A DNA stretch of 47,922 nucleotides, taken from the IMG/VR virus record IMGVR_UViG_3300037264_000238, positions 1 through 47,922 of that record, one strand, 5' to 3'. This document shows positions 1 through 47,922 of this stretch, one piece after another (the first letter of the stretch is position 1; every line of letters starts with the position of its first letter). The notes under the pieces were generated by a model. The model saw only the letters and a list, made by a program, of their open reading frames with translations. It was not told the DNA's origin and searched no databases. The position numbers and the translations under genes were made by a program. Source of the DNA: a virus.

Positions 1-200
1 TAATGAGACGACTTTCCCGCACCCCTCTTGTGGGGCTAGGAGTGTCCCCGCCGACAGTCGTCGTGGCGGTTCGGCCTCCTATTTAAGCCTTCCGAAAGGT
101 TTTATTCACCTTCCCTACTTTAGGGCAGTGTCTTAATAGCCTTTAACGGTGTTACGATACTCGGATCGTAGTATGTGTGTACGGGTCCTTCACTATATAG
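1..200. repeat. Left copy of 200-bp terminal direct repeat
   Basis: Bases 1-200 match 47723-47922 with one difference (G at 74, T at 47796). The repeat is rich in inverted repeats: a 7-bp stem 7-13/56-62 encloses a CCCC/GGGG hairpin (22-35), and a 6-bp stem lies at 153-158/165-170. It holds no convincing ORF. It may be a genuine direct terminal repeat or the overlap of a circular or permuted assembly. The round length and the mismatch leave this open. Confidence 0.9.
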
Positions 201-214
201 CCATAAATGTATTA
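191..214 (-). promoter_or_regulatory. Leftward phage promoter-like motif (P8)
   Basis: Read on the minus strand this is TAATAC (214-209), a 9-base spacer, then TATATAGTG (199-191), followed by AAGG. It matches the + strand motif family found upstream of structural gene groups. It points through the 200-bp repeat, so in a joined molecule it would read into the right arm, where every gene from 47048 down to 23851 is on this strand. The TAATAC box lies outside the repeat, so the right-hand copy at 47913-47922 is incomplete. Confidence 0.6.
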
Positions 215-222
215 AAACATTT

Positions 223-246
223 TAATACGCTTTAAGCTATATTATG
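223..246 (+). promoter_or_regulatory. Rightward phage promoter-like motif (P1)
   Basis: TAATAC (223-228), 9-base spacer (itself a near-palindrome), TATATTATG (238-246). It lies back to back with the leftward copy at 191-214, making a divergent control region between the two gene blocks, and precedes the first + strand genes. Confidence 0.6.
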
Positions 247-291
247 TAACAGGAACACCTTGTGTTCCACTTAGAATTGGAGATTCTTTAT

Positions 292-501
292 ATGATTATC
301 TATTTCGCGCCAGCCAATTTTATTGGTAAAAATAGTGACGACAACACGCTTCAAGGCTTGTTTCGCCGAATGATACAGGCAGGCAACCAGCCCATAATGG
401 GGGATGGGTCTATAGGGTTGAATTACGTGCCCGAAGCGGGCGACCAGGACGTATTCGTTTCAAGCGTGGAGAACCATTTTGGCTGTACTGCCCAACTGTA
501 G
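292..501 (+). CDS. Hypothetical protein, first + strand gene
   Basis: A 69-residue protein that I do not recognise. The ORF is open from a GTG at 262, but the ATG at 292 has a good GGAGA ribosome site 8 bases upstream and is preferred. The product is soluble-looking, with a central RRMIQAGNQPIMGDG stretch and an acidic C-terminal half. It lies directly downstream of promoter motif P1 and ahead of the terminase genes. Confidence 0.55.
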   Translation: MIIYFAPANFIGKNSDDNTLQGLFRRMIQAGNQPIMGDGSIGLNYVPEAGDQDVFVSSVENHFGCTAQL

Positions 502-525
502 GCTCGAAGGTTTTCGAGGCCGCTA

Positions 526-891
526 GTGAGCGTTTCGCTCCCTAACTGTAACGGGTGCAGAATGGCCCTTAAACGGCCCGACGTGTTTAAAGCAATCACG
601 CCCCCCAACATTCCAACACACCTAATACTCGTATATAGGTGTTCGTCTTGCGGATGGGTGGATAAGATCGTTTCCACTCAGGACGAGTGGGCCGAAATCA
701 CGGCAGACGAATCACACCTCACCGATGTTTTAGAGGAAGAGACCAACTGGGCTGCTTTCGATATGGAATTCGTGGACGATTTAGAGGACGTGTACTGTTC
801 GTGGGGCGACCACCCAGTAATAGAAGATTTAATACCGCTCATGGCAGTATGCTGTGACGATTGTAGGAAGAGGTTAAGTGTCGCAAGGTAG
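526..891 (+). CDS. Small zinc-ribbon-like protein upstream of terminase
   Basis: A 121-residue protein with three CxxC-type pairs: CNGC near residues 8-11, CSSC in the middle, and CCDDC near the C-terminus. They suggest a metal-binding ribbon. The central part is strongly acidic (DVLEEE, DDLEDV). The GTG at 526 with GAGG 6-7 bases upstream is preferred over the ATG at 562 because only the longer form keeps the first cysteine pair. It overlaps the small terminase start by 14 bases. A DNA-binding or packaging-accessory role is only inference from position. Confidence 0.6.
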   Translation: MSVSLPNCNGCRMALKRPDVFKAITPPNIPTHLILVYRCSSCGWVDKIVSTQDEWAEITADESHLTDVLEEETNWAAFDMEFVDDLEDVYCSWGDHPVIEDLIPLMAVCCDDCRKRLSVAR

Positions 892-1288
892 AAGGGCTGT
901 TGCCCCCGAAGTGAAAGAAGCCTATTTGGACTGGCTGAAAGTGCCACCGTCACTAAGAGAACCCAGGACGAAGAAGGCGTTCGCCGAACAATGGGGCATA
1001 ACGGATAGAACCCTGCTAAACTGGGAGCAGACCAAAGAGTTTAAAGAGAAGCTGCTCGAATTCAAGAAGGGATTGGGGTCACGCATGTATGCGGACCTTA
1101 TCGGCGCAGCATATGAGATAGCTATGGAAGGTCCCATGCCACAACGTATGCCCGCTATCAAGCTGCTCTTGGATCATATTGATTTGGGTGGCGAAGAGGA
1201 AGGGTCGAAGACCGCCATCTCTGAGGAAGTGGCTGCTGCTATCAAGGAAATTCTGACAAGAGACGGATACCAGGTCGTTGGCGAGTAA
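878..1288 (+). CDS. terS: Terminase small subunit (probable)
   Basis: A 136-residue protein directly upstream of the large terminase. Residues about 31-55 form a helix-turn-helix (TKKAFAEQWGITDRTLLNWEQ), followed by a helical oligomerisation-type region. This is the usual plan of phage small terminases, which bind the packaging site and hand DNA to the ATPase. GTG start with AGGAAGAGG just upstream. It overlaps its neighbours on both sides. The family assignment rests on HTH plus position. Confidence 0.8.
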   Translation: MSQGRRAVAPEVKEAYLDWLKVPPSLREPRTKKAFAEQWGITDRTLLNWEQTKEFKEKLLEFKKGLGSRMYADLIGAAYEIAMEGPMPQRMPAIKLLLDHIDLGGEEEGSKTAISEEVAAAIKEILTRDGYQVVGE

Positions 1289-2954
1289 TATTGAAAAAGT
1301 AGAATTCGAGCTTGAAGCGTCGAGGCTGTCTAAAGAATACTTTTTTGAGAATTTCTATCAGATTCCCGTCGTTAACAAGGGTGCCGAAATGTTCAGGATG
1401 CGTGACTATCAGCGTTACGTATCCGACCAGATAGACAAACATAACCTTATCATAGGTTTGAAGGCCCGTCAGATCGGCTGGACGACGATTGGCGTGGCGA
1501 ACGCCCTGTGGGACACGCTTTTTCACCCCGAACATCCGTGGCTGTTCGTGTCTCGCAACGAGGACGCCGCGCAAAAAATGCTTGACAAAGCCAAGTATGC
1601 TTACTGGCGTCTCCCCGAAGAACTGCGTCAGGCCATGCCCCGCATGACCTCTCAAACCCAGTCAACAATCGTTTTCGATAATGGCTCACGTATTGAAAGC
1701 GTTCCTGCCACTGGCTCTACTGGCCGTGGTGATTCCGTGTATGGGGCGCTCATGGACGAATGCGCATTCATGGAGTATGCTGAGGACATTTGGGGTGCTG
1801 TGGAGCCGCTCGTGTACGGCCCCGCCATGTTGTTCTCTACTGCTAACGGTATGGGAAACTTTTTCCACGAAGTATGGTTGGATTCGCAACGCTCCGACTC
1901 GGTGTGGAAAGACATTTTCTTCCCCTGGTCGGTGGTGCCGACCCGTGACGCAGCATGGTATGATAGGACGAAACGGTCGTTTAGGGGCCGCGAATGGTTA
2001 TTCTACCAGGAGTATCCTGAAACCCCTGAGGAAGCGTTCGCCAAGTCAGGAAGGGTCGCCTTCGTCTCCGACATTATTAAAGACTGTTACGTGCCTCTCG
2101 ACCCTGTGCGCAGCTTGGAATGGTCCCTGTATGGGGACCCTATGGAGGTCGGTTTGGACGCTGACCCTGACATTCTCATCAAGATTTACAGGGAGCCAGA
2201 AGTCATACGTGATGTACACATGCGGCCCATTTGGAAGCCCAACTATGTGCTTGGTGCTGACATTGCGGAGGGCTTAGCCCACGGCGACTTTTCGTACGTG
2301 ACCGTGTTCGACGTGAACACGAACGAACAGGTGGCAAGTTGCAAGTCAAGCATTCCCGTATCATATTTGAACGAACTCATTGACTGGCTGGGCCGCTACT
2401 ACCATACCGCCCTAGTCATTCCCGAAGCCAACAATGCTGGTATTCTGCCCATTGACAGGTTGGCTCGGGACAACTGGTATCCTCGCCTATACAGGCAGGA
2501 CACGTTCGCCCAGCAGCGTACGGGCGATCGCACTCCCCGCTACGGCTGGCGTACAGGCCCCAACACGAAGAAGAAAATGGTGGACGACTTCTTCTACGCC
2601 CTCAATGAGGGCACGGTAATATTGCATGATCCTGATTTTATTCTTGAAGCTCAAACGTTTATTAGCGACGGTAAGGGTTCTTATTCGGCGACGAGCAATA
2701 ACCATGATGATGTTATTATGGGTACGCTCGTGACGTGGCAGGGCGTACTAGATTCGATTAAATACCCTATCGTGTGGCGGGACGAAGTGAACCTGCCGCC
2801 CACGCATGATGAGATTGATGCTCTCATTTTCGATACTCACGTTTCGACGAATGAGGATCGGCTCGAAGTGGCTATAGGTCAGAGAGTTGACGATCAACCG
2901 TCGAAGAAAACGGTTCTCTTCCTTGAAGAGAACTTTGCGAAGGGTGGATTATAA
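1278..2954 (+). CDS. terL: Terminase large subunit (packaging ATPase/nuclease)
   Basis: A 558-residue DNA-packaging motor. The N-terminal ATPase has a Walker A-like loop GLKARQIGWTT (60-70), Walker B ALMDE (157-161) and a coupling STANG motif (187-191). The C-terminal RNase H-like nuclease shows YVLGADIAEG near 325, a conserved E in VIPEANNAG, and the terminal HDDVIM acid pair. The first in-frame start that keeps the N-terminal adaptor is TTG 1278, overlapping terS by 11 bases. The motifs are directly visible and the role is well established for the family. Confidence 0.95.
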   Translation: MASNIEKVEFELEASRLSKEYFFENFYQIPVVNKGAEMFRMRDYQRYVSDQIDKHNLIIGLKARQIGWTTIGVANALWDTLFHPEHPWLFVSRNEDAAQKMLDKAKYAYWRLPEELRQAMPRMTSQTQSTIVFDNGSRIESVPATGSTGRGDSVYGALMDECAFMEYAEDIWGAVEPLVYGPAMLFSTANGMGNFFHEVWLDSQRSDSVWKDIFFPWSVVPTRDAAWYDRTKRSFRGREWLFYQEYPETPEEAFAKSGRVAFVSDIIKDCYVPLDPVRSLEWSLYGDPMEVGLDADPDILIKIYREPEVIRDVHMRPIWKPNYVLGADIAEGLAHGDFSYVTVFDVNTNEQVASCKSSIPVSYLNELIDWLGRYYHTALVIPEANNAGILPIDRLARDNWYPRLYRQDTFAQQRTGDRTPRYGWRTGPNTKKKMVDDFFYALNEGTVILHDPDFILEAQTFISDGKGSYSATSNNHDDVIMGTLVTWQGVLDSIKYPIVWRDEVNLPPTHDEIDALIFDTHVSTNEDRLEVAIGQRVDDQPSKKTVLFLEENFAKGGL

Positions 2955-2957
2955 TGT

Positions 2958-2981
2958 TAATACACTTTAAACTATATTATA
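2958..2981 (+). promoter_or_regulatory. Phage promoter-like motif (P2)
   Basis: TAATAC (2958-2963), 9-base spacer, TATATTATA (2973-2981), directly followed by an AAGGAG ribosome site and the ATG at 2994. It fills the gap after terL. Confidence 0.6.
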
Positions 2982-2993
2982 GAAGGAGTTTAC

Positions 2994-3434
2994 ATGGCCC
3001 AATTCGGTAGACCTTCTGCAGATACTTCGATTGGAACATATACCGATCAGGCTGCAGGAGTAACTAATATTTATACAACTATCGACGAGTCCGTCGCCTC
3101 CGACGCCGACTACATCCAGTCAGTACTGGCGCCATCTTCGGCCCCCTATGCTACTAAGCTAACAAACCTGGAAGACCCCATATCATCTACTGGTCATGTT
3201 GTTCGCTGGCGTGTGGGGAAAAGCGCCGCTGGCGGTGCGACCCTTAACGTCACCGTCCAGCTTCGACAAGGCTATGTCAGCGAGGGTACTCCTGGTACAC
3301 TTATTGCTTCAAAGGGGCCTACTGCTGTTCCCGACGCTTTCACCGATGATTCTTTAACCCTGAGCGGCGCGGAGGCCGATTCTATCACTGACTATACTAG
3401 CCTGTATCTTCGTTTCGTGGTGACAACAGTATAA
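2994..3434 (+). CDS. Putative virion structural/decoration protein
   Basis: A 146-residue, Ser/Thr/Ala-rich protein with alternating hydrophobic strands and no membrane segment. The second half (HVVRWRVGK to LYLRFVVTT) looks like an all-beta sandwich. It follows promoter P2 and a strong AAGGAG site, and the next gene starts on its stop codon (TAATG). I do not recognise the family. Its place between terL and portal and its composition suggest a capsid- or tail-surface protein. Confidence 0.6.
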   Translation: MAQFGRPSADTSIGTYTDQAAGVTNIYTTIDESVASDADYIQSVLAPSSAPYATKLTNLEDPISSTGHVVRWRVGKSAAGGATLNVTVQLRQGYVSEGTPGTLIASKGPTAVPDAFTDDSLTLSGAEADSITDYTSLYLRFVVTTV

Positions 3435-4234
3435 TGGCTATTACAACTCTTGACGGCGCCATTGCGGGAATGCAAATCCCTCAAACAATATACAAGATTG
3501 GCGGAACCCAGGAGGCCTCGGGCCACTACTCCCACTTTTACTCTTCGGGTGTTCCTGGGGCAGCAGCGGCGCCCACTCCTGGTGTGGCGGGCGCTGCGCT
3601 TACTACTTATGCTGGTCAAATTCCTTTCACCAACCCAGTCTCGGGCAACTCTTATTTGGCTAGGCTTGCCGTCTCAGCTAGCCTTCCATCCACCTTTTAC
3701 TTGTGTGATAGGTTGTGGCACAATTCGGGCCTGTCGGCTACTTCGGCTTCGGCGCAAACGGTCAACTCTGTAGCGTGGCCCGCTCGTGACGCCAATGGTT
3801 CCACCAATGGCGAGGGCATCCTGGTCGGAGTGGAGCACTCGGTCCTTGGTGGTTCGGGCACGCCGAACCTAACCCTCCAATACACTAATTCGGCAGGGAC
3901 CGCGAGCCGCAACACGCCCAGCCTCGTTGCTCTGACCACACCCCAAGTCGGGACCTTCGAGGTCTTCGCCCTACAAGCGGAGGACACGGGTATTCGCTCC
4001 ATTCAGGCTGGTTATACTGCGTCTGCTACTCGAACCTCAGGAACCTTCCACCTCGTAGCCTTCCGCATCCTGGCCACCATTCACACACCCGTAGCCAATG
4101 TCGGCGCCGCAGTTGACGCCTTGACTTCGGGGTTTCCTAGACTATATGATAATACGGTCCCTTTCCTGGTGAACGTTACGGCAAGCTCCACCGCCGTTAC
4201 CGCCCAAGGGCAAATGATCGTAACCCAAGGCTAG
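3434..4234 (+). CDS. Putative virion structural protein
   Basis: A 266-residue protein with low charge and many Gly, Ala, Ser and Thr. It starts in a TAATG overlap with the preceding gene. The sequence reads like an extended beta-rich particle protein (for example STFYLCDRLWHNSG and TFEVFALQAEDTGIRS). No catalytic motif is visible. A structural role is inferred from composition and from co-transcription with the preceding gene. Confidence 0.6.
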   Translation: MAITTLDGAIAGMQIPQTIYKIGGTQEASGHYSHFYSSGVPGAAAAPTPGVAGAALTTYAGQIPFTNPVSGNSYLARLAVSASLPSTFYLCDRLWHNSGLSATSASAQTVNSVAWPARDANGSTNGEGILVGVEHSVLGGSGTPNLTLQYTNSAGTASRNTPSLVALTTPQVGTFEVFALQAEDTGIRSIQAGYTASATRTSGTFHLVAFRILATIHTPVANVGAAVDALTSGFPRLYDNTVPFLVNVTASSTAVTAQGQMIVTQG

Positions 4235-4238
4235 CCGC

Positions 4239-4871
4239 ATGGCGGGCCAAGGTTCCCGACTTAAATCAGCTTGGGCGTGGGAACTTCTCGAAGCTTCGTC
4301 CTTTCTTGCACGCAGGACCGTCCAGTACACCGACGAGGACACTACAGAGGCTGACGTTTGGGGTGATTGGTTTTTCGAGACAACCAGCACTGACCGCCGA
4401 GGACAAGTTTCTTTCACTGAAGCTGAAGTTCCAACAGCGCCGAGGCGAGCATTTGTTTCTTTCGGAGAATTCGAGGCGCCCACGGCCCCTCGGAGACTTC
4501 TGGCCTCATGGACTGAGGTCGAAGTTCCTACTGCCCCACGGCGGCTGTATGCCGCCTGGACCGAAATGGAGGTCCCCACTGCCCCACGGCGGCTGTATGC
4601 CGCCTGGACCGAAATGGAGGTCCCCACTGCCCCACGGCGGCTGTTAGCGGCTTGGGCTGAAGTAGAGGCACCTTCTGCTCCTAGGCGTTTGTTGGGTTCT
4701 TGGGCAGAACTGGAAGTCCCAACACTTTCGGAGGATGTGGTAGTGATCGATGGCCGTCGGTGGTTGGTTCCCACGCAGCTTCGCCGCAGCCGCGTCAAGG
4801 TTCCTAAGCCTAGGAAAACCTTGGTTCGTGCTCCGAAACGTTGGCAGGATATTTATGATGAAGACTTTTAA
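4239..4871 (+). CDS. Repeat protein with seven 16-residue (E-x-E-V-P-T-A-P-R-R) units
   Basis: A 210-residue protein. Residues 1-56 are unique. From about 57 to 166 there are seven units of 16 residues with the core W-x-E-x-E-(V/A)-P-(T/S)-A-P-R-R, the last degenerate. The tail is basic. The central units are nearly identical at DNA level: 67 bases at 4530-4596 recur at 4578-4644. No family is recognised. Regular acidic/Pro/Arg-Arg repeats would suit an elongated adhesin, fibre or multivalent binding protein. ATG follows the previous stop by four bases. Confidence 0.6.
   Translation: MAGQGSRLKSAWAWELLEASSFLARRTVQYTDEDTTEADVWGDWFFETTSTDRRGQVSFTEAEVPTAPRRAFVSFGEFEAPTAPRRLLASWTEVEVPTAPRRLYAAWTEMEVPTAPRRLYAAWTEMEVPTAPRRLLAAWAEVEAPSAPRRLLGSWAELEVPTLSEDVVVIDGRRWLVPTQLRRSRVKVPKPRKTLVRAPKRWQDIYDEDF
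4530..4644 (+). repeat. Tandem 48-bp coding repeat
   Basis: Bases 4530-4596 and 4578-4644 are identical (67 bases at a 48-base offset), spanning the third to fifth protein units. Flanking units have diverged. This suggests recent expansion by slippage or recombination. Confidence 0.85.
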
Positions 4872-4893
4872 TACGATTACAAACTATAATATG
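4869..4893 (+). promoter_or_regulatory. Phage promoter-like motif (P3, 10-base spacer)
   Basis: TAATAC (4869-4874), then a 10-base spacer and TATAATATG (4885-4893), followed by AAGGAG and the ATG at 4905. This is the only member with a 10-base spacer. Confidence 0.55.
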
Positions 4894-4904
4894 AAGGAGA
4901 AATA

Positions 4905-5213
4905 ATGGCTCAACATCCTGCGGTTAACCGCAAAGGCAAGTCAGGCTCACATCTCGACCAGCATCCCGCTGTCAAGGTTAAGTCTACTGGTTCGCATCTT
5001 GACCAGAACCCTAACGTGAAAGTTAAGAGTTCAGGCTCATATTTGGACCAGCACCCTGCCGTGCGCAAAGGGAACGATTCGGGTTCTAACCTGGAACAGC
5101 ACCCTGCAGTGCAACAGGATTCTCGGGGACTTAAGGGTACCACTAAAGAGGGTACTCCGAAGACTCCCAGTACAAACATTAATAGCAAGTTCGTCGCTGA
5201 TCGGTTAATCTAA
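4905..5213 (+). CDS. Repeat protein with LDQHPAV-type units
   Basis: A 102-residue, highly polar protein with five copies of a roughly 15-residue unit ending in (L-D/E)-Q-(H/N)-P-(A/N)-V, linked by Lys/Ser/Gly-rich stretches, then a Lys/Thr/Pro-rich tail. Likely intrinsically disordered. It has a strong AAGGAG site 7-8 bases before ATG and its own promoter motif, suggesting high expression. I do not recognise it. A virion-associated or internal basic protein is possible. Confidence 0.6.
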   Translation: MAQHPAVNRKGKSGSHLDQHPAVKVKSTGSHLDQNPNVKVKSSGSYLDQHPAVRKGNDSGSNLEQHPAVQQDSRGLKGTTKEGTPKTPSTNINSKFVADRLI

Positions 5214-5362
5214 TGATCATCAATATTCCCGCCCCGCACAAGGGGTGCGAACATTGCTGCTCGTGCGACTGTCATAAACCAGAGCCAGATTGGTATACAA
5301 ACCCCACCTGGACCTGGACCCAAACGACAGGAGGCACTAGTGACAATACACCAGCGAACTAA
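5213..5362 (+). CDS. Small cysteine-cluster protein
   Basis: A 49-residue protein starting in a TAATG overlap with the preceding gene. It has a dense metal-binding-like cluster (CEHCCSCDCH, residues 12-21) followed by a Trp/Thr/Pro tail. It overlaps the next gene by 23 bases in another frame. Function unknown. Confidence 0.5.
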   Translation: MIINIPAPHKGCEHCCSCDCHKPEPDWYTNPTWTWTQTTGGTSDNTPAN

Positions 5363-5624
5363 GCATCCCGAACTTGTGGACGGGTGTTACGGCTGTAAGC
5401 TGACGACTATTCAAATGTCGGCGGCTGATTTTGCGTTGGAAAGGGAAGGGAAAGACGTGACAGGAGGCAGGGGCACTAGCGCTTACGTTAAGAGCATGTA
5501 TGCGAAAGCCCGTGCCGCGGGTCGTCCCGATCCCGAGCCAATGAACTCTGAGGCTGCGAAGTATGCGCCGCCTCGTGGAGTGTTCAAAACTAAGAAACAC
5601 ATTGAGGCGAATAATGGCCTCTAG
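5340..5624 (+). CDS. Hypothetical protein with CxxC motif
   Basis: A 94-residue protein starting at GTG 5340 with AGGAGG seven bases upstream. The N-terminal HPELVDGCYGCK stretch could bind a metal. The rest is basic and helical, with a Lys-rich end. It sits just before the portal gene. Function not recognised. Confidence 0.6.
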   Translation: MTIHQRTKHPELVDGCYGCKLTTIQMSAADFALEREGKDVTGGRGTSAYVKSMYAKARAAGRPDPEPMNSEAAKYAPPRGVFKTKKHIEANNGL

Positions 5625-5681
5625 GAGAACATCATCCCGCAAACAATAGGCTATAATTCCAACGACAAGCTGAGACGGGCA

Positions 5682-7514
5682 TTGTCCAAAAACATGCAGG
5701 ACAAGCTCACGTCTGCTATGGACCGTCTAAACTTGGGCCAGAACTACCGCCAGAAAACTCGCGAGGAAGCGTGGCGTATGAGCCACGAAATGTATATGGG
5801 TGAAGGCCGCTGGTCATATGCTCCCGACGATCCGACCGCTGACGTTGTTAACATTAACATTGCGTTCTCTACCATCAACACTCTCGTTCCGTTTGTCGCA
5901 GACGAGAACCCCAAGTTTCTGATTACTCCCGAAAGCGGCGATTCGAACCCTGATTCGGCTGCGCTACTCCAAGCCTACGTTAACCGCATGTGGCGGTCGA
6001 AAGACGTGCAGGGACAAATATATGTTTCAGAGTCAACCTTCGACTACCTCCTTTTGGGCGACGGCTACATGAAAGCGGGCTACGAAATTATCTCTCAACC
6101 CGCATATGATTCCCGTGGCAAAGATGTTTCGAACGACCGCATCAAGGTCGCAAAGTTTAGCGTGTCCCGCCCGTCCCCGTGGGACGTTTGGGTGGACCCG
6201 TATTCGGATGGACTACACAATGCCCGCTGGGTGTGCCAGCGTATCATTCTTCCCGTAGACGAACTAAAACGAGACGACCGCTACACCCTAACAAACGATC
6301 TTGAGTCGGGGCAGGTAGATTCGGAGGGCCAAGCCTCAGAGGACCGTTCACGCCTAGAAGACATTACGGGTTACACTACTATCTACGAATTCTACGATCT
6401 GCGCGAGAAGTGGATGCTAACCTTCCTTGAAGGAGGCCAGCGTGCCATCAGGTTTATCGAACATGTCGTGTGCCCTCTCGTCCAACTCCACAACTATCGG
6501 ATTCCCAATTCGCCCTACCACATGGGCGAACTTGAAATGGTTAAGTGGCTGCAGGACGAACTCAACAAGACACGTTCGCAGATGATAACCCACCGTAGAC
6601 GTAACGTGGTCAAGTGGTTGTACCGCGAGAACGCTCTCAACGAAGAGGCCGTACAAGCCCTGAAGAGTGGCAAGGTTAACGATGCTGCGCCCGTTTCGGG
6701 TAATGAGCCGTTCGACTTTCTTGTCACACAGATTGCTCCCGTCCCGCTTACTGCCGACTCGTATCAGATCGAAGCGCAAATTCGGGCCGACATCAACGAA
6801 ATCACGGGTGTCAACGAGTATTTGCGGGGCATGCCCCAGGGCAACTCGCGTACCGCGACCGAGGCGACCATTCTTGAAGGGGCCACGAATATCCGCACCC
6901 GCCACAAGTTAGTACAAATTGAGACTGCGGCACGTCAGGTCGGGCAACTCATGCTCGACATTATACAGGATGTTCTTCCCCTCACCGATTTTGAGGAAAT
7001 GAGTATTTTTGTGACTGGCCGTGAAGCTGACAAGCTGAATCGGCAAATGGGTGAAACCCCTGGGCTAACCGACCTTAAGTTCACGCCTACACCCGAAATT
7101 TTTGAGGGCCGCTACAACGTCGAGGTGGAACGTGGTTCCACTGAGCTACGCAACCCGCAGATCAAATATCAGAAGTTGAGTGAAATGGTGGGCACCATGC
7201 TGTCGGCTGCCCCACTGCTCATGCAAATGGGCATACTGTTCAACGTCCAACCCCTGCTCGAACTGTGGTTCGAAGCGGGCGGCATCGAGGACGTGGACGC
7301 CCTGTTTGAGCCTAGCGAGGAACAGCAAATCATGGCCCAAATGCAGCAGGCTCAAATGTTGCAGGGCATTATGGGCGGCGGTGAAGCTGCCCCGCCTGGT
7401 GCTGAAGTGACTGGTGGTGCTACGCAGCCTGGGCAGCCTAGACCGCAGACGGCTCAACCGCCAATGGCCCTACCAACAGAAGATAATAGCGGCATGTTGC
7501 CGCCAACATACTAA
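5682..7514 (+). CDS. Portal (head-tail connector) protein
   Basis: About 610 residues, the usual size for podovirus portals. It forms the dodecameric ring through which DNA is packaged and to which the tail attaches. Recognisable portal features are the N-terminal helical leader, the NINIAFSTINTLVPFVADENPKF-type wing region, DYLLLGDGYMKAG near 120, the SPWDVWVDP motif near 165, and a C-terminal Met/Gln-rich then Pro-rich tail. The start is uncertain: TTG 5682 or ATG 5694. The frame is open further upstream without a normal start codon. Confidence 0.88.
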   Translation: MSKNMQDKLTSAMDRLNLGQNYRQKTREEAWRMSHEMYMGEGRWSYAPDDPTADVVNINIAFSTINTLVPFVADENPKFLITPESGDSNPDSAALLQAYVNRMWRSKDVQGQIYVSESTFDYLLLGDGYMKAGYEIISQPAYDSRGKDVSNDRIKVAKFSVSRPSPWDVWVDPYSDGLHNARWVCQRIILPVDELKRDDRYTLTNDLESGQVDSEGQASEDRSRLEDITGYTTIYEFYDLREKWMLTFLEGGQRAIRFIEHVVCPLVQLHNYRIPNSPYHMGELEMVKWLQDELNKTRSQMITHRRRNVVKWLYRENALNEEAVQALKSGKVNDAAPVSGNEPFDFLVTQIAPVPLTADSYQIEAQIRADINEITGVNEYLRGMPQGNSRTATEATILEGATNIRTRHKLVQIETAARQVGQLMLDIIQDVLPLTDFEEMSIFVTGREADKLNRQMGETPGLTDLKFTPTPEIFEGRYNVEVERGSTELRNPQIKYQKLSEMVGTMLSAAPLLMQMGILFNVQPLLELWFEAGGIEDVDALFEPSEEQQIMAQMQQAQMLQGIMGGGEAAPPGAEVTGGATQPGQPRPQTAQPPMALPTEDNSGMLPPTY

Positions 7515-7524
7515 CAAGGATATT

Positions 7525-7548
7525 AATACAGTTTGAACTGTATTATGA
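7525..7548 (+). promoter_or_regulatory. Phage promoter-like motif (P4)
   Basis: TAATAC (7525-7530), 9-base spacer, TGTATTATG (7540-7548), directly after the portal stop and upstream of the scaffold and capsid genes. The spacer plus flanking T forms the palindrome AGTTTGAACT. Confidence 0.6.
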
Positions 7549-7577
7549 GAGGAAAAAAGATTTTAGGAGTATCAGAT

Positions 7578-7712
7578 ATGTTAAGGTATTCCATTAAAAA
7601 GGTTCTCGCAGAAATTGAAAAATGCGAGGTAAGGTGTGCGAACTGTCACGCAATAGTGACAAGGGAGCGCAGGTATGGCAAAGATGAAAGGAATTTAATT
7701 TATGCCAATTAA
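7578..7712 (+). pseudogene. Truncated HNH endonuclease (C-terminal fragment)
   Basis: A 44-codon ORF with an AGGAG site eight bases before its ATG. It ends in the hallmark of the C-terminal half of phage HNH proteins: a helix IKKVLAEIEKCEV followed by RCANCHAIVTRERR. The N-terminal CxxC and the D/N-H-x-x-P half are missing, so it cannot be an intact nuclease. It overlaps the scaffold start by 11 bases. Probably a decayed homing endonuclease wedged between portal and scaffold. Confidence 0.6.
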
Positions 7713-8571
7713 TACGGACGGCGGAATCAGCTTTAAGGAAGCTATCCAAGAGGCGCTTGCAGAGGAAGACTCGGCAGAGTCAGACCTGACCCCGACTGCC
7801 ATTGAGGTCGTAAGCGAATCAGATGCTACCATAGTAGATCAACCAATAGTCGAGAGCAACGAAGAGGTCGGCCTGTTTGAAGACATTTTCGTTGAGAAGG
7901 AGCACGAGGAACAACCCGACACGGATTCCTTGAGGTTCGAGGTCGATGGTGCCCTAGTGACACTAGCCGAACTCAAAAGTGGATATATGAGGCAGGCTGA
8001 TTATACCCGCAAGACGCAAGAACTTTCTAGTCTCCGAGACGAGAACGAGAAGGCTCTAGTGTTGTGGCGCGCATTGCAGGAGAGGCCGCAGGAAACTGTG
8101 CGGACGCTCATGTCGAGAGTAGGCTCGGGTCAACCCGTGACTGAGGTTATTCCTCAGGCACAACCTGATCTTGACCAACTCATCGAACAGAAGCTCGCAG
8201 AGAAACTGCAGGCCGATCCAAGAATTCAAGCCTTTGAAGCAGAGCAAGCTTGGAACGTTGTGAACACTGTGTTCTCTCAAATCGAGGGACAGTACGGTGT
8301 GAAACTCGCTCAAAGCGATAAGGAAGCTGTATTGCTAAAAGCTCAGGAACTCAACTCTGAGGACCTTGAGTATGCTTTTTACAAGCTTTGGGAGCAGAAG
8401 AAGAGTCTCGACGCTGAACGTGAGAACGCTGCTGCTAACTCTACTGCTGGGGGTAGGAATTCTGATTCGAGCGATAATGTGCCAGAACCGAAAGTGTTCG
8501 CGACGTTTAGGTCGGCGATGGAAGATAGCTTGCGTGAAGATCAGGTTCGGGAAACCGAATTCCTGTTCTAA
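7702..8571 (+). CDS. Capsid assembly scaffolding protein
   Basis: A 289-residue, very acidic, Glu/Gln-rich, predicted helical protein between portal and major capsid, where podovirus scaffolds lie. It carries the typical FEVDGALVTLAELKSGYMRQ-type segment near 82-101, followed by coiled-coil-like sequence. Scaffolds template procapsid assembly and then leave. ATG with AAAGGA upstream. Confidence 0.85.
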   Translation: MPINTDGGISFKEAIQEALAEEDSAESDLTPTAIEVVSESDATIVDQPIVESNEEVGLFEDIFVEKEHEEQPDTDSLRFEVDGALVTLAELKSGYMRQADYTRKTQELSSLRDENEKALVLWRALQERPQETVRTLMSRVGSGQPVTEVIPQAQPDLDQLIEQKLAEKLQADPRIQAFEAEQAWNVVNTVFSQIEGQYGVKLAQSDKEAVLLKAQELNSEDLEYAFYKLWEQKKSLDAERENAAANSTAGGRNSDSSDNVPEPKVFATFRSAMEDSLREDQVRETEFLF

Positions 8572-8597
8572 TAACTATCTGAAAGGAACGATAACAT

Positions 8598-9542
8598 ATG
8601 GCTGGTAATGCAAACTTCAACAGGCTTACTTCTACTACAATGCAGAAGTATCTGTCCACGTTTGAGGACGTGATTTTCACGTCCAAGCCTTGGCTGTTTG
8701 TTGTCACGAACTTCGGTAACGTTGAAACTCTCGACGGAGGTACTCAGATTAACCAGCCGCTAATGTATGCGGAACTTGGCAACCAGGGTTCCTATTCTGG
8801 TGCGGACACTTTCCTCACGGAAGACGACGAGGGTATCACTACCGCAGTTTATAACTGGAAGAACTACTATGCTGCTATCAAGCTGAACAACGATGAGTTG
8901 GCTCAGAACAGTGGCGTTAACGCAGTTCTTCGTATCGTGGAAAACGAAGTTAAGAGGGCCGAGCTTTCAATCTCGGAATCTCTTGACGCACTGTTTTTCC
9001 TCGACGGTACTGGCAACAGCAACAAGGACTTCTCTGGTCTGGCTGCGATAGTCTCTGCGACTTCAACATATGGCGGAATTGTTCCTGCTACCAACACTTG
9101 GTGGCAGTCAACGATAGATTCCAACGCCTATGACTTGTCGTCAGAAGGCTTCTCGCAACTGCGCACCATGTACCTGACAATTTCGGAAGGTAATGACTTC
9201 CCGACTAACATCATGACCACACAACTTTTGTATGCGTCACTTGATGCTCTGTTCGAACAGCGTCAGCGTTTCATGGACCCGCAGATCGCCAACCAGGGCT
9301 TCGTTACCATCTCGTTCGAGAACGCTCCCATCATGTTTGACCGTAACTGCCCTACTGGGTTTATTTACGTTCTCAACATGAAGTACATCACACTGTACAA
9401 ATTGGGTTCTGACTGGTTCAAGATGAGTGACTGGCTTGAGCCGATCAACCAGGACGTGCGCGTCAAGAAGATTATTCTTCGAGGCGAGCTTGCTTGCTCT
9501 AACCGCAAGCGTCAAGGCTTGATCACCACGGCATCGGCGTAA
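8598..9542 (+). CDS. Major capsid protein
   Basis: A 314-residue protein immediately after the scaffold gene and before a strong hairpin, the expected slot for the major head protein. The sequence has the look of a HK97-fold capsid protein: an N-terminal arm, a long charged helix (VENEVKRAELSISESLDALF) and a beta-rich C-terminal domain with FENAPIMFDRNCPTGFIYVLN. AAAGGA site upstream of ATG. Position and length are decisive; no catalytic motif is expected. Confidence 0.85.
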   Translation: MAGNANFNRLTSTTMQKYLSTFEDVIFTSKPWLFVVTNFGNVETLDGGTQINQPLMYAELGNQGSYSGADTFLTEDDEGITTAVYNWKNYYAAIKLNNDELAQNSGVNAVLRIVENEVKRAELSISESLDALFFLDGTGNSNKDFSGLAAIVSATSTYGGIVPATNTWWQSTIDSNAYDLSSEGFSQLRTMYLTISEGNDFPTNIMTTQLLYASLDALFEQRQRFMDPQIANQGFVTISFENAPIMFDRNCPTGFIYVLNMKYITLYKLGSDWFKMSDWLEPINQDVRVKKIILRGELACSNRKRQGLITTASA

Positions 9543-9562
9543 TAGCTGAACATTCCAGTGTG

Positions 9563-9581
9563 GGGGGGTGAAAGCCCCCCT
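9563..9581 (+). terminator. G/C hairpin after capsid gene
   Basis: A run of seven G (9563-9569), a short TGAAAG turn and six C (9576-9581), ending in TT, just after the capsid stop. It may be a partial transcription terminator or RNA-stability hairpin that sets high capsid mRNA levels, as in T7. It has no long T-tract. Confidence 0.55.
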
Positions 9582-9597
9582 TCACGGAAGAGGAAAC

Positions 9598-9918
9598 ATG
9601 AAAGATAGAAACGCGTTTAGCGACAATCAAATAAGGAAAGCGGACCCTGCTGAGGCGCTGCACCAGCGCAACCATGTGGGTATTCCTGCTGGAAGCTTCC
9701 CAGGACTAGTAGAGGCTCCCGTTCCGATCAAGGGCCTGCCTGCTGGCGAGGCCCGCGGGCTTATAGAAGCCCCGATATTTTTTAGCAAACCTAAGCCGAA
9801 AGTGAAGGTTTGTGCTGGTATTAATAAGAAAGGTTTCCCGTGCGGAGCGCACCCCGTTAAGGGCGCGGGCTACTGTGTGGGACATTTGAAGAGTGAACAA
9901 GGAAGAAATCAGGAATAA
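9598..9918 (+). CDS. Small protein with C-terminal C/H zinc-finger-like motif
   Basis: A 106-residue protein starting at ATG 9598 with GAAGAGGAAA upstream. A longer frame from GTG 9568 runs through the hairpin and is unlikely. The N-terminal two thirds repeat a (G-x-x-x-G-L-I/V-E-A-P) phrase. The C-terminus (about 75-100) has the spacing C-x7-C-x10-C-x3-H (GFPCGAHPVKGAGYCVGH) typical of DUF5763-like fingers. It overlaps the next gene by 26 bases. Role unknown. Confidence 0.7.
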   Translation: MKDRNAFSDNQIRKADPAEALHQRNHVGIPAGSFPGLVEAPVPIKGLPAGEARGLIEAPIFFSKPKPKVKVCAGINKKGFPCGAHPVKGAGYCVGHLKSEQGRNQE

Positions 9919-10570
9919 CGTCAGGATTCAAACCCTCATTGAGGATACGAATATTACTGACGCTCAAATAGACGGCCTGATCGTTTTGGCCATGACCGAA
10001 ATTGAGGTAGCATTCCCGTGGCCGTTCCTCGAAACTTATGTTGATATCAGTTTGGAGGAAGGCTACGGAGCAATAGCCATGCCTTCCGACTACTCGTATG
10101 GTGCCATTATTATTGACGACGACAATGATGGTAGGCTAGAATATCTTGCTCCCACCACCTTTTTCGCCCTGTTCGGCAACGACACGGGTAACACGGGTAC
10201 TAACCCGCTTTGTTTCACGATATGGAAGAACGAGATTCTCCTACACCCTGTGCCTTCCGCTGATGATGGTTCCAGGCTGACACTATACTATTATCGTAAC
10301 ATTATTGAATTGGAAACGGATGGGGAATCCCCCGAATATCATACTGCTTTTCATTGGGGTTTGGTCGAATACTGTAAGTGGAAATTGTATGAGCGTGAAG
10401 AGTACTATGATCAGTCTGAACGGTCGCGCATCATTTACGCTTCGTACCTGCAGGATATGGTTACGTACTATCAGGATCGTATCAAGCGGGCGCCGTGGAC
10501 TGCGGGCGACGGCTATGGTAGACTCTTCTACGGAAGCAGAGACAACACTCCGTGGATCATGGAGATATAA
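9893..10570 (+). CDS. Tail tubular protein A (adaptor, T7 gp11-like)
   Basis: A 225-residue protein. The N-terminus (RIQTLIEDTNITDAQIDGLIVLAMTEIEVAFPW) is typical of head-tail adaptor or tail tubular A proteins that plug the portal ring. The middle is beta-rich (LTLYYYRNI) and is followed by helices. Its product would join portal to nozzle. GTG start inside the previous gene. It is directly followed by the B protein, as in other podoviruses. Confidence 0.85.
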   Translation: MNKEEIRNNVRIQTLIEDTNITDAQIDGLIVLAMTEIEVAFPWPFLETYVDISLEEGYGAIAMPSDYSYGAIIIDDDNDGRLEYLAPTTFFALFGNDTGNTGTNPLCFTIWKNEILLHPVPSADDGSRLTLYYYRNIIELETDGESPEYHTAFHWGLVEYCKWKLYEREEYYDQSERSRIIYASYLQDMVTYYQDRIKRAPWTAGDGYGRLFYGSRDNTPWIMEI

Positions 10571-12397
10571 ATGCCGTCTACACGGGACCTTGCAGGTATC
10601 GTCCCTGGGAGCCTTCTCCGCCGCACATCCATTGAGCAGGTAGTTCTTGACGATTTTAGTGGGGGATGGCGCCCCGACAAGCCGTATTCTAAACTTGCTC
10701 CCAATGAGCTAAGCGATGTCCTCGACTTGGAGTATAGCGTAAACGGTGGAGTACGTAAGCGTGGCGGCATGCAAGCTTTTACTACCGCTATCGCCGACCA
10801 GGATAATGCTGAATTCTTTTTCGCTCCCCGCGTGTATACTGTGGACAACCCTGCCGCCGCCGCGCCTCAGCCCATTTTCAGGCAGGTGGCACTATGGTTT
10901 AATAAGAGTGACGGCTCCATTTACTACCAGCAGTTCGGTGAGTTAGCTGCCGAATTCGATTCGGATGGTACTGGCGCCGACTTTATTGATTCGGGTCACT
11001 CTCTCGGCAGCGGTGACACTTCTACAAACTTTTTCCGCACATGGTCGCAGAACGTGATTACCTGGAATGATGATATTTACATGACAGGTTTGCATTATAA
11101 TGGTTTTTCTGGTGGGTCTGGCGCTGGTGTTGGTGGCGCGTGGCAAACCCAGTCGGGGGCTATTGGGTCGCCTTCTTTGCCGATCCGCTATGACGCTCAG
11201 GACATTTCTTTTACCCGTCCTCTCGTACACGATTTGGACGGGGACACTACAGGCTTCCCTCGTGCTAGAACGTGTGTCGCCTATCATGATCGTATTTTCG
11301 CTGCGAACGTGCATAAGACGGGTTCGTACCGTTATCCTTCCCGCCTCTATTGGTCTAATGCTGGTACTGCCGAGACCTGGGGAACCAACTCTTGGATTGG
11401 TATTAACACGGATGACGGCCAGGAGATCACTGCTATTGTTCCGTTCGGCGAACAAATGCTTATTTTTAAAAACAATTCCACATATACTCTGGTCGGCACC
11501 GACGAGGACACTTTCGCCCTGTATCCTATCGACGTGCGTATAGGCACTGAGGGAACGTATGCGGCTACGGCAGCAGGAGGCGTCGCCTACTTTTTTGACA
11601 CGAACACATGTACGATTTGGTCGTATGATGGGGCAAGGTTTAACGATGTCGGCGAACCTATCTCTGCTTATGTGCGAGCCAACTTGAACTATAACGCTAC
11701 GTTTAAGATCGTTGTGCAGGTCTTCGGGCATTACCTGTGGTTTTCCTATCCGAAGACTGACGGTAGCCCCACACAGACAGATGAGAACACTGAGACTCTC
11801 GTGTTCGACATGCAGCGGAACGCGTGGACGAGATGGACTTTCGGGATCGTCCCGTCGATCTGCGCAAGATATTCTGACTATATTGCTACAGGCGGCGCAG
11901 GCGCCGTGACCCCTGGCAACTCTAATCCGTATTTCGTAGTAGACGATGCGTCGAACGACAGCTATGTGGCGATAGGGTATATGGGTTCTACGAACACTGA
12001 TGCTGCCACGGTTTGGACTGATTTCGGAGCCAACTATTCTTTCGAATTCAGAACCGCCTGGTTCAGTCCCGACAACGGAAACAATCGTAACCGCATACGC
12101 CGTTTCGGTTCGCTGGCAGCCGAAAACTCTAACGACTTGACAGTTGCTCTCTACCGAGATTTTATAAACACTGCTTGGCAGACATTCGTTTTCGATCCTC
12201 TCGCTGAGACTGAAAACATTTTAGAATATCATTTACAACAGTCGATTGTGGACGTGAACGGCATGTTTAACTGGTTGGCATGTAAGGTGACCGCCTCGCA
12301 TGCTGATGAGGCCCAGGTCAATGCGCTCATGTATTCGTGGTCGCGCCGTGGTGGGCAACGTGGCGACATGGGAGGGACTGGTTACGATGCCGTCTAG
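10571..12397 (+). CDS. Tail tubular protein B (nozzle, T7 gp12-like)
   Basis: A 608-residue beta-propeller-type nozzle protein. The VVLDDFSGGWRPDKPYSKLAPNELSDVLDLEYSVNGGVRKRGG beginning is characteristic of this family, as is the segment around PFGEQMLIFKNNSTYTLVG (residues about 290-308). It forms the distal tail tube. ATG follows the A gene stop directly. Confidence 0.88.
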   Translation: MPSTRDLAGIVPGSLLRRTSIEQVVLDDFSGGWRPDKPYSKLAPNELSDVLDLEYSVNGGVRKRGGMQAFTTAIADQDNAEFFFAPRVYTVDNPAAAAPQPIFRQVALWFNKSDGSIYYQQFGELAAEFDSDGTGADFIDSGHSLGSGDTSTNFFRTWSQNVITWNDDIYMTGLHYNGFSGGSGAGVGGAWQTQSGAIGSPSLPIRYDAQDISFTRPLVHDLDGDTTGFPRARTCVAYHDRIFAANVHKTGSYRYPSRLYWSNAGTAETWGTNSWIGINTDDGQEITAIVPFGEQMLIFKNNSTYTLVGTDEDTFALYPIDVRIGTEGTYAATAAGGVAYFFDTNTCTIWSYDGARFNDVGEPISAYVRANLNYNATFKIVVQVFGHYLWFSYPKTDGSPTQTDENTETLVFDMQRNAWTRWTFGIVPSICARYSDYIATGGAGAVTPGNSNPYFVVDDASNDSYVAIGYMGSTNTDAATVWTDFGANYSFEFRTAWFSPDNGNNRNRIRRFGSLAAENSNDLTVALYRDFINTAWQTFVFDPLAETENILEYHLQQSIVDVNGMFNWLACKVTASHADEAQVNALMYSWSRRGGQRGDMGGTGYDAV

Positions 12398-14210
12398 GTT
12401 TGACAGGGGCTTCAGGTTCCCACTCCAAAAGTACGATGATTCTCGGGCACTATTTTCTAACTTTAAATATATTCAGGAGTATCTGAACTACATTCGTAAA
12501 AAGGATATTCATTCAGATCAGCTTGTTGTTGCTGCTGTGGATACTGCCAACCCTCACATGGCCCACATTCAATGTGATGGTACTGCCGACGATGCCGCGA
12601 TTACCGCAGCTATTGCTGCTTTGGATGCTAACGATGTTTCTATCGTTTTGTTGGACGGGAACTACTCTTTCACTGATGCGGTGGATGGTGGTTCTAAAAA
12701 CATTGCGGTTAGAGGTACCGCATGGCCCCACATTACTGTTGTTGACGACGGTTTTACCAGCACGGGCGACTCTTCTTATGAGGGGTTAGAGTTCTCGGGC
12801 GGTGCTTCTGGTGGTGTTATCATAGCGAACCGTTCTGAGGCGGGATTGTTTATAGTGTCTGGATGCAAGTTTGACGGGATTACCGCTAAGGCTTGTGTTA
12901 GTCCTAATGACGGCTCGTCAGCCGATGCTGAAAACTTTTTCGCAGTATATGGTAATGTGTTCGCAGACGTTACTGTTGCTGGCGGCGGCGGCGCGTCGCC
13001 TAGAGGCGTTATCTGGATGGACGCTGCCTCTTCGCAAACTTTTAACGGTTCCGTATTCGGTAATAGGTTCGAGGACTGTGCTGGCGGGGACCTGTTCCAA
13101 AGCAACAGCAGCAAACGTGTCATGATATATGGCAACGTGATCCAGTCTTGTACCGTGGACACGAACGAGGCCACGTATTTCCACAACTGGATTGATGGTG
13201 TGTTTACGGCAGGAGAACATTCTCTTGCTCTTGGTGATTTGAGCGATGTCGGCGTGGGCACGCCCACTAGTGGTAATATTATTTTGGCCGACGGCGACTC
13301 TTGGGAGTCTACCCCTGGTACGGAGTACGTGGCTGATATTGTTGGCGGCATGGTGACGGGTAACACCGAGACAGGTATTACTGTCACATATGACGACACT
13401 GACAATACACTCGACTTTGCGGTCACAACACTAGCTTTGGGTGACCTGACCGACGTGGGTGTGGGCACCCCTACGGCTGGCAACTTGTTGGAGGCTGATG
13501 GCGATTCTTGGGAGAGCGTGACGCCTGGGAGCATGGATGCTGCCGATTTTGGTTCTGGCGCAGGCACCGACAATTACGTGTTGACGGCTGACGGCATAGG
13601 TGGCGCGGCCTGGGAGGTTTTGCCTGCTGGCGGCGCACACGATCTTGACTCTCACACTGACGTTACGCTCACCACTCCTGCCGACAATAACCTGCTCGCC
13701 TACGACTCGGGCACTACCCAGTGGATTGACCAGACTCTCGCCGAGGCTGGTCACGATACTCACGACCATTCCACGGCATTAGGCACCGCTATTCTTGACG
13801 ATCTTTCTGATGTGACAGAGTGGACTACTTGGTCACCGAGCCTTACCAACCTCACTGTCGGTAACGGCACCACGACTGCGCGATACGCTAAAATAGGAAA
13901 AACCGTCCATTTTATGTGGTGGTTCGCTCTCGGGTCTACTAGCGCTGTCGGCACTAGCCCAACAATCAGCCTGCCCGTTACTCTTAGTTCGGCGTGGCCG
14001 ACGTTCGCCCACATAGGTACAGCGTATATCCAGGCTGCGGGAACACAATATATTGGTTTTGTTGGATTAACGTCTACCACTGTTATGCGACCTTTGAGTG
14101 TGGCTACTGCTGGTGCTTCGGGTACTATTGCCACCCTGTCGGCTACTGCTCCTGGTACTTTTACTACTAGCGACGACATTATTTTGGTTGGAACCTATGA
14201 GGCTGCGTAA
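12387..14210 (+). CDS. Tail fibre / tailspike protein
   Basis: A 607-residue protein beginning at ATG 12387 (GGAGGG upstream, 11-base overlap with the nozzle gene). The N-terminal about 60 residues would anchor to the tail. Residues about 60-300 read as a right-handed beta-helix with a pectate-lyase-like opening (GTADDAAITAAIAALDANDV). Two copies of LALGDL(S/T)DVGVGTPT follow, then DLSDV-type fibre repeats and a C-terminal receptor-binding-like domain. It likely recognises host surface glycan. No catalytic residues can be assigned. Confidence 0.8.
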   Translation: MPSRFDRGFRFPLQKYDDSRALFSNFKYIQEYLNYIRKKDIHSDQLVVAAVDTANPHMAHIQCDGTADDAAITAAIAALDANDVSIVLLDGNYSFTDAVDGGSKNIAVRGTAWPHITVVDDGFTSTGDSSYEGLEFSGGASGGVIIANRSEAGLFIVSGCKFDGITAKACVSPNDGSSADAENFFAVYGNVFADVTVAGGGGASPRGVIWMDAASSQTFNGSVFGNRFEDCAGGDLFQSNSSKRVMIYGNVIQSCTVDTNEATYFHNWIDGVFTAGEHSLALGDLSDVGVGTPTSGNIILADGDSWESTPGTEYVADIVGGMVTGNTETGITVTYDDTDNTLDFAVTTLALGDLTDVGVGTPTAGNLLEADGDSWESVTPGSMDAADFGSGAGTDNYVLTADGIGGAAWEVLPAGGAHDLDSHTDVTLTTPADNNLLAYDSGTTQWIDQTLAEAGHDTHDHSTALGTAILDDLSDVTEWTTWSPSLTNLTVGNGTTTARYAKIGKTVHFMWWFALGSTSAVGTSPTISLPVTLSSAWPTFAHIGTAYIQAAGTQYIGFVGLTSTTVMRPLSVATAGASGTIATLSATAPGTFTTSDDIILVGTYEAA

Positions 14211-14231
14211 TACGTTATGGGACATATAGTG
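14208..14231 (+). promoter_or_regulatory. Phage promoter-like motif (P5)
   Basis: TAATAC (14208-14213, overlapping the fibre stop codon), 9-base spacer, CATATAGTG (14223-14231), then AAGAGAG and the ATG at 14245. It precedes the internal virion protein genes. Confidence 0.55.
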
Positions 14232-14244
14232 AAGAGAGTTTTTA

Positions 14245-14874
14245 ATGCCAAGTTTTGATGAACAAAATCCTAACGCCTACAACAAGCCTCGACCCAGGCC
14301 AGGAATCACTACTCCCACTGCACCAGGGAACCTCTATGCTCCCCCAAGCCCTGGAATAGGAGACATGATTAACGGCTTGGTAAGCGGGCTAATGCCCTCT
14401 GGCGGAGGTTTAGGCGCAGCCGACAAATCGGCTGCTCTAGCTGACATTGCTTTGGAACGCAGAAAAGTCAAATTTCAGCAGACAACAGGGTTGCGCGATA
14501 TAGGTCAGGAACGGCAAATGGGTTTGAAGGCTGCTATCAACAACGCCTTGCAGCGGGGTGTCTACGATTCTGGTATTCGTACTGGCAATCAACAGCTTGT
14601 TAACCGTGAAAGCAACGAGGCTGTCGCCGATTTGAAACAGCAGATTTCGTTTGCTCTCGAAGCACTAAAAAACCGTGAGAAGGCAGTTAAGGCTGGCGGT
14701 TCTGGTGGAGGCGGCGGCGGAGGCATAGGCTTCGGTTCGGCGCTTGAAATCATTTCTCGTATCATGGGTATGGGCGGCAGTTATGGCTGGAACTTCCCGT
14801 CGCCGTGGGCGAACCCTGAATCTCGTGGTGCGCCTGGTTATGGTGGCAGCTTCGGCAAGAAGGAACCGTTCTAA
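14245..14874 (+). CDS. Internal virion protein (small; T7 gp14-like position)
   Basis: A 209-residue protein: Pro-rich N-terminus, a central helical segment (ALERRKVKFQQTTGLRDIGQERQMGL to FALEALKNREKAV), a poly-Gly run, then a short hydrophobic stretch (FGSALEIISRIMGMGG). Its size and place, ahead of two larger internal proteins, match the smallest ejection protein of podoviruses, which forms a pore in the outer envelope. Assignment by synteny. Confidence 0.6.
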   Translation: MPSFDEQNPNAYNKPRPRPGITTPTAPGNLYAPPSPGIGDMINGLVSGLMPSGGGLGAADKSAALADIALERRKVKFQQTTGLRDIGQERQMGLKAAINNALQRGVYDSGIRTGNQQLVNRESNEAVADLKQQISFALEALKNREKAVKAGGSGGGGGGGIGFGSALEIISRIMGMGGSYGWNFPSPWANPESRGAPGYGGSFGKKEPF

Positions 14875-14927
14875 TGCGAATGAAACAAGTTTCATCGCAG
14901 CGTCGAACCCGTAGGAGTTCTCGCTAA
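14874..14927 (+). CDS. Possible 17-residue basic peptide
   Basis: A tiny ORF exactly bridging two genes with TAATG overlaps at both ends. The product (MRMKQVSSQRRTRRSSR) is extremely basic. It may be a real peptide or only a device for translational coupling. No ribosome site of its own is needed if ribosomes re-initiate. Confidence 0.4.
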   Translation: MRMKQVSSQRRTRRSSR

Positions 14928-16525
14928 TGGCTACTGGTGGGCCTCGCCTTCAGCCTCCTGTTTTTCGTTCTTCACCGTCGCCGACCATCACGCCACGGGA
15001 CAGAACAAGGCAGAGGGATGTCGGGTTTATAGGTGAGATAGGTAATATTTTAGGTAACTGGCTGCATCGTGTAACCTCAGGCCAAGGGTTCGGAGACATT
15101 GGCGCTGCTCTCGGGGCCAGCCCCGAACTGCAGGCGAATATGAACACTATTGCCAATGCACCCAGGAACGCCATCGGCGAAGCTGGCGCACTTTTTGGAG
15201 AGGGCCTTGCGGCCCAAGGTGAAAACCTTGGCAGTGCCAGAGACTTTCTGTTCGGCGCAGGCACGCCTGAGGTTGCTGGTTCAACGTTGGGTGGCCCCGA
15301 CAGGCGCGGGCTAGACGAAGTACAGGTCCTCATCAAACAGTCAGAACAGATCATGCCACAATTTGAAGCTATTCAATCGTTGCAAAGCGCTCCGCTCGAC
15401 GCACAGTCTCAGATCGCTGTGGAACAACTACGCATACAACTAGAACAGCAGGCTGCTGACCTTCAACTACAACTACAGCAGGCCCAAACTAATTTGGACG
15501 TACAAAACCAAATGTTTAACGCCTGGGAGACAGCAGCCTTCGGGGAGGCTGGCCTTCTTCCAGGGGTTTCGCCTGAGGAAGCGGCCAGACTCAACACTGC
15601 TCTTGACGCTGGGGGCGAGAATGCGGGTGTCGGTCCCGAACTGCTAGAAGCCATTGATGCCGTCATGTCTTCCAGTCTCAGCGGTGATGCGAAAATGCAG
15701 CGTATAGATTTCATTTTAGACCAGCAGGGCGTCCAACAGGAGGCCAGGGTGGGTATCAACGATTTCACTCAGAACCTTACCGACATTGAGAAACTGCAGG
15801 AAAGTACTGACGTTGAACTTCTCATCAACCAGGGCATAGAACCTAACTATGTGCAGCCTGCGTTCAACCTTGACCTTAGCAGCGACCCAGCAATGCGGGG
15901 CGCTAACGCTGCGGGTACTTATGTGGACGATTACCTGGCCTCGCAGGGCATTGTGCTTTCCCCCGACCAGGAAGCACTAGTTGGCGACTTCCTGTTGTCT
16001 ACGGGAGGCCAGTTCGACTTCGAGAACCCTGCCACCCAAAACCAGATTACAGCCATATCAACCCAACTAGGAGTGGACCCGACCAGCCTGCAGGATGCAT
16101 TCCAGAACGGTGCGAAAGCCGCTGAAGCACGGGAAGAAGCGTGGAATACTGCTGTTACCAAGTCCCGCCTAGAACCAGGTTCGGAGGGTATGGCTATCGC
16201 AATCTACCAAACCTTTATCGACAAGTTTGGGGATTCGCCTGAGGCCGAAGCTATGGCACAGTCGCTAGCCGAATCCGTACAACTACACGCCCTCATTAAA
16301 GCTAAGAGCGACGGCAAGGCTGGCACTACTCGTGGCGGCAGCCAAATGGGTGTGGGCGGCCTGAGCGAATCCGCGTATACTGCGCTCGGCTATGATGTTA
16401 AAGAAACCAAGGGGAACATGCAGATGGAACTGTCTGCACTCATTGATTATATCATGCAGAATTTCGGGGGGGACCCGAGGCAGGCTCTCGCCTACTACTA
16501 CGGCACTGGTGAATGGGGTAATTAA
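14927..16525 (+). CDS. Internal virion protein with possible transglycosylase-like C-terminus
   Basis: A 532-residue protein. Residues about 140-200 form a Gln-rich coiled coil (QSQIAVEQLRIQLEQQAADL). The last 90 residues (SLAESVQLH, then GGSQMGVGGLSESAYTALGY, then ELSALIDYIMQNFGGDPRQALAYYYGTGEW) resemble the C-terminal half of soluble lytic transglycosylase domains, including the YI..(F/Y)G.P..A pattern. If real it would open peptidoglycan during DNA entry. The catalytic Glu is not certain. Confidence 0.65.
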   Translation: MATGGPRLQPPVFRSSPSPTITPRDRTRQRDVGFIGEIGNILGNWLHRVTSGQGFGDIGAALGASPELQANMNTIANAPRNAIGEAGALFGEGLAAQGENLGSARDFLFGAGTPEVAGSTLGGPDRRGLDEVQVLIKQSEQIMPQFEAIQSLQSAPLDAQSQIAVEQLRIQLEQQAADLQLQLQQAQTNLDVQNQMFNAWETAAFGEAGLLPGVSPEEAARLNTALDAGGENAGVGPELLEAIDAVMSSSLSGDAKMQRIDFILDQQGVQQEARVGINDFTQNLTDIEKLQESTDVELLINQGIEPNYVQPAFNLDLSSDPAMRGANAAGTYVDDYLASQGIVLSPDQEALVGDFLLSTGGQFDFENPATQNQITAISTQLGVDPTSLQDAFQNGAKAAEAREEAWNTAVTKSRLEPGSEGMAIAIYQTFIDKFGDSPEAEAMAQSLAESVQLHALIKAKSDGKAGTTRGGSQMGVGGLSESAYTALGYDVKETKGNMQMELSALIDYIMQNFGGDPRQALAYYYGTGEWGN

Positions 16526-16527
16526 AT

Positions 16528-19500
16528 ATGGCTATCGTTGACTATATGCGTAGGCAGCGGCAGGCCCAACAGCAGCCAGCAGGTGCGATACAAACACAGC
16601 CTGGTGATCCCAACTTTTCGCTTGCCACTAACCCTTCGTCTCAGGCGCAGTTCCCTGCTGCTGCTGGCGAATCCAGACTACAAGACGTTCAGGGCCGTGC
16701 TACCAACGCCCTTGGCAACGCCTATAATGCAGGCTACGACACGTCTGCCCCAGCTTTCGACCCTCTCAACGAGGCTTCACAGCAAGGGTTCACTCAACGT
16801 GCGTTAACCTTAGGCGAGGGCTTACTCGGCTGGATCGACGGCCCACGTCAAGCAGTGAACCTGCTCATACAGGACATTGCTGGTGGAGAACCAGAAGATT
16901 TACGCAACCCCAACTTCGGAGACTATTGGAACACTTTGTGGGGTGGCATGGAAGACGAGGAAGGCTTCATGCAGGAGACTGGCCTTAACCCTCGCAGTGG
17001 TTCGCATACTATCGACATGTTTGGATGGTCGCCTGAAGACGACTTCCTGGGCCGTGCGGCCCGTGGCGTGGTTGACTTCGGCTTCCAAATCCTTACCGAC
17101 CCTCTCACATATGTCACGTTTGGTTTGTCTGGCTTGGGGAAGAAGGCCGCGCAGGGCGCTGCCCGTGCCCTACAGAAGGAAAGTGTTGACGCTATCATGC
17201 CTATTTTAAAGTCGGGCATTGTGGACGATGCCGCCCTGGTAGGGTTGACCGACTATCAACGTTATCTTGTTAACAACATTGATGCGATCCAAGCAGAGTT
17301 CGGTAACGACATGTTGGGTTTTGTGGATAATTTGGGTGGTGATTTTGCTCCCGACGTGAAACGCGGTCTAAACCGTTACTTGGGTGAGGACGGTAACCCG
17401 TGGGCTAAAACCACTGAGTTAGCAATCGCTAACCGTATCGCCAACGAAGTCATGAAGCCTCTCATTGCCCGCAACTTTAGGGCCATCAACCCTCTAGCAA
17501 GGGCGGAACTACCCTTGTGGGCTAGGGGCGGTGCGCGTATCAGTATCCCGTTCACACAGAATAATCTGCGTCACGGAGCGCAGATTCCTGGTACGATAGG
17601 TGTTGGCAAATCCCTTATTGGCGATCCGCTGCGTGAGGTTAGCCGCAGGCTGAAAGCTTTCGGTCCCTATAACACTATGGCGAACAGGATTGAGTCCGCT
17701 AAGAACGCTATGGACCAGTGGCGCCCGCTACTTGAAGGTCTGAAAACTCCTGGTTCTGAGGGGATTGCTGGCTGGCAGTACCATATTGCTATGGACGCCT
17801 TGGATTCGATCCACAACCAGGGTGCTAAAGAGTTTATTACCGCCACTCTTGGAGCCAAGTTCAAAACCATAAGCGACCTGGCAGAGGGTGCTGGCCTTGA
17901 TATTTCAGAAGTCAACTCTCTTATCATGAACAGGTTGGAATCCGTTGACATTAATGGCGTTGCTCTCCGTCAGGCTGGTAAGCTGTTCGGCGAAGGTGGA
18001 GTAGGACAAGATTTGGCTGGCGACTGGGGGAGACTCTACCCTGACCTGGACAAGGAGGTTGATGGGGTTGCTGCGTTCCTTCGTGGAACATTCGACGAAT
18101 ACCACGAGAAACTGTCAATGCTCGACCCTCGCATCAAGGAAAGGTATATTGACGGGTATACCCCCCACAAAGGCACTAAGATTGGTGCTGGAATCTTGGA
18201 TGAGCTTGCCGTTAAGGGTGCTGCCCCGCCTAGGGGTGAATGGATTAACGCTCCTGATCCTGGTAGGGGACTTTTTGCTAGGCTGATTGCTGCTCGCGGT
18301 AAGGGCGGCAGGTTGGAGACAAGCATGGGTGCTGCCCGTTACATGAACGAACGTGAGATTGGTCGTCTACAGGCGCTTACTCTTTTGGATGATGGGGTCA
18401 TGTTGTTGGATCAGGAGTGGGCCGAGAACTTTCTGAGAACTCAGGCCCGCGGCCTGATGGTTGGTGGGGAAGTGAACATTAATGCTTTGGAGACTCGTTA
18501 TATTCCTGCTTCGAAGCTGAACGAAATACTTGAACCTGTTGTGCGGGAGCAGGCGAAACGGCATGGTGTCGTTATCCCTGGCGATTGGGATGGTAAGATT
18601 TTTTCGGAGGACCCGTTTGAGGTTGCTGCCGACTATGTTGGGAACATGGATGAGGCTATTCGTATGTTGACTGCTGTTGACACATTCCGCACTGCGGGGC
18701 TGGCTATGAACCATTCTACTGCTGTTGACGTGCAGGATGTTATTCAGAAACTTTTTGAGAACGTGGTAAAGCATACTGAGGCTGTTAGCGTCGCTAAATT
18801 TGGGCGCCCTGATCCTGACAATCATATGGCTCCTGTGTCCTGGTTGAAAACTATTGTCGATCCCGAGGATTGGGAGGCAGCTAAAGTTCGCGGAACTGGC
18901 CTAGAACCTGGGACCGACATTAACGCTGCAGCTTTAGCTGATGCTGACGATCCAGCCTTGCGGCCGCTCACTGTTAAAAAGGCTGAATACGATAAAGGTT
19001 TGGAAGTTGGAAGTAGAAAGATTTCTGATGCTGTGTATGGTACTAGGGAAGAATTTCAAGCATCTGTTCAGACCGAAGGCGTACGGGTTCCTCTTAATGT
19101 TGGGATAACTCCGTCTGGTAATGTGATTCTGATTGACGGTCACAACAGGCTGCTCGCTGCTGAGGCAGCAGGATTAGAGGAAATGCCTGTTCGTATCACT
19201 ATGATGTCGGGCGAGGACGAACTGGCTGAGGCTACTGGTGTAAACGTTTCTCACTACATGAAAAAGAATTTGGAAGAAAGCGAATCTGATCTTGGGTCTG
19301 TCGTAGACAAGGTTACGGGCAGACCGCTCGTTCCTGGTACTGGTAGGCTTACTCTTGCCGAAGCTTTCAACATTCTCCCCTGGGACCCGTCCCCGTTTAT
19401 CACTCAGAAAAACATTCTTAAAGGTTCAATGGCCCTCGGCAACGCCGACATACCGTTAAACGTGCAGAGCGCACTACGCAAAGCAGGAATCAGCACCAAA

Positions 19501-21591
19501 GATATTGGTGAGGCCAGGAACATGTTGCAAATGGCCAAGATGAGTCGAGCCGAATTCTTAAAACTAAGCCCTCTAGCCCAAAGCCCCAGGCTTATGAGCG
19601 TGCCGCTCGAAGGGACAAACATGCGGGTTACCGTGAACGCTGCGGAAGAACTCGAAATTACTTTTAAACCTGGTATGGACATGACTGAACGACGCATCGC
19701 GCTAGAAGATGCTATTCTTAAACTTGATTCTGAATTGAAGTCTGGCATTCTTAAAGGCAAGCTCACAAACAAGGGCATGCGAGATTTGGCTAGTAAAACT
19801 GTGGACGAAACTACTAGCCGCGTACTATACCGCTACCTGAACAGGAAGCTGGCTGCCCTACCCCCTTCCGTGTCAGAGTGGATTACTAAAGACCCTGCCG
19901 AACTGGTGCAAACCCGTGCACTGTTCGACACTTTCGAGGACGAACTCAATTATGTTGTCACGAATTATGCTGCCTTGCAGACTAGAAGCGGCCAACTCGT
20001 AACCGATTCGGCGCAGCTTAAATTGCTCGGCAACACTGAGCTAGAAAACAGGCTACGAATACTACGTGATTCCGCCGACCAACTAGGCGATGCAGGATAT
20101 GATACTGCTGCCAAACTGATGCGTGGCATAGACGATTTCACAAGCGTCGCTGACCCTGGCTTTGTCAGTCCAAGCATGTTCGCCCTGGCAGGCCCCGCAG
20201 TAGACGACGTTGTGCTCCAAAAGGACCTTGCAATGTTCCTGCGCAACGTGGCGCGCAACTCTGCCATGATGTACACTCCTGAAGGTATTGCTGCTGCTAA
20301 GACCGCTACTAGGAACGGCCTGCGCTGGTGGAGGGCTATGGCCACTATTGCCAGACCGTCCTTCCATATCCGCAACCTTGTTGGTGGTGCTTGGATGAAC
20401 CTTGTTCATGGCGTGCAGAACTCTAACTATGCTATGGTGGCGCACGGTGCGCCGAAGGTCCGTGCCGCCCTGCGTGCTGGAAAAACCTTGGACCAGGCTT
20501 TCGACACGCTCCCCGCTGATGCGAGAGAAGTGTTCCGTGCCGCCTGGGAAGACGATATCATGTCAGGGTTTGCGAGCACCGAATTTAGGAAGCTTACTGC
20601 TGGTCAGAAACGTGAGAAGCTGGCTTGGATGAAAGTGTGGGATGTGGACGATTTTGTTCTCACCCGCATGGGTGGACGCTTCATGGAGAGCATCGAGGAC
20701 TTGCTGCGTGTGTCGCTGTATGCCCGCTATTTTGATCCTGCCAAGCCTGCCACGCGATCAATGGCGAAGGATATGGTGAACGCTACTCATTTCGACTACG
20801 TGAACCTTACTCCTATGGAGACTAGACTAAAATCGTGGATACCGTTTTTCGTGTGGACTCGGCGTAACCTGCCCCGTCAAATACAGCTTGCCGTGGAGAA
20901 CCCCCGCTACGTGCAGAAGTATCGGGCCATGATGCAGAGCATGAACGATAACCTGGGTGGAGACGAGAACGCTCTCATGCCTGAGGGGGATTCGTTTTCT
21001 GCTCATGCTGCAGGCACTGACTATTTCGTTAACCCCAACACTCCGTTTTGGGCGAGAGTCATGATCGACCCCGATCTTCCTATTGCTGATCTTATTAGCT
21101 TGCCTACGCCTGGTATCGACAACCTTGTTGACTATGCCAACGATTTGCTTGGCCCCCACGTTTCAACGCTTGTTAATGTGAACGAGCAGCGGGACTTCGG
21201 GGATGTGAACGCCCCCGCACCCTTCAACGCTATCCTGAAAAGCTTGGCGGCTGTGGGTTTGTATGATGAGACTATGGATGGTGATGTGCGCATACCATAT
21301 TTCATGCGCAGCATCTTGGAGACCGCCCTGCCGTTCGGCAGGGAAGTGATTGACCCTCTGACTGGTGGTCCTTCTGATCCTAACAGGCAGCAGAGGCTCG
21401 GCATTAAAGAGGATGATAACACTTTGACTTCGATCATGAAGAACATAGCTGGCGTAGGGTTGAGTGGGCTGGGAGTTAAACTTACCACGCCTGCTGATGT
21501 TCGTGGCGTCGCTGCCCGCACCAACGAGGAATTGGATCAACTCATACAAGAACTGAGGTTGCAGGGTGCTTTCCCTGCAAGCGAAGGCTAG
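16528..21591 (+). CDS. Large internal virion (ejection) protein with embedded ParB-like domain
   Basis: A 1,687-residue protein, the largest of the genome, in the T7 gp16-like position after the medium internal protein. It is mostly helical with Gln-rich N-terminus. Residues about 811-895 carry a ParB/sulfiredoxin-type motif: a loading segment, PLNVGITPSGNVILIDGHNR with IDGHNR at 869-874, then LLAAEAAG. The C-terminal part contains hydrophobic or amphipathic segments suited to membrane passage (LKSWIPFFVWTRRNLP). It is presumed to be ejected into the host with the DNA. No RNA polymerase motifs were spotted. Confidence 0.8.
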   Translation: MAIVDYMRRQRQAQQQPAGAIQTQPGDPNFSLATNPSSQAQFPAAAGESRLQDVQGRATNALGNAYNAGYDTSAPAFDPLNEASQQGFTQRALTLGEGLLGWIDGPRQAVNLLIQDIAGGEPEDLRNPNFGDYWNTLWGGMEDEEGFMQETGLNPRSGSHTIDMFGWSPEDDFLGRAARGVVDFGFQILTDPLTYVTFGLSGLGKKAAQGAARALQKESVDAIMPILKSGIVDDAALVGLTDYQRYLVNNIDAIQAEFGNDMLGFVDNLGGDFAPDVKRGLNRYLGEDGNPWAKTTELAIANRIANEVMKPLIARNFRAINPLARAELPLWARGGARISIPFTQNNLRHGAQIPGTIGVGKSLIGDPLREVSRRLKAFGPYNTMANRIESAKNAMDQWRPLLEGLKTPGSEGIAGWQYHIAMDALDSIHNQGAKEFITATLGAKFKTISDLAEGAGLDISEVNSLIMNRLESVDINGVALRQAGKLFGEGGVGQDLAGDWGRLYPDLDKEVDGVAAFLRGTFDEYHEKLSMLDPRIKERYIDGYTPHKGTKIGAGILDELAVKGAAPPRGEWINAPDPGRGLFARLIAARGKGGRLETSMGAARYMNEREIGRLQALTLLDDGVMLLDQEWAENFLRTQARGLMVGGEVNINALETRYIPASKLNEILEPVVREQAKRHGVVIPGDWDGKIFSEDPFEVAADYVGNMDEAIRMLTAVDTFRTAGLAMNHSTAVDVQDVIQKLFENVVKHTEAVSVAKFGRPDPDNHMAPVSWLKTIVDPEDWEAAKVRGTGLEPGTDINAAALADADDPALRPLTVKKAEYDKGLEVGSRKISDAVYGTREEFQASVQTEGVRVPLNVGITPSGNVILIDGHNRLLAAEAAGLEEMPVRITMMSGEDELAEATGVNVSHYMKKNLEESESDLGSVVDKVTGRPLVPGTGRLTLAEAFNILPWDPSPFITQKNILKGSMALGNADIPLNVQSALRKAGISTKDIGEARNMLQMAKMSRAEFLKLSPLAQSPRLMSVPLEGTNMRVTVNAAEELEITFKPGMDMTERRIALEDAILKLDSELKSGILKGKLTNKGMRDLASKTVDETTSRVLYRYLNRKLAALPPSVSEWITKDPAELVQTRALFDTFEDELNYVVTNYAALQTRSGQLVTDSAQLKLLGNTELENRLRILRDSADQLGDAGYDTAAKLMRGIDDFTSVADPGFVSPSMFALAGPAVDDVVLQKDLAMFLRNVARNSAMMYTPEGIAAAKTATRNGLRWWRAMATIARPSFHIRNLVGGAWMNLVHGVQNSNYAMVAHGAPKVRAALRAGKTLDQAFDTLPADAREVFRAAWEDDIMSGFASTEFRKLTAGQKREKLAWMKVWDVDDFVLTRMGGRFMESIEDLLRVSLYARYFDPAKPATRSMAKDMVNATHFDYVNLTPMETRLKSWIPFFVWTRRNLPRQIQLAVENPRYVQKYRAMMQSMNDNLGGDENALMPEGDSFSAHAAGTDYFVNPNTPFWARVMIDPDLPIADLISLPTPGIDNLVDYANDLLGPHVSTLVNVNEQRDFGDVNAPAPFNAILKSLAAVGLYDETMDGDVRIPYFMRSILETALPFGREVIDPLTGGPSDPNRQQRLGIKEDDNTLTSIMKNIAGVGLSGLGVKLTTPADVRGVAARTNEELDQLIQELRLQGAFPASEG

Positions 21592-21592
21592 T

Positions 21593-21616
21593 TAATACAA
21601 AAACATACATATAATG
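21593..21616 (+). promoter_or_regulatory. Phage promoter-like motif (P6)
   Basis: TAATAC (21593-21598), 9-base A-rich spacer, CATATAATG (21608-21616), followed by ACAGGAG and ATG 21632. It precedes the lysis-type genes. Confidence 0.5.
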
Positions 21617-21631
21617 AACAGGAGATTGTGA

Positions 21632-21841
21632 ATGGCTAAAAAGAAAAAGGATATAGGTGACCTGCTCCGCGGCTGGGGCGAAGACCTGGGGGTTATTGAG
21701 ACGACGACTACGGTTGCGCGTCCCGCACCCGTGGTCAGGTATAGTGGTCCCAAACCTGGTTCGGCGCCTTGGCGTAAGCAACGTAAGAACGCTAAGCTTA
21801 TGCCCCGCGAGAAGCGGCGTAAGCGTAAGCTGGACTACTAA
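21632..21841 (+). CDS. Small basic protein
   Basis: A 69-residue protein with Lys-rich ends (MAKKKKD and REKRRKRKLDY) and a Pro/Gly middle. ACAGGAG is placed about eight bases before ATG. The next gene starts on its stop codon. Unrecognised. Nucleic-acid or membrane-surface binding is possible from charge alone. Confidence 0.6.
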   Translation: MAKKKKDIGDLLRGWGEDLGVIETTTTVARPAPVVRYSGPKPGSAPWRKQRKNAKLMPREKRRKRKLDY

Positions 21842-22386
21842 TGACCCCTGAGCTTAAAGCAGCTTTGGACGATTTGCAGGCAGCATTGCCCAACGAGTTC
21901 GCCCAGGTTGTTCATGTTGGCGTGACGAACTGTCGTCACAAAAACAATGACGACGACCAACCTTGGTCGGAGCATGCGTGGTCTAATGCTGCTGACCTAA
22001 TGCTGACTACTGGTGCTCCCGCAACAGGATCAGCTAAGCTTGCGGGCGACAGGCTTGCAGCCTACATGCGGTCGCGGCCCGACCTGTGGTCGGAGGTTTT
22101 CTGGCAGATAGCTGCACATTATAACCATCCGCATGGTACTGCTGCGCCTAGAAAGAATTTTGATAACGAACAAATACCGCCTTGTGCGGGGGAAGAAGAT
22201 AATGATATGGCTATTTTGACCGATGCGGAACAGAAAGAACTGCAAGAGTTTCTTGCAAACCTTAAAGCTATCAACTCTAACGTTGATTTTGTGACCTTTT
22301 TGATTCCGTGGTACCGCCTCTGGCGGAGCTACAAGCCTGAGCAGTTCATCAGCAATGATGCAACTGTTAACATAAAGGAGGTATAA
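21841..22386 (+). CDS. M15-like peptidase (probable endolysin)
   Basis: A 181-residue protein. The segment SEHAWSNAADL (43-53) fits the S-x-H-x-x-(G/S)-x-A-x-D zinc signature of M15/extensin-like peptidases (H45, D52). HYNHPH (93-98) would supply the third ligand. Such enzymes cut peptidoglycan stem peptides. The C-terminal 60 residues are helical and amphipathic (FVTFLIPWYRLW), perhaps a membrane or cell-wall contact. It overlaps the basic gene (TAATG) and a probable holin follows, which supports a lysis role. Confidence 0.65.
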   Translation: MTPELKAALDDLQAALPNEFAQVVHVGVTNCRHKNNDDDQPWSEHAWSNAADLMLTTGAPATGSAKLAGDRLAAYMRSRPDLWSEVFWQIAAHYNHPHGTAAPRKNFDNEQIPPCAGEEDNDMAILTDAEQKELQEFLANLKAINSNVDFVTFLIPWYRLWRSYKPEQFISNDATVNIKEV

Positions 22387-22583
22387 TGGACTGGAAGAAT
22401 GTTCTTACACGAGGACTTTGGACTGCTGCCCAAGCATTTGTTGCTGTGTTTTCTATAGCACAGATTGCTGATGTCGAAGGGCTTAGGTCTGCTGCGGCTG
22501 CAGGTGGAGCCGCGGCTCTGGCTGCTGCGTTGTCATTTATTAAGACAACCATAGCCGAGTATTTGGCAAGCAAGCAAGTCTAG
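22386..22583 (+). CDS. Probable holin
   Basis: A 65-residue protein with two hydrophobic segments (about 11-28, and an Ala/Gly-rich one at 35-56) and a charged C-terminus, as in r1t-type small holins. It has a strong AAAGGAGG site, overlaps the preceding enzyme gene, and precedes another small membrane protein. Holins time lysis by permeabilising the inner membrane. Confidence 0.7.
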   Translation: MDWKNVLTRGLWTAAQAFVAVFSIAQIADVEGLRSAAAAGGAAALAAALSFIKTTIAEYLASKQV

Positions 22584-22587
22584 GATT

Positions 22588-22761
22588 ATGTCTGAGTTGC
22601 AGGACGACTATGAGGGCTACACTCTACGCGAGATAGCTATTAAAACTTACGAGAAGGTTCTTGTCATTGAACGGGAAATACCTCACTTTGTTACATGGCC
22701 CAAATTGGGCGCTGCTGCAGCTACTATTGCTGGTATTGTAATTGCGATCATTAAATTATAA
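22588..22761 (+). CDS. Small single-pass membrane protein (XhlA-like)
   Basis: A 57-residue protein. A charged amphipathic N-terminal helix (LREIAIKTYEKVLVIEREI) is followed by one C-terminal membrane segment (LGAAAATIAGIVIAIIKL). This is the plan of haemolysin XhlA-like or accessory holin proteins. Lies four bases after the holin. Confidence 0.6.
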   Translation: MSELQDDYEGYTLREIAIKTYEKVLVIEREIPHFVTWPKLGAAAATIAGIVIAIIKL

Positions 22762-22782
22762 TACACTTATAACTATATAGTG
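22759..22782 (+). promoter_or_regulatory. Phage promoter-like motif (P7)
   Basis: TAATAC (22759-22764), 9-base spacer, TATATAGTG (22774-22782), then AAGGAA. It is nearly identical to the leftward copy at 191-214. It drives the last + strand gene across a leader of about 140 bases. Confidence 0.6.
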
Positions 22783-22863
22783 AAGGAATATTTTTTATTT
22801 CTCACAGATTTATGAGGGCAACAAAACGTCCTCTAAGCAACCCGTGATGCTCGGTGCTAAGTA

Positions 22864-22935
22864 ATGGAGGATGAGAAACGAATAGTTCGATCTCTTCTTC
22901 CACAAATGTATAAAGGAGGAAATTATGCCTATTAG
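22864..22935 (+). CDS. Possible 23-residue leader peptide
   Basis: A short ORF in the leader between promoter P7 and the final + strand gene, overlapping that gene's start by 11 bases. Product begins MEDEKRIVRSLLPQMYKGG. There is no clear ribosome site. It may be chance. Confidence 0.25.
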   Translation: MEDEKRIVRSLLPQMYKGGNYAY

Positions 22936-23737
22936 AATGCCAAATGCGTTCGGATCACTTCCGTTCAACAAGCTTGACTCTATTGATTCTATCACTCTTC
23001 ATGATGATTTTATTAATGGTGCTCTGCTCGCCGACCTGGTAGACGGCACAGGGGTCTTGTACCTCGGTGACTACGACTGGTTCGGCACCGAGATCGCTGG
23101 GGCGGCTGTTTCCAACGTAACGAAAGTTACTGCGGTTGCTGACCATCCTGGTGTTATCGCGTTGAACGTGGGTGCCACTTCGCCTGCTGACGGTGATGCT
23201 GCTGCATTGCAGTTTGGCCGTGATGGTGCGTCTGTTCAGGAGTCAGTGATTTTTGACTCTAACGGTGTTTACATCGCTATGGTCTTGCGTCTCCCCGACG
23301 TGGATGCTCAAAAAACAGAGTTCGGCTTTTGCGGTCAGGCTCCTGCCGCCGTAAACTCGTCTGCTCTGGACATTGTTGCATGGGTTTGGGACCCTGAGGA
23401 TGCCGTCAACGTTGGCGACGAATTTTGGATCGCACAGGTCAACGGCGCTGGCACCGACACTGAGGAAGCGACTTCGCTCGCCTACGTGCAGAACGATTGG
23501 GTGTTGCTGGAAATTGCTGTGGACGACACGTCCGCGGTCTTCCGTATCACTACTGAGGATGGTAGCGATACTATCAACATTGTTGATACTGCCACAATAC
23601 CAATCGTGGGGATGCGTCCCTACGTTAACGTTGAAAACGTTGGCAATGCTGAGGAACTGGTAGCCATCGACTCGTTCCAAATCCGCTATTTGCGGAGGAA
23701 CACGCCGTATGGTACTTCAGGTTACCTTGGTGCGTAA
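22925..23737 (+). CDS. Putative virion protein, last + strand gene
   Basis: A 270-residue, acidic, beta-rich protein with its own promoter motif and a strong AAAGGAGG site. It reads like a jelly-roll or lectin-type domain: YDWFGTEIAG, then VYIAMVLRLPDV, VLLEIAVDDTSAVFRI and IDSFQIRYLRR. Such folds occur in minor capsid and receptor-binding proteins. I do not recognise the family. It is followed by the terminator at the convergence point. Confidence 0.6.
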   Translation: MPIRMPNAFGSLPFNKLDSIDSITLHDDFINGALLADLVDGTGVLYLGDYDWFGTEIAGAAVSNVTKVTAVADHPGVIALNVGATSPADGDAAALQFGRDGASVQESVIFDSNGVYIAMVLRLPDVDAQKTEFGFCGQAPAAVNSSALDIVAWVWDPEDAVNVGDEFWIAQVNGAGTDTEEATSLAYVQNDWVLLEIAVDDTSAVFRITTEDGSDTINIVDTATIPIVGMRPYVNVENVGNAEELVAIDSFQIRYLRRNTPYGTSGYLGA

Positions 23738-23763
23738 CGCCTAAGTTAATATTACCTTTGGGT

Positions 23764-23796
23764 AAAGCAAAGCCCCCTTTCGGGGGCTTTCGCTTT
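23764..23796. terminator. Bidirectional hairpin terminator between convergent blocks
   Basis: AAAGCCCCC (23769-23777), a TTTC loop and GGGGGCTTT (23782-23790), extended by outer AAAGC/GCTTT arms. A- and T-rich flanks on both sides let it work in either direction. It lies between the last + strand and the last - strand genes. Confidence 0.85.
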
Positions 23797-23850
23797 GATC
23801 TGGTCTCGATTTTAGTTGAGGTTAGTTAGTGTTGAACTATCCCCCTTCCT

Positions 23851-24363
23851 TTAATGTTTGCGGTATGCTTCAACCCTGAACAGGAGGGGAGTCTCATAAG
23901 AGAAACTCCGCCCCAATTCGTAATATATGATTTCGTAGTCAAAGTCTAGGAGCTTCTGCAGAAAAACCTCAGGGTTAATGGGGCGACGATAGTGGGAACC
24001 GTCTAACTCGTCGCCTATGGCCCTGGCCTCCACGAACAGTTGGCCTTGCGTCCACTCTAATAGCTCGTCTTCCACTCTTTCTTCCACTGCATGCAGGAAC
24101 CATCGGGCATACACTGTGTCGGAGGGAAAGGACTCCCAACATTCGAAAAACGTTTCTGCTGTGAGATGGGAGAAGTTTGCGCCCTGGGGCGACATGGGGT
24201 CCACCCCTATGGCTTCAAGATAAGCAGTGTCCCGTCCATTACCACACCCAATATCGTAGACCCTGGTTCCTGTTATGCGGGGCCTAGCCCACTCTGCGAA
24301 CGGTGACGGTTCGTTCCTCTCAAACGTTTCATAAAACTTTTCCCAATACGCTTTATCTTTCAT
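23851..24363 (-). CDS. SAM-dependent methyltransferase-like protein
   Basis: A 170-residue protein (ATG 24363; the longer frame overlaps the neighbour). It shows class I methyltransferase motif I (VYDIGCGNGRDT, about 35-46) and the following acidic GVDPM turn. The remaining strands carry YARWFLHAV and QLFVEARAIGDE. The substrate cannot be read from sequence. Its neighbour is a sugar-phosphate transferase, so glycan or small-molecule methylation is one possibility. Last gene of the - strand convoy. Confidence 0.7.
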   Translation of the reverse strand: MKDKAYWEKFYETFERNEPSPFAEWARPRITGTRVYDIGCGNGRDTAYLEAIGVDPMSPQGANFSHLTAETFFECWESFPSDTVYARWFLHAVEERVEDELLEWTQGQLFVEARAIGDELDGSHYRRPINPEVFLQKLLDFDYEIIYYELGRSFSYETPLLFRVEAYRKH

Positions 24364-25045
24364 ATTGGCTCTTGTCGGGGAACAGTCTTTCAAGGAAAGC
24401 GTCCATGCTCGACAGTTTAAACGTCGAATCTAATGACGACAGGAAGTCGGCCCCTAAACTGACCAGCCGCTGCAAGTCAAGATTAGTAACGACTTTCACA
24501 TTATAGTTTAAGGGTACTGTTTTTCGTTGTTTCACTATGTTCCCGTAAACGGTATACCATCTGACAGGCTTCCCTTCGTCAAGGTCAACGGGTGCAGCCG
24601 ATCTGTCTATAACCATTGGGATATGGGCTTCGTAGCCGACAGGGTTTTGAACCCCCGCCGAAGTCAATATTTCCATTGTGTTTGCCATGACCACGCCCCA
24701 TTCGCCCGATTCGGGCGGTCTTCGTTCACACATTGCCGCCAAAGTATCATAGGAATGGTTGGCTAGGAACCGTTGCGGACGTAGAATATACATATCGTCT
24801 TCCATTAAATACACTTTTCTTGTCAGGAACGGTATGCTACACATCTGGATGAACGAAGAGTGGGTGCCCATCCACTTGTCTTCCATTTCTCTTGGAACCC
24901 AAACATAGTTATTGAGCCAAGCGGGAGGTGGCTCGAAACTCATAATGTAGACCTTCCCCACATGGGGCAGGTTTTTGAGGGTGCGCAGCGAATAGCGCAG
25001 TTCGTCTCCTGCGTCGGGACCAATATTATATACTACGTCTATCAT
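24353..25045 (-). CDS. Stealth-type sugar-phosphate transferase
   Basis: A 230-residue protein starting at ATG 25045 just after the previous stop (AGAAGAG upstream). It shows IDVVYNIG (2-9), ELRYSLRTLKNLP and VYLMEDDMYILRP, which correspond to the first conserved regions of the Stealth family of hexose-1-phosphoryl transferases (capsule polysaccharide synthesis). MEDD is the expected metal-binding acid cluster. It may modify host surface glycans, for example to exclude other phages. Overlaps the methyltransferase gene by 11 bases. Confidence 0.7.
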   Translation of the reverse strand: MIDVVYNIGPDAGDELRYSLRTLKNLPHVGKVYIMSFEPPPAWLNNYVWVPREMEDKWMGTHSSFIQMCSIPFLTRKVYLMEDDMYILRPQRFLANHSYDTLAAMCERRPPESGEWGVVMANTMEILTSAGVQNPVGYEAHIPMVIDRSAAPVDLDEGKPVRWYTVYGNIVKQRKTVPLNYNVKVVTNLDLQRLVSLGADFLSSLDSTFKLSSMDAFLERLFPDKSQYER

Positions 25046-25046
25046 C

Positions 25047-26018
25047 TTACTCTTCTGCGGGAACGGTTGGGAGAGTTGAGGGCTGGGCAACAGCAGGCGC
25101 ACTGTTAGGAATGTTTAGTATGAGACCACTATCTCCTGCAACGACTTGCGGGTATGCACCATTCCATTTAACGAACAGCACGTACTCTTCGGCTGTCATT
25201 CCAAGCATTTCCTGGCGTTGACGTTCAGCGTTCGCCACAGTAATCATGGCGTCGGCTTCACCTGCCGCAGCGTTCCTGATCTCGTCGGCCCTGGTCGCAG
25301 CAATATCCCGCTGATGTTCGGCAGTAAGCTTCTGACGTTCGGCGATCCGTTCCTCTTCGATGGCCGTCAGAATACCAGCCTTAGGAATAGTGTCCTCAAT
25401 GGCCACGTATTCTATAATAATACCATGCAATGCTAGTTGTGGTGCTATCTCGTTGAAAATGCGTTCGCTGATTTCCGTCTGCTTCGGAGCTATCTGCTCC
25501 AACGAATAGGAGCCAATGGCGGTACGCAACGCCCGCAGCAATGCTGGCTCGATGATCGTGAGCGGCCCGCCACTAATATTTTCGCTAACGAAGCTGGCGT
25601 TACCTGTACGCCAGTTGATCGCTACGGGCACCCTGATTTCCTGGGTGTCGGCAGTATGCTGCCACACGTCAGGATTATTGTGCCTGTATATTTGGGTTTG
25701 CACGTTCACGTTGCTGACGTGTTGGACGATCGGGACAACCAAATTCACGCCTGTTGCGAGTTCTTGTTCAAGTATTCCCGCACCCAAATCGAGGACAACG
25801 CCATCGTACCCTTTGGGTGTAAAGGTGACCGTGGACGTCACCACAAACCCCGCTAAGGCCACCAGAATGGCCGTACGCAGGCGTTTGCGACTGTAGTGAA
25901 GGGTTTTGTCCTCTTCCTCGCCTTGGCGAGAGAAGCCCGTTAAAGCTACGGTCACCCCCAACAGGATAGCGCCAAGCTGAGTTATCAACTGTAGCTGTGA
26001 GGCAATCATATTTATCAT
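25047..26018 (-). CDS. SPFH/prohibitin-family membrane protein (HflK/C-like)
   Basis: A 323-residue protein with two N-terminal membrane segments (about 10-29 and 49-66) and an SPFH domain (about 66-210: GVVLDLGAGILEQELATGVNLVVP, then VPVAINWRTGN). A long charged helix follows (AIEEERIAERQKLTAEHQRDIAATRADEIRNAAAGEADA). In bacteria HflK/HflC form a cage that restrains FtsH. Here an FtsH homologue lies one gene upstream in the same operon. AAAGGA ribosome site. Confidence 0.88.
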   Translation of the reverse strand: MINMIASQLQLITQLGAILLGVTVALTGFSRQGEEEDKTLHYSRKRLRTAILVALAGFVVTSTVTFTPKGYDGVVLDLGAGILEQELATGVNLVVPIVQHVSNVNVQTQIYRHNNPDVWQHTADTQEIRVPVAINWRTGNASFVSENISGGPLTIIEPALLRALRTAIGSYSLEQIAPKQTEISERIFNEIAPQLALHGIIIEYVAIEDTIPKAGILTAIEEERIAERQKLTAEHQRDIAATRADEIRNAAAGEADAMITVANAERQRQEMLGMTAEEYVLFVKWNGAYPQVVAGDSGLILNIPNSAPAVAQPSTLPTVPAEE

Positions 26019-26058
26019 TCATTTTCCTTTCGTAAATAGTCAGCAGCTAACATAGGTA

Positions 26059-26547
26059 TTATCCCAATGCCCTCTCTTCATTATCGGTCCTTTCATCACT
26101 GTCACGTTCCCCCCTAGGAGGCTGTCTAATATCCGAATGCGACGCCACAGGCCGCTTGTTCCCACTATTCCACTCCCAAGTATAGCCGCCATGTTGTAGA
26201 AACCATATGTCTCCGCCTTCGACCTGGACCTTACAGTCTTCTACGGGAAAGTCGGGGAAGGCTGCGTTAACACCCCGACATGCCCATTCGACACTCAACG
26301 CAATGTTGGGAGTAGTATTATCCATTTTTGATGCGGCGACGCAGGCGTCCACGTCAGGATCGTCCTGCTTGTTGTTGAACCCGTTGTCTCCTAGGACTTT
26401 TCCTGCACACCAGTTTTCTGCTTGCGTCATGGCGAGGGGCTTCCAGTTCCCATCATATAAGCGCCAGGTGGGTACGTTCCAGTTAATGATTATAAATCCT
26501 CCTATTATGAGGATGATGCCTGCTACAAATGCGAAGAACTTTCTCAT
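26059..26547 (-). CDS. Membrane-anchored hypothetical protein between FtsH and SPFH genes
   Basis: A 162-residue protein: one N-terminal membrane anchor (FFAFVAGIILIIGGFIII), then a presumably exported domain with four Cys (AENWCAGK, VDACVA, WACRGV, EDCKV) that could form two disulfides, and a charged C-terminal tail. Its ATG overlaps the ftsH stop (ATGA), so translation is coupled. Unrecognised. Context suggests a partner or adaptor of the FtsH/SPFH complex. Confidence 0.65.
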   Translation of the reverse strand: MRKFFAFVAGIILIIGGFIIINWNVPTWRLYDGNWKPLAMTQAENWCAGKVLGDNGFNNKQDDPDVDACVAASKMDNTTPNIALSVEWACRGVNAAFPDFPVEDCKVQVEGGDIWFLQHGGYTWEWNSGNKRPVASHSDIRQPPRGERDSDERTDNEERALG

Positions 26548-28469
26548 TGCATCCTATCTAATAATTTATGAATCTCATCACCATCAACAGTACCATACTC
26601 CTGCAACATTTGAGCCACAAGCTCCACCTCATCACGGTGCGTTGTCATGAACTCGTGCAGGTCGGCGTAAATTCCATTCAACCAATCCTCCACTTGCGAC
26701 CTCAATTCGGGAGTAACCTCATCAACACTAAACACGTAAACAGTGTTGCCCATAGCCCATTTAAACCACATGTTGTCCGCCGTCTCCGACGCTTTCTTCA
26801 AGTCGCTTGACGGACCCGTAGACACATCATCATCGAAATAGTATTTCTCCGCCCAGGTGGACGCCAAGCTCACCCTAATGTTCGCCATAAGCCTGCTCTT
26901 CAACGTGTAACGGTCAACCTCGTCGTTGGCCTGCACGAACCCTCCCGTACTGCCACGCTTAAAAACGGATGCGAACTGAATAGGCATGTCTCTACGAAAA
27001 TGGTGAGAAGCAACAGCGTGCGCAGCCTCGTGAACTGCTGTACGCCATCTATCCTCTTCCAATTCCATTTCCCCTTCAGCCTCACCCATCATACTTTTAA
27101 GCAAGTAATCCCGCAGATCATCGTAGGTAACATAGTCCCTACCGTCACGCACTGCGGACAGTAGCCCTTCGTTCACCATCGTTTTAATACTGGCACCAGT
27201 AGCCTGCGGATTGTTACGTGCAATCTGTTCTATTTCAGTATCGGTTAGAACATGTTTGAATATTTTACCCAAGTATCCTACAAGCGTTTCTATGCGTCCT
27301 GACAGGTTCGGGTAGTTCATGCGCAGTTTACGGTCAAACCTTCCTGGCCTGGTCAGGGCAGGGTCAAGCGTCTTCTCCATGTTTGTCGCAGCTAACCACA
27401 GTATCCTATAGTCAATGGGCGGCAACGGAGGGAAACCCAACCATACTCGCAGCTTATTGTAGAAGCCACGAGATTTCTTCATGCCCGACATTTCCGTAAG
27501 AATCTGCTGTAGCGCACCAGAACCAGAGGAAATCTGTATTCTGTTCTCTTCGGGAACATTACGGAACACAATCTTGTTCCACAACTCGCTCAATACTCCG
27601 CCACCACGGGAACCCAATACGTCTATTTCGTCAAAGAACACAACAACGCCGCCGTATTTGACACTAAGGTTACGCAGTTTCTTAAAGATTAGTTTGGTTC
27701 GACGCTGCGGCACACCAGCCCACATTGATGTGAAACTAGACCCGTCAATGGACACGAACGGTTTACCCGCTTCACCTGCAGCAGCCTCAGCAAGATAGGA
27801 TTTCCCTACTCCTGGCGGGCCGTACATCATAATACCTGTAGGCATTTGCCCGCCCAACGCTTCAACTTCCTCAGGGTTGTTGAGAATTTCAAGCGCCTCT
27901 TTAACGCTAGCTACTGCCGTGTCCTGCCCGTAAACGTCAGTAAACCTGGTTTTAATTGAATGGGGGAGCATAATGTCCATTGCTCCCTGACGTGCAGCAA
28001 TCTCCTGCACTCCCAAGAACCCTACAAAACCAAGTGCCAACCTAATCATGAACTGAACAAGGTCGCCCATGTTCTGACCGATTAACGTAGGTATACTTAC
28101 GGCACAGTTAACTGCGCCTTCACAAGCAGGCGTGGACATGTCAATGATATAGCCTATGGCTAGGCCAATAATAGCGACACGCCAAACGGATATTAGCTTA
28201 TGTCTAGTATAGTCGCTGAGGTTAAAGGACTTGCCTTTAATCCACGCATTGTACTTCTGTGTTTTAGCGTAGAAGCGTCCGCTGCGCTCCTGCCTGTACT
28301 CGATGAAAGCTTTAACAACGTAGAAGACTATGAACAGGTAGGCTACTCTTCCGAACGGGCCTTGCAACCAGGGGGTCGGGTAGGCTCGTTCGAGTAGGAA
28401 GGCTACGAGTATTGCCCATCCGATCTGGCGGATTTTCTCTGTCCAGTGGCGTTTAGGTTTCGGATTCAA
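26544..28469 (-). CDS. ftsH: FtsH-like membrane AAA+ zinc metalloprotease
   Basis: A 641-residue membrane protease. The N-terminal 160 residues hold about four hydrophobic segments (14-27, 41-55, 95-110, 135-155), more than the usual two. AAA+ motifs: Walker A GPPGVGKS (217-224), pore loop MWAGVPQRR (249-257), Walker B FFDEID (278-283), and second region of homology DPALTRPGRFDR (369-380). The M41 zinc site is HEAAH (480-484), with D556 in SSDLKKAS. All catalytic residues are present. TTG start with AGGAG six bases upstream, coupled to the 58-codon gene before it. A partial copy of its 5' end lies at 28632-28703. Confidence 0.92.
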   Translation of the reverse strand: MNPKPKRHWTEKIRQIGWAILVAFLLERAYPTPWLQGPFGRVAYLFIVFYVVKAFIEYRQERSGRFYAKTQKYNAWIKGKSFNLSDYTRHKLISVWRVAIIGLAIGYIIDMSTPACEGAVNCAVSIPTLIGQNMGDLVQFMIRLALGFVGFLGVQEIAARQGAMDIMLPHSIKTRFTDVYGQDTAVASVKEALEILNNPEEVEALGGQMPTGIMMYGPPGVGKSYLAEAAAGEAGKPFVSIDGSSFTSMWAGVPQRRTKLIFKKLRNLSVKYGGVVVFFDEIDVLGSRGGGVLSELWNKIVFRNVPEENRIQISSGSGALQQILTEMSGMKKSRGFYNKLRVWLGFPPLPPIDYRILWLAATNMEKTLDPALTRPGRFDRKLRMNYPNLSGRIETLVGYLGKIFKHVLTDTEIEQIARNNPQATGASIKTMVNEGLLSAVRDGRDYVTYDDLRDYLLKSMMGEAEGEMELEEDRWRTAVHEAAHAVASHHFRRDMPIQFASVFKRGSTGGFVQANDEVDRYTLKSRLMANIRVSLASTWAEKYYFDDDVSTGPSSDLKKASETADNMWFKWAMGNTVYVFSVDEVTPELRSQVEDWLNGIYADLHEFMTTHRDEVELVAQMLQEYGTVDGDEIHKLLDRMQ

Positions 28470-28642
28470 TTGGTTCTCCTAAGGAATCCACAAATGTCAG
28501 TGTACTCGCCCTGAACGAGCAACCAAGACTCGATTGTATTAGTAATAGCGTCAAGCATTTCTTCATCGCTGACCGAATCGTCGTGCGCACAAGAGCGCAT
28601 GAGCGAGTTGATCGTGCCCAGGACCAATTCTCTAAGATTCAT
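28466..28642 (-). CDS. Small acidic protein upstream of ftsH
   Basis: A 58-residue helical protein (begins MNLRELVLGTINSLMRS, acidic middle, two Cys). GGAGA site before ATG. Its TGA stop shares bases with the TTG start of ftsH, so ftsH translation is probably coupled to it. Function unknown. Confidence 0.65.
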   Translation of the reverse strand: MNLRELVLGTINSLMRSCAHDDSVSDEEMLDAITNTIESWLLVQGEYTDICGFLRRTN

Positions 28643-28703
28643 CAATCTCTCCGTTTAGTATTCTTTTTTTTTCTGTCCAATGACGCTTAGGTTTTGGATT
28701 CAT
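28632..28703 (-). pseudogene. Partial recoded copy of the ftsH 5' end
   Basis: A 23-codon ORF. Residues 2-12 (NPKPKRHWTEK) are identical to residues 2-12 of the ftsH product encoded 230 bases downstream, yet five of eleven codons differ synonymously. It then runs into a 7-A tract and ends at an unrelated stop. It begins in an ATGA overlap with the stop of the adjacent HNH gene. Confidence 0.8.
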
Positions 28704-29371
28704 TTAGAACCATCTCTTCTAGTTAATCCATGAGGATAGATGTAAATCCCTTCGGCAGCTAGAGTTTCTCGTCTAGCTTTTTGCCATTTGGTTGTGGTAA
28801 TTCTTTTTTTTGTCACAGTTCTTAGTCCATACTTTGTTCTGACTGGTGGGTTTTCCAGAAACTCAACCAGTCGTTTGGCAATTTCGATATCATGAAAAGT
28901 CCAGGCCAATAACTTAGTGTTACAAGTAGTACACACAACCCCAAAAGTTTCTCCTGACTCATGTTCGTGATCCATGTGCCAAATCTTTACGACCCTTTTA
29001 CATATAGGACATAGCCCACCCATGTCCGCAATAAGAGACTTATATTCTTCAACTGTTAATCCATACGAAAAAGCTAATGAGGCACGAGACTTGCACGGAT
29101 CAGAACAATACTTTAAATTCGGATGGGTTCCGCCAATAGGGGCTTCACACCAGCCACAAGCTTTGCTATAATCGTTAGTAATGCGAGGGATTTTCTTGGC
29201 GTTGGTAATATATCTTTTACGACAGGCCCGACAATAGGGATATTTCCCGTCGGGTCTTAGTTTGTCATTATTAAACGATGCCAAAGACTTGTAGCGTTGA
29301 CACCTATAACAAAGTTTCCTTCCCGCAATAACGGTAACAGAATTCGTGCGGGAGGACTTGTAATTTTTCAT
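28700..29371 (-). CDS. Endonuclease VII-type HNH endonuclease
   Basis: A 223-residue protein. The N-terminus has CYRC and CRAC pairs. The nuclease core is YGLTVEEYKSLIADMGGLCPIC, then WHMDHEHESGETFGVVC and CNTKL, and an IAKRLVEFLENPP helix. This is the pattern of recombination endonuclease VII/HNH proteins, many of which are free-standing homing enzymes in phages. Its stop overlaps (ATGA) a duplicated ftsH start, consistent with mobility. Confidence 0.82.
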   Translation of the reverse strand: MKNYKSSRTNSVTVIAGRKLCYRCQRYKSLASFNNDKLRPDGKYPYCRACRKRYITNAKKIPRITNDYSKACGWCEAPIGGTHPNLKYCSDPCKSRASLAFSYGLTVEEYKSLIADMGGLCPICKRVVKIWHMDHEHESGETFGVVCTTCNTKLLAWTFHDIEIAKRLVEFLENPPVRTKYGLRTVTKKRITTTKWQKARRETLAAEGIYIYPHGLTRRDGSK

Positions 29372-29374
29372 AAC

Positions 29375-29650
29375 CTACCCAACACCAAGAGCAGCCTTCT
29401 CACGGCGCCTACATTCAGCGCACTGTGCGCTACTTCCTGTCCTGTTCGTAAACCATAATCCGCCCAACTCCGAGTTATCATAGTCCATAGCGGCTTGGAG
29501 TGGTCGTCCACACCATGCGTCACCCTCCCGAACAAACTCTTTTATTCTTCCCAGGCAATGGTCGTGATCCCATAGTGGACTCCTATACCATACTCCTACT
29601 ATTAGTGGTTCTTGCACCCTGTTTTCTTCTCTCCGCCAATCACGTTTCAT
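29375..29650 (-). CDS. Hypothetical Cys/His protein
   Basis: A 91-residue protein. The ATG at 29650 forms an ATGA overlap with the preceding stop and is chosen over an upstream in-frame start that would overlap by 100 bases. Contains WDHDHCLG, AWCGRP and a C-terminal CAECRRRE, suggesting a metal site. HDHCLG-type strings recall HNH cores, but no full domain is evident. Confidence 0.6.
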   Translation of the reverse strand: MKRDWRREENRVQEPLIVGVWYRSPLWDHDHCLGRIKEFVREGDAWCGRPLQAAMDYDNSELGGLWFTNRTGSSAQCAECRRREKAALGVG

Positions 29651-30018
29651 CCATACAACCAGACTGGAACCTTGACCCGCAAACAGCGCTGCACCATGTC
29701 TGCTGTTCCTCTCGACCCCCTTAGGTCGTGGTGGAAGGCAAGGCACAAATCAATTCCGCTATCCAGCATTTCTTGATTGCGAAGCACGCCTGCGGCCTTA
29801 TTGTATTTGTCCCAATCAGCAGGATGGTGTTCTGTGGTTGCAAAATGCAATAACCCAATACGTTCTGCCATTTGGTCAGCGCCCCTTGCGCAGCCTTCAA
29901 CCAGAACCAATGGTGCAGAGAAGCTTTGTTCCTCGCAATAGAAAAACAAATCTTTGAACGCCCGATCCATGACTGATTCGTTGTTCCAATTCCTGTCTCC
30001 TGTCACCAAGATTCTCAT
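29647..30018 (-). CDS. SLOG-fold protein (YspA/DUF2493-like)
   Basis: A 123-residue protein matching the small SLOG family: VTGDRNWNN (5-13), LVEGCARGADQMAE (39-52), PADWDKYNKAAGVLRNQEML (66-85) and a C-terminal RGTADMVQ. These proteins bind nucleotide-derived ligands. The exact role in phages is unknown. ATGA overlaps on both sides place it in the nucleotide-related run of genes. Confidence 0.8.
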   Translation of the reverse strand: MRILVTGDRNWNNESVMDRAFKDLFFYCEEQSFSAPLVLVEGCARGADQMAERIGLLHFATTEHHPADWDKYNKAAGVLRNQEMLDSGIDLCLAFHHDLRGSRGTADMVQRCLRVKVPVWLYG

Positions 30019-30594
30019 AGCAGTCGCTTCACAACTTCATCCCAACTCTTTACTCTGAAACCCCAACCATCAAACTCCTGGGCCTGGTTATGCGGGGCGT
30101 CGAACATCATACAAATACCGTGAACCTTGGGGTTCATGTTGTCGAGGCGATCGTCAACAATGGCGTCGGCATAGATTCGTGTCTTCCTATCTGTGAACGA
30201 TAATTGTCGATAGGGAATATTGTTATCGCGCAACCAACTGCACGTGTTGCCCACGATCTTATCATGAAGTCCAAATTTAGTGAATCGTGAGGTGGCAAGA
30301 TGAATGTTCCATTCGGCATCTGACAATCGCCAAAGTGCGTCTCTAGCACCAGCAATAAGGGGACCTTTGGCATAGATTTCTTCCTTTTCAATTCCTAACC
30401 TCCACCATCTCATAAACTCGCCTTTGGGTATACCCCAATCATCCCACACAGCCCACTGAGTGTAGTCCTCGATCAGTCCAGGCACGCCCTTGTCTGTGAC
30501 GTGGTTGTTGTACAACCAGCGGGCCATCGCCTGCACCCAATCGTCAATAAACTACATTATCTAAATCAATAATGATCGTAGGTCGTGTAGTCAT
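30015..30594 (-). pseudogene. HAD-family hydrolase with apparent +1 frameshift after motif I
   Basis: An ATG at 30594 (ATGA overlap with the HNH gene) encodes MTTRPTIIIDLDNVVY, a perfect HAD motif I (DLDNVV), then hits TGA at 30546. One base further, another frame continues DDWVQAMARWLYNNHV through HAD motif II (LATSRF) and the acidic motif IV (DAIVDDRLDN) to 30015. Skipping one base near 30546-30552 would give a full protein of about 190 residues. Either a sequencing error, a programmed shift or real decay. A GTG at 30536 could start a truncated product without the catalytic Asp. Confidence 0.7.
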
Positions 30595-30893
30595 TCGGCA
30601 TCACCTCTTTTCCATCCTGCCCTCGTTGCAGTGCGTACACGATGGCAATTAGAACAAACCAGTTCGCACTTAGCTATTTCCTTTTCAATAGATTTAATAG
30701 ACCAAGTACCCGAAAGCATCCTGGCAATTTCATATCTCTTCTCTTCACCTGGAAGGTGATCGAAGTCCATCGCTACAGGATGAAATGAACCACCACAATC
30801 AACGCAGACCCCTGCTTGCTTGATTGCTGTAACGTGTAGTTCGTTTCTCCTGCGCAGAGCGACATGTCCGCCCGCAATGGTTCTAACACTCAT
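30591..30893 (-). CDS. Small HNH endonuclease
   Basis: A 100-residue HNH protein: CVDCG (30-34), the D-x-D-H-L-P core (MDFDHLPGEEKRYEIARML), then an IEKEIAKCELVCSNCH helix-turn, the standard free-standing phage HNH plan. It begins in overlap with a 14-codon HAD start (30890-30934) and ends in overlap with a second HAD start (30594), so it sits inside or against a HAD gene. Confidence 0.8.
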   Translation of the reverse strand: MSVRTIAGGHVALRRRNELHVTAIKQAGVCVDCGGSFHPVAMDFDHLPGEEKRYEIARMLSGTWSIKSIEKEIAKCELVCSNCHRVRTATRAGWKRGDAE

Positions 30894-30934
30894 ACCACGT
30901 TGTCAAGATCAACAATAATAGTTTTACGGTCCAT
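30890..30934 (-). pseudogene. Orphan HAD-gene start (14 codons) interrupted by HNH gene
   Basis: Encodes MDRKTIIVDLDNVV and then TGA. This is the same motif I segment as in the downstream HAD gene (IIIDLDNVV), but seven of nine aligned codons differ. Its ATG overlaps the end of the 66-codon gene, as expected for an original gene start. The HNH gene begins on its last bases. Confidence 0.75.
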
Positions 30935-31124
30935 TCTTGTTCACCACTTTTTCCACAAGCTCCGCAGACTCCGCCTTATACTCGTCCATCCACGCCTGAA
31001 ACTGTTCGTCACTAACATCCTCACCATACAGTTCAGCCATCATGCGCTTGTTCTCACCATACAGGAAGGCTTGACCGTCTAAGAGAACAGCTAGCGTGGC
31101 CTTAAGCAGTGCTTCGTTCATCAT
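30924..31124 (-). CDS. Small acidic hypothetical protein
   Basis: A 66-residue, Glu-rich helical protein (MMNEALLKATLAVLL, DEQFQAWMDEYKAE). AGAGGA ribosome site. Overlaps the sigma-like gene by 23 bases. Unknown. Confidence 0.6.
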   Translation of the reverse strand: MMNEALLKATLAVLLDGQAFLYGENKRMMAELYGEDVSDEQFQAWMDEYKAESAELVEKVVNKNGP

Positions 31125-31416
31125 ATGTTATTCCTCTCTTCTCCAATTCAGTTTTGACGTACGCCAATAGTTTCTCCAAACGATACTGAACAACATAATG
31201 GCTCTTAAAACCCTGCTCCCTGGCAATGGCACGAATGGAGAGTCGATTTCCAAATCGCAAATGGTACAGTTCGCGTAATGCATCAGGCATCCCCTCCACT
31301 ATTTCCTCTACAACATCCTGCAGCGAATGAGGTTGCACAGGCACGGGGATCGCAATGTCCCCAAGTATTTGATCGTTGCCGATCAACGTTTCCCACGTCG
31401 GCCTACCTTTCGCCAA
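31102..31416 (-). CDS. Sigma-70 region 4-like HTH protein
   Basis: A 104-residue protein. Residues about 43-90 (ALRELYHLRFGNRLSIRAIAREQGFKSHYVVQYRLEKLL) match the region 4 helix-turn-helix of sigma-70 factors: a 'length of helix, Y-x-L-R-F-x-x-x-L-S-x-x-x-I-A' start and a recognition helix. Region 2 is absent. It could redirect host RNA polymerase to phage promoters. TTG start at 31416; no ATG is available. Confidence 0.65.
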   Translation of the reverse strand: MAKGRPTWETLIGNDQILGDIAIPVPVQPHSLQDVVEEIVEGMPDALRELYHLRFGNRLSIRAIAREQGFKSHYVVQYRLEKLLAYVKTELEKRGITYDERSTA

Positions 31417-31454
31417 TGCGTCGTTCGCCTCGCTTCGACAGCAGAACGAAATAT

Positions 31455-31625
31455 TTATTTCGTGTCATTCTCCATCACTTCACGATACGCCCACATCAGG
31501 TCTTTAGCATGCCTGTTCGCCAGCGAACGCACAACATCATTGTTCTCCGCATAGGCGAGGGCTTCTAAAGCTTGTGTGTCGTCTATTAGTTTTAGGATGA
31601 GTCCGTCAATACTAGTCTCCATCAT
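31455..31625 (-). CDS. Small helical hypothetical protein
   Basis: A 56-residue acidic, helical protein (MMETSIDGLILKLIDDTQAL to LMWAYREVMENDTK). It overlaps the end of the preceding gene by 14 bases. Unknown function. Confidence 0.6.
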   Translation of the reverse strand: MMETSIDGLILKLIDDTQALEALAYAENNDVVRSLANRHAKDLMWAYREVMENDTK

Positions 31626-32112
31626 GACTCCCTACTAGAGTAGCTTCCGCAACCAGCTTATCCCAATCCAACCTGTAATATTCGATGCCGTCCACTTCGA
31701 AATGTTGGACACCATATAGTTTAATAGACTGGTTGACTAACTTGCTTATGCTCTTAAAAGATAATACTAGGAACTGTTTCTTACTACTATTCCACACAAA
31801 TAAGGCTACGCCGAACAATCCTATTTCTCGGGCGAACTTGTCCCACGCTTTCAAAGCATCAAACTTGGTTACCTTCATGCTTTTCAAAATTCCGTCTCGA
31901 CCAAGACCCATGACCTCCACAAAATATGTGGCCGTTGACCTGTCGGGCATGTGTCGCAATTTCTCGGGGAAGGTACTAAACTTGACACCTTTGGGTCGTC
32001 TAAACCCGAATTGCACGGAGTTTCCTAATGGTAGAACAGCATCGTATACGGCTTCGGCTGTGTCTCCGAGGACTGCGAAGCGTTTATTGAATGGCTGTTC
32101 CGAAAACGTCAA
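31612..32112 (-). CDS. Hypothetical protein, possible nuclease-like fold
   Basis: A 166-residue protein with a TTG start in a TTGA overlap with the preceding stop. The middle (ATYFVEVMGLG, then KSMKVTKFDALKAW, then IGLFGVALFVWNS) alternates strands and helices in a way reminiscent of PD-(D/E)XK or resolvase-like nucleases, but the acidic triad is not clear. I would call it unknown. Confidence 0.6.
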   Translation of the reverse strand: MTFSEQPFNKRFAVLGDTAEAVYDAVLPLGNSVQFGFRRPKGVKFSTFPEKLRHMPDRSTATYFVEVMGLGRDGILKSMKVTKFDALKAWDKFAREIGLFGVALFVWNSSKKQFLVLSFKSISKLVNQSIKLYGVQHFEVDGIEYYRLDWDKLVAEATLVGSHDGD

Positions 32113-32354
32113 ACGCTGAGTTCTTTCTGCAAAGCTTTGAACGCATCATATACGCCTTGACGGTAGGCTTCCTGGGTTTCTGGATAGCCAGGATAAGTGT
32201 GCGCTGCTTGCGCACGTCTGCTCCGCTTGGTTAAGCGTTCATACAGTTTTGAAATTACAGCCCCGTTGCTTCTCGTAAAACTTGAATCACCGAACAGCAA
32301 GGATTCTGTGATCCCGCTGATCTTTGACCAACTTGTACCATTCAAAGAATTCAT
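32109..32354 (-). CDS. Hypothetical protein overlapped by homing endonuclease gene
   Basis: Up to 81 residues. The C-terminal 50 are basic then helical (KLYERLTKRSRRAQAA, AYRQGVYDAFKALQKEL). The first 22 codons overlap the LAGLIDADG gene in another frame, so the original start may have been displaced and a shorter form is possible. Confidence 0.5.
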   Translation of the reverse strand: MNSLNGTSWSKISGITESLLFGDSSFTRSNGAVISKLYERLTKRSRRAQAAHTYPGYPETQEAYRQGVYDAFKALQKELSV

Positions 32355-32646
32355 TTATTTTCTCCATTCTGCGGGAGAACAGAAATGGTTTGATCTGTTC
32401 TAATATATCCGCTATAACGTGTCTTCCATATATGCGCACATACCATTGAGGTTGCTGATTTGAAGCCTTGCGAGAGGGGCAATCACTGTAAGAAAATCTT
32501 GATCCTAAAATCAAGTCGTGGACGTGACGTATAACGTCTTCGTCAATCATATTGATTTGCCATGTCCACTGACCTTTGCTGCCCTTGTTTTGTTGCAACG
32601 GGGATGAAAAAGTTAAACAACCTTCACCTTCGAAAAGCCCTGCCAA
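32287..32646 (-). CDS. LAGLIDADG-type homing endonuclease (start unclear)
   Basis: About 119 residues with a single LAGLIDADG motif at its start (WLAGLFEGEGCLTF). A basic beta-rich segment follows (QWYVRIYGRHVIADILEQIKPFL) and the usual C-terminal helix. The motif's leading residues (LEAAW) are encoded upstream of the only usable start codon (TTG 32646), so either a rare start is used or the 5' end is broken. Mono-motif enzymes act as dimers. Confidence 0.7.
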   Translation of the reverse strand: MAGLFEGEGCLTFSSPLQQNKGSKGQWTWQINMIDEDVIRHVHDLILGSRFSYSDCPSRKASNQQPQWYVRIYGRHVIADILEQIKPFLFSRRMEKINEFFEWYKLVKDQRDHRILAVR

Positions 32647-32662
32647 CCAAGCTGCTTCTAGA

Positions 32663-33127
32663 CTAGAAAGGACGATCGTCGGTTCCTCTTCCTGTCAGTG
32701 AAAAAAACATGAGCACTAGGCAGTGCCAAGCGCCATGCGCAAGGTGGTGAAATCCCGACTGTTCGTCACGATCTTCTCTATTCCAGAAGGCCCAAGCGTG
32801 ACGCTGCAGTGCGTCGAAACTGAGACTCCATTTATATCCTTTACGGAAATTGTAATCATCATATTTTTGCTCTCCGAAGGCAAAGACTTTGCCAAGTTCA
32901 GACAAAGATTCCCAAGGTGCTGCGTGAAGTCTAACATCTTTCTGTCCTTTCGCCCCTCCCGTTTCGGGGTCAACAACAATTACTTCATTCATCTTATCGT
33001 GTTTCTCCCAATCAAAATTAGCGTTCTCAGGGTGAGCACAGTAGTGGGCAGTCCATTCAGCTTCATACGTGATGCCACAACCCGTACAAAAGAACGGGAC
33101 CTCAAGGTGTATTACCAGATTGTCCAC
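32663..33127 (-). CDS. DUF5664-type dATP/dGTP diphosphohydrolase-like protein
   Basis: A 154-residue protein. The N-terminus has a small metal ribbon (CTGCG and HYCAH). The rest matches the DUF5664 helical domain: SLSELGKVFAFGEQKYDDYNF, then SFDALQRHAWAFW, and FHHLAHGAWHCLVL. Members of that family are described as dNTP pyrophosphohydrolases in phages. A PurZ partner (2-aminoadenine pathway) was not seen, so general dNTP pool control is more likely. Confidence 0.65.
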   Translation of the reverse strand: MDNLVIHLEVPFFCTGCGITYEAEWTAHYCAHPENANFDWEKHDKMNEVIVVDPETGGAKGQKDVRLHAAPWESLSELGKVFAFGEQKYDDYNFRKGYKWSLSFDALQRHAWAFWNREDRDEQSGFHHLAHGAWHCLVLMFFSLTGRGTDDRPF

Positions 33128-33294
33128 TAGAGTTCCACCACTTCCGTCCAGGCAACATACCTGAACTTCTGCTGCTGGTCGATAAAGATCGCCCCCGCCT
33201 GGTCTTCTTTACCAACCCTAGCAATGTGGCGAAGCTTAAGATATGGTTCACTACTCTTCCTCTTCTGCCTGTGGGTCCAACCCCACATTTTCAT
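33127..33294 (-). CDS. Small basic hypothetical protein
   Basis: About 55 residues from ATG 33294 (33288 or a TTG at 33351 are alternatives; the longest overlaps the neighbour by 101 bases). Basic N-terminus (MKMWGWTHRQKRKSS), then a compact beta-rich end (AGAIFIDQQQKFRYVAWTEVVEL). Unknown. Confidence 0.5.
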   Translation of the reverse strand: MKMWGWTHRQKRKSSEPYLKLRHIARVGKEDQAGAIFIDQQQKFRYVAWTEVVEL

Positions 33295-33595
33295 CGTCTC
33301 GTCGAGGCGTCTCTTCCTCGATTTCACCTTCGACAATTTCGGCATTAACAATCACATCCTTTAACAGTTCGTCTATAAGCTCACGCCCATACTCGTTAAC
33401 ATAAGCACCCAACATGCTTTCAGTGTCCATGAGCTTCTCATACAGGTCGTTGGATGCGCCCTCATACGTCATAATGTATCGGGCCAGGTTAACAACCTGT
33501 GTTGCGTCTAGCGTTCTGCCACTGCCGCTGTTGGCTGAATCCATGATTAGTTGGACGGTTCTAATACTGTCCTGCATCGGATTTGGCTGGTTCAA
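33251..33595 (-). CDS. Acidic hypothetical protein next to helicase
   Basis: A 114-residue protein (TTG 33595 with GAGAGG just upstream; ATG 33577 possible). Helical centre and a very acidic C-terminus (EGEIEEE, QAEEEE). It overlaps the helicase-like gene. An acidic partner of a DNA-binding enzyme is conceivable, unproven. Confidence 0.6.
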   Translation of the reverse strand: MNQPNPMQDSIRTVQLIMDSANSGSGRTLDATQVVNLARYIMTYEGASNDLYEKLMDTESMLGAYVNEYGRELIDELLKDVIVNAEIVEGEIEEETPRRDDENVGLDPQAEEEE

Positions 33596-34442
33596 TTATC
33601 CTCTCTTCCTCAACCTTCGGTCGCCATATTCTCAGCGAAGGTTGTAATGTCATGTCAATCTTGTCCACGTCCACTCCGAACGCACGGTTCTTCAACACGT
33701 TAAATCTGAGCGTATTCCTTAAAGCCAACCTTTCAGGAAAATCTAGTTCAGGATTCCTAGCTGGTTGCCACAACCCTATCACATAGTCTGCCTCGGTAAA
33801 CCCCGCATTTCTTGCAGAGTTTTCGGTGGGCGGTTTGTAACGTGGCTCCTGCCTGTTTGTCTGGTGCAACACGAAGACTCGCATGTCTTCCAGTTTCGCC
33901 CAGTCCTTCAGCATTGTAGCCTGTTTTTCTGTTGCCAGATATCCGTCGCCGCTAGCTTTCGCTCCACCGAGCAATTCTAAATAGTCTATTACTACGAATT
34001 CGGGGCGCACCATGTTGGCTCTCTGAAAGTCGTGGCAGACTGCGCTCATTGTTTCCAAACTTAACCCTGCTCCGTCTTCTATCCAATGTTGGGGGAAGGC
34101 TACTGCCATATCCCACATGTCGTCGGGCAGTTTCCCTGCATCAAAATTGTGTTGTATATCAGTCGCGTTCTCGCCGCTCCACATGGTGTACATTCTGAGA
34201 ACAGCCTGCATGTATGGCATTTCCATTGAGAAGAAGATGGACGGCAGGGTCATGTTGTTGACAATAATGTTCTGCCCAACAATCGACTTACCTGACGCCG
34301 ATCTTCCAATAATCATACAAATCTCACCTGGCATGGGTCCTCCAATAACTTCGTCGAGTCTTGGGAGTCCTGTGCCCACCCTTTTCGTAGGGTTCTCTGC
34401 GAAATCAAAGGTGTCTTTTATTTGTTGATAAAGCTTCGTCAC
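33561..34442 (-). CDS. DnaB-like RecA-fold helicase/ATPase
   Basis: A 293-residue protein with the DnaB C-terminal ATPase plan: GTGLPRLDEVIGG (23-35), Walker A GRSASGKS (46-53), SMEMP (72-76), Walker B VVIDYLELL (150-158), then VLHQTNR and the R-rich FNVLKNRAFG. The N-terminal DnaG-binding domain of true DnaB is missing, so it resembles the short phage replicative helicase or RadA-like ATPases. GTG start in a TAGTG overlap. Likely phage DNA replication. Confidence 0.85.
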   Translation of the reverse strand: MTKLYQQIKDTFDFAENPTKRVGTGLPRLDEVIGGPMPGEICMIIGRSASGKSIVGQNIIVNNMTLPSIFFSMEMPYMQAVLRMYTMWSGENATDIQHNFDAGKLPDDMWDMAVAFPQHWIEDGAGLSLETMSAVCHDFQRANMVRPEFVVIDYLELLGGAKASGDGYLATEKQATMLKDWAKLEDMRVFVLHQTNRQEPRYKPPTENSARNAGFTEADYVIGLWQPARNPELDFPERLALRNTLRFNVLKNRAFGVDVDKIDMTLQPSLRIWRPKVEEERIIEPAKSDAGQY

Positions 34443-34708
34443 TACATGTACTGACCCCGATACGGGTCAACTTCGGCGACAGCAAGTATTTCTTTCTCGT
34501 TCTCTTCGGGCATTGAGGCTTCGACCGCCTCCAAGAACCCTTCACGGTCAGCAGTAATCCAATCAAGGATTCCGTTAAGCTGACCGACTGTAGGGATGGT
34601 ATCGCCCACCGTCAAATAGGAGAGTAAGAGTACTCTTAGCTTTGGTGAACGTGGATCATACTCGTTTCGGAGAATATCCAGGTCCTCTTTGCGTGACCGT
34701 CCGTACAT
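34442..34708 (-). CDS. Hypothetical protein upstream of helicase
   Basis: An 88-residue acidic, mostly helical protein (MYGRSRKEDLDILRNEYD, VGQLNGILDWITADREGF). Its stop overlaps the helicase GTG. A loader or regulator of the helicase is one possibility from context only. Confidence 0.6.
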   Translation of the reverse strand: MYGRSRKEDLDILRNEYDPRSPKLRVLLLSYLTVGDTIPTVGQLNGILDWITADREGFLEAVEASMPEENEKEILAVAEVDPYRGQYM

Positions 34709-34712
34709 TAGC

Positions 34713-35126
34713 TTAGAATGCTGCTGTTAGTTCAGCAGCTTTCAACAGTGCAACAGCCGCCTCGTTCGGCGAACCCTCCTGGTCGTACAACCAGACAGAA
34801 GTCTTCATATCTTCCGACTTGAAGTCAGGGAAATTGGGCTTCTCTTTGTTCGCAGCTTTAGCGTCACGGAAGTCAAACCACTTGTCGCCGTTCTCGGCGA
34901 AGAATAGTGTTCCACTAATTTCTTTGACGGGTCCTGCAGGTCGTGGTGCTGGGCGACCGTAGTTGCCTCCGCCCTTAGGGGCCTCTTCAAGGCTGATGTT
35001 GTTTTTCTCGTGTGCTGTGATTAGGAGGTCGAACTGTGCTTGCACGCCTTCGAGCGTTGCCTCGCCTAGTTCTATTGCGCCCTTGTAGGCGACCTGCATG
35101 ATAATGCTTCTGTTTCTGTTACTCAA
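34713..35126 (-). CDS. Hypothetical, possible single-strand DNA-binding-type accessory protein
   Basis: 137 residues from TTG 35126 (AAAGGA eight bases upstream), or 128 from ATG 35099. A helical N-terminal third, then a Gly/Pro/Arg linker (KGGGNYGRPAPRPAGP) and a beta-rich domain (ISGTLFFAENGDKWFDFRD, SVWLYDQEG). Between nuclease and helicase genes, so a DNA-binding helper is plausible, but no OB-fold signature is certain. Confidence 0.5.
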   Translation of the reverse strand: MSNRNRSIIMQVAYKGAIELGEATLEGVQAQFDLLITAHEKNNISLEEAPKGGGNYGRPAPRPAGPVKEISGTLFFAENGDKWFDFRDAKAANKEKPNFPDFKSEDMKTSVWLYDQEGSPNEAAVALLKAAELTAAF

Positions 35127-35162
35127 TTATAGTTTCCTTTCTAAAATGAGGTATTTCCTCGT

Positions 35163-35224
35163 GTCCCCGCACAGGATTCGAACCTGCAACCAAGTCGGGG
35201 ACTGTTTGGTAGGTGTTCTACCAA
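35163..35224 (-). other. tRNA-like acceptor/T-arm element plus hairpin
   Basis: On the minus strand: hairpin TTGGTAG/CTACCAA (35224-35206), three bases, then a 7-bp acceptor-like stem GTCCCCG (35202-35196) paired with CGGGGAC (35169-35163). This encloses a canonical TPsiC arm GCAGG-TTCGAAT-CCTGT. There is no D-arm or anticodon arm between the acceptor strands, so it is not a normal tRNA. It overlaps the end of the nuclease gene. It could be a tRNA mimic, a processing signal or an attachment-site relic. Confidence 0.6.
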
Positions 35225-36084
35225 GACCTTACTGCAATCTCGTTCTCATCTTTCGAATCCGCTAAGAATTTGGCGGGGCAGATATTCCATGCACCGCAGA
35301 ACTTAGCCGAACAGTACCATCCTCTAGCCTTGTTAAAAGCGGCTTCTGGTACAGGTGTGGCTGTGAAGGTTCTCGCTTCCAGCAACATTCCGTAATCGTA
35401 CGCAGATCGCAAAGCTGCATTGATTTGTTGAATTGTTCTGCTCGTGTCCAAGTAGAGCCATTCGTGTTTCGTTCTAACATAATTCCAGAACCTGAACTTT
35501 CTTGGAGATTTCCCGTATGTTTGTTTTACAAGCGCAGGGTACAGGGATGCTTGTATGGATAGGTCAGCTTTGTTTTGTGTCCACGGCTTCGCCGACGTTT
35601 TCCAGTCTACGAGTCTAGGCGTGAACACTGCGTCCGCTGTACCCCGCAAATAAATATTACCATTCTTACCTTCACCCAAAGGTAAATACATTTCCTCTTC
35701 AAAACATATTAGTTCTTCTAGGGTGGGGTGTACTTCTGTCCGCCAGGAGCGGTATCCTGCGCTCAGTTCGGAGAAGAAATCTCTTACGCTAGGTATTCTG
35801 TCTAGTGTCCAGTCGTATTCGACCAGTATTTCTGCTACCCATTCGTCCATTTTCAGAAGCATTTCGAACTGTGGTTCTTTGGCTTCCAGGTCTCTGGCAA
35901 TAATGTGGTGTAGTGCCTGCCCGAACACTAGTTGTTCGGACACCATTTGCAGGTATCCTTCGTGGTCTTCTAAAGCTACCCTGTAGCCGCATAGTTGTAG
36001 TTGTGATATGGTGGATTGTCTGACAACCGTATCGTTTTCGTAGATGCTTGTTGGCGTTTTTGAAGGTAGGGCTGACCACTCCAT
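35218..36084 (-). CDS. RecB/Cas4-family PD-(D/E)XK exonuclease with Fe-S cluster cysteines
   Basis: A 288-residue nuclease. The PD-(D/E)XK core is RGTADAVF (D151), LVDWKTS (D160, K162) and the QASLY motif IV (Q178-Y182). Four cysteines (C32 and the C-terminal C258, C263, C269) fit the 4Fe-4S brace of Cas4/AddB-type enzymes. It probably processes DNA ends in recombination or replication with the helicase encoded downstream. No clear ribosome site precedes ATG. Confidence 0.85.
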   Translation of the reverse strand: MEWSALPSKTPTSIYENDTVVRQSTISQLQLCGYRVALEDHEGYLQMVSEQLVFGQALHHIIARDLEAKEPQFEMLLKMDEWVAEILVEYDWTLDRIPSVRDFFSELSAGYRSWRTEVHPTLEELICFEEEMYLPLGEGKNGNIYLRGTADAVFTPRLVDWKTSAKPWTQNKADLSIQASLYPALVKQTYGKSPRKFRFWNYVRTKHEWLYLDTSRTIQQINAALRSAYDYGMLLEARTFTATPVPEAAFNKARGWYCSAKFCGAWNICPAKFLADSKDENEIAVRSW

Positions 36085-36133
36085 ACTATAGGAACGGGTG
36101 GTGGTTGGCTGCGGAGGGGTAGGAATCCTTTGT

Positions 36134-36709
36134 TTAAGGGCTTTCCTTTAACTGTTTACGGATGCTGGTGCGGGCGTTGCGGTAGAGTGACCAGGCGGAG
36201 GCTTCGGATAGTCCTAACAAATTTCCTGCCTCCTGCACGTTTCCCACTTTAGCGTATACTTCAAGAAACTCTTTATGTCGGGGATATAGTTGTACTTTAA
36301 GAGTTTTTAGTGGTTGCTCAACCAGTTCGCGTTTATAGGGCGTTAAGCCCGAAAGGGCAGCGGACGTGCTGTCCGTTTCGGTTAGCCCTATTGACGACCA
36401 CCTTACGGTATCCATGCTAGTGCCATCGTTGAGGGTAGTAGCATGGTTGGCTTTAATAGAAGTGCCATACTGTTCGGCGAGAAAAGTAGCGTAGGCGCCG
36501 TGTCCGTCACCTACACTACCCTTCTCGATGATGTACAGTAAACAATGGTTGACCATTGAGTATAATGGTCCCTCATTGTTTAACATTGCTTGTTTGTCAA
36601 CCCACCAGGGGCGACTAATCAGATATTTTACGTAGTGTTCTGCCCTTCGGCGATTCTCTTCGTATTCGTCGCCGAAATGCAGTTCTAACTGTTGTTCTAG
36701 TATGCTCAT
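36134..36709 (-). CDS. Sigma-region-4-like / HTH protein
   Basis: 191 residues from ATG 36709 with AGAGAAGAA upstream. The N-terminal 70 residues are helical and acidic. The C-terminal 50 (HKEFLEVYAKVGNVQEAGNLLGLSEASAWSLYRNARTSIRKQL) form a sigma region 4- or terminase-small-subunit-like helix-turn-helix. It may be a phage transcription factor. A second such protein lies at 31102-31416. Confidence 0.6.
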   Translation of the reverse strand: MSILEQQLELHFGDEYEENRRRAEHYVKYLISRPWWVDKQAMLNNEGPLYSMVNHCLLYIIEKGSVGDGHGAYATFLAEQYGTSIKANHATTLNDGTSMDTVRWSSIGLTETDSTSAALSGLTPYKRELVEQPLKTLKVQLYPRHKEFLEVYAKVGNVQEAGNLLGLSEASAWSLYRNARTSIRKQLKESP

Positions 36710-36797
36710 TGCGTTCTTCTCTCTTTTTCTGCAGCGTCGCACCTATGCATTTATGCGCTCGCTGGGATTTAATTACTCTATTTCAGCCCTCAACTTA

Positions 36798-38033
36798 TCA
36801 TGCCAACCACTTTGCGGCACCAGGAGAAACATACTTTTTCAAACCACCAACAGTAGGATGAGTATAAACAGGTTTATCCACAAGCGCCTCCTTCGGCCAA
36901 ACACTACGCAATATTTCGTTCATAGGGAAAATAAGATCATCACATCTGCCATTCATGGCAGTATGAATACCCCAATAAGCATGATGTTTAATTTCATAGT
37001 CCTCATATAAACCCCAGTTAAACACCATGTCATCATCCCAAAACAGCCCCTCGTTTTGTGCTCTAACAAACACGTCCCAGGCACGCTCATAAAAATAGGG
37101 GTTCTCAGTACTTTTACCATTCGACCCCATAGGATTACCAAGACAATAAACGTCATTCTTATAGTTAGGTAATAGTTTAAACACTTCTGCGCCCAACCCT
37201 TCCGCAGCAGACACGTCATGTTTAACAATAGTATCATACACGAGTTCCAGGGGCATGCGCTTCACCAAATCCTGCAAAAAACTTTTAGGATCATGGTAAT
37301 GCATGCCATCAATAAATGATTTGACCATGCCCATGCACCAGCCAAGAATCGTAGGATGCAATAGTAGTCGCCCACTCAACGTGCGGAACTCTATTTTACT
37401 AATCTTAGCATCATATCTGAAAGAACCTGGCTGACCGTAAACTTGTCTCCGTTCTGCTTCACCATCAGAAAACTTGTTGCCAAGAATAGCGACCATAGGC
37501 ATAGCAACAAAATAGTCATACAGTATTGCTAGCGCAGCCTGCTGTTCAAGGTCAGCCAGACCTATTGGGCTGGCATGAATGTGTCCACCAGTCCATCTGC
37601 GCCTATCCGAAGGGTTCAGGTTAGGAGATTTCTCAGACAAAGAATACGCATCAATATCAGGGTTACATCCAAACTCTGAAACGTTAGGCGGAGCATCAAT
37701 CAGCGACTCGTCGTCGAGCACATATTTGGCCGCAGAAGACAGTTTAAACTTGTTTTCCATGTCCTTTTCAAGTTTAAGAGAAGTCCAACGTATTGCCTCA
37801 CCCAAATAGGGTATAAGATTGTCTCTACAAGCAGACGCCACAAGAGTACGCACCTCAACACCAGGGCCATCACGAGAAACCTCACTGCCCAACATGTTAC
37901 CATCACCGTTATCATAGTGGAAACTGAACTGTTCACAATGGTCCCCCAACAACATGTGTGCGCTCCTGCCCACACCACTATCATTGTTGACAATTGCGAG
38001 TTCAGGGTCTAATCCCATTCTTTCAACGTACAT
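36798..38033 (-). CDS. GCS-type COOH-NH2 ligase (phiEco32-like, type 2)
   Basis: 411 residues from ATG 38033 (AGGAG eight bases upstream). It belongs to the glutamine synthetase/gamma-glutamylcysteine synthetase-like fold that joins carboxylates to amines with ATP. Metal/ATP residues are visible as GLDPE (7-11), GVEVR (58-62) and GGHIHASPIG (149-158). The family was first noted in phiEco32-like phages, next to ATP-grasp and amidotransferase genes, as here. Substrate unknown; peptide or protein side-chain conjugation is the family prediction. Confidence 0.85.
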   Translation of the reverse strand: MYVERMGLDPELAIVNNDSGVGRSAHMLLGDHCEQFSFHYDNGDGNMLGSEVSRDGPGVEVRTLVASACRDNLIPYLGEAIRWTSLKLEKDMENKFKLSSAAKYVLDDESLIDAPPNVSEFGCNPDIDAYSLSEKSPNLNPSDRRRWTGGHIHASPIGLADLEQQAALAILYDYFVAMPMVAILGNKFSDGEAERRQVYGQPGSFRYDAKISKIEFRTLSGRLLLHPTILGWCMGMVKSFIDGMHYHDPKSFLQDLVKRMPLELVYDTIVKHDVSAAEGLGAEVFKLLPNYKNDVYCLGNPMGSNGKSTENPYFYERAWDVFVRAQNEGLFWDDDMVFNWGLYEDYEIKHHAYWGIHTAMNGRCDDLIFPMNEILRSVWPKEALVDKPVYTHPTVGGLKKYVSPGAAKWLA

Positions 38034-38043
38034 GCTTGTTCTC

Positions 38044-38730
38044 CTAAATCGAATCTCTAATAGCCCGCACAATACGAGCAGCAGTCAACTCGTTCACACC
38101 AGGCGACGTGTTGATTTCAATAGTATACGGCCTGTCCTTATCCACAATAATATCCCAACCAAACACTGTTCGCACATGGTTCGGAACAAACGAAATGGCC
38201 TCCTTAACGTGAGGAATAATACCGTTCTTCCCAACACCCTCAACACCCGTCCAATGCCAAACAAAATTGCCAACACCAGGCAACACTTCCTTACGGTGAG
38301 CCTGCACAATAAACTCGCCAACAGTAATAACCCTGAACTCTACACCATCAACATGTTTCTGCACTATACCCCAAACAGAATCACAAGCCTTCTCGTGGAA
38401 CTCTTTACCACGTCCACCAAACCCGCCGCTCTTATGCCAGTGCGGGCCGTTAAGGCTCATGGGCGGAATAAAAGCGTTCATGTTTCTACGCAACGCTGCA
38501 GGATGAGAAACATGCCTAACACTAATAGGCATGTTAAACACGGGCATGGTTAGCTCCGTAAAATCATAATTCAAATTACCCAAATTGACGACAGCCTCAA
38601 CGTCCAGTTTCAAGGCGAGAGCGTTAAGCTGCTTTTCACTGTAATTCCGTTTCGCAAATTTCACGTTCGCACTAGACCATGCGGTACGAGTCTCCTGCGA
38701 TAAGGGAATTGATCTTACACCCAAAAACAT
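38044..38730 (-). CDS. ATP-grasp ligase
   Basis: A 228-residue ATP-grasp enzyme. It has the K-S-G-G-x-G-G-x-G loop (100-108), DGVEFRV (128-134), GWDIIVD (191-197) and the metal-binding E-x-N (EIN, 205-207), as in RimK/D-Ala-D-Ala-like ligases, but the N-terminal domain is short. It would form an amide or peptide bond through an acyl phosphate. It starts directly after the preceding stop (TAAATG). Confidence 0.85.
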   Translation of the reverse strand: MFLGVRSIPLSQETRTAWSSANVKFAKRNYSEKQLNALALKLDVEAVVNLGNLNYDFTELTMPVFNMPISVRHVSHPAALRRNMNAFIPPMSLNGPHWHKSGGFGGRGKEFHEKACDSVWGIVQKHVDGVEFRVITVGEFIVQAHRKEVLPGVGNFVWHWTGVEGVGKNGIIPHVKEAISFVPNHVRTVFGWDIIVDKDRPYTIEINTSPGVNELTAARIVRAIRDSI

Positions 38731-39537
38731 TTAATAGTCGTCCTCTTCATTGTTCTCTTCAACGTCGTCTTGTATAATAACGGTAGGCGCAAAACTTTCT
38801 ACAAAAGCAGTATAGCTGAGACCACTACTATCAAGAGGCGGCAGCTTTGTCGAAGCTTTAGTGGTCTTTTTGGCGCTGCCCGCAGGCTTAACTCTTGTCA
38901 AAGAATTTTGTACAATCATACTCCCAACGTTCACGCACATCTGGTCTAAACACCAATCCACAAATGCGGTTGTTTTTGACGGATGAACAGCAAAATTGTT
39001 TACAATATTATTAGCGTTCATATCATAAAAACTGTTATAATGAGGCTGAGGTTTCAAATAGAATCCACCAGGCGTATTCGTTACACTAAACAAAACCTCG
39101 TTCTCACCCACCCAAGACTGGAAACGTTGCGCCATATTAATGCGCGAACCACGATAAGAATAATGATTTTCAGAAACCATATCCCAAGACTGGAAGATTT
39201 GGGGCTTCAAAAAAGTAACAACCTCAGCATTTTCGAAACCATAAACCTGATTACCCAACCAACCATACCAATTAGATGAAATATGTTCTGCTACTCTAGC
39301 CGTATAGCCAACAGCAGACCACTGAAACGGTGTGTCTTCTGCAGTTGTACCACCAAAACAGTAGGCCGAAATAGTGGTTAAAGGATCACTTGAAGTAAAC
39401 GGCGACTGGTCACATTCACAACGAAAATGTCCCCTATCTAACGGAATCGTAGGCTTAGCGTCCGCAACGTCACGAACAAAAATGTTAACACTAGCCGAAG
39501 CCCTCACAATACGTTCAGGCAAATTTTTAACGTCCAA
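38731..39537 (-). CDS. Unknown protein with acidic tail in the ligase cluster
   Basis: 268 residues from TTG 39537, chosen because CGGAGG lies eight bases upstream. Contains an N-terminal RCECDQ, a Trp/Tyr/Phe-rich middle (NWYGWLGNQVYGF), a Lys/Ala linker (AGSAKKTTKASTK) and a strikingly acidic end (QDDVEENNEEDDY). Unrecognised. The exposed Asp/Glu tail would be a natural acceptor for carboxylate-amine ligases, which is speculation. Confidence 0.65.
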   Translation of the reverse strand: MDVKNLPERIVRASASVNIFVRDVADAKPTIPLDRGHFRCECDQSPFTSSDPLTTISAYCFGGTTAEDTPFQWSAVGYTARVAEHISSNWYGWLGNQVYGFENAEVVTFLKPQIFQSWDMVSENHYSYRGSRINMAQRFQSWVGENEVLFSVTNTPGGFYLKPQPHYNSFYDMNANNIVNNFAVHPSKTTAFVDWCLDQMCVNVGSMIVQNSLTRVKPAGSAKKTTKASTKLPPLDSSGLSYTAFVESFAPTVIIQDDVEENNEEDDY

Positions 39538-40495
39538 AAGAAACCTCCGTTTTATTAAACAGGTCAGACAACAAAGCTTGACCACGAACATCATCCTGCA
39601 AACCGTTAACACACAGTTCACGCAACACTATCAGCCTATCCAGGCTAAACAGTTCCAACAATGCGGGCGTGTCATCACGTCGCACAGCCTCGTTTAAACG
39701 TTCCTGGTCGAAAGGTCCACCATAACCGCCACGCATAAGAGTGGCAATAGTATTATCGGGCTGCAACAATTGTCGAGTCAGGCTGGCAGCCAAATATGCT
39801 GAAGACTCAATGTAATCCCAATTATCGTATACTGCTTCGAACATGCGCCACTCAATATACACGTAACCAGAATTAACTCTCCGCAAATGGATGAAACCGT
39901 GGTGACCGTTCTGGTCAGCATTACGAATAGGTTTCCTAAAACTCAAACCTCTAACATATCCAGCCGAAGACGCCAAAGCAATAAATTCGGGACCATACAG
40001 GCTGAGAGCATGTATAACATCATTATGTAACAAGCTTTTTCCGTCTGGAATTCCTCTTGTTTCAGCACCAGGCGTCAAAGCCGAAACGTGCAGGTGAACA
40101 CTAGGAGAAGAACGATTACCATGCTTGTTGATTGTTTGATCATCCCATACGGCGCTTCTAACAACAATATCCCAAATAGACCGCAATTCTTCAAGACCGT
40201 TCTCTTCTAAAAGAACAGTGGACGTAACAAATTCGGCGCCCGTTTCGGGCAGGCTCGCATCATATGTTAAAGATACGAGCGGAGGATAAATAGTATCCCC
40301 GCTGCGCACAAGACCACAACCATTTTCACATTTGCAACCATAATTGTGAAACGTTTCCCAATCGGAAGGCTGACCAGTCATGAAACCAGCCTTGATTAGG
40401 TCAGCAGCAACCTTCTGATAGGTGCGACTGTTCTTCCATTTAACAATCTCAATTTCCATACCAACCTTAACAATACCATTATCAGGTATTAACAT
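39527..40495 (-). CDS. Amidoligase (GCS-like) enzyme
   Basis: 322 residues from ATG 40495 (AGGAG ten bases upstream). Amidoligase features: VGMEIEIV (11-18) with the metal-binding Glu pair, a Cys-rich insert (YGCKCENGCG), ETGAEFVTS, SVHLHVSALTP and YIEWRMFEAVYD. It should ligate an amine to a carboxylate, using ammonia or an amino compound. Second GCS-fold ligase of the cluster; overlaps both neighbours. Confidence 0.83.
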   Translation of the reverse strand: MLIPDNGIVKVGMEIEIVKWKNSRTYQKVAADLIKAGFMTGQPSDWETFHNYGCKCENGCGLVRSGDTIYPPLVSLTYDASLPETGAEFVTSTVLLEENGLEELRSIWDIVVRSAVWDDQTINKHGNRSSPSVHLHVSALTPGAETRGIPDGKSLLHNDVIHALSLYGPEFIALASSAGYVRGLSFRKPIRNADQNGHHGFIHLRRVNSGYVYIEWRMFEAVYDNWDYIESSAYLAASLTRQLLQPDNTIATLMRGGYGGPFDQERLNEAVRRDDTPALLELFSLDRLIVLRELCVNGLQDDVRGQALLSDLFNKTEVSFGR

Positions 40496-42371
40496 TACTA
40501 ATGCTCCTTTCCGCACCCATAAGAGTAAGCGCCCAGTCAGGAAAATTGGTTAGCCTTCTAACACTACCACAATCCCAACAATCCTCACCCGTAATCAAAT
40601 CAAAATGGGTTCTATTCAGTTTCACAATTCGCTGCGAATTAGGATACCATTTATGTTCGTTAGGATCACAAATTTGGTTCTTACCTACAGTAAGCTCACA
40701 ACCAAGAACCCCCATCATGCAACGAGCAATTTCAGTATCCTCAGCACAAGACAAAGCATACAGCGCCGCGAACTGTGCGAACCTGCAACCATCAATTTTT
40801 TCATGTTTGCCCAATGTCACATCATGAAGAGCACATTTCGCATCATTAACGAAAGCTACACCTTGCGCACCCTCCGCATTCCAGGTTAAACCAGGAAAAG
40901 AATCCCAAGTAACAATTATTTCAGGATGCAAATAACCATCCGTTTCAAAATCGTTCTCTGTAACATCCGTCAATGTTTCAGAATAGGCGTGGCCTCTAGG
41001 GTTACCACGTTTTGAAGGAAGCATGAAGGGAGCCTGATTCTTTGCTTTCTCAGCTTCGACCTTACGTTTCGCAGCAGCATCAGCTAAAAGAATATACTCA
41101 TATTCAGGTTTACTGTCAGGCATATTCTTAACTTCAGTAGTCTTTGCAATATACCATTGCGGCCAAGGCTCCAACATGACAGGAGGAACAGACGGTTTCC
41201 TAACTTCAGGGTCCTTATCCTCAACAATCCAACGTTCCTCCATGTTTAATAATGCATGATTGTAAACATCATATATTTTACGGTCAGAACCCACAATAAC
41301 TTCAACATCACCATAGAAAACATGATAAGCATAAGTTTTCTTATTGTAAACTACACGGTCCGCCTCCCCGAACGGAGCGTACATGTTTGTAAATCCAAAC
41401 TTTCCGTCCTTATTGGCAAAACCATTAACATTGTCATACTTTTCTTCTATGTCCTGGGTGGCTGGAAAACATTTAATATCCCTGCCCATAGCCCCAAACT
41501 TGACAGGCCAGTCAGCGAGAATATCAGTTTCATAGACTTCCACGTTGTTAGGAGCCATTCTTTTAATTGCAAACGGTGCCCTGGCCCACGTCGAATTCGT
41601 ATCTACAACATGACGGTAAGGTAGCGCAGCATACCCAATAGGATCACCGTTCTCAACCAAAAAAACTTTGTTCGGATCAAGGTTACGATATTCCCAACCC
41701 GAACCGTCCACCTTCAAGCCCATAGCATCAATCATGCCGTAAAGACCTTCGGTTGTGCTACCATAAAGAATAATTCCGAAAGGATGATACGCCAAAATAA
41801 GGGGCGAACCAGTACCTTTACCAATAAGGCTCAAACCTGGTTGATCCTGCCAAACAGCATGAAACGCAATATTACCGCTCAAAGGCGCTAAAGCCTCCGC
41901 AATTTCAGTAATGTTCCTAGGATTCTCGACCCTCTCATCTAAAACAGCGGCAATAACAGCAGAATCCACATCAGGAATCCTGCTGTTCGCAAGCGTATTC
42001 CTGATAGCAACATCATTGGTGATATTACCATTATGGGTCACCCACACTTTGCCCACGTTGACAGGATGATTGTTGCTATTAACTTTAGGATCACCAACAG
42101 TATGCTGTCTGGTGTGGGCGCCAAACACACGCATGACCTCAAGATTAGGCACCCTGTTCCTTTTAGAATTGTCTAACAGCAAATCTGCAGCAGCACCCTT
42201 ACGCTTCCACGATTTAAACGCATCCTCCACAAAACCCATGTATCCTGCAGCCTCCCAGCCACGATGCTGGTTGTGAAGCCACGCTTCAACAAGAAGCTTC
42301 TCCTGCTTGTTATTATCCAAATATTTTTCAGCAAATTTGGGTGAACAGTTATATCCCGCAATACCACACAA
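40482..42371 (-). CDS. Class II glutamine amidotransferase (GAT-II)
   Basis: A 629-residue protein. The TTG start at 42371 is fixed by the catalytic N-terminal Cys2 (MCGIAGY). Further GAT-II motifs are HNQHRGWEAAG (33-43), GAHTRQHTVG with NNHPV, THNGNITN and DVDSAVIAA. It hydrolyses glutamine and supplies ammonia. The C-terminal 350 residues contain no synthetase domain that I recognise, so ammonia probably goes to the ligases encoded next to it. Confidence 0.9.
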   Translation of the reverse strand: MCGIAGYNCSPKFAEKYLDNNKQEKLLVEAWLHNQHRGWEAAGYMGFVEDAFKSWKRKGAAADLLLDNSKRNRVPNLEVMRVFGAHTRQHTVGDPKVNSNNHPVNVGKVWVTHNGNITNDVAIRNTLANSRIPDVDSAVIAAVLDERVENPRNITEIAEALAPLSGNIAFHAVWQDQPGLSLIGKGTGSPLILAYHPFGIILYGSTTEGLYGMIDAMGLKVDGSGWEYRNLDPNKVFLVENGDPIGYAALPYRHVVDTNSTWARAPFAIKRMAPNNVEVYETDILADWPVKFGAMGRDIKCFPATQDIEEKYDNVNGFANKDGKFGFTNMYAPFGEADRVVYNKKTYAYHVFYGDVEVIVGSDRKIYDVYNHALLNMEERWIVEDKDPEVRKPSVPPVMLEPWPQWYIAKTTEVKNMPDSKPEYEYILLADAAAKRKVEAEKAKNQAPFMLPSKRGNPRGHAYSETLTDVTENDFETDGYLHPEIIVTWDSFPGLTWNAEGAQGVAFVNDAKCALHDVTLGKHEKIDGCRFAQFAALYALSCAEDTEIARCMMGVLGCELTVGKNQICDPNEHKWYPNSQRIVKLNRTHFDLITGEDCWDCGSVRRLTNFPDWALTLMGAERSISNVNT

Positions 42372-42387
42372 AACCTACCAACCCCTT

Positions 42388-43014
42388 TTAAAGAAACTGT
42401 GATGGAGGAAAAATGAAACCATAATCATAAGCAGGCAACACAGCCTTTTTGCTTGCTAAAAGACCAGTCAAACTCATATGGTTCACACCACCAGAAGGAG
42501 AACCAAGACCCCACGCAACACTAATATCAGACTGCATTTCAATCCCATTAGCATCAGCATCCAACATTAGCTTATAAATTTTCTTAGCTTTATCATAATC
42601 AAAACCTTGCATGTCGTTAAATTCTGTTTTAATAAATTTGCGACTACTATTAACAGTCAAACGGGCAGGTAAATGATCTAATCTTTGCCAATACACTGCT
42701 GCATTAGGATTAGCAATAGGTCTCAAGGCCCCAATAATCCAACGCAAAGTGAACGGTGAAGCTAAAGGACTAAAATTACGATTAGTTGTACCCCTAGCCG
42801 CCATCCAAACAGCATGCCCAAACTTGTCAATTAATTTTTGGCGGTCAACACTCAAACGATTAAATTTAACCGACCAGTTTGAGGGTCCACCAGGAACTAC
42901 GCCACCATTATTCTTCATAACGGCGAAAGCGCAAGTGCCATGAAAACGTGAACCAATAAATTCGTCTCGACACGCCCACGACCTATTACCTGTTAACAAA
43001 GATACCTGGAACAT
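42388..43014 (-). CDS. Hypothetical protein of the ligase cluster
   Basis: A 208-residue protein with a GGGAGG site upstream and ATG adjacent to the previous stop. Basic N-terminal half (RQKLIDKFGHAVWMAARGT), helical C-terminal half ending in hydrophobic FGFIFPP-like sequence (YDYGFIFPPSQFL). Unrecognised. Operon position just before the amidotransferase suggests a partner or substrate. Confidence 0.6.
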   Translation of the reverse strand: MFQVSLLTGNRSWACRDEFIGSRFHGTCAFAVMKNNGGVVPGGPSNWSVKFNRLSVDRQKLIDKFGHAVWMAARGTTNRNFSPLASPFTLRWIIGALRPIANPNAAVYWQRLDHLPARLTVNSSRKFIKTEFNDMQGFDYDKAKKIYKLMLDADANGIEMQSDISVAWGLGSPSGGVNHMSLTGLLASKKAVLPAYDYGFIFPPSQFL

Positions 43015-43137
43015 TTAGCCTTCACCTCCCAGTTCATTATCCAAACCATCACATTGAAAACATTCACACCAGGAATTATCGCTGTTAGCGATATTTCCAG
43101 GCTGGACAATTTTATTGTCCTGGTATTCAGGATTCAT
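43015..43137 (-). CDS. 40-residue acidic peptide ending in Gly-Gly-Glu-Gly
   Basis: A small gene in an ATGA overlap with the previous one, ending next to the start of the following gene. The product has WCECFQCDG (23-31) and the C-terminus NELGGEG. The terminal GGE recalls Pup, which is ligated by a GCS-fold ligase. The genome encodes two such ligases downstream. Similarity is limited to the tail, so a tag or substrate role is a guess. No own ribosome site. Confidence 0.55.
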   Translation of the reverse strand: MNPEYQDNKIVQPGNIANSDNSWCECFQCDGLDNELGGEG

Positions 43138-43220
43138 CCAAATAATCTATACAAAACATAGACCTGAATTAGCACGGCCAACGCCGCACCCATTACAATA
43201 AAAGGATTAATGTCTCTCAT
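43134..43220 (-). CDS. 28-residue single-pass membrane peptide
   Basis: Product is almost entirely one membrane helix (FIVMGAALAVLIQVYVLYRLF) with charged ends. GGAAG precedes the ATG. ATGA overlaps on both sides support translation. Function unknown. Confidence 0.55.
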   Translation of the reverse strand: MRDINPFIVMGAALAVLIQVYVLYRLFG

Positions 43221-43381
43221 CTTCCAACCGTTACTATCTTTGAAAGTTTCTCATATTGCCTAATAGCACGACGCACCTTAGCCACAGTTGGGCGAGATAG
43301 CCAATAGCCAAACTCTGTATTTGAATCGTTAACAGCTATGCGCCACGAACCTGCGCTATCCTTCCACAAAACATATTTCAT
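43217..43381 (-). CDS. Small basic hypothetical protein
   Basis: A 54-residue protein (MKYVLWKDSAGSWRIAVNDSN, then basic KVRRAIRQYEKL). ATGA overlaps on both sides. Unknown. Confidence 0.6.
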   Translation of the reverse strand: MKYVLWKDSAGSWRIAVNDSNTEFGYWLSRPTVAKVRRAIRQYEKLSKIVTVGR

Positions 43382-43632
43382 ATCTCAATCACCCTTCTAA
43401 CCTGTACGAGCGGATTCAACAACAAAAAATTTTCACGCTCACTATCAGTAGCCACACGCAACAATTTATATTCAAGATTCTCTAAAGCGCTAATACTCGA
43501 AGGCCACGTTTTCCTATCAGAAAAAAAAGTGATGCTTCCACCATCAGCGAACAGAGCAGTATGAAACGTTACTATTTCATTGGTTTCAAGCTCAAACCAA
43601 CAAATCTTCTCAACTTCGCCTATCTTACTCAT
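43378..43632 (-). CDS. Hypothetical protein
   Basis: 84 residues from ATG 43632 (the ATG at 43641 is also possible), overlapping the previous stop. Beta-rich (CWFELETNEIVTFHTALF) then basic. Unknown. Confidence 0.55.
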   Translation of the reverse strand: MSKIGEVEKICWFELETNEIVTFHTALFADGGSITFFSDRKTWPSSISALENLEYKLLRVATDSERENFLLLNPLVQVRRVIEI

Positions 43633-43774
43633 CTTCGACATCTTCTTCTGGTAGCACAAGGCCCATGTCTTCAATTAGGCGTTCCTTCATGTATTCCCAT
43701 TCCTCATCGTCACGCCACGCATTAACCCAACACATGCTTCTTTTAAATTTTTGAAGCTGTTGTTTAGTTATCAT
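43625..43774 (-). CDS. Small acidic hypothetical protein
   Basis: 49 residues from ATG 43774, which overlaps the preceding stop. A longer frame to 43837 would overlap more. Begins MITKQQLQKFKRSMCW and ends LPEEDVEDE. Unknown. Confidence 0.5.
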   Translation of the reverse strand: MITKQQLQKFKRSMCWVNAWRDDEEWEYMKERLIEDMGLVLPEEDVEDE

Positions 43775-43961
43775 CAAGAACCCTTCGCACACAAGCAATA
43801 TGCCCACCACCCAAACCACCATTACAATGATCAACATTAATTACATCATTTACGGGCAACTCAACATCATGGGCAAGAACAGCCCCATGTTTACAAGTAA
43901 TAAAAGCACCAGTCTCATTACCGTCCTCACCCATGCTTTCACCACAAAAATCACAAATCAT
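43764..43961 (-). CDS. Small CxxC protein
   Basis: 65 residues with CDFCGE at the N-terminus and later CKHG, DHC, HIAC, possibly one zinc site. TAATG overlap with the preceding gene. Unknown. Confidence 0.6.
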   Translation of the reverse strand: MICDFCGESMGEDGNETGAFITCKHGAVLAHDVELPVNDVINVDHCNGGLGGGHIACVRRVLDDN

Positions 43962-44239
43962 TATTTTACCTCAGCAAGAGAAGCCAACGAATCATAAGTG
44001 TTCACCACAAGTTCAAAAGCCTGATGAGCAGGATCAAACGTGACATGCCTAAAATTACGAGCCATCTCATCCAACATAATGTGCATCCAATCATCCCCAA
44101 ACATGATACCAAGCTCGCCCAAAACGCTAGTCATATGCAAGCTCAATTCGGCAGTATATTTTTCTTTACCTATTGTTCGGACACGAGTAGCCGCATCCTC
44201 AACCATTCTAAGCGCATGATCGTTTAGTTTCTCAACCAT
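43961..44239 (-). CDS. Hypothetical helical protein
   Basis: 92 residues from ATG 44239 with AGGGAG eight bases upstream (GTG 44248 possible). Helical (LNDHALRMVEDAATRVRTI, HMTSVLGELGIMFG). Unknown. Confidence 0.6.
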   Translation of the reverse strand: MVEKLNDHALRMVEDAATRVRTIGKEKYTAELSLHMTSVLGELGIMFGDDWMHIMLDEMARNFRHVTFDPAHQAFELVVNTYDSLASLAEVK

Positions 44240-44288
44240 TCTAGCCACTCCCTAAACTCTCGGACAGAACCAACAAAGTTAAGACGAA

Positions 44289-44471
44289 TCACGATATTTT
44301 AGTTTCAGACAAGGCCATGACAAGTTCTCCTTTATTGTTAGCTGTAGCAAGAACTTTAGTTTCACCATCTATCATGTACACATCTCTGTGAGGCCAGAAC
44401 TCACCAACATATGGCTGGGCCTCATCTGATTTAGTATCTATTATCCAATAACGATGATTAATATCAGTCAT
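44289..44471 (-). CDS. Small hypothetical protein after Fic gene
   Basis: 60 residues from ATG 44471 with GAGG about a dozen bases upstream. A longer hydrophobic extension in the same frame only shadows the Fic gene. Compact alpha/beta sequence (HRYWIIDTKSDE, YVGEFWPHRDVYMIDGE). Located where small Fic regulators often sit, but no inhibition-helix motif (S/T-x-x-x-E/D-G-N) is evident. Confidence 0.55.
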   Translation of the reverse strand: MTDINHRYWIIDTKSDEAQPYVGEFWPHRDVYMIDGETKVLATANNKGELVMALSETKIS

Positions 44472-44484
44472 GATATTTTGTACC

Positions 44485-44925
44485 TCATTGAAAAGAATGT
44501 ATTTCCCAACTAAGTTTAAGGTCCTCATCTTTATGACCATACATGATATTAGCGATAATCGCACCAGTACGACCATTACCATCACCAAAAGGATGAATAC
44601 GTTCAAAATCAATAAACCACTGTTCGACGTTATCAATATAATAACCGTCAGCAACAGCTTCACACAAATTCTTTATAAGTCTAGACAGTTCACGCCAAGG
44701 CTTACCCTCGTCAATACCAATAAAAACAGGATAGTTACGCCAACCATTCTCATTAATATTAGGCTCAACCCTAGCCCCAATTCTCTTAACAACTTCAGGA
44801 TTATCAAAATTTCTGCGGTTCATTTCAGCATAAACAAAAGCATTATACAAATGCGGGACATATTCAACGCTTGTGCCCTGGACTACACATTCTTTAACAC
44901 ACCAAATAGCTAGGTTTTCTCTCAC
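44485..44925 (-). CDS. Fic-domain protein
   Basis: 146 residues with the Fic active-site signature HPFGDGNGRTG (111-121). The usual consensus is H-x-F-x-x-G-N-G-R-x-x-R; here the final Arg is Ala122. Fic proteins attach AMP or other phosphate-containing groups to target hydroxyls. A missing second Arg may change ligand or activity. GTG start in a GTGA overlap. It could alter a host protein early in infection. Confidence 0.85.
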   Translation of the reverse strand: MRENLAIWCVKECVVQGTSVEYVPHLYNAFVYAEMNRRNFDNPEVVKRIGARVEPNINENGWRNYPVFIGIDEGKPWRELSRLIKNLCEAVADGYYIDNVEQWFIDFERIHPFGDGNGRTGAIIANIMYGHKDEDLKLSWEIHSFQ

Positions 44926-45038
44926 CTAAAGTATTCAGCCTTCCACGCTACTAGGCGACGAACCCTTCTAACACGACGCAAATGCTTCTGCCAACGTCGT
45001 TTATGTTGAATGCGAGACTGTAATTGTACTTTTGTCAT
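44922..45038 (-). CDS. 38-residue highly basic peptide
   Basis: Arg/Lys/His-rich (QHKRRWQKHLRRVRRVRRL). ATGA and GTGA overlaps at either end indicate coupled translation. Likely binds nucleic acid or membranes. Confidence 0.55.
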   Translation of the reverse strand: MTKVQLQSRIQHKRRWQKHLRRVRRVRRLVAWKAEYFR

Positions 45039-45142
45039 GAGTTAATAATTCTCATATACAATCTGCGCAAAGCAACAGAAACTTCCCTACGCTTCACAAT
45101 AGTTACTACATAAATGCGCAGTTTATGTTGAAGATTGCTCAT
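45035..45142 (-). CDS. 35-residue basic peptide
   Basis: MSNLQHKLRIYVVTIVKRRE onwards, basic with a hydrophobic centre. ATGA overlaps on both sides. Unknown. Confidence 0.5.
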   Translation of the reverse strand: MSNLQHKLRIYVVTIVKRREVSVALRRLYMRIINS

Positions 45143-45387
45143 AGGTTAAACTCCATTAAACCCCAAGGCGTCAAACCACGCAAATCCTTAGACATGGCTT
45201 TACAAGAAAGACCATATTCTTGAAGATATGAGCTTAAACCCTCACGGTTACGATCATTTTCAGCCACAAAATTGTTTTGCACCTGCCTAGAATGCTTGGC
45301 AGCACTCCTAACAAGCTCGACCTCAACCTCAGTGAAAGAATGATCAGGCTTAAAAGAAACAACTAATTCTTGAATTAACAAACTCAC
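45139..45387 (-). CDS. Hypothetical protein
   Basis: 82 residues, GTG start in a GTGA overlap. Helical and acidic at the start (SFTEVEVELVRSAAKHSRQV). Unknown. Confidence 0.6.
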   Translation of the reverse strand: MSLLIQELVVSFKPDHSFTEVEVELVRSAAKHSRQVQNNFVAENDRNREGLSSYLQEYGLSCKAMSKDLRGLTPWGLMEFNL

Positions 45388-45659
45388 GAATATTTCCTCA
45401 CCAATTCACTATGAGCAGCAATGGCTGCTTCTTCTGAAATTGACTGTATTTCCTCTATATCCATCCAAGAAGAAACTTTACCATTCCTGGCAGAAAATAC
45501 CATTGTTTCAAAATTGCTTGTTGAATGATCCGCAAAAAGATCCATCACACAAACAATAGTTTTGACAGTACTATGATCAATAGTACTAACCAAATGGGTT
45601 TCTGTAAACGTTTTTATTTGCTTACGACCATCTGGTTGAATTATAAATTCGTAACTCAT
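45384..45659 (-). CDS. Hypothetical protein
   Basis: 91 residues. The N-terminal beta-rich half (MSYEFIIQPDGRKQIKTF) and C-terminal acidic helix (IEEIQSISEEAAIAAHSEL) are clear, the family is not. ATGA overlap with the zinc-finger gene before it. Confidence 0.6.
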   Translation of the reverse strand: MSYEFIIQPDGRKQIKTFTETHLVSTIDHSTVKTIVCVMDLFADHSTSNFETMVFSARNGKVSSWMDIEEIQSISEEAAIAAHSELVRKYS

Positions 45660-45787
45660 GTTTGATATTCCTCAGGAAGAGTATAAAACCAACCATCATC
45701 AATTATTTCTATATGATTAGCAGTATGTTCTACCAATTCATTGAAACTCATAGAACTAGTAGAAACACCACAATAACTACATGTCAT
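45656..45787 (-). CDS. Small C2H2 zinc-finger protein
   Basis: 43 residues with CSYC (3-6) and, 15 residues on, H-x3-H (EHTANH), a complete C2H2 finger pattern, then an acidic tail. AAAGGA ribosome site. Possibly an early regulator. Confidence 0.65.
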   Translation of the reverse strand: MTCSYCGVSTSSMSFNELVEHTANHIEIIDDGWFYTLPEEYQT

Positions 45788-45800
45788 TGTAAATCCTTTC

Positions 45801-45851
45801 CTATTCGTTTTCCTCGTCTATGCTAACATCATACTCGCATTTCATGCACAA
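45801..45851 (-). CDS. Possible 16-residue CxxC peptide
   Basis: TTG (or ATG 45845) start with AGGAG seven bases upstream. Product MCMKCEYDVSIDEENE. Very short; low certainty. Confidence 0.3.
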   Translation of the reverse strand: MCMKCEYDVSIDEENE

Positions 45852-46256
45852 TGTTATTCTCCTAAACCGCTACTGTATTTCAATAGCTCAATAAGCCGCC
45901 GCTTTTCTAAAAGCCTAGACGTGTAATTTGTCACACAAAGGGCTATTTCTTCGTGCGCTTTGTCACACCTAATTACAATTGCTATAGAGTCGAGACTCAG
46001 CGTATGGCGACGCTTATTCAACTATCAAAATCAATTTCTAATAGGCTCAAAGTAGGGCTATCATACCATATAAGTCTGGCACTACTCGCACGTCAAACCA
46101 GTTACGCCTAACTAGTTCTTTCAACCAATCTAACATTAACACTACTACAGTTTTAACGGGTTGCTAGATTACCCTAACTGAGTGTTTGGTTATAGAGGTG
46201 CTATCATTCATAGCCCTACTTAGAACCTACCCAAACATACTAGACCATTGTGCTAC
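45852..46256. other. Mostly non-coding spacer in early region
   Basis: No gene over 30 codons. It contains TTTGTCACAC twice (45927-45936, 45959-45968; 32 bases apart) and a perfect 11-bp inverted repeat AGTAGGGCTAT (46051-46061) / ATAGCCCTACT (46210-46220). These could be operator or promoter elements. Confidence 0.6.
46047..46136 (-). CDS. Possible 29-residue ORF
   Basis: MLDWLKELVRRNWFDVRVVP onwards, no ribosome site. Amphipathic, plausible but weakly supported. Confidence 0.25.
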   Translation of the reverse strand: MLDWLKELVRRNWFDVRVVPDLYGMIALL

Positions 46257-46415
46257 CTACGTAGCACTCCAATTACACTCGCAGTGTTCTTGGCATCGTT
46301 TTTCCCAGGTGTCACCACCATCGCAAGATTCTTCATGTGTTTCATTCCAAGGATTATTACATCCCTCACGACTACACACATAACCTCTTGAAAGATATCC
46401 GATTGTCTCGACCAT
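46257..46415 (-). CDS. Small six-cysteine protein
   Basis: 52 residues with Cys at 14, 19, 31, 41, 45 and 47 and several His (REGCNNPWNETHEE, CQEHCEC), likely a metal-binding fold. Spacing does not fit WhiB. GGAG precedes the ATG but lies at the foot of a 7-bp hairpin (46423-46443), so translation may be controlled. Confidence 0.6.
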   Translation of the reverse strand: MVETIGYLSRGYVCSREGCNNPWNETHEESCDGGDTWEKRCQEHCECNWSAT

Positions 46416-46422
46416 TATTTCT

Positions 46423-46443
46423 CCATTGTAGGTACCACAATGG
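46423..46443 (-). promoter_or_regulatory. Hairpin touching a ribosome binding site
   Basis: CCATTGT / ACAATGG perfect 7-bp stem with a GGTACC-containing loop, directly before the GGAG site of the six-cysteine gene. Confidence 0.5.
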
Positions 46444-46490
46444 CCTAGTGTGCTAAACCCTTGATCTCCCCTAGTGGCACCACGCCAAGC

Positions 46491-47048
46491 CTACGCTTCG
46501 TCGTTAGAGGTCGTTTCGACCTCAACATCAGGTGCCTGTATTTCCACAATCTCAATGATGGGAGGCCGAGTCTTGAAGGTAAACATGAAGTCTTTCTTAG
46601 ACCTCTCGCCCTCAACTTTACGGAACGCTGCCGCATACTGAGAATCCTTCACGGCGTTCTCAACAAGTTTCTTCGCTCCACCAATTGTCCCTGACCAGTC
46701 ACTACCACCAGTCGCAAGAATCATTGGTGAACCTAGAGCAACCAAATGCTCTGCAGCATCCTCCACGTTCTCCACACCTACAACCTCTAGCAAAGAGTCA
46801 AAGTTAAAGGTGCTATTACTAGAACCCCTACCCCTACCCTCGCCAAGTTTGCGAGCGTTAGCTAGTAATTCCATATTAATCCTTTCAGACGCTTCACGAA
46901 TCTCATCAGAAGTCCACGCCTCAACTCGTTTGAGGACTACAGGAAAGTTAAACTTCCTGACTAAATGGGTTCCTTGAATCTCCATGTTGTCGTTTAGACA
47001 AGGTATGGTACCACTAGGGGAAACCAAAGGTTTATGAACATTGACCAC
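46491..47048 (-). CDS. First gene of the - strand block, unknown protein
   Basis: A 185-residue protein from GTG 47048 (ATG 46982 possible; neither has a strong ribosome site). Basic N-terminus, a Gly/Arg loop (GEGRGRGSSNS), an Ala/Gly-rich middle (LATGGSDWSGTIGGAKKL) and an acidic end. Unrecognised. Being closest to the leftward promoter, it should be among the earliest products. The 10-bp motif CCACTAGGGG and its inverse flank the gene. Confidence 0.6.
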   Translation of the reverse strand: MVNVHKPLVSPSGTIPCLNDNMEIQGTHLVRKFNFPVVLKRVEAWTSDEIREASERINMELLANARKLGEGRGRGSSNSTFNFDSLLEVVGVENVEDAAEHLVALGSPMILATGGSDWSGTIGGAKKLVENAVKDSQYAAAFRKVEGERSKKDFMFTFKTRPPIIEIVEIQAPDVEVETTSNDEA

Positions 47049-47183
47049 TAATTACCGTTGCTCTATGGCGGCCTATTGGCAAGTCAATTATCTTGTATCG
47101 TCAAACTGTTGGACCTGGGCACAGGTCCCGTCATGATCGGGTCTTCCGACCCGATGAGTTCAATCTATCGGAAACCAAATCCC

Positions 47184-47227
47184 ACCACTAGGGCCGAAAG
47201 GCCCTACCACTAGGGCCGAAAGACCCT
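47184..47227. repeat. Two 22-bp tandem repeats, each a GAAA-loop hairpin
   Basis: 47184-47205 and 47206-47227 differ at one base. Each contains AGGGCC-GAAA-GGCCCT or its one-mismatch form and begins with ACCACTAGGG. Confidence 0.85.
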
Positions 47228-47622
47228 AGTTTTGCAAGCAGTCTAGCAAGCGTTTCGCTAGCCACAGCAAGCGGCCACCAGGCCCCAGGCCCCAGGCCGC
47301 CACACACATATAGACTATACAATGCACTCCACACAATGCACTATACACTCCACATTCTATATTCTATAGCATCCTGGCCCCCCTGGGGGGGTGCCGCGCG
47401 GTACAATCATTGCTTTTCGAGCTATTTTACTATGTTTTGCCTGGATTTTTTGACTGGGCTGTGCGTCTGAAAAAAATTTGTTATCTTTTTCGTTCGCGAA
47501 TTAAGTTTTGGACACTCTTGAAACAGTCAGGGCATATAAACCTGTGTTTTCTACCCTTTAGTGTTTCTTCGAGAGTCTATGCGAGTTCATATAAATTATG
47601 AACGAGTCGTAGACGTAGTAAA

Positions 47623-47650
47623 CCCAGGTCAGAATACTATTCTGCCTGGG
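47623..47650. terminator. Long hairpin (possible terminator or leader structure)
   Basis: CCCAGG and CAGAATA pair with TATTCTG and CCTGGG, 13 bp with one bulged T. On the + strand a T-run follows about 20 bases later. On the - strand it lies early in the presumed leader. Confidence 0.5.
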
Positions 47651-47722
47651 CCTGTGTGCTCTACTTGAAAACTTTTTTGGTTTTCGTCGTGTCGCTAACC
47701 TTGAACGTATCGGTTGAAAGGT

Positions 47723-47922
47723 TAATGAGACGACTTTCCCGCACCCCTCTTGTGGGGCTAGGAGTGTCCCCGCCGACAGTCGTCGTGGCGGTTCGTCCTC
47801 CTATTTAAGCCTTCCGAAAGGTTTTATTCACCTTCCCTACTTTAGGGCAGTGTCTTAATAGCCTTTAACGGTGTTACGATACTCGGATCGTAGTATGTGT
47901 GTACGGGTCCTTCACTATATAG
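47723..47922. repeat. Right copy of 200-bp terminal direct repeat
   Basis: Matches 1-200 with one difference (T47796 versus G74). It ends in the middle of the leftward promoter motif, whose TAATAC box lies in the bases that follow position 200 at the left end. Confidence 0.9.

Follow-up and report, generated by a model that had tools for sequence, protein, structure and literature searches.

A phage gene trio encoding an FtsH-type protease, an SPFH protein and a new cysteine-containing membrane protein: a putative membrane protease module

In mitochondria, the m-AAA protease is an FtsH-type protease that lies inside a prohibitin SPFH ring. In E. coli, the HflK/C dome encloses FtsH hexamers and controls membrane-protein proteolysis, and HflK contacts FtsH at residues 62-64 of the periplasmic domain (PMC12048511). 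Phages are known to carry either component alone: FtsH has been reported in the Pseudomonas jumbo phages MIJ3 and PA5oct (PMC6892783) and in an Erythrobacter phage (PMC9127768), and SPFH genes in several phages (PMC8540360, PMC10269572, PMC4936722). The open-access papers searched contained no report of FtsH and SPFH together as a conserved unit, or of the protein encoded between them here. The three genes described below probably encode one dedicated membrane protease complex acting on membrane proteins in infection.

Gene layout and predicted proteins

The window, that is, the whole stretch of 47,922 bases analysed here, comes from a phage represented by an IMG/VR virus record. Its plus strand carries the genes for terminase, portal, head-tail adaptor and scaffold, and its minus strand those of replication type (DnaB-like helicase, exonuclease); there, the trio of ftsH, middle gene and SPFH gene closes the replication-side block. 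Past the SPFH gene follow two ORFs that resemble a Stealth glycosyltransferase and a methyltransferase. The preliminary description had placed an FtsH and an SPFH protein here with a Cys-rich membrane protein between them, and all three ORFs were recovered at those positions on the minus strand, as listed:

26544..28469 (-), ftsH, 641-aa AAA+/M41 membrane metalloprotease, TTG start (Pfam AAA and M41, solved FtsH homologues, family alignments)
27990..28445 (-), putative four-helix membrane N-terminus, FtsH residues ~9-160 (AF2 helices, hydropathy, charge)
28104..28124 (-), C116-x5-C122 in the predicted extracytoplasmic TM3-TM4 loop (loop 3) of FtsH (invariant columns)
27798..27821 (-), Walker A GPPGVGKS, FtsH residues 217-224 (aligned with solved FtsH structures)
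27018..27032 (-), HEAAH zinc/catalytic motif, FtsH residues 480-484 (solved-structure alignment)
26802..26804 (-), D556, third zinc ligand position, in STGPSSDLKKA (aligned to the solved FtsH ligand segment)
26059..26547 (-), middle gene, 162-aa single-pass protein (no known family or structure match)
25047..26018 (-), SPFH/Band_7 gene, 323 aa (Pfam Band_7, phrog_200, PDB matches, alignments)

The ATGA coupling first described for the trio holds for ftsH and the middle gene, but not for the SPFH gene, which starts 40 nt downstream of the middle gene.

The FtsH protein matched Pfam AAA (PF00004, 3.6e-25) and Peptidase_M41 (PF01434, 1e-21). Alignment with solved FtsH structures further located Walker B (DEID, 280-283), the TN pair (362-363) and the arginine positions R374, R377 and R380. 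The AAA signature residues (Walker A/B, sensor, arginine fingers) were invariant across nine aligned members, and the Asp at the D556 position was retained in the other full-length members of the family. Like other FtsH proteases, the protein may act as a hexamer with ATP-dependent proteolysis. The spacing between Walker B and sensor 1 is 76 residues, against about 40 usually, and the score with the FtsH equivalog TIGR01241 was 266.9 bits, below the curated cut-off of 600. By sequence, the protein is a member of the superfamily and not an orthologue of the housekeeping FtsH.

The protease had initially been called complete, which is apt for its AAA and M41 domains but not for the periplasmic FtsH_ext domain (PF06480): the latter was absent from the window FtsH and from four relatives, whereas the same search was positive in the controls, the FtsH of MIJ3 and another viral FtsH (L026). 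The four N-terminal segments noticed earlier were borne out by the alignment, the charge distribution and the AF2 model, in which helices span residues 9-29, 38-62, 86-112 and 134-160 (mean pLDDT 72.9, lower in the N-terminal region). Positive charges in the N-terminus and loop 2 suggest an N-in, C-in topology with short outer loops. The two Cys of loop 3 were kept in all nine aligned members.

The middle protein has one predicted N-terminal membrane helix. In the domain that follows, four Cys (47, 69, 90, 105) are invariant and Trp, Gly and Thr residues are conserved, and the protein ends in a charged disordered tail. Its model is helical and moderately confident (pLDDT 73.7), with disorder beyond residue 135, and hydropathy and charges suggest that the domain lies on the outer membrane face. 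It had no match among Pfam or other family profiles and no structural match in PDB or BFVD, and the family was not found in 50,697 phage records with two different queries. The possibility that it is a detached FtsH_ext was rejected, as profile comparison gave no similarity. As a sequence family, it is new.

The SPFH protein matched Pfam Band_7 (8.9e-22; 78.4 bits against a cut-off of 23.6), phrog_200 (4.7e-28) and, in the PDB, QmcA, prohibitin and stomatin. It fell below the NCBIfam equivalog cut-offs for HflK (35 of 159.4 bits) and HflC (17.8 of 134.4 bits). Two hydrophobic segments are present, and the SPFH domain is probably extracytoplasmic judging from hydropathy and charges. A KWxGxxP motif at the C-terminus is common to other phage SPFH proteins.

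Conservation, linkage and exchange of the three genes

Scans for close relatives with the window FtsH or SPFH sequence alone gave no matches, and alignments were needed. With FtsH alignments only, and no partner genes as queries, eight further IMG/VR contigs were recruited (L108, L109, L110, L111, L267, L269, L270 and L274). Each of them contained a middle homologue and an SPFH gene downstream of ftsH on the same strand, and the trio thus has the same order and strand in these contigs and in the window. In L109, L111 and L274 the trio is interrupted by a methyltransferase gene or by small ORFs, with the triad order unchanged. The members of the family, all metagenomic contigs, represent about six lineages (the window and its sister, L108/L274, L109/L267, L110, L111 and L269/L270). 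FtsH identities of 32-55% between lineages indicate that the conservation is old, and terminase or portal genes of families other than the window's, found in five of the eight contigs, indicate that the module has been passed on between phages that are unrelated.

SPFH genes were located within about 1.2 kb of ftsH in all nine intact family members. The controls were distinct M41 ftsH loci that do not belong to the family and are followed by 2 kb or more of sequence; in the fetched regions, none of the 52 other viral and none of the 66 bacterial loci had an SPFH gene (9/9 versus 0/52, p = 6e-11; p ~2.5e-8 when only the six lineages are counted). The SPFH profiles do work on bacteria, as 13 ORFs were detected in ten test regions, and 19 of the 20 bacterial genomes tested contained Band_7 genes elsewhere in the genome. 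The protease and the SPFH protein are therefore in dedicated genetic association. Most FtsH matches in the phage collection were set aside as phage evidence, since they appear to come from host DNA or from wrongly labelled records (e.g. L023 with carA/carB/folP and L021 with proS/lepA).

The window's nearest sister, G001 (45,738 bases), shares whole-genome synteny with it (MCP 81%, terminase 70%), and is the only family member without the partner genes. Its FtsH is 72% identical through residue 534; beyond this point come 24 residues unrelated to it, then a stop codon and a hairpin resembling a terminator. The middle and SPFH genes are both missing, as is the C-terminus of the protease including the third ligand; in the M41 test (HExxH plus a distal Asp), this truncated protein was accordingly negative. 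The deletion may be a misassembly; both of its flanks follow the window gene order. These losses suggest that the intact protease and its partners are present or absent together, and G001 represents a natural knock-out in which the protease end and both partners were lost at once. All three genes are under purifying selection in the L108/L274 pair (dN/dS of 0.006/0.164, 0.037/0.278 and 0.077/0.472 for the three genes). The idea that protease and SPFH form one viral module, already put forward in the preliminary description, is strongly supported by the triad in nine contigs, the absence of linkage in the controls, the co-loss in the sister and this selection.

Pairwise identities of FtsH correlated with those of the middle protein (Spearman 0.80), versus 0.33 for FtsH and SPFH. 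The SPFH proteins of L108 and L274 are 80% identical to that of L267, whereas the FtsH identities are only 39-40%. From these patterns, FtsH and the middle protein look like a specific pair, and SPFH like a more exchangeable part. As SPFH has been exchanged between modules separately from FtsH, it need not touch FtsH specifically.

WhiB was present in five of the ten contigs, in L267 and L274 directly before ftsH, and a control search of 14 genomes gave a match in Corynebacterium only; the hosts of these five are therefore likely actinobacterial, while the window itself contained no WhiB host marker. In the phylogenetic tree, the phage FtsH clade (94% support) includes an FtsH-like protein encoded on the chromosome of the actinobacterium Nonomuraea gerenzanensis (L343) and lies far from canonical FtsH. 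The unusual FtsH is thus not exclusively viral, and such genes have been passed from phage to host or the reverse.

Proposed complex and alternative explanations

It is quite likely that FtsH, the middle protein and the SPFH protein associate physically. In the proposed arrangement, which follows the plan of FtsH-HflK/C with another bridge, a hexamer of the four-helix FtsH would direct its AAA+ and zinc-protease rings toward the cytoplasm, and SPFH would surround one or more such hexamers with a ring or dome on the membrane's outer face, gating the entry of membrane proteins. The preliminary description had assumed the HflK/C mechanism, which could not operate here unchanged: the periplasmic domain through which FtsH contacts HflK in E. 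coli (PMC12048511) is missing, and an E. coli-type HflK contact is consequently impossible in the window FtsH. Because this domain is missing and a co-varying outer-face protein is always present, the simplest reading would be that the middle protein supplies the outer contact or substrate recognition. Held by its one-helix anchor on the outer face, this disulfide-rich protein would stand in for the missing domain, bridging FtsH and the dome or serving as an adaptor for substrates, a role for which the case is evenly balanced.

During infection, such a machine would extract and degrade selected membrane proteins, with substrates most likely from the host (receptors or proteins of envelope stress or defence), and perhaps also misfolded membrane proteins of the phage. 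Removal of host membrane proteins is the preferred reading of its main role, plausible but somewhat doubtful. As a tentative synthesis, falling only just short of an even balance, the module could be a three-subunit dislocase/protease of new architecture, with the disulfide-rich protein on the outer face taking over from the FtsH periplasmic domain and linking the hexamer to the SPFH dome, used by phages of Actinobacteria to reshape the host membrane proteome.

The main rival to host membrane-protein removal is superinfection exclusion, in which the complex would degrade membrane or injection proteins of incoming phages, or the phage receptor, and thereby protect the infected or lysogenic cell, to the advantage of the resident phage over other phages. 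In three of the ten contigs (L269, L267 and L274) a tyrosine integrase gene lies some 0.8-6.5 kb away from ftsH, SPFH occurs near rIIB in Acinetobacter phages, and the AAA domains match anti-phage ATPase models, though only at a generic level, all of which would suit an exclusion function. On the other hand, the other seven of the ten contigs searched, namely the window, G001 and five more, gave no tyrosine integrase hit; the window ftsH sits in the replication-side block; and neither the middle nor the SPFH protein matched a PADLOC model. Superinfection exclusion is thus considered unlikely, and identity with a known defence system was rejected, given that only generic AAA matches were obtained. 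The same integrases bear on a lambda-like lysogeny or development switch, where SPFH would restrain FtsH in degrading a CII-like phage regulator. Such a switch would agree with the established biology of lambda FtsH/HflKC, with the integrase in three contigs, and with a reading proposed for phage SPFH genes (PMC8540360, PMC10269572, PMC4936722); however, SPFH genes are carried by obligately lytic phages too (PMC8540360), and lysogeny control is unlikely for the window phage because no tyrosine integrase was found in it. The lambda-style link suggested at the outset therefore finds no integrase to lean on in the window and six of the other contigs, and a switch of this kind is the least probable of the explanations considered.

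Alternatively, the phages could have borrowed the two genes independently, FtsH as an extra copy for general quality control and SPFH as a membrane organiser, with no complex between the neighbouring gene products. Lone phage FtsH (MIJ3/PA5oct) and lone phage SPFH (CSP3, Toutatis and others) are known, and the separate exchange of SPFH also fits independence; yet six lineages keep one gene order that always includes the new middle gene, and this, with the zero linkage in 118 control loci and the co-loss in the sister, makes independence improbable, even more so than exclusion. A lysis-related role may also exist, since host FtsH affects lysis indirectly through the cell envelope (PMC4749879).

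If the proposed protease complex is real, phages would control the turnover of host membrane proteins directly, and the module would be a small, naturally occurring model for studying the regulation of FtsH proteases by SPFH domes, a question that arises in bacteria and mitochondria alike. The middle protein, given a passing mention in the preliminary description, now emerges as a conserved third component, from a family whose predicted position is clear and whose role can be tested.

Comparison with known systems

The mitochondrial m-AAA/prohibitin system resembles the window module in joining an FtsH-type protease with SPFH, but is eukaryotic and has other N-terminal domains; it is not known to have a counterpart of the middle protein. 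The FtsH of MIJ3 and PA5oct is likewise phage-encoded, but is of the canonical two-helix type with FtsH_ext, has no SPFH neighbour and is 29% identical to the window protein. Phage SPFH/prohibitin-like proteins (phrog_200; CSP3, Toutatis, SH-Ab 15599) have Band_7 and the KWxGxxP motif in common with the window protein, but stand alone and not beside ftsH. The Nonomuraea gerenzanensis FtsH-like protein belongs to the same clade and has a similarly hydrophobic N-terminus and inserted AAA segment, whereas it is the product of a cellular gene, is 1047 aa in length with a long C-terminal extension, and has neither a middle gene nor an SPFH gene in the surrounding 12 kb or so.

E. coli FtsH-HflK/C differs in several respects: a single SPFH gene in the window takes the place of the HflK/HflC pair, the window FtsH lacks the periplasmic domain and has four predicted helices, a disulfide-rich protein is encoded as a putative additional subunit, and the genes lie in one phage cluster whereas bacterial ftsH was unlinked to SPFH in 66 loci. 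Both nevertheless combine an AAA+/M41 membrane protease with SPFH, whose domain lies on the outer face (as predicted for the window), and the control of membrane-protein proteolysis exerted in E. coli would be expected of the window gene products as well.

The ftsH start and other genes of the window

Upstream of ftsH, the window carries a 23-aa ORF on the minus strand (MNPKPKRHWTEKKRILNGEIDES, 28632-28703) in which the first 12 FtsH residues (28434-28469, minus strand) are repeated, and the codons of this repeat differ from those of the ftsH start only synonymously, the start codon excepted. The ORF was not seen in the sister phage (the nearest relative); it may be a leader peptide that imitates the beginning of FtsH, or alternatively a recombination stub. 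Further genes in the window and in two contigs with the same module (L269 and L270) are as follows.

Window 23851-25044, minus strand: Stealth-like glycosyltransferase and methyltransferase-like ORFs, directly 3′ of SPFH
Window 36798-42371, minus strand: cluster of COOH.NH2 ligase-like, ATP-grasp-like and glutamine amidotransferase-like genes
Window 16528-21591, plus strand: protein of 1687 aa encoded among the structural genes and containing a ParB-like segment (sister counterpart 43% identical)
Window 44485-44925, minus strand: short Fic/DOC-like protein (sister counterpart 55% identical)
L269:13204-17967, minus strand: ~1590-aa head-morphogenesis (MuF-like) fusion protein
L270:4972-9753, minus strand: ~1590-aa head-morphogenesis (MuF-like) fusion protein

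The Stealth-like glycosyltransferase and methyltransferase-like ORFs are missing from the sister phage and lie outside the conserved module. The ligase-like cluster, kept in part by the sister, perhaps serves peptide or cell-wall modification, and we read the 1687-aa protein as either a large polyvalent or a virion-borne protein. The L269 fusion protein seems to contain an intein-like stretch.

FtsH variants within and beyond the module

Three FtsH-like proteins with a short hydrophobic N-terminus were found outside the module family.

L051:4505-6259, in a T4-like replication region
L078:4446-6584, in a 147-kb phage contig
L344:4779-6677, in Thermomicrobium roseum

Together they point to a wider group of non-canonical FtsH proteins. 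Two phage FtsH genes carry intein-like insertions, one at Walker B in the module-bearing contig L274 (7995-10754) and the other 3′ of the pore motif in L072 (2342-5056). Two records deposited as phage showed bacterial-looking ftsH neighbourhoods (L021: proS, lepA, glgX; L023: carA, carB, folP) and likely represent contamination or mislabelling.

SPFH genes in other phages

In two Acinetobacter Ackermannviridae phages (L100:2953-3753 and L104:2932-3744), rIIB is followed by two small ORFs and then the SPFH gene, the third after rIIB. At seven loci in larger phages, ~4-7 kb separate an SPFH-like gene from the gene of a different AAA ATPase, and no M41 domain was detected in these ATPases.

L319:2964-3809, SPFH-like gene
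L181:2537-3331, SPFH-like gene
L336:2710-3522, SPFH-like gene
L333:3043-3855, SPFH-like gene
L335:941-1753, SPFH-like gene
L327:1133-1930, SPFH-like gene
L178:252-1064, SPFH-like gene

This proximity is possibly a second recurrent AAA/SPFH association.
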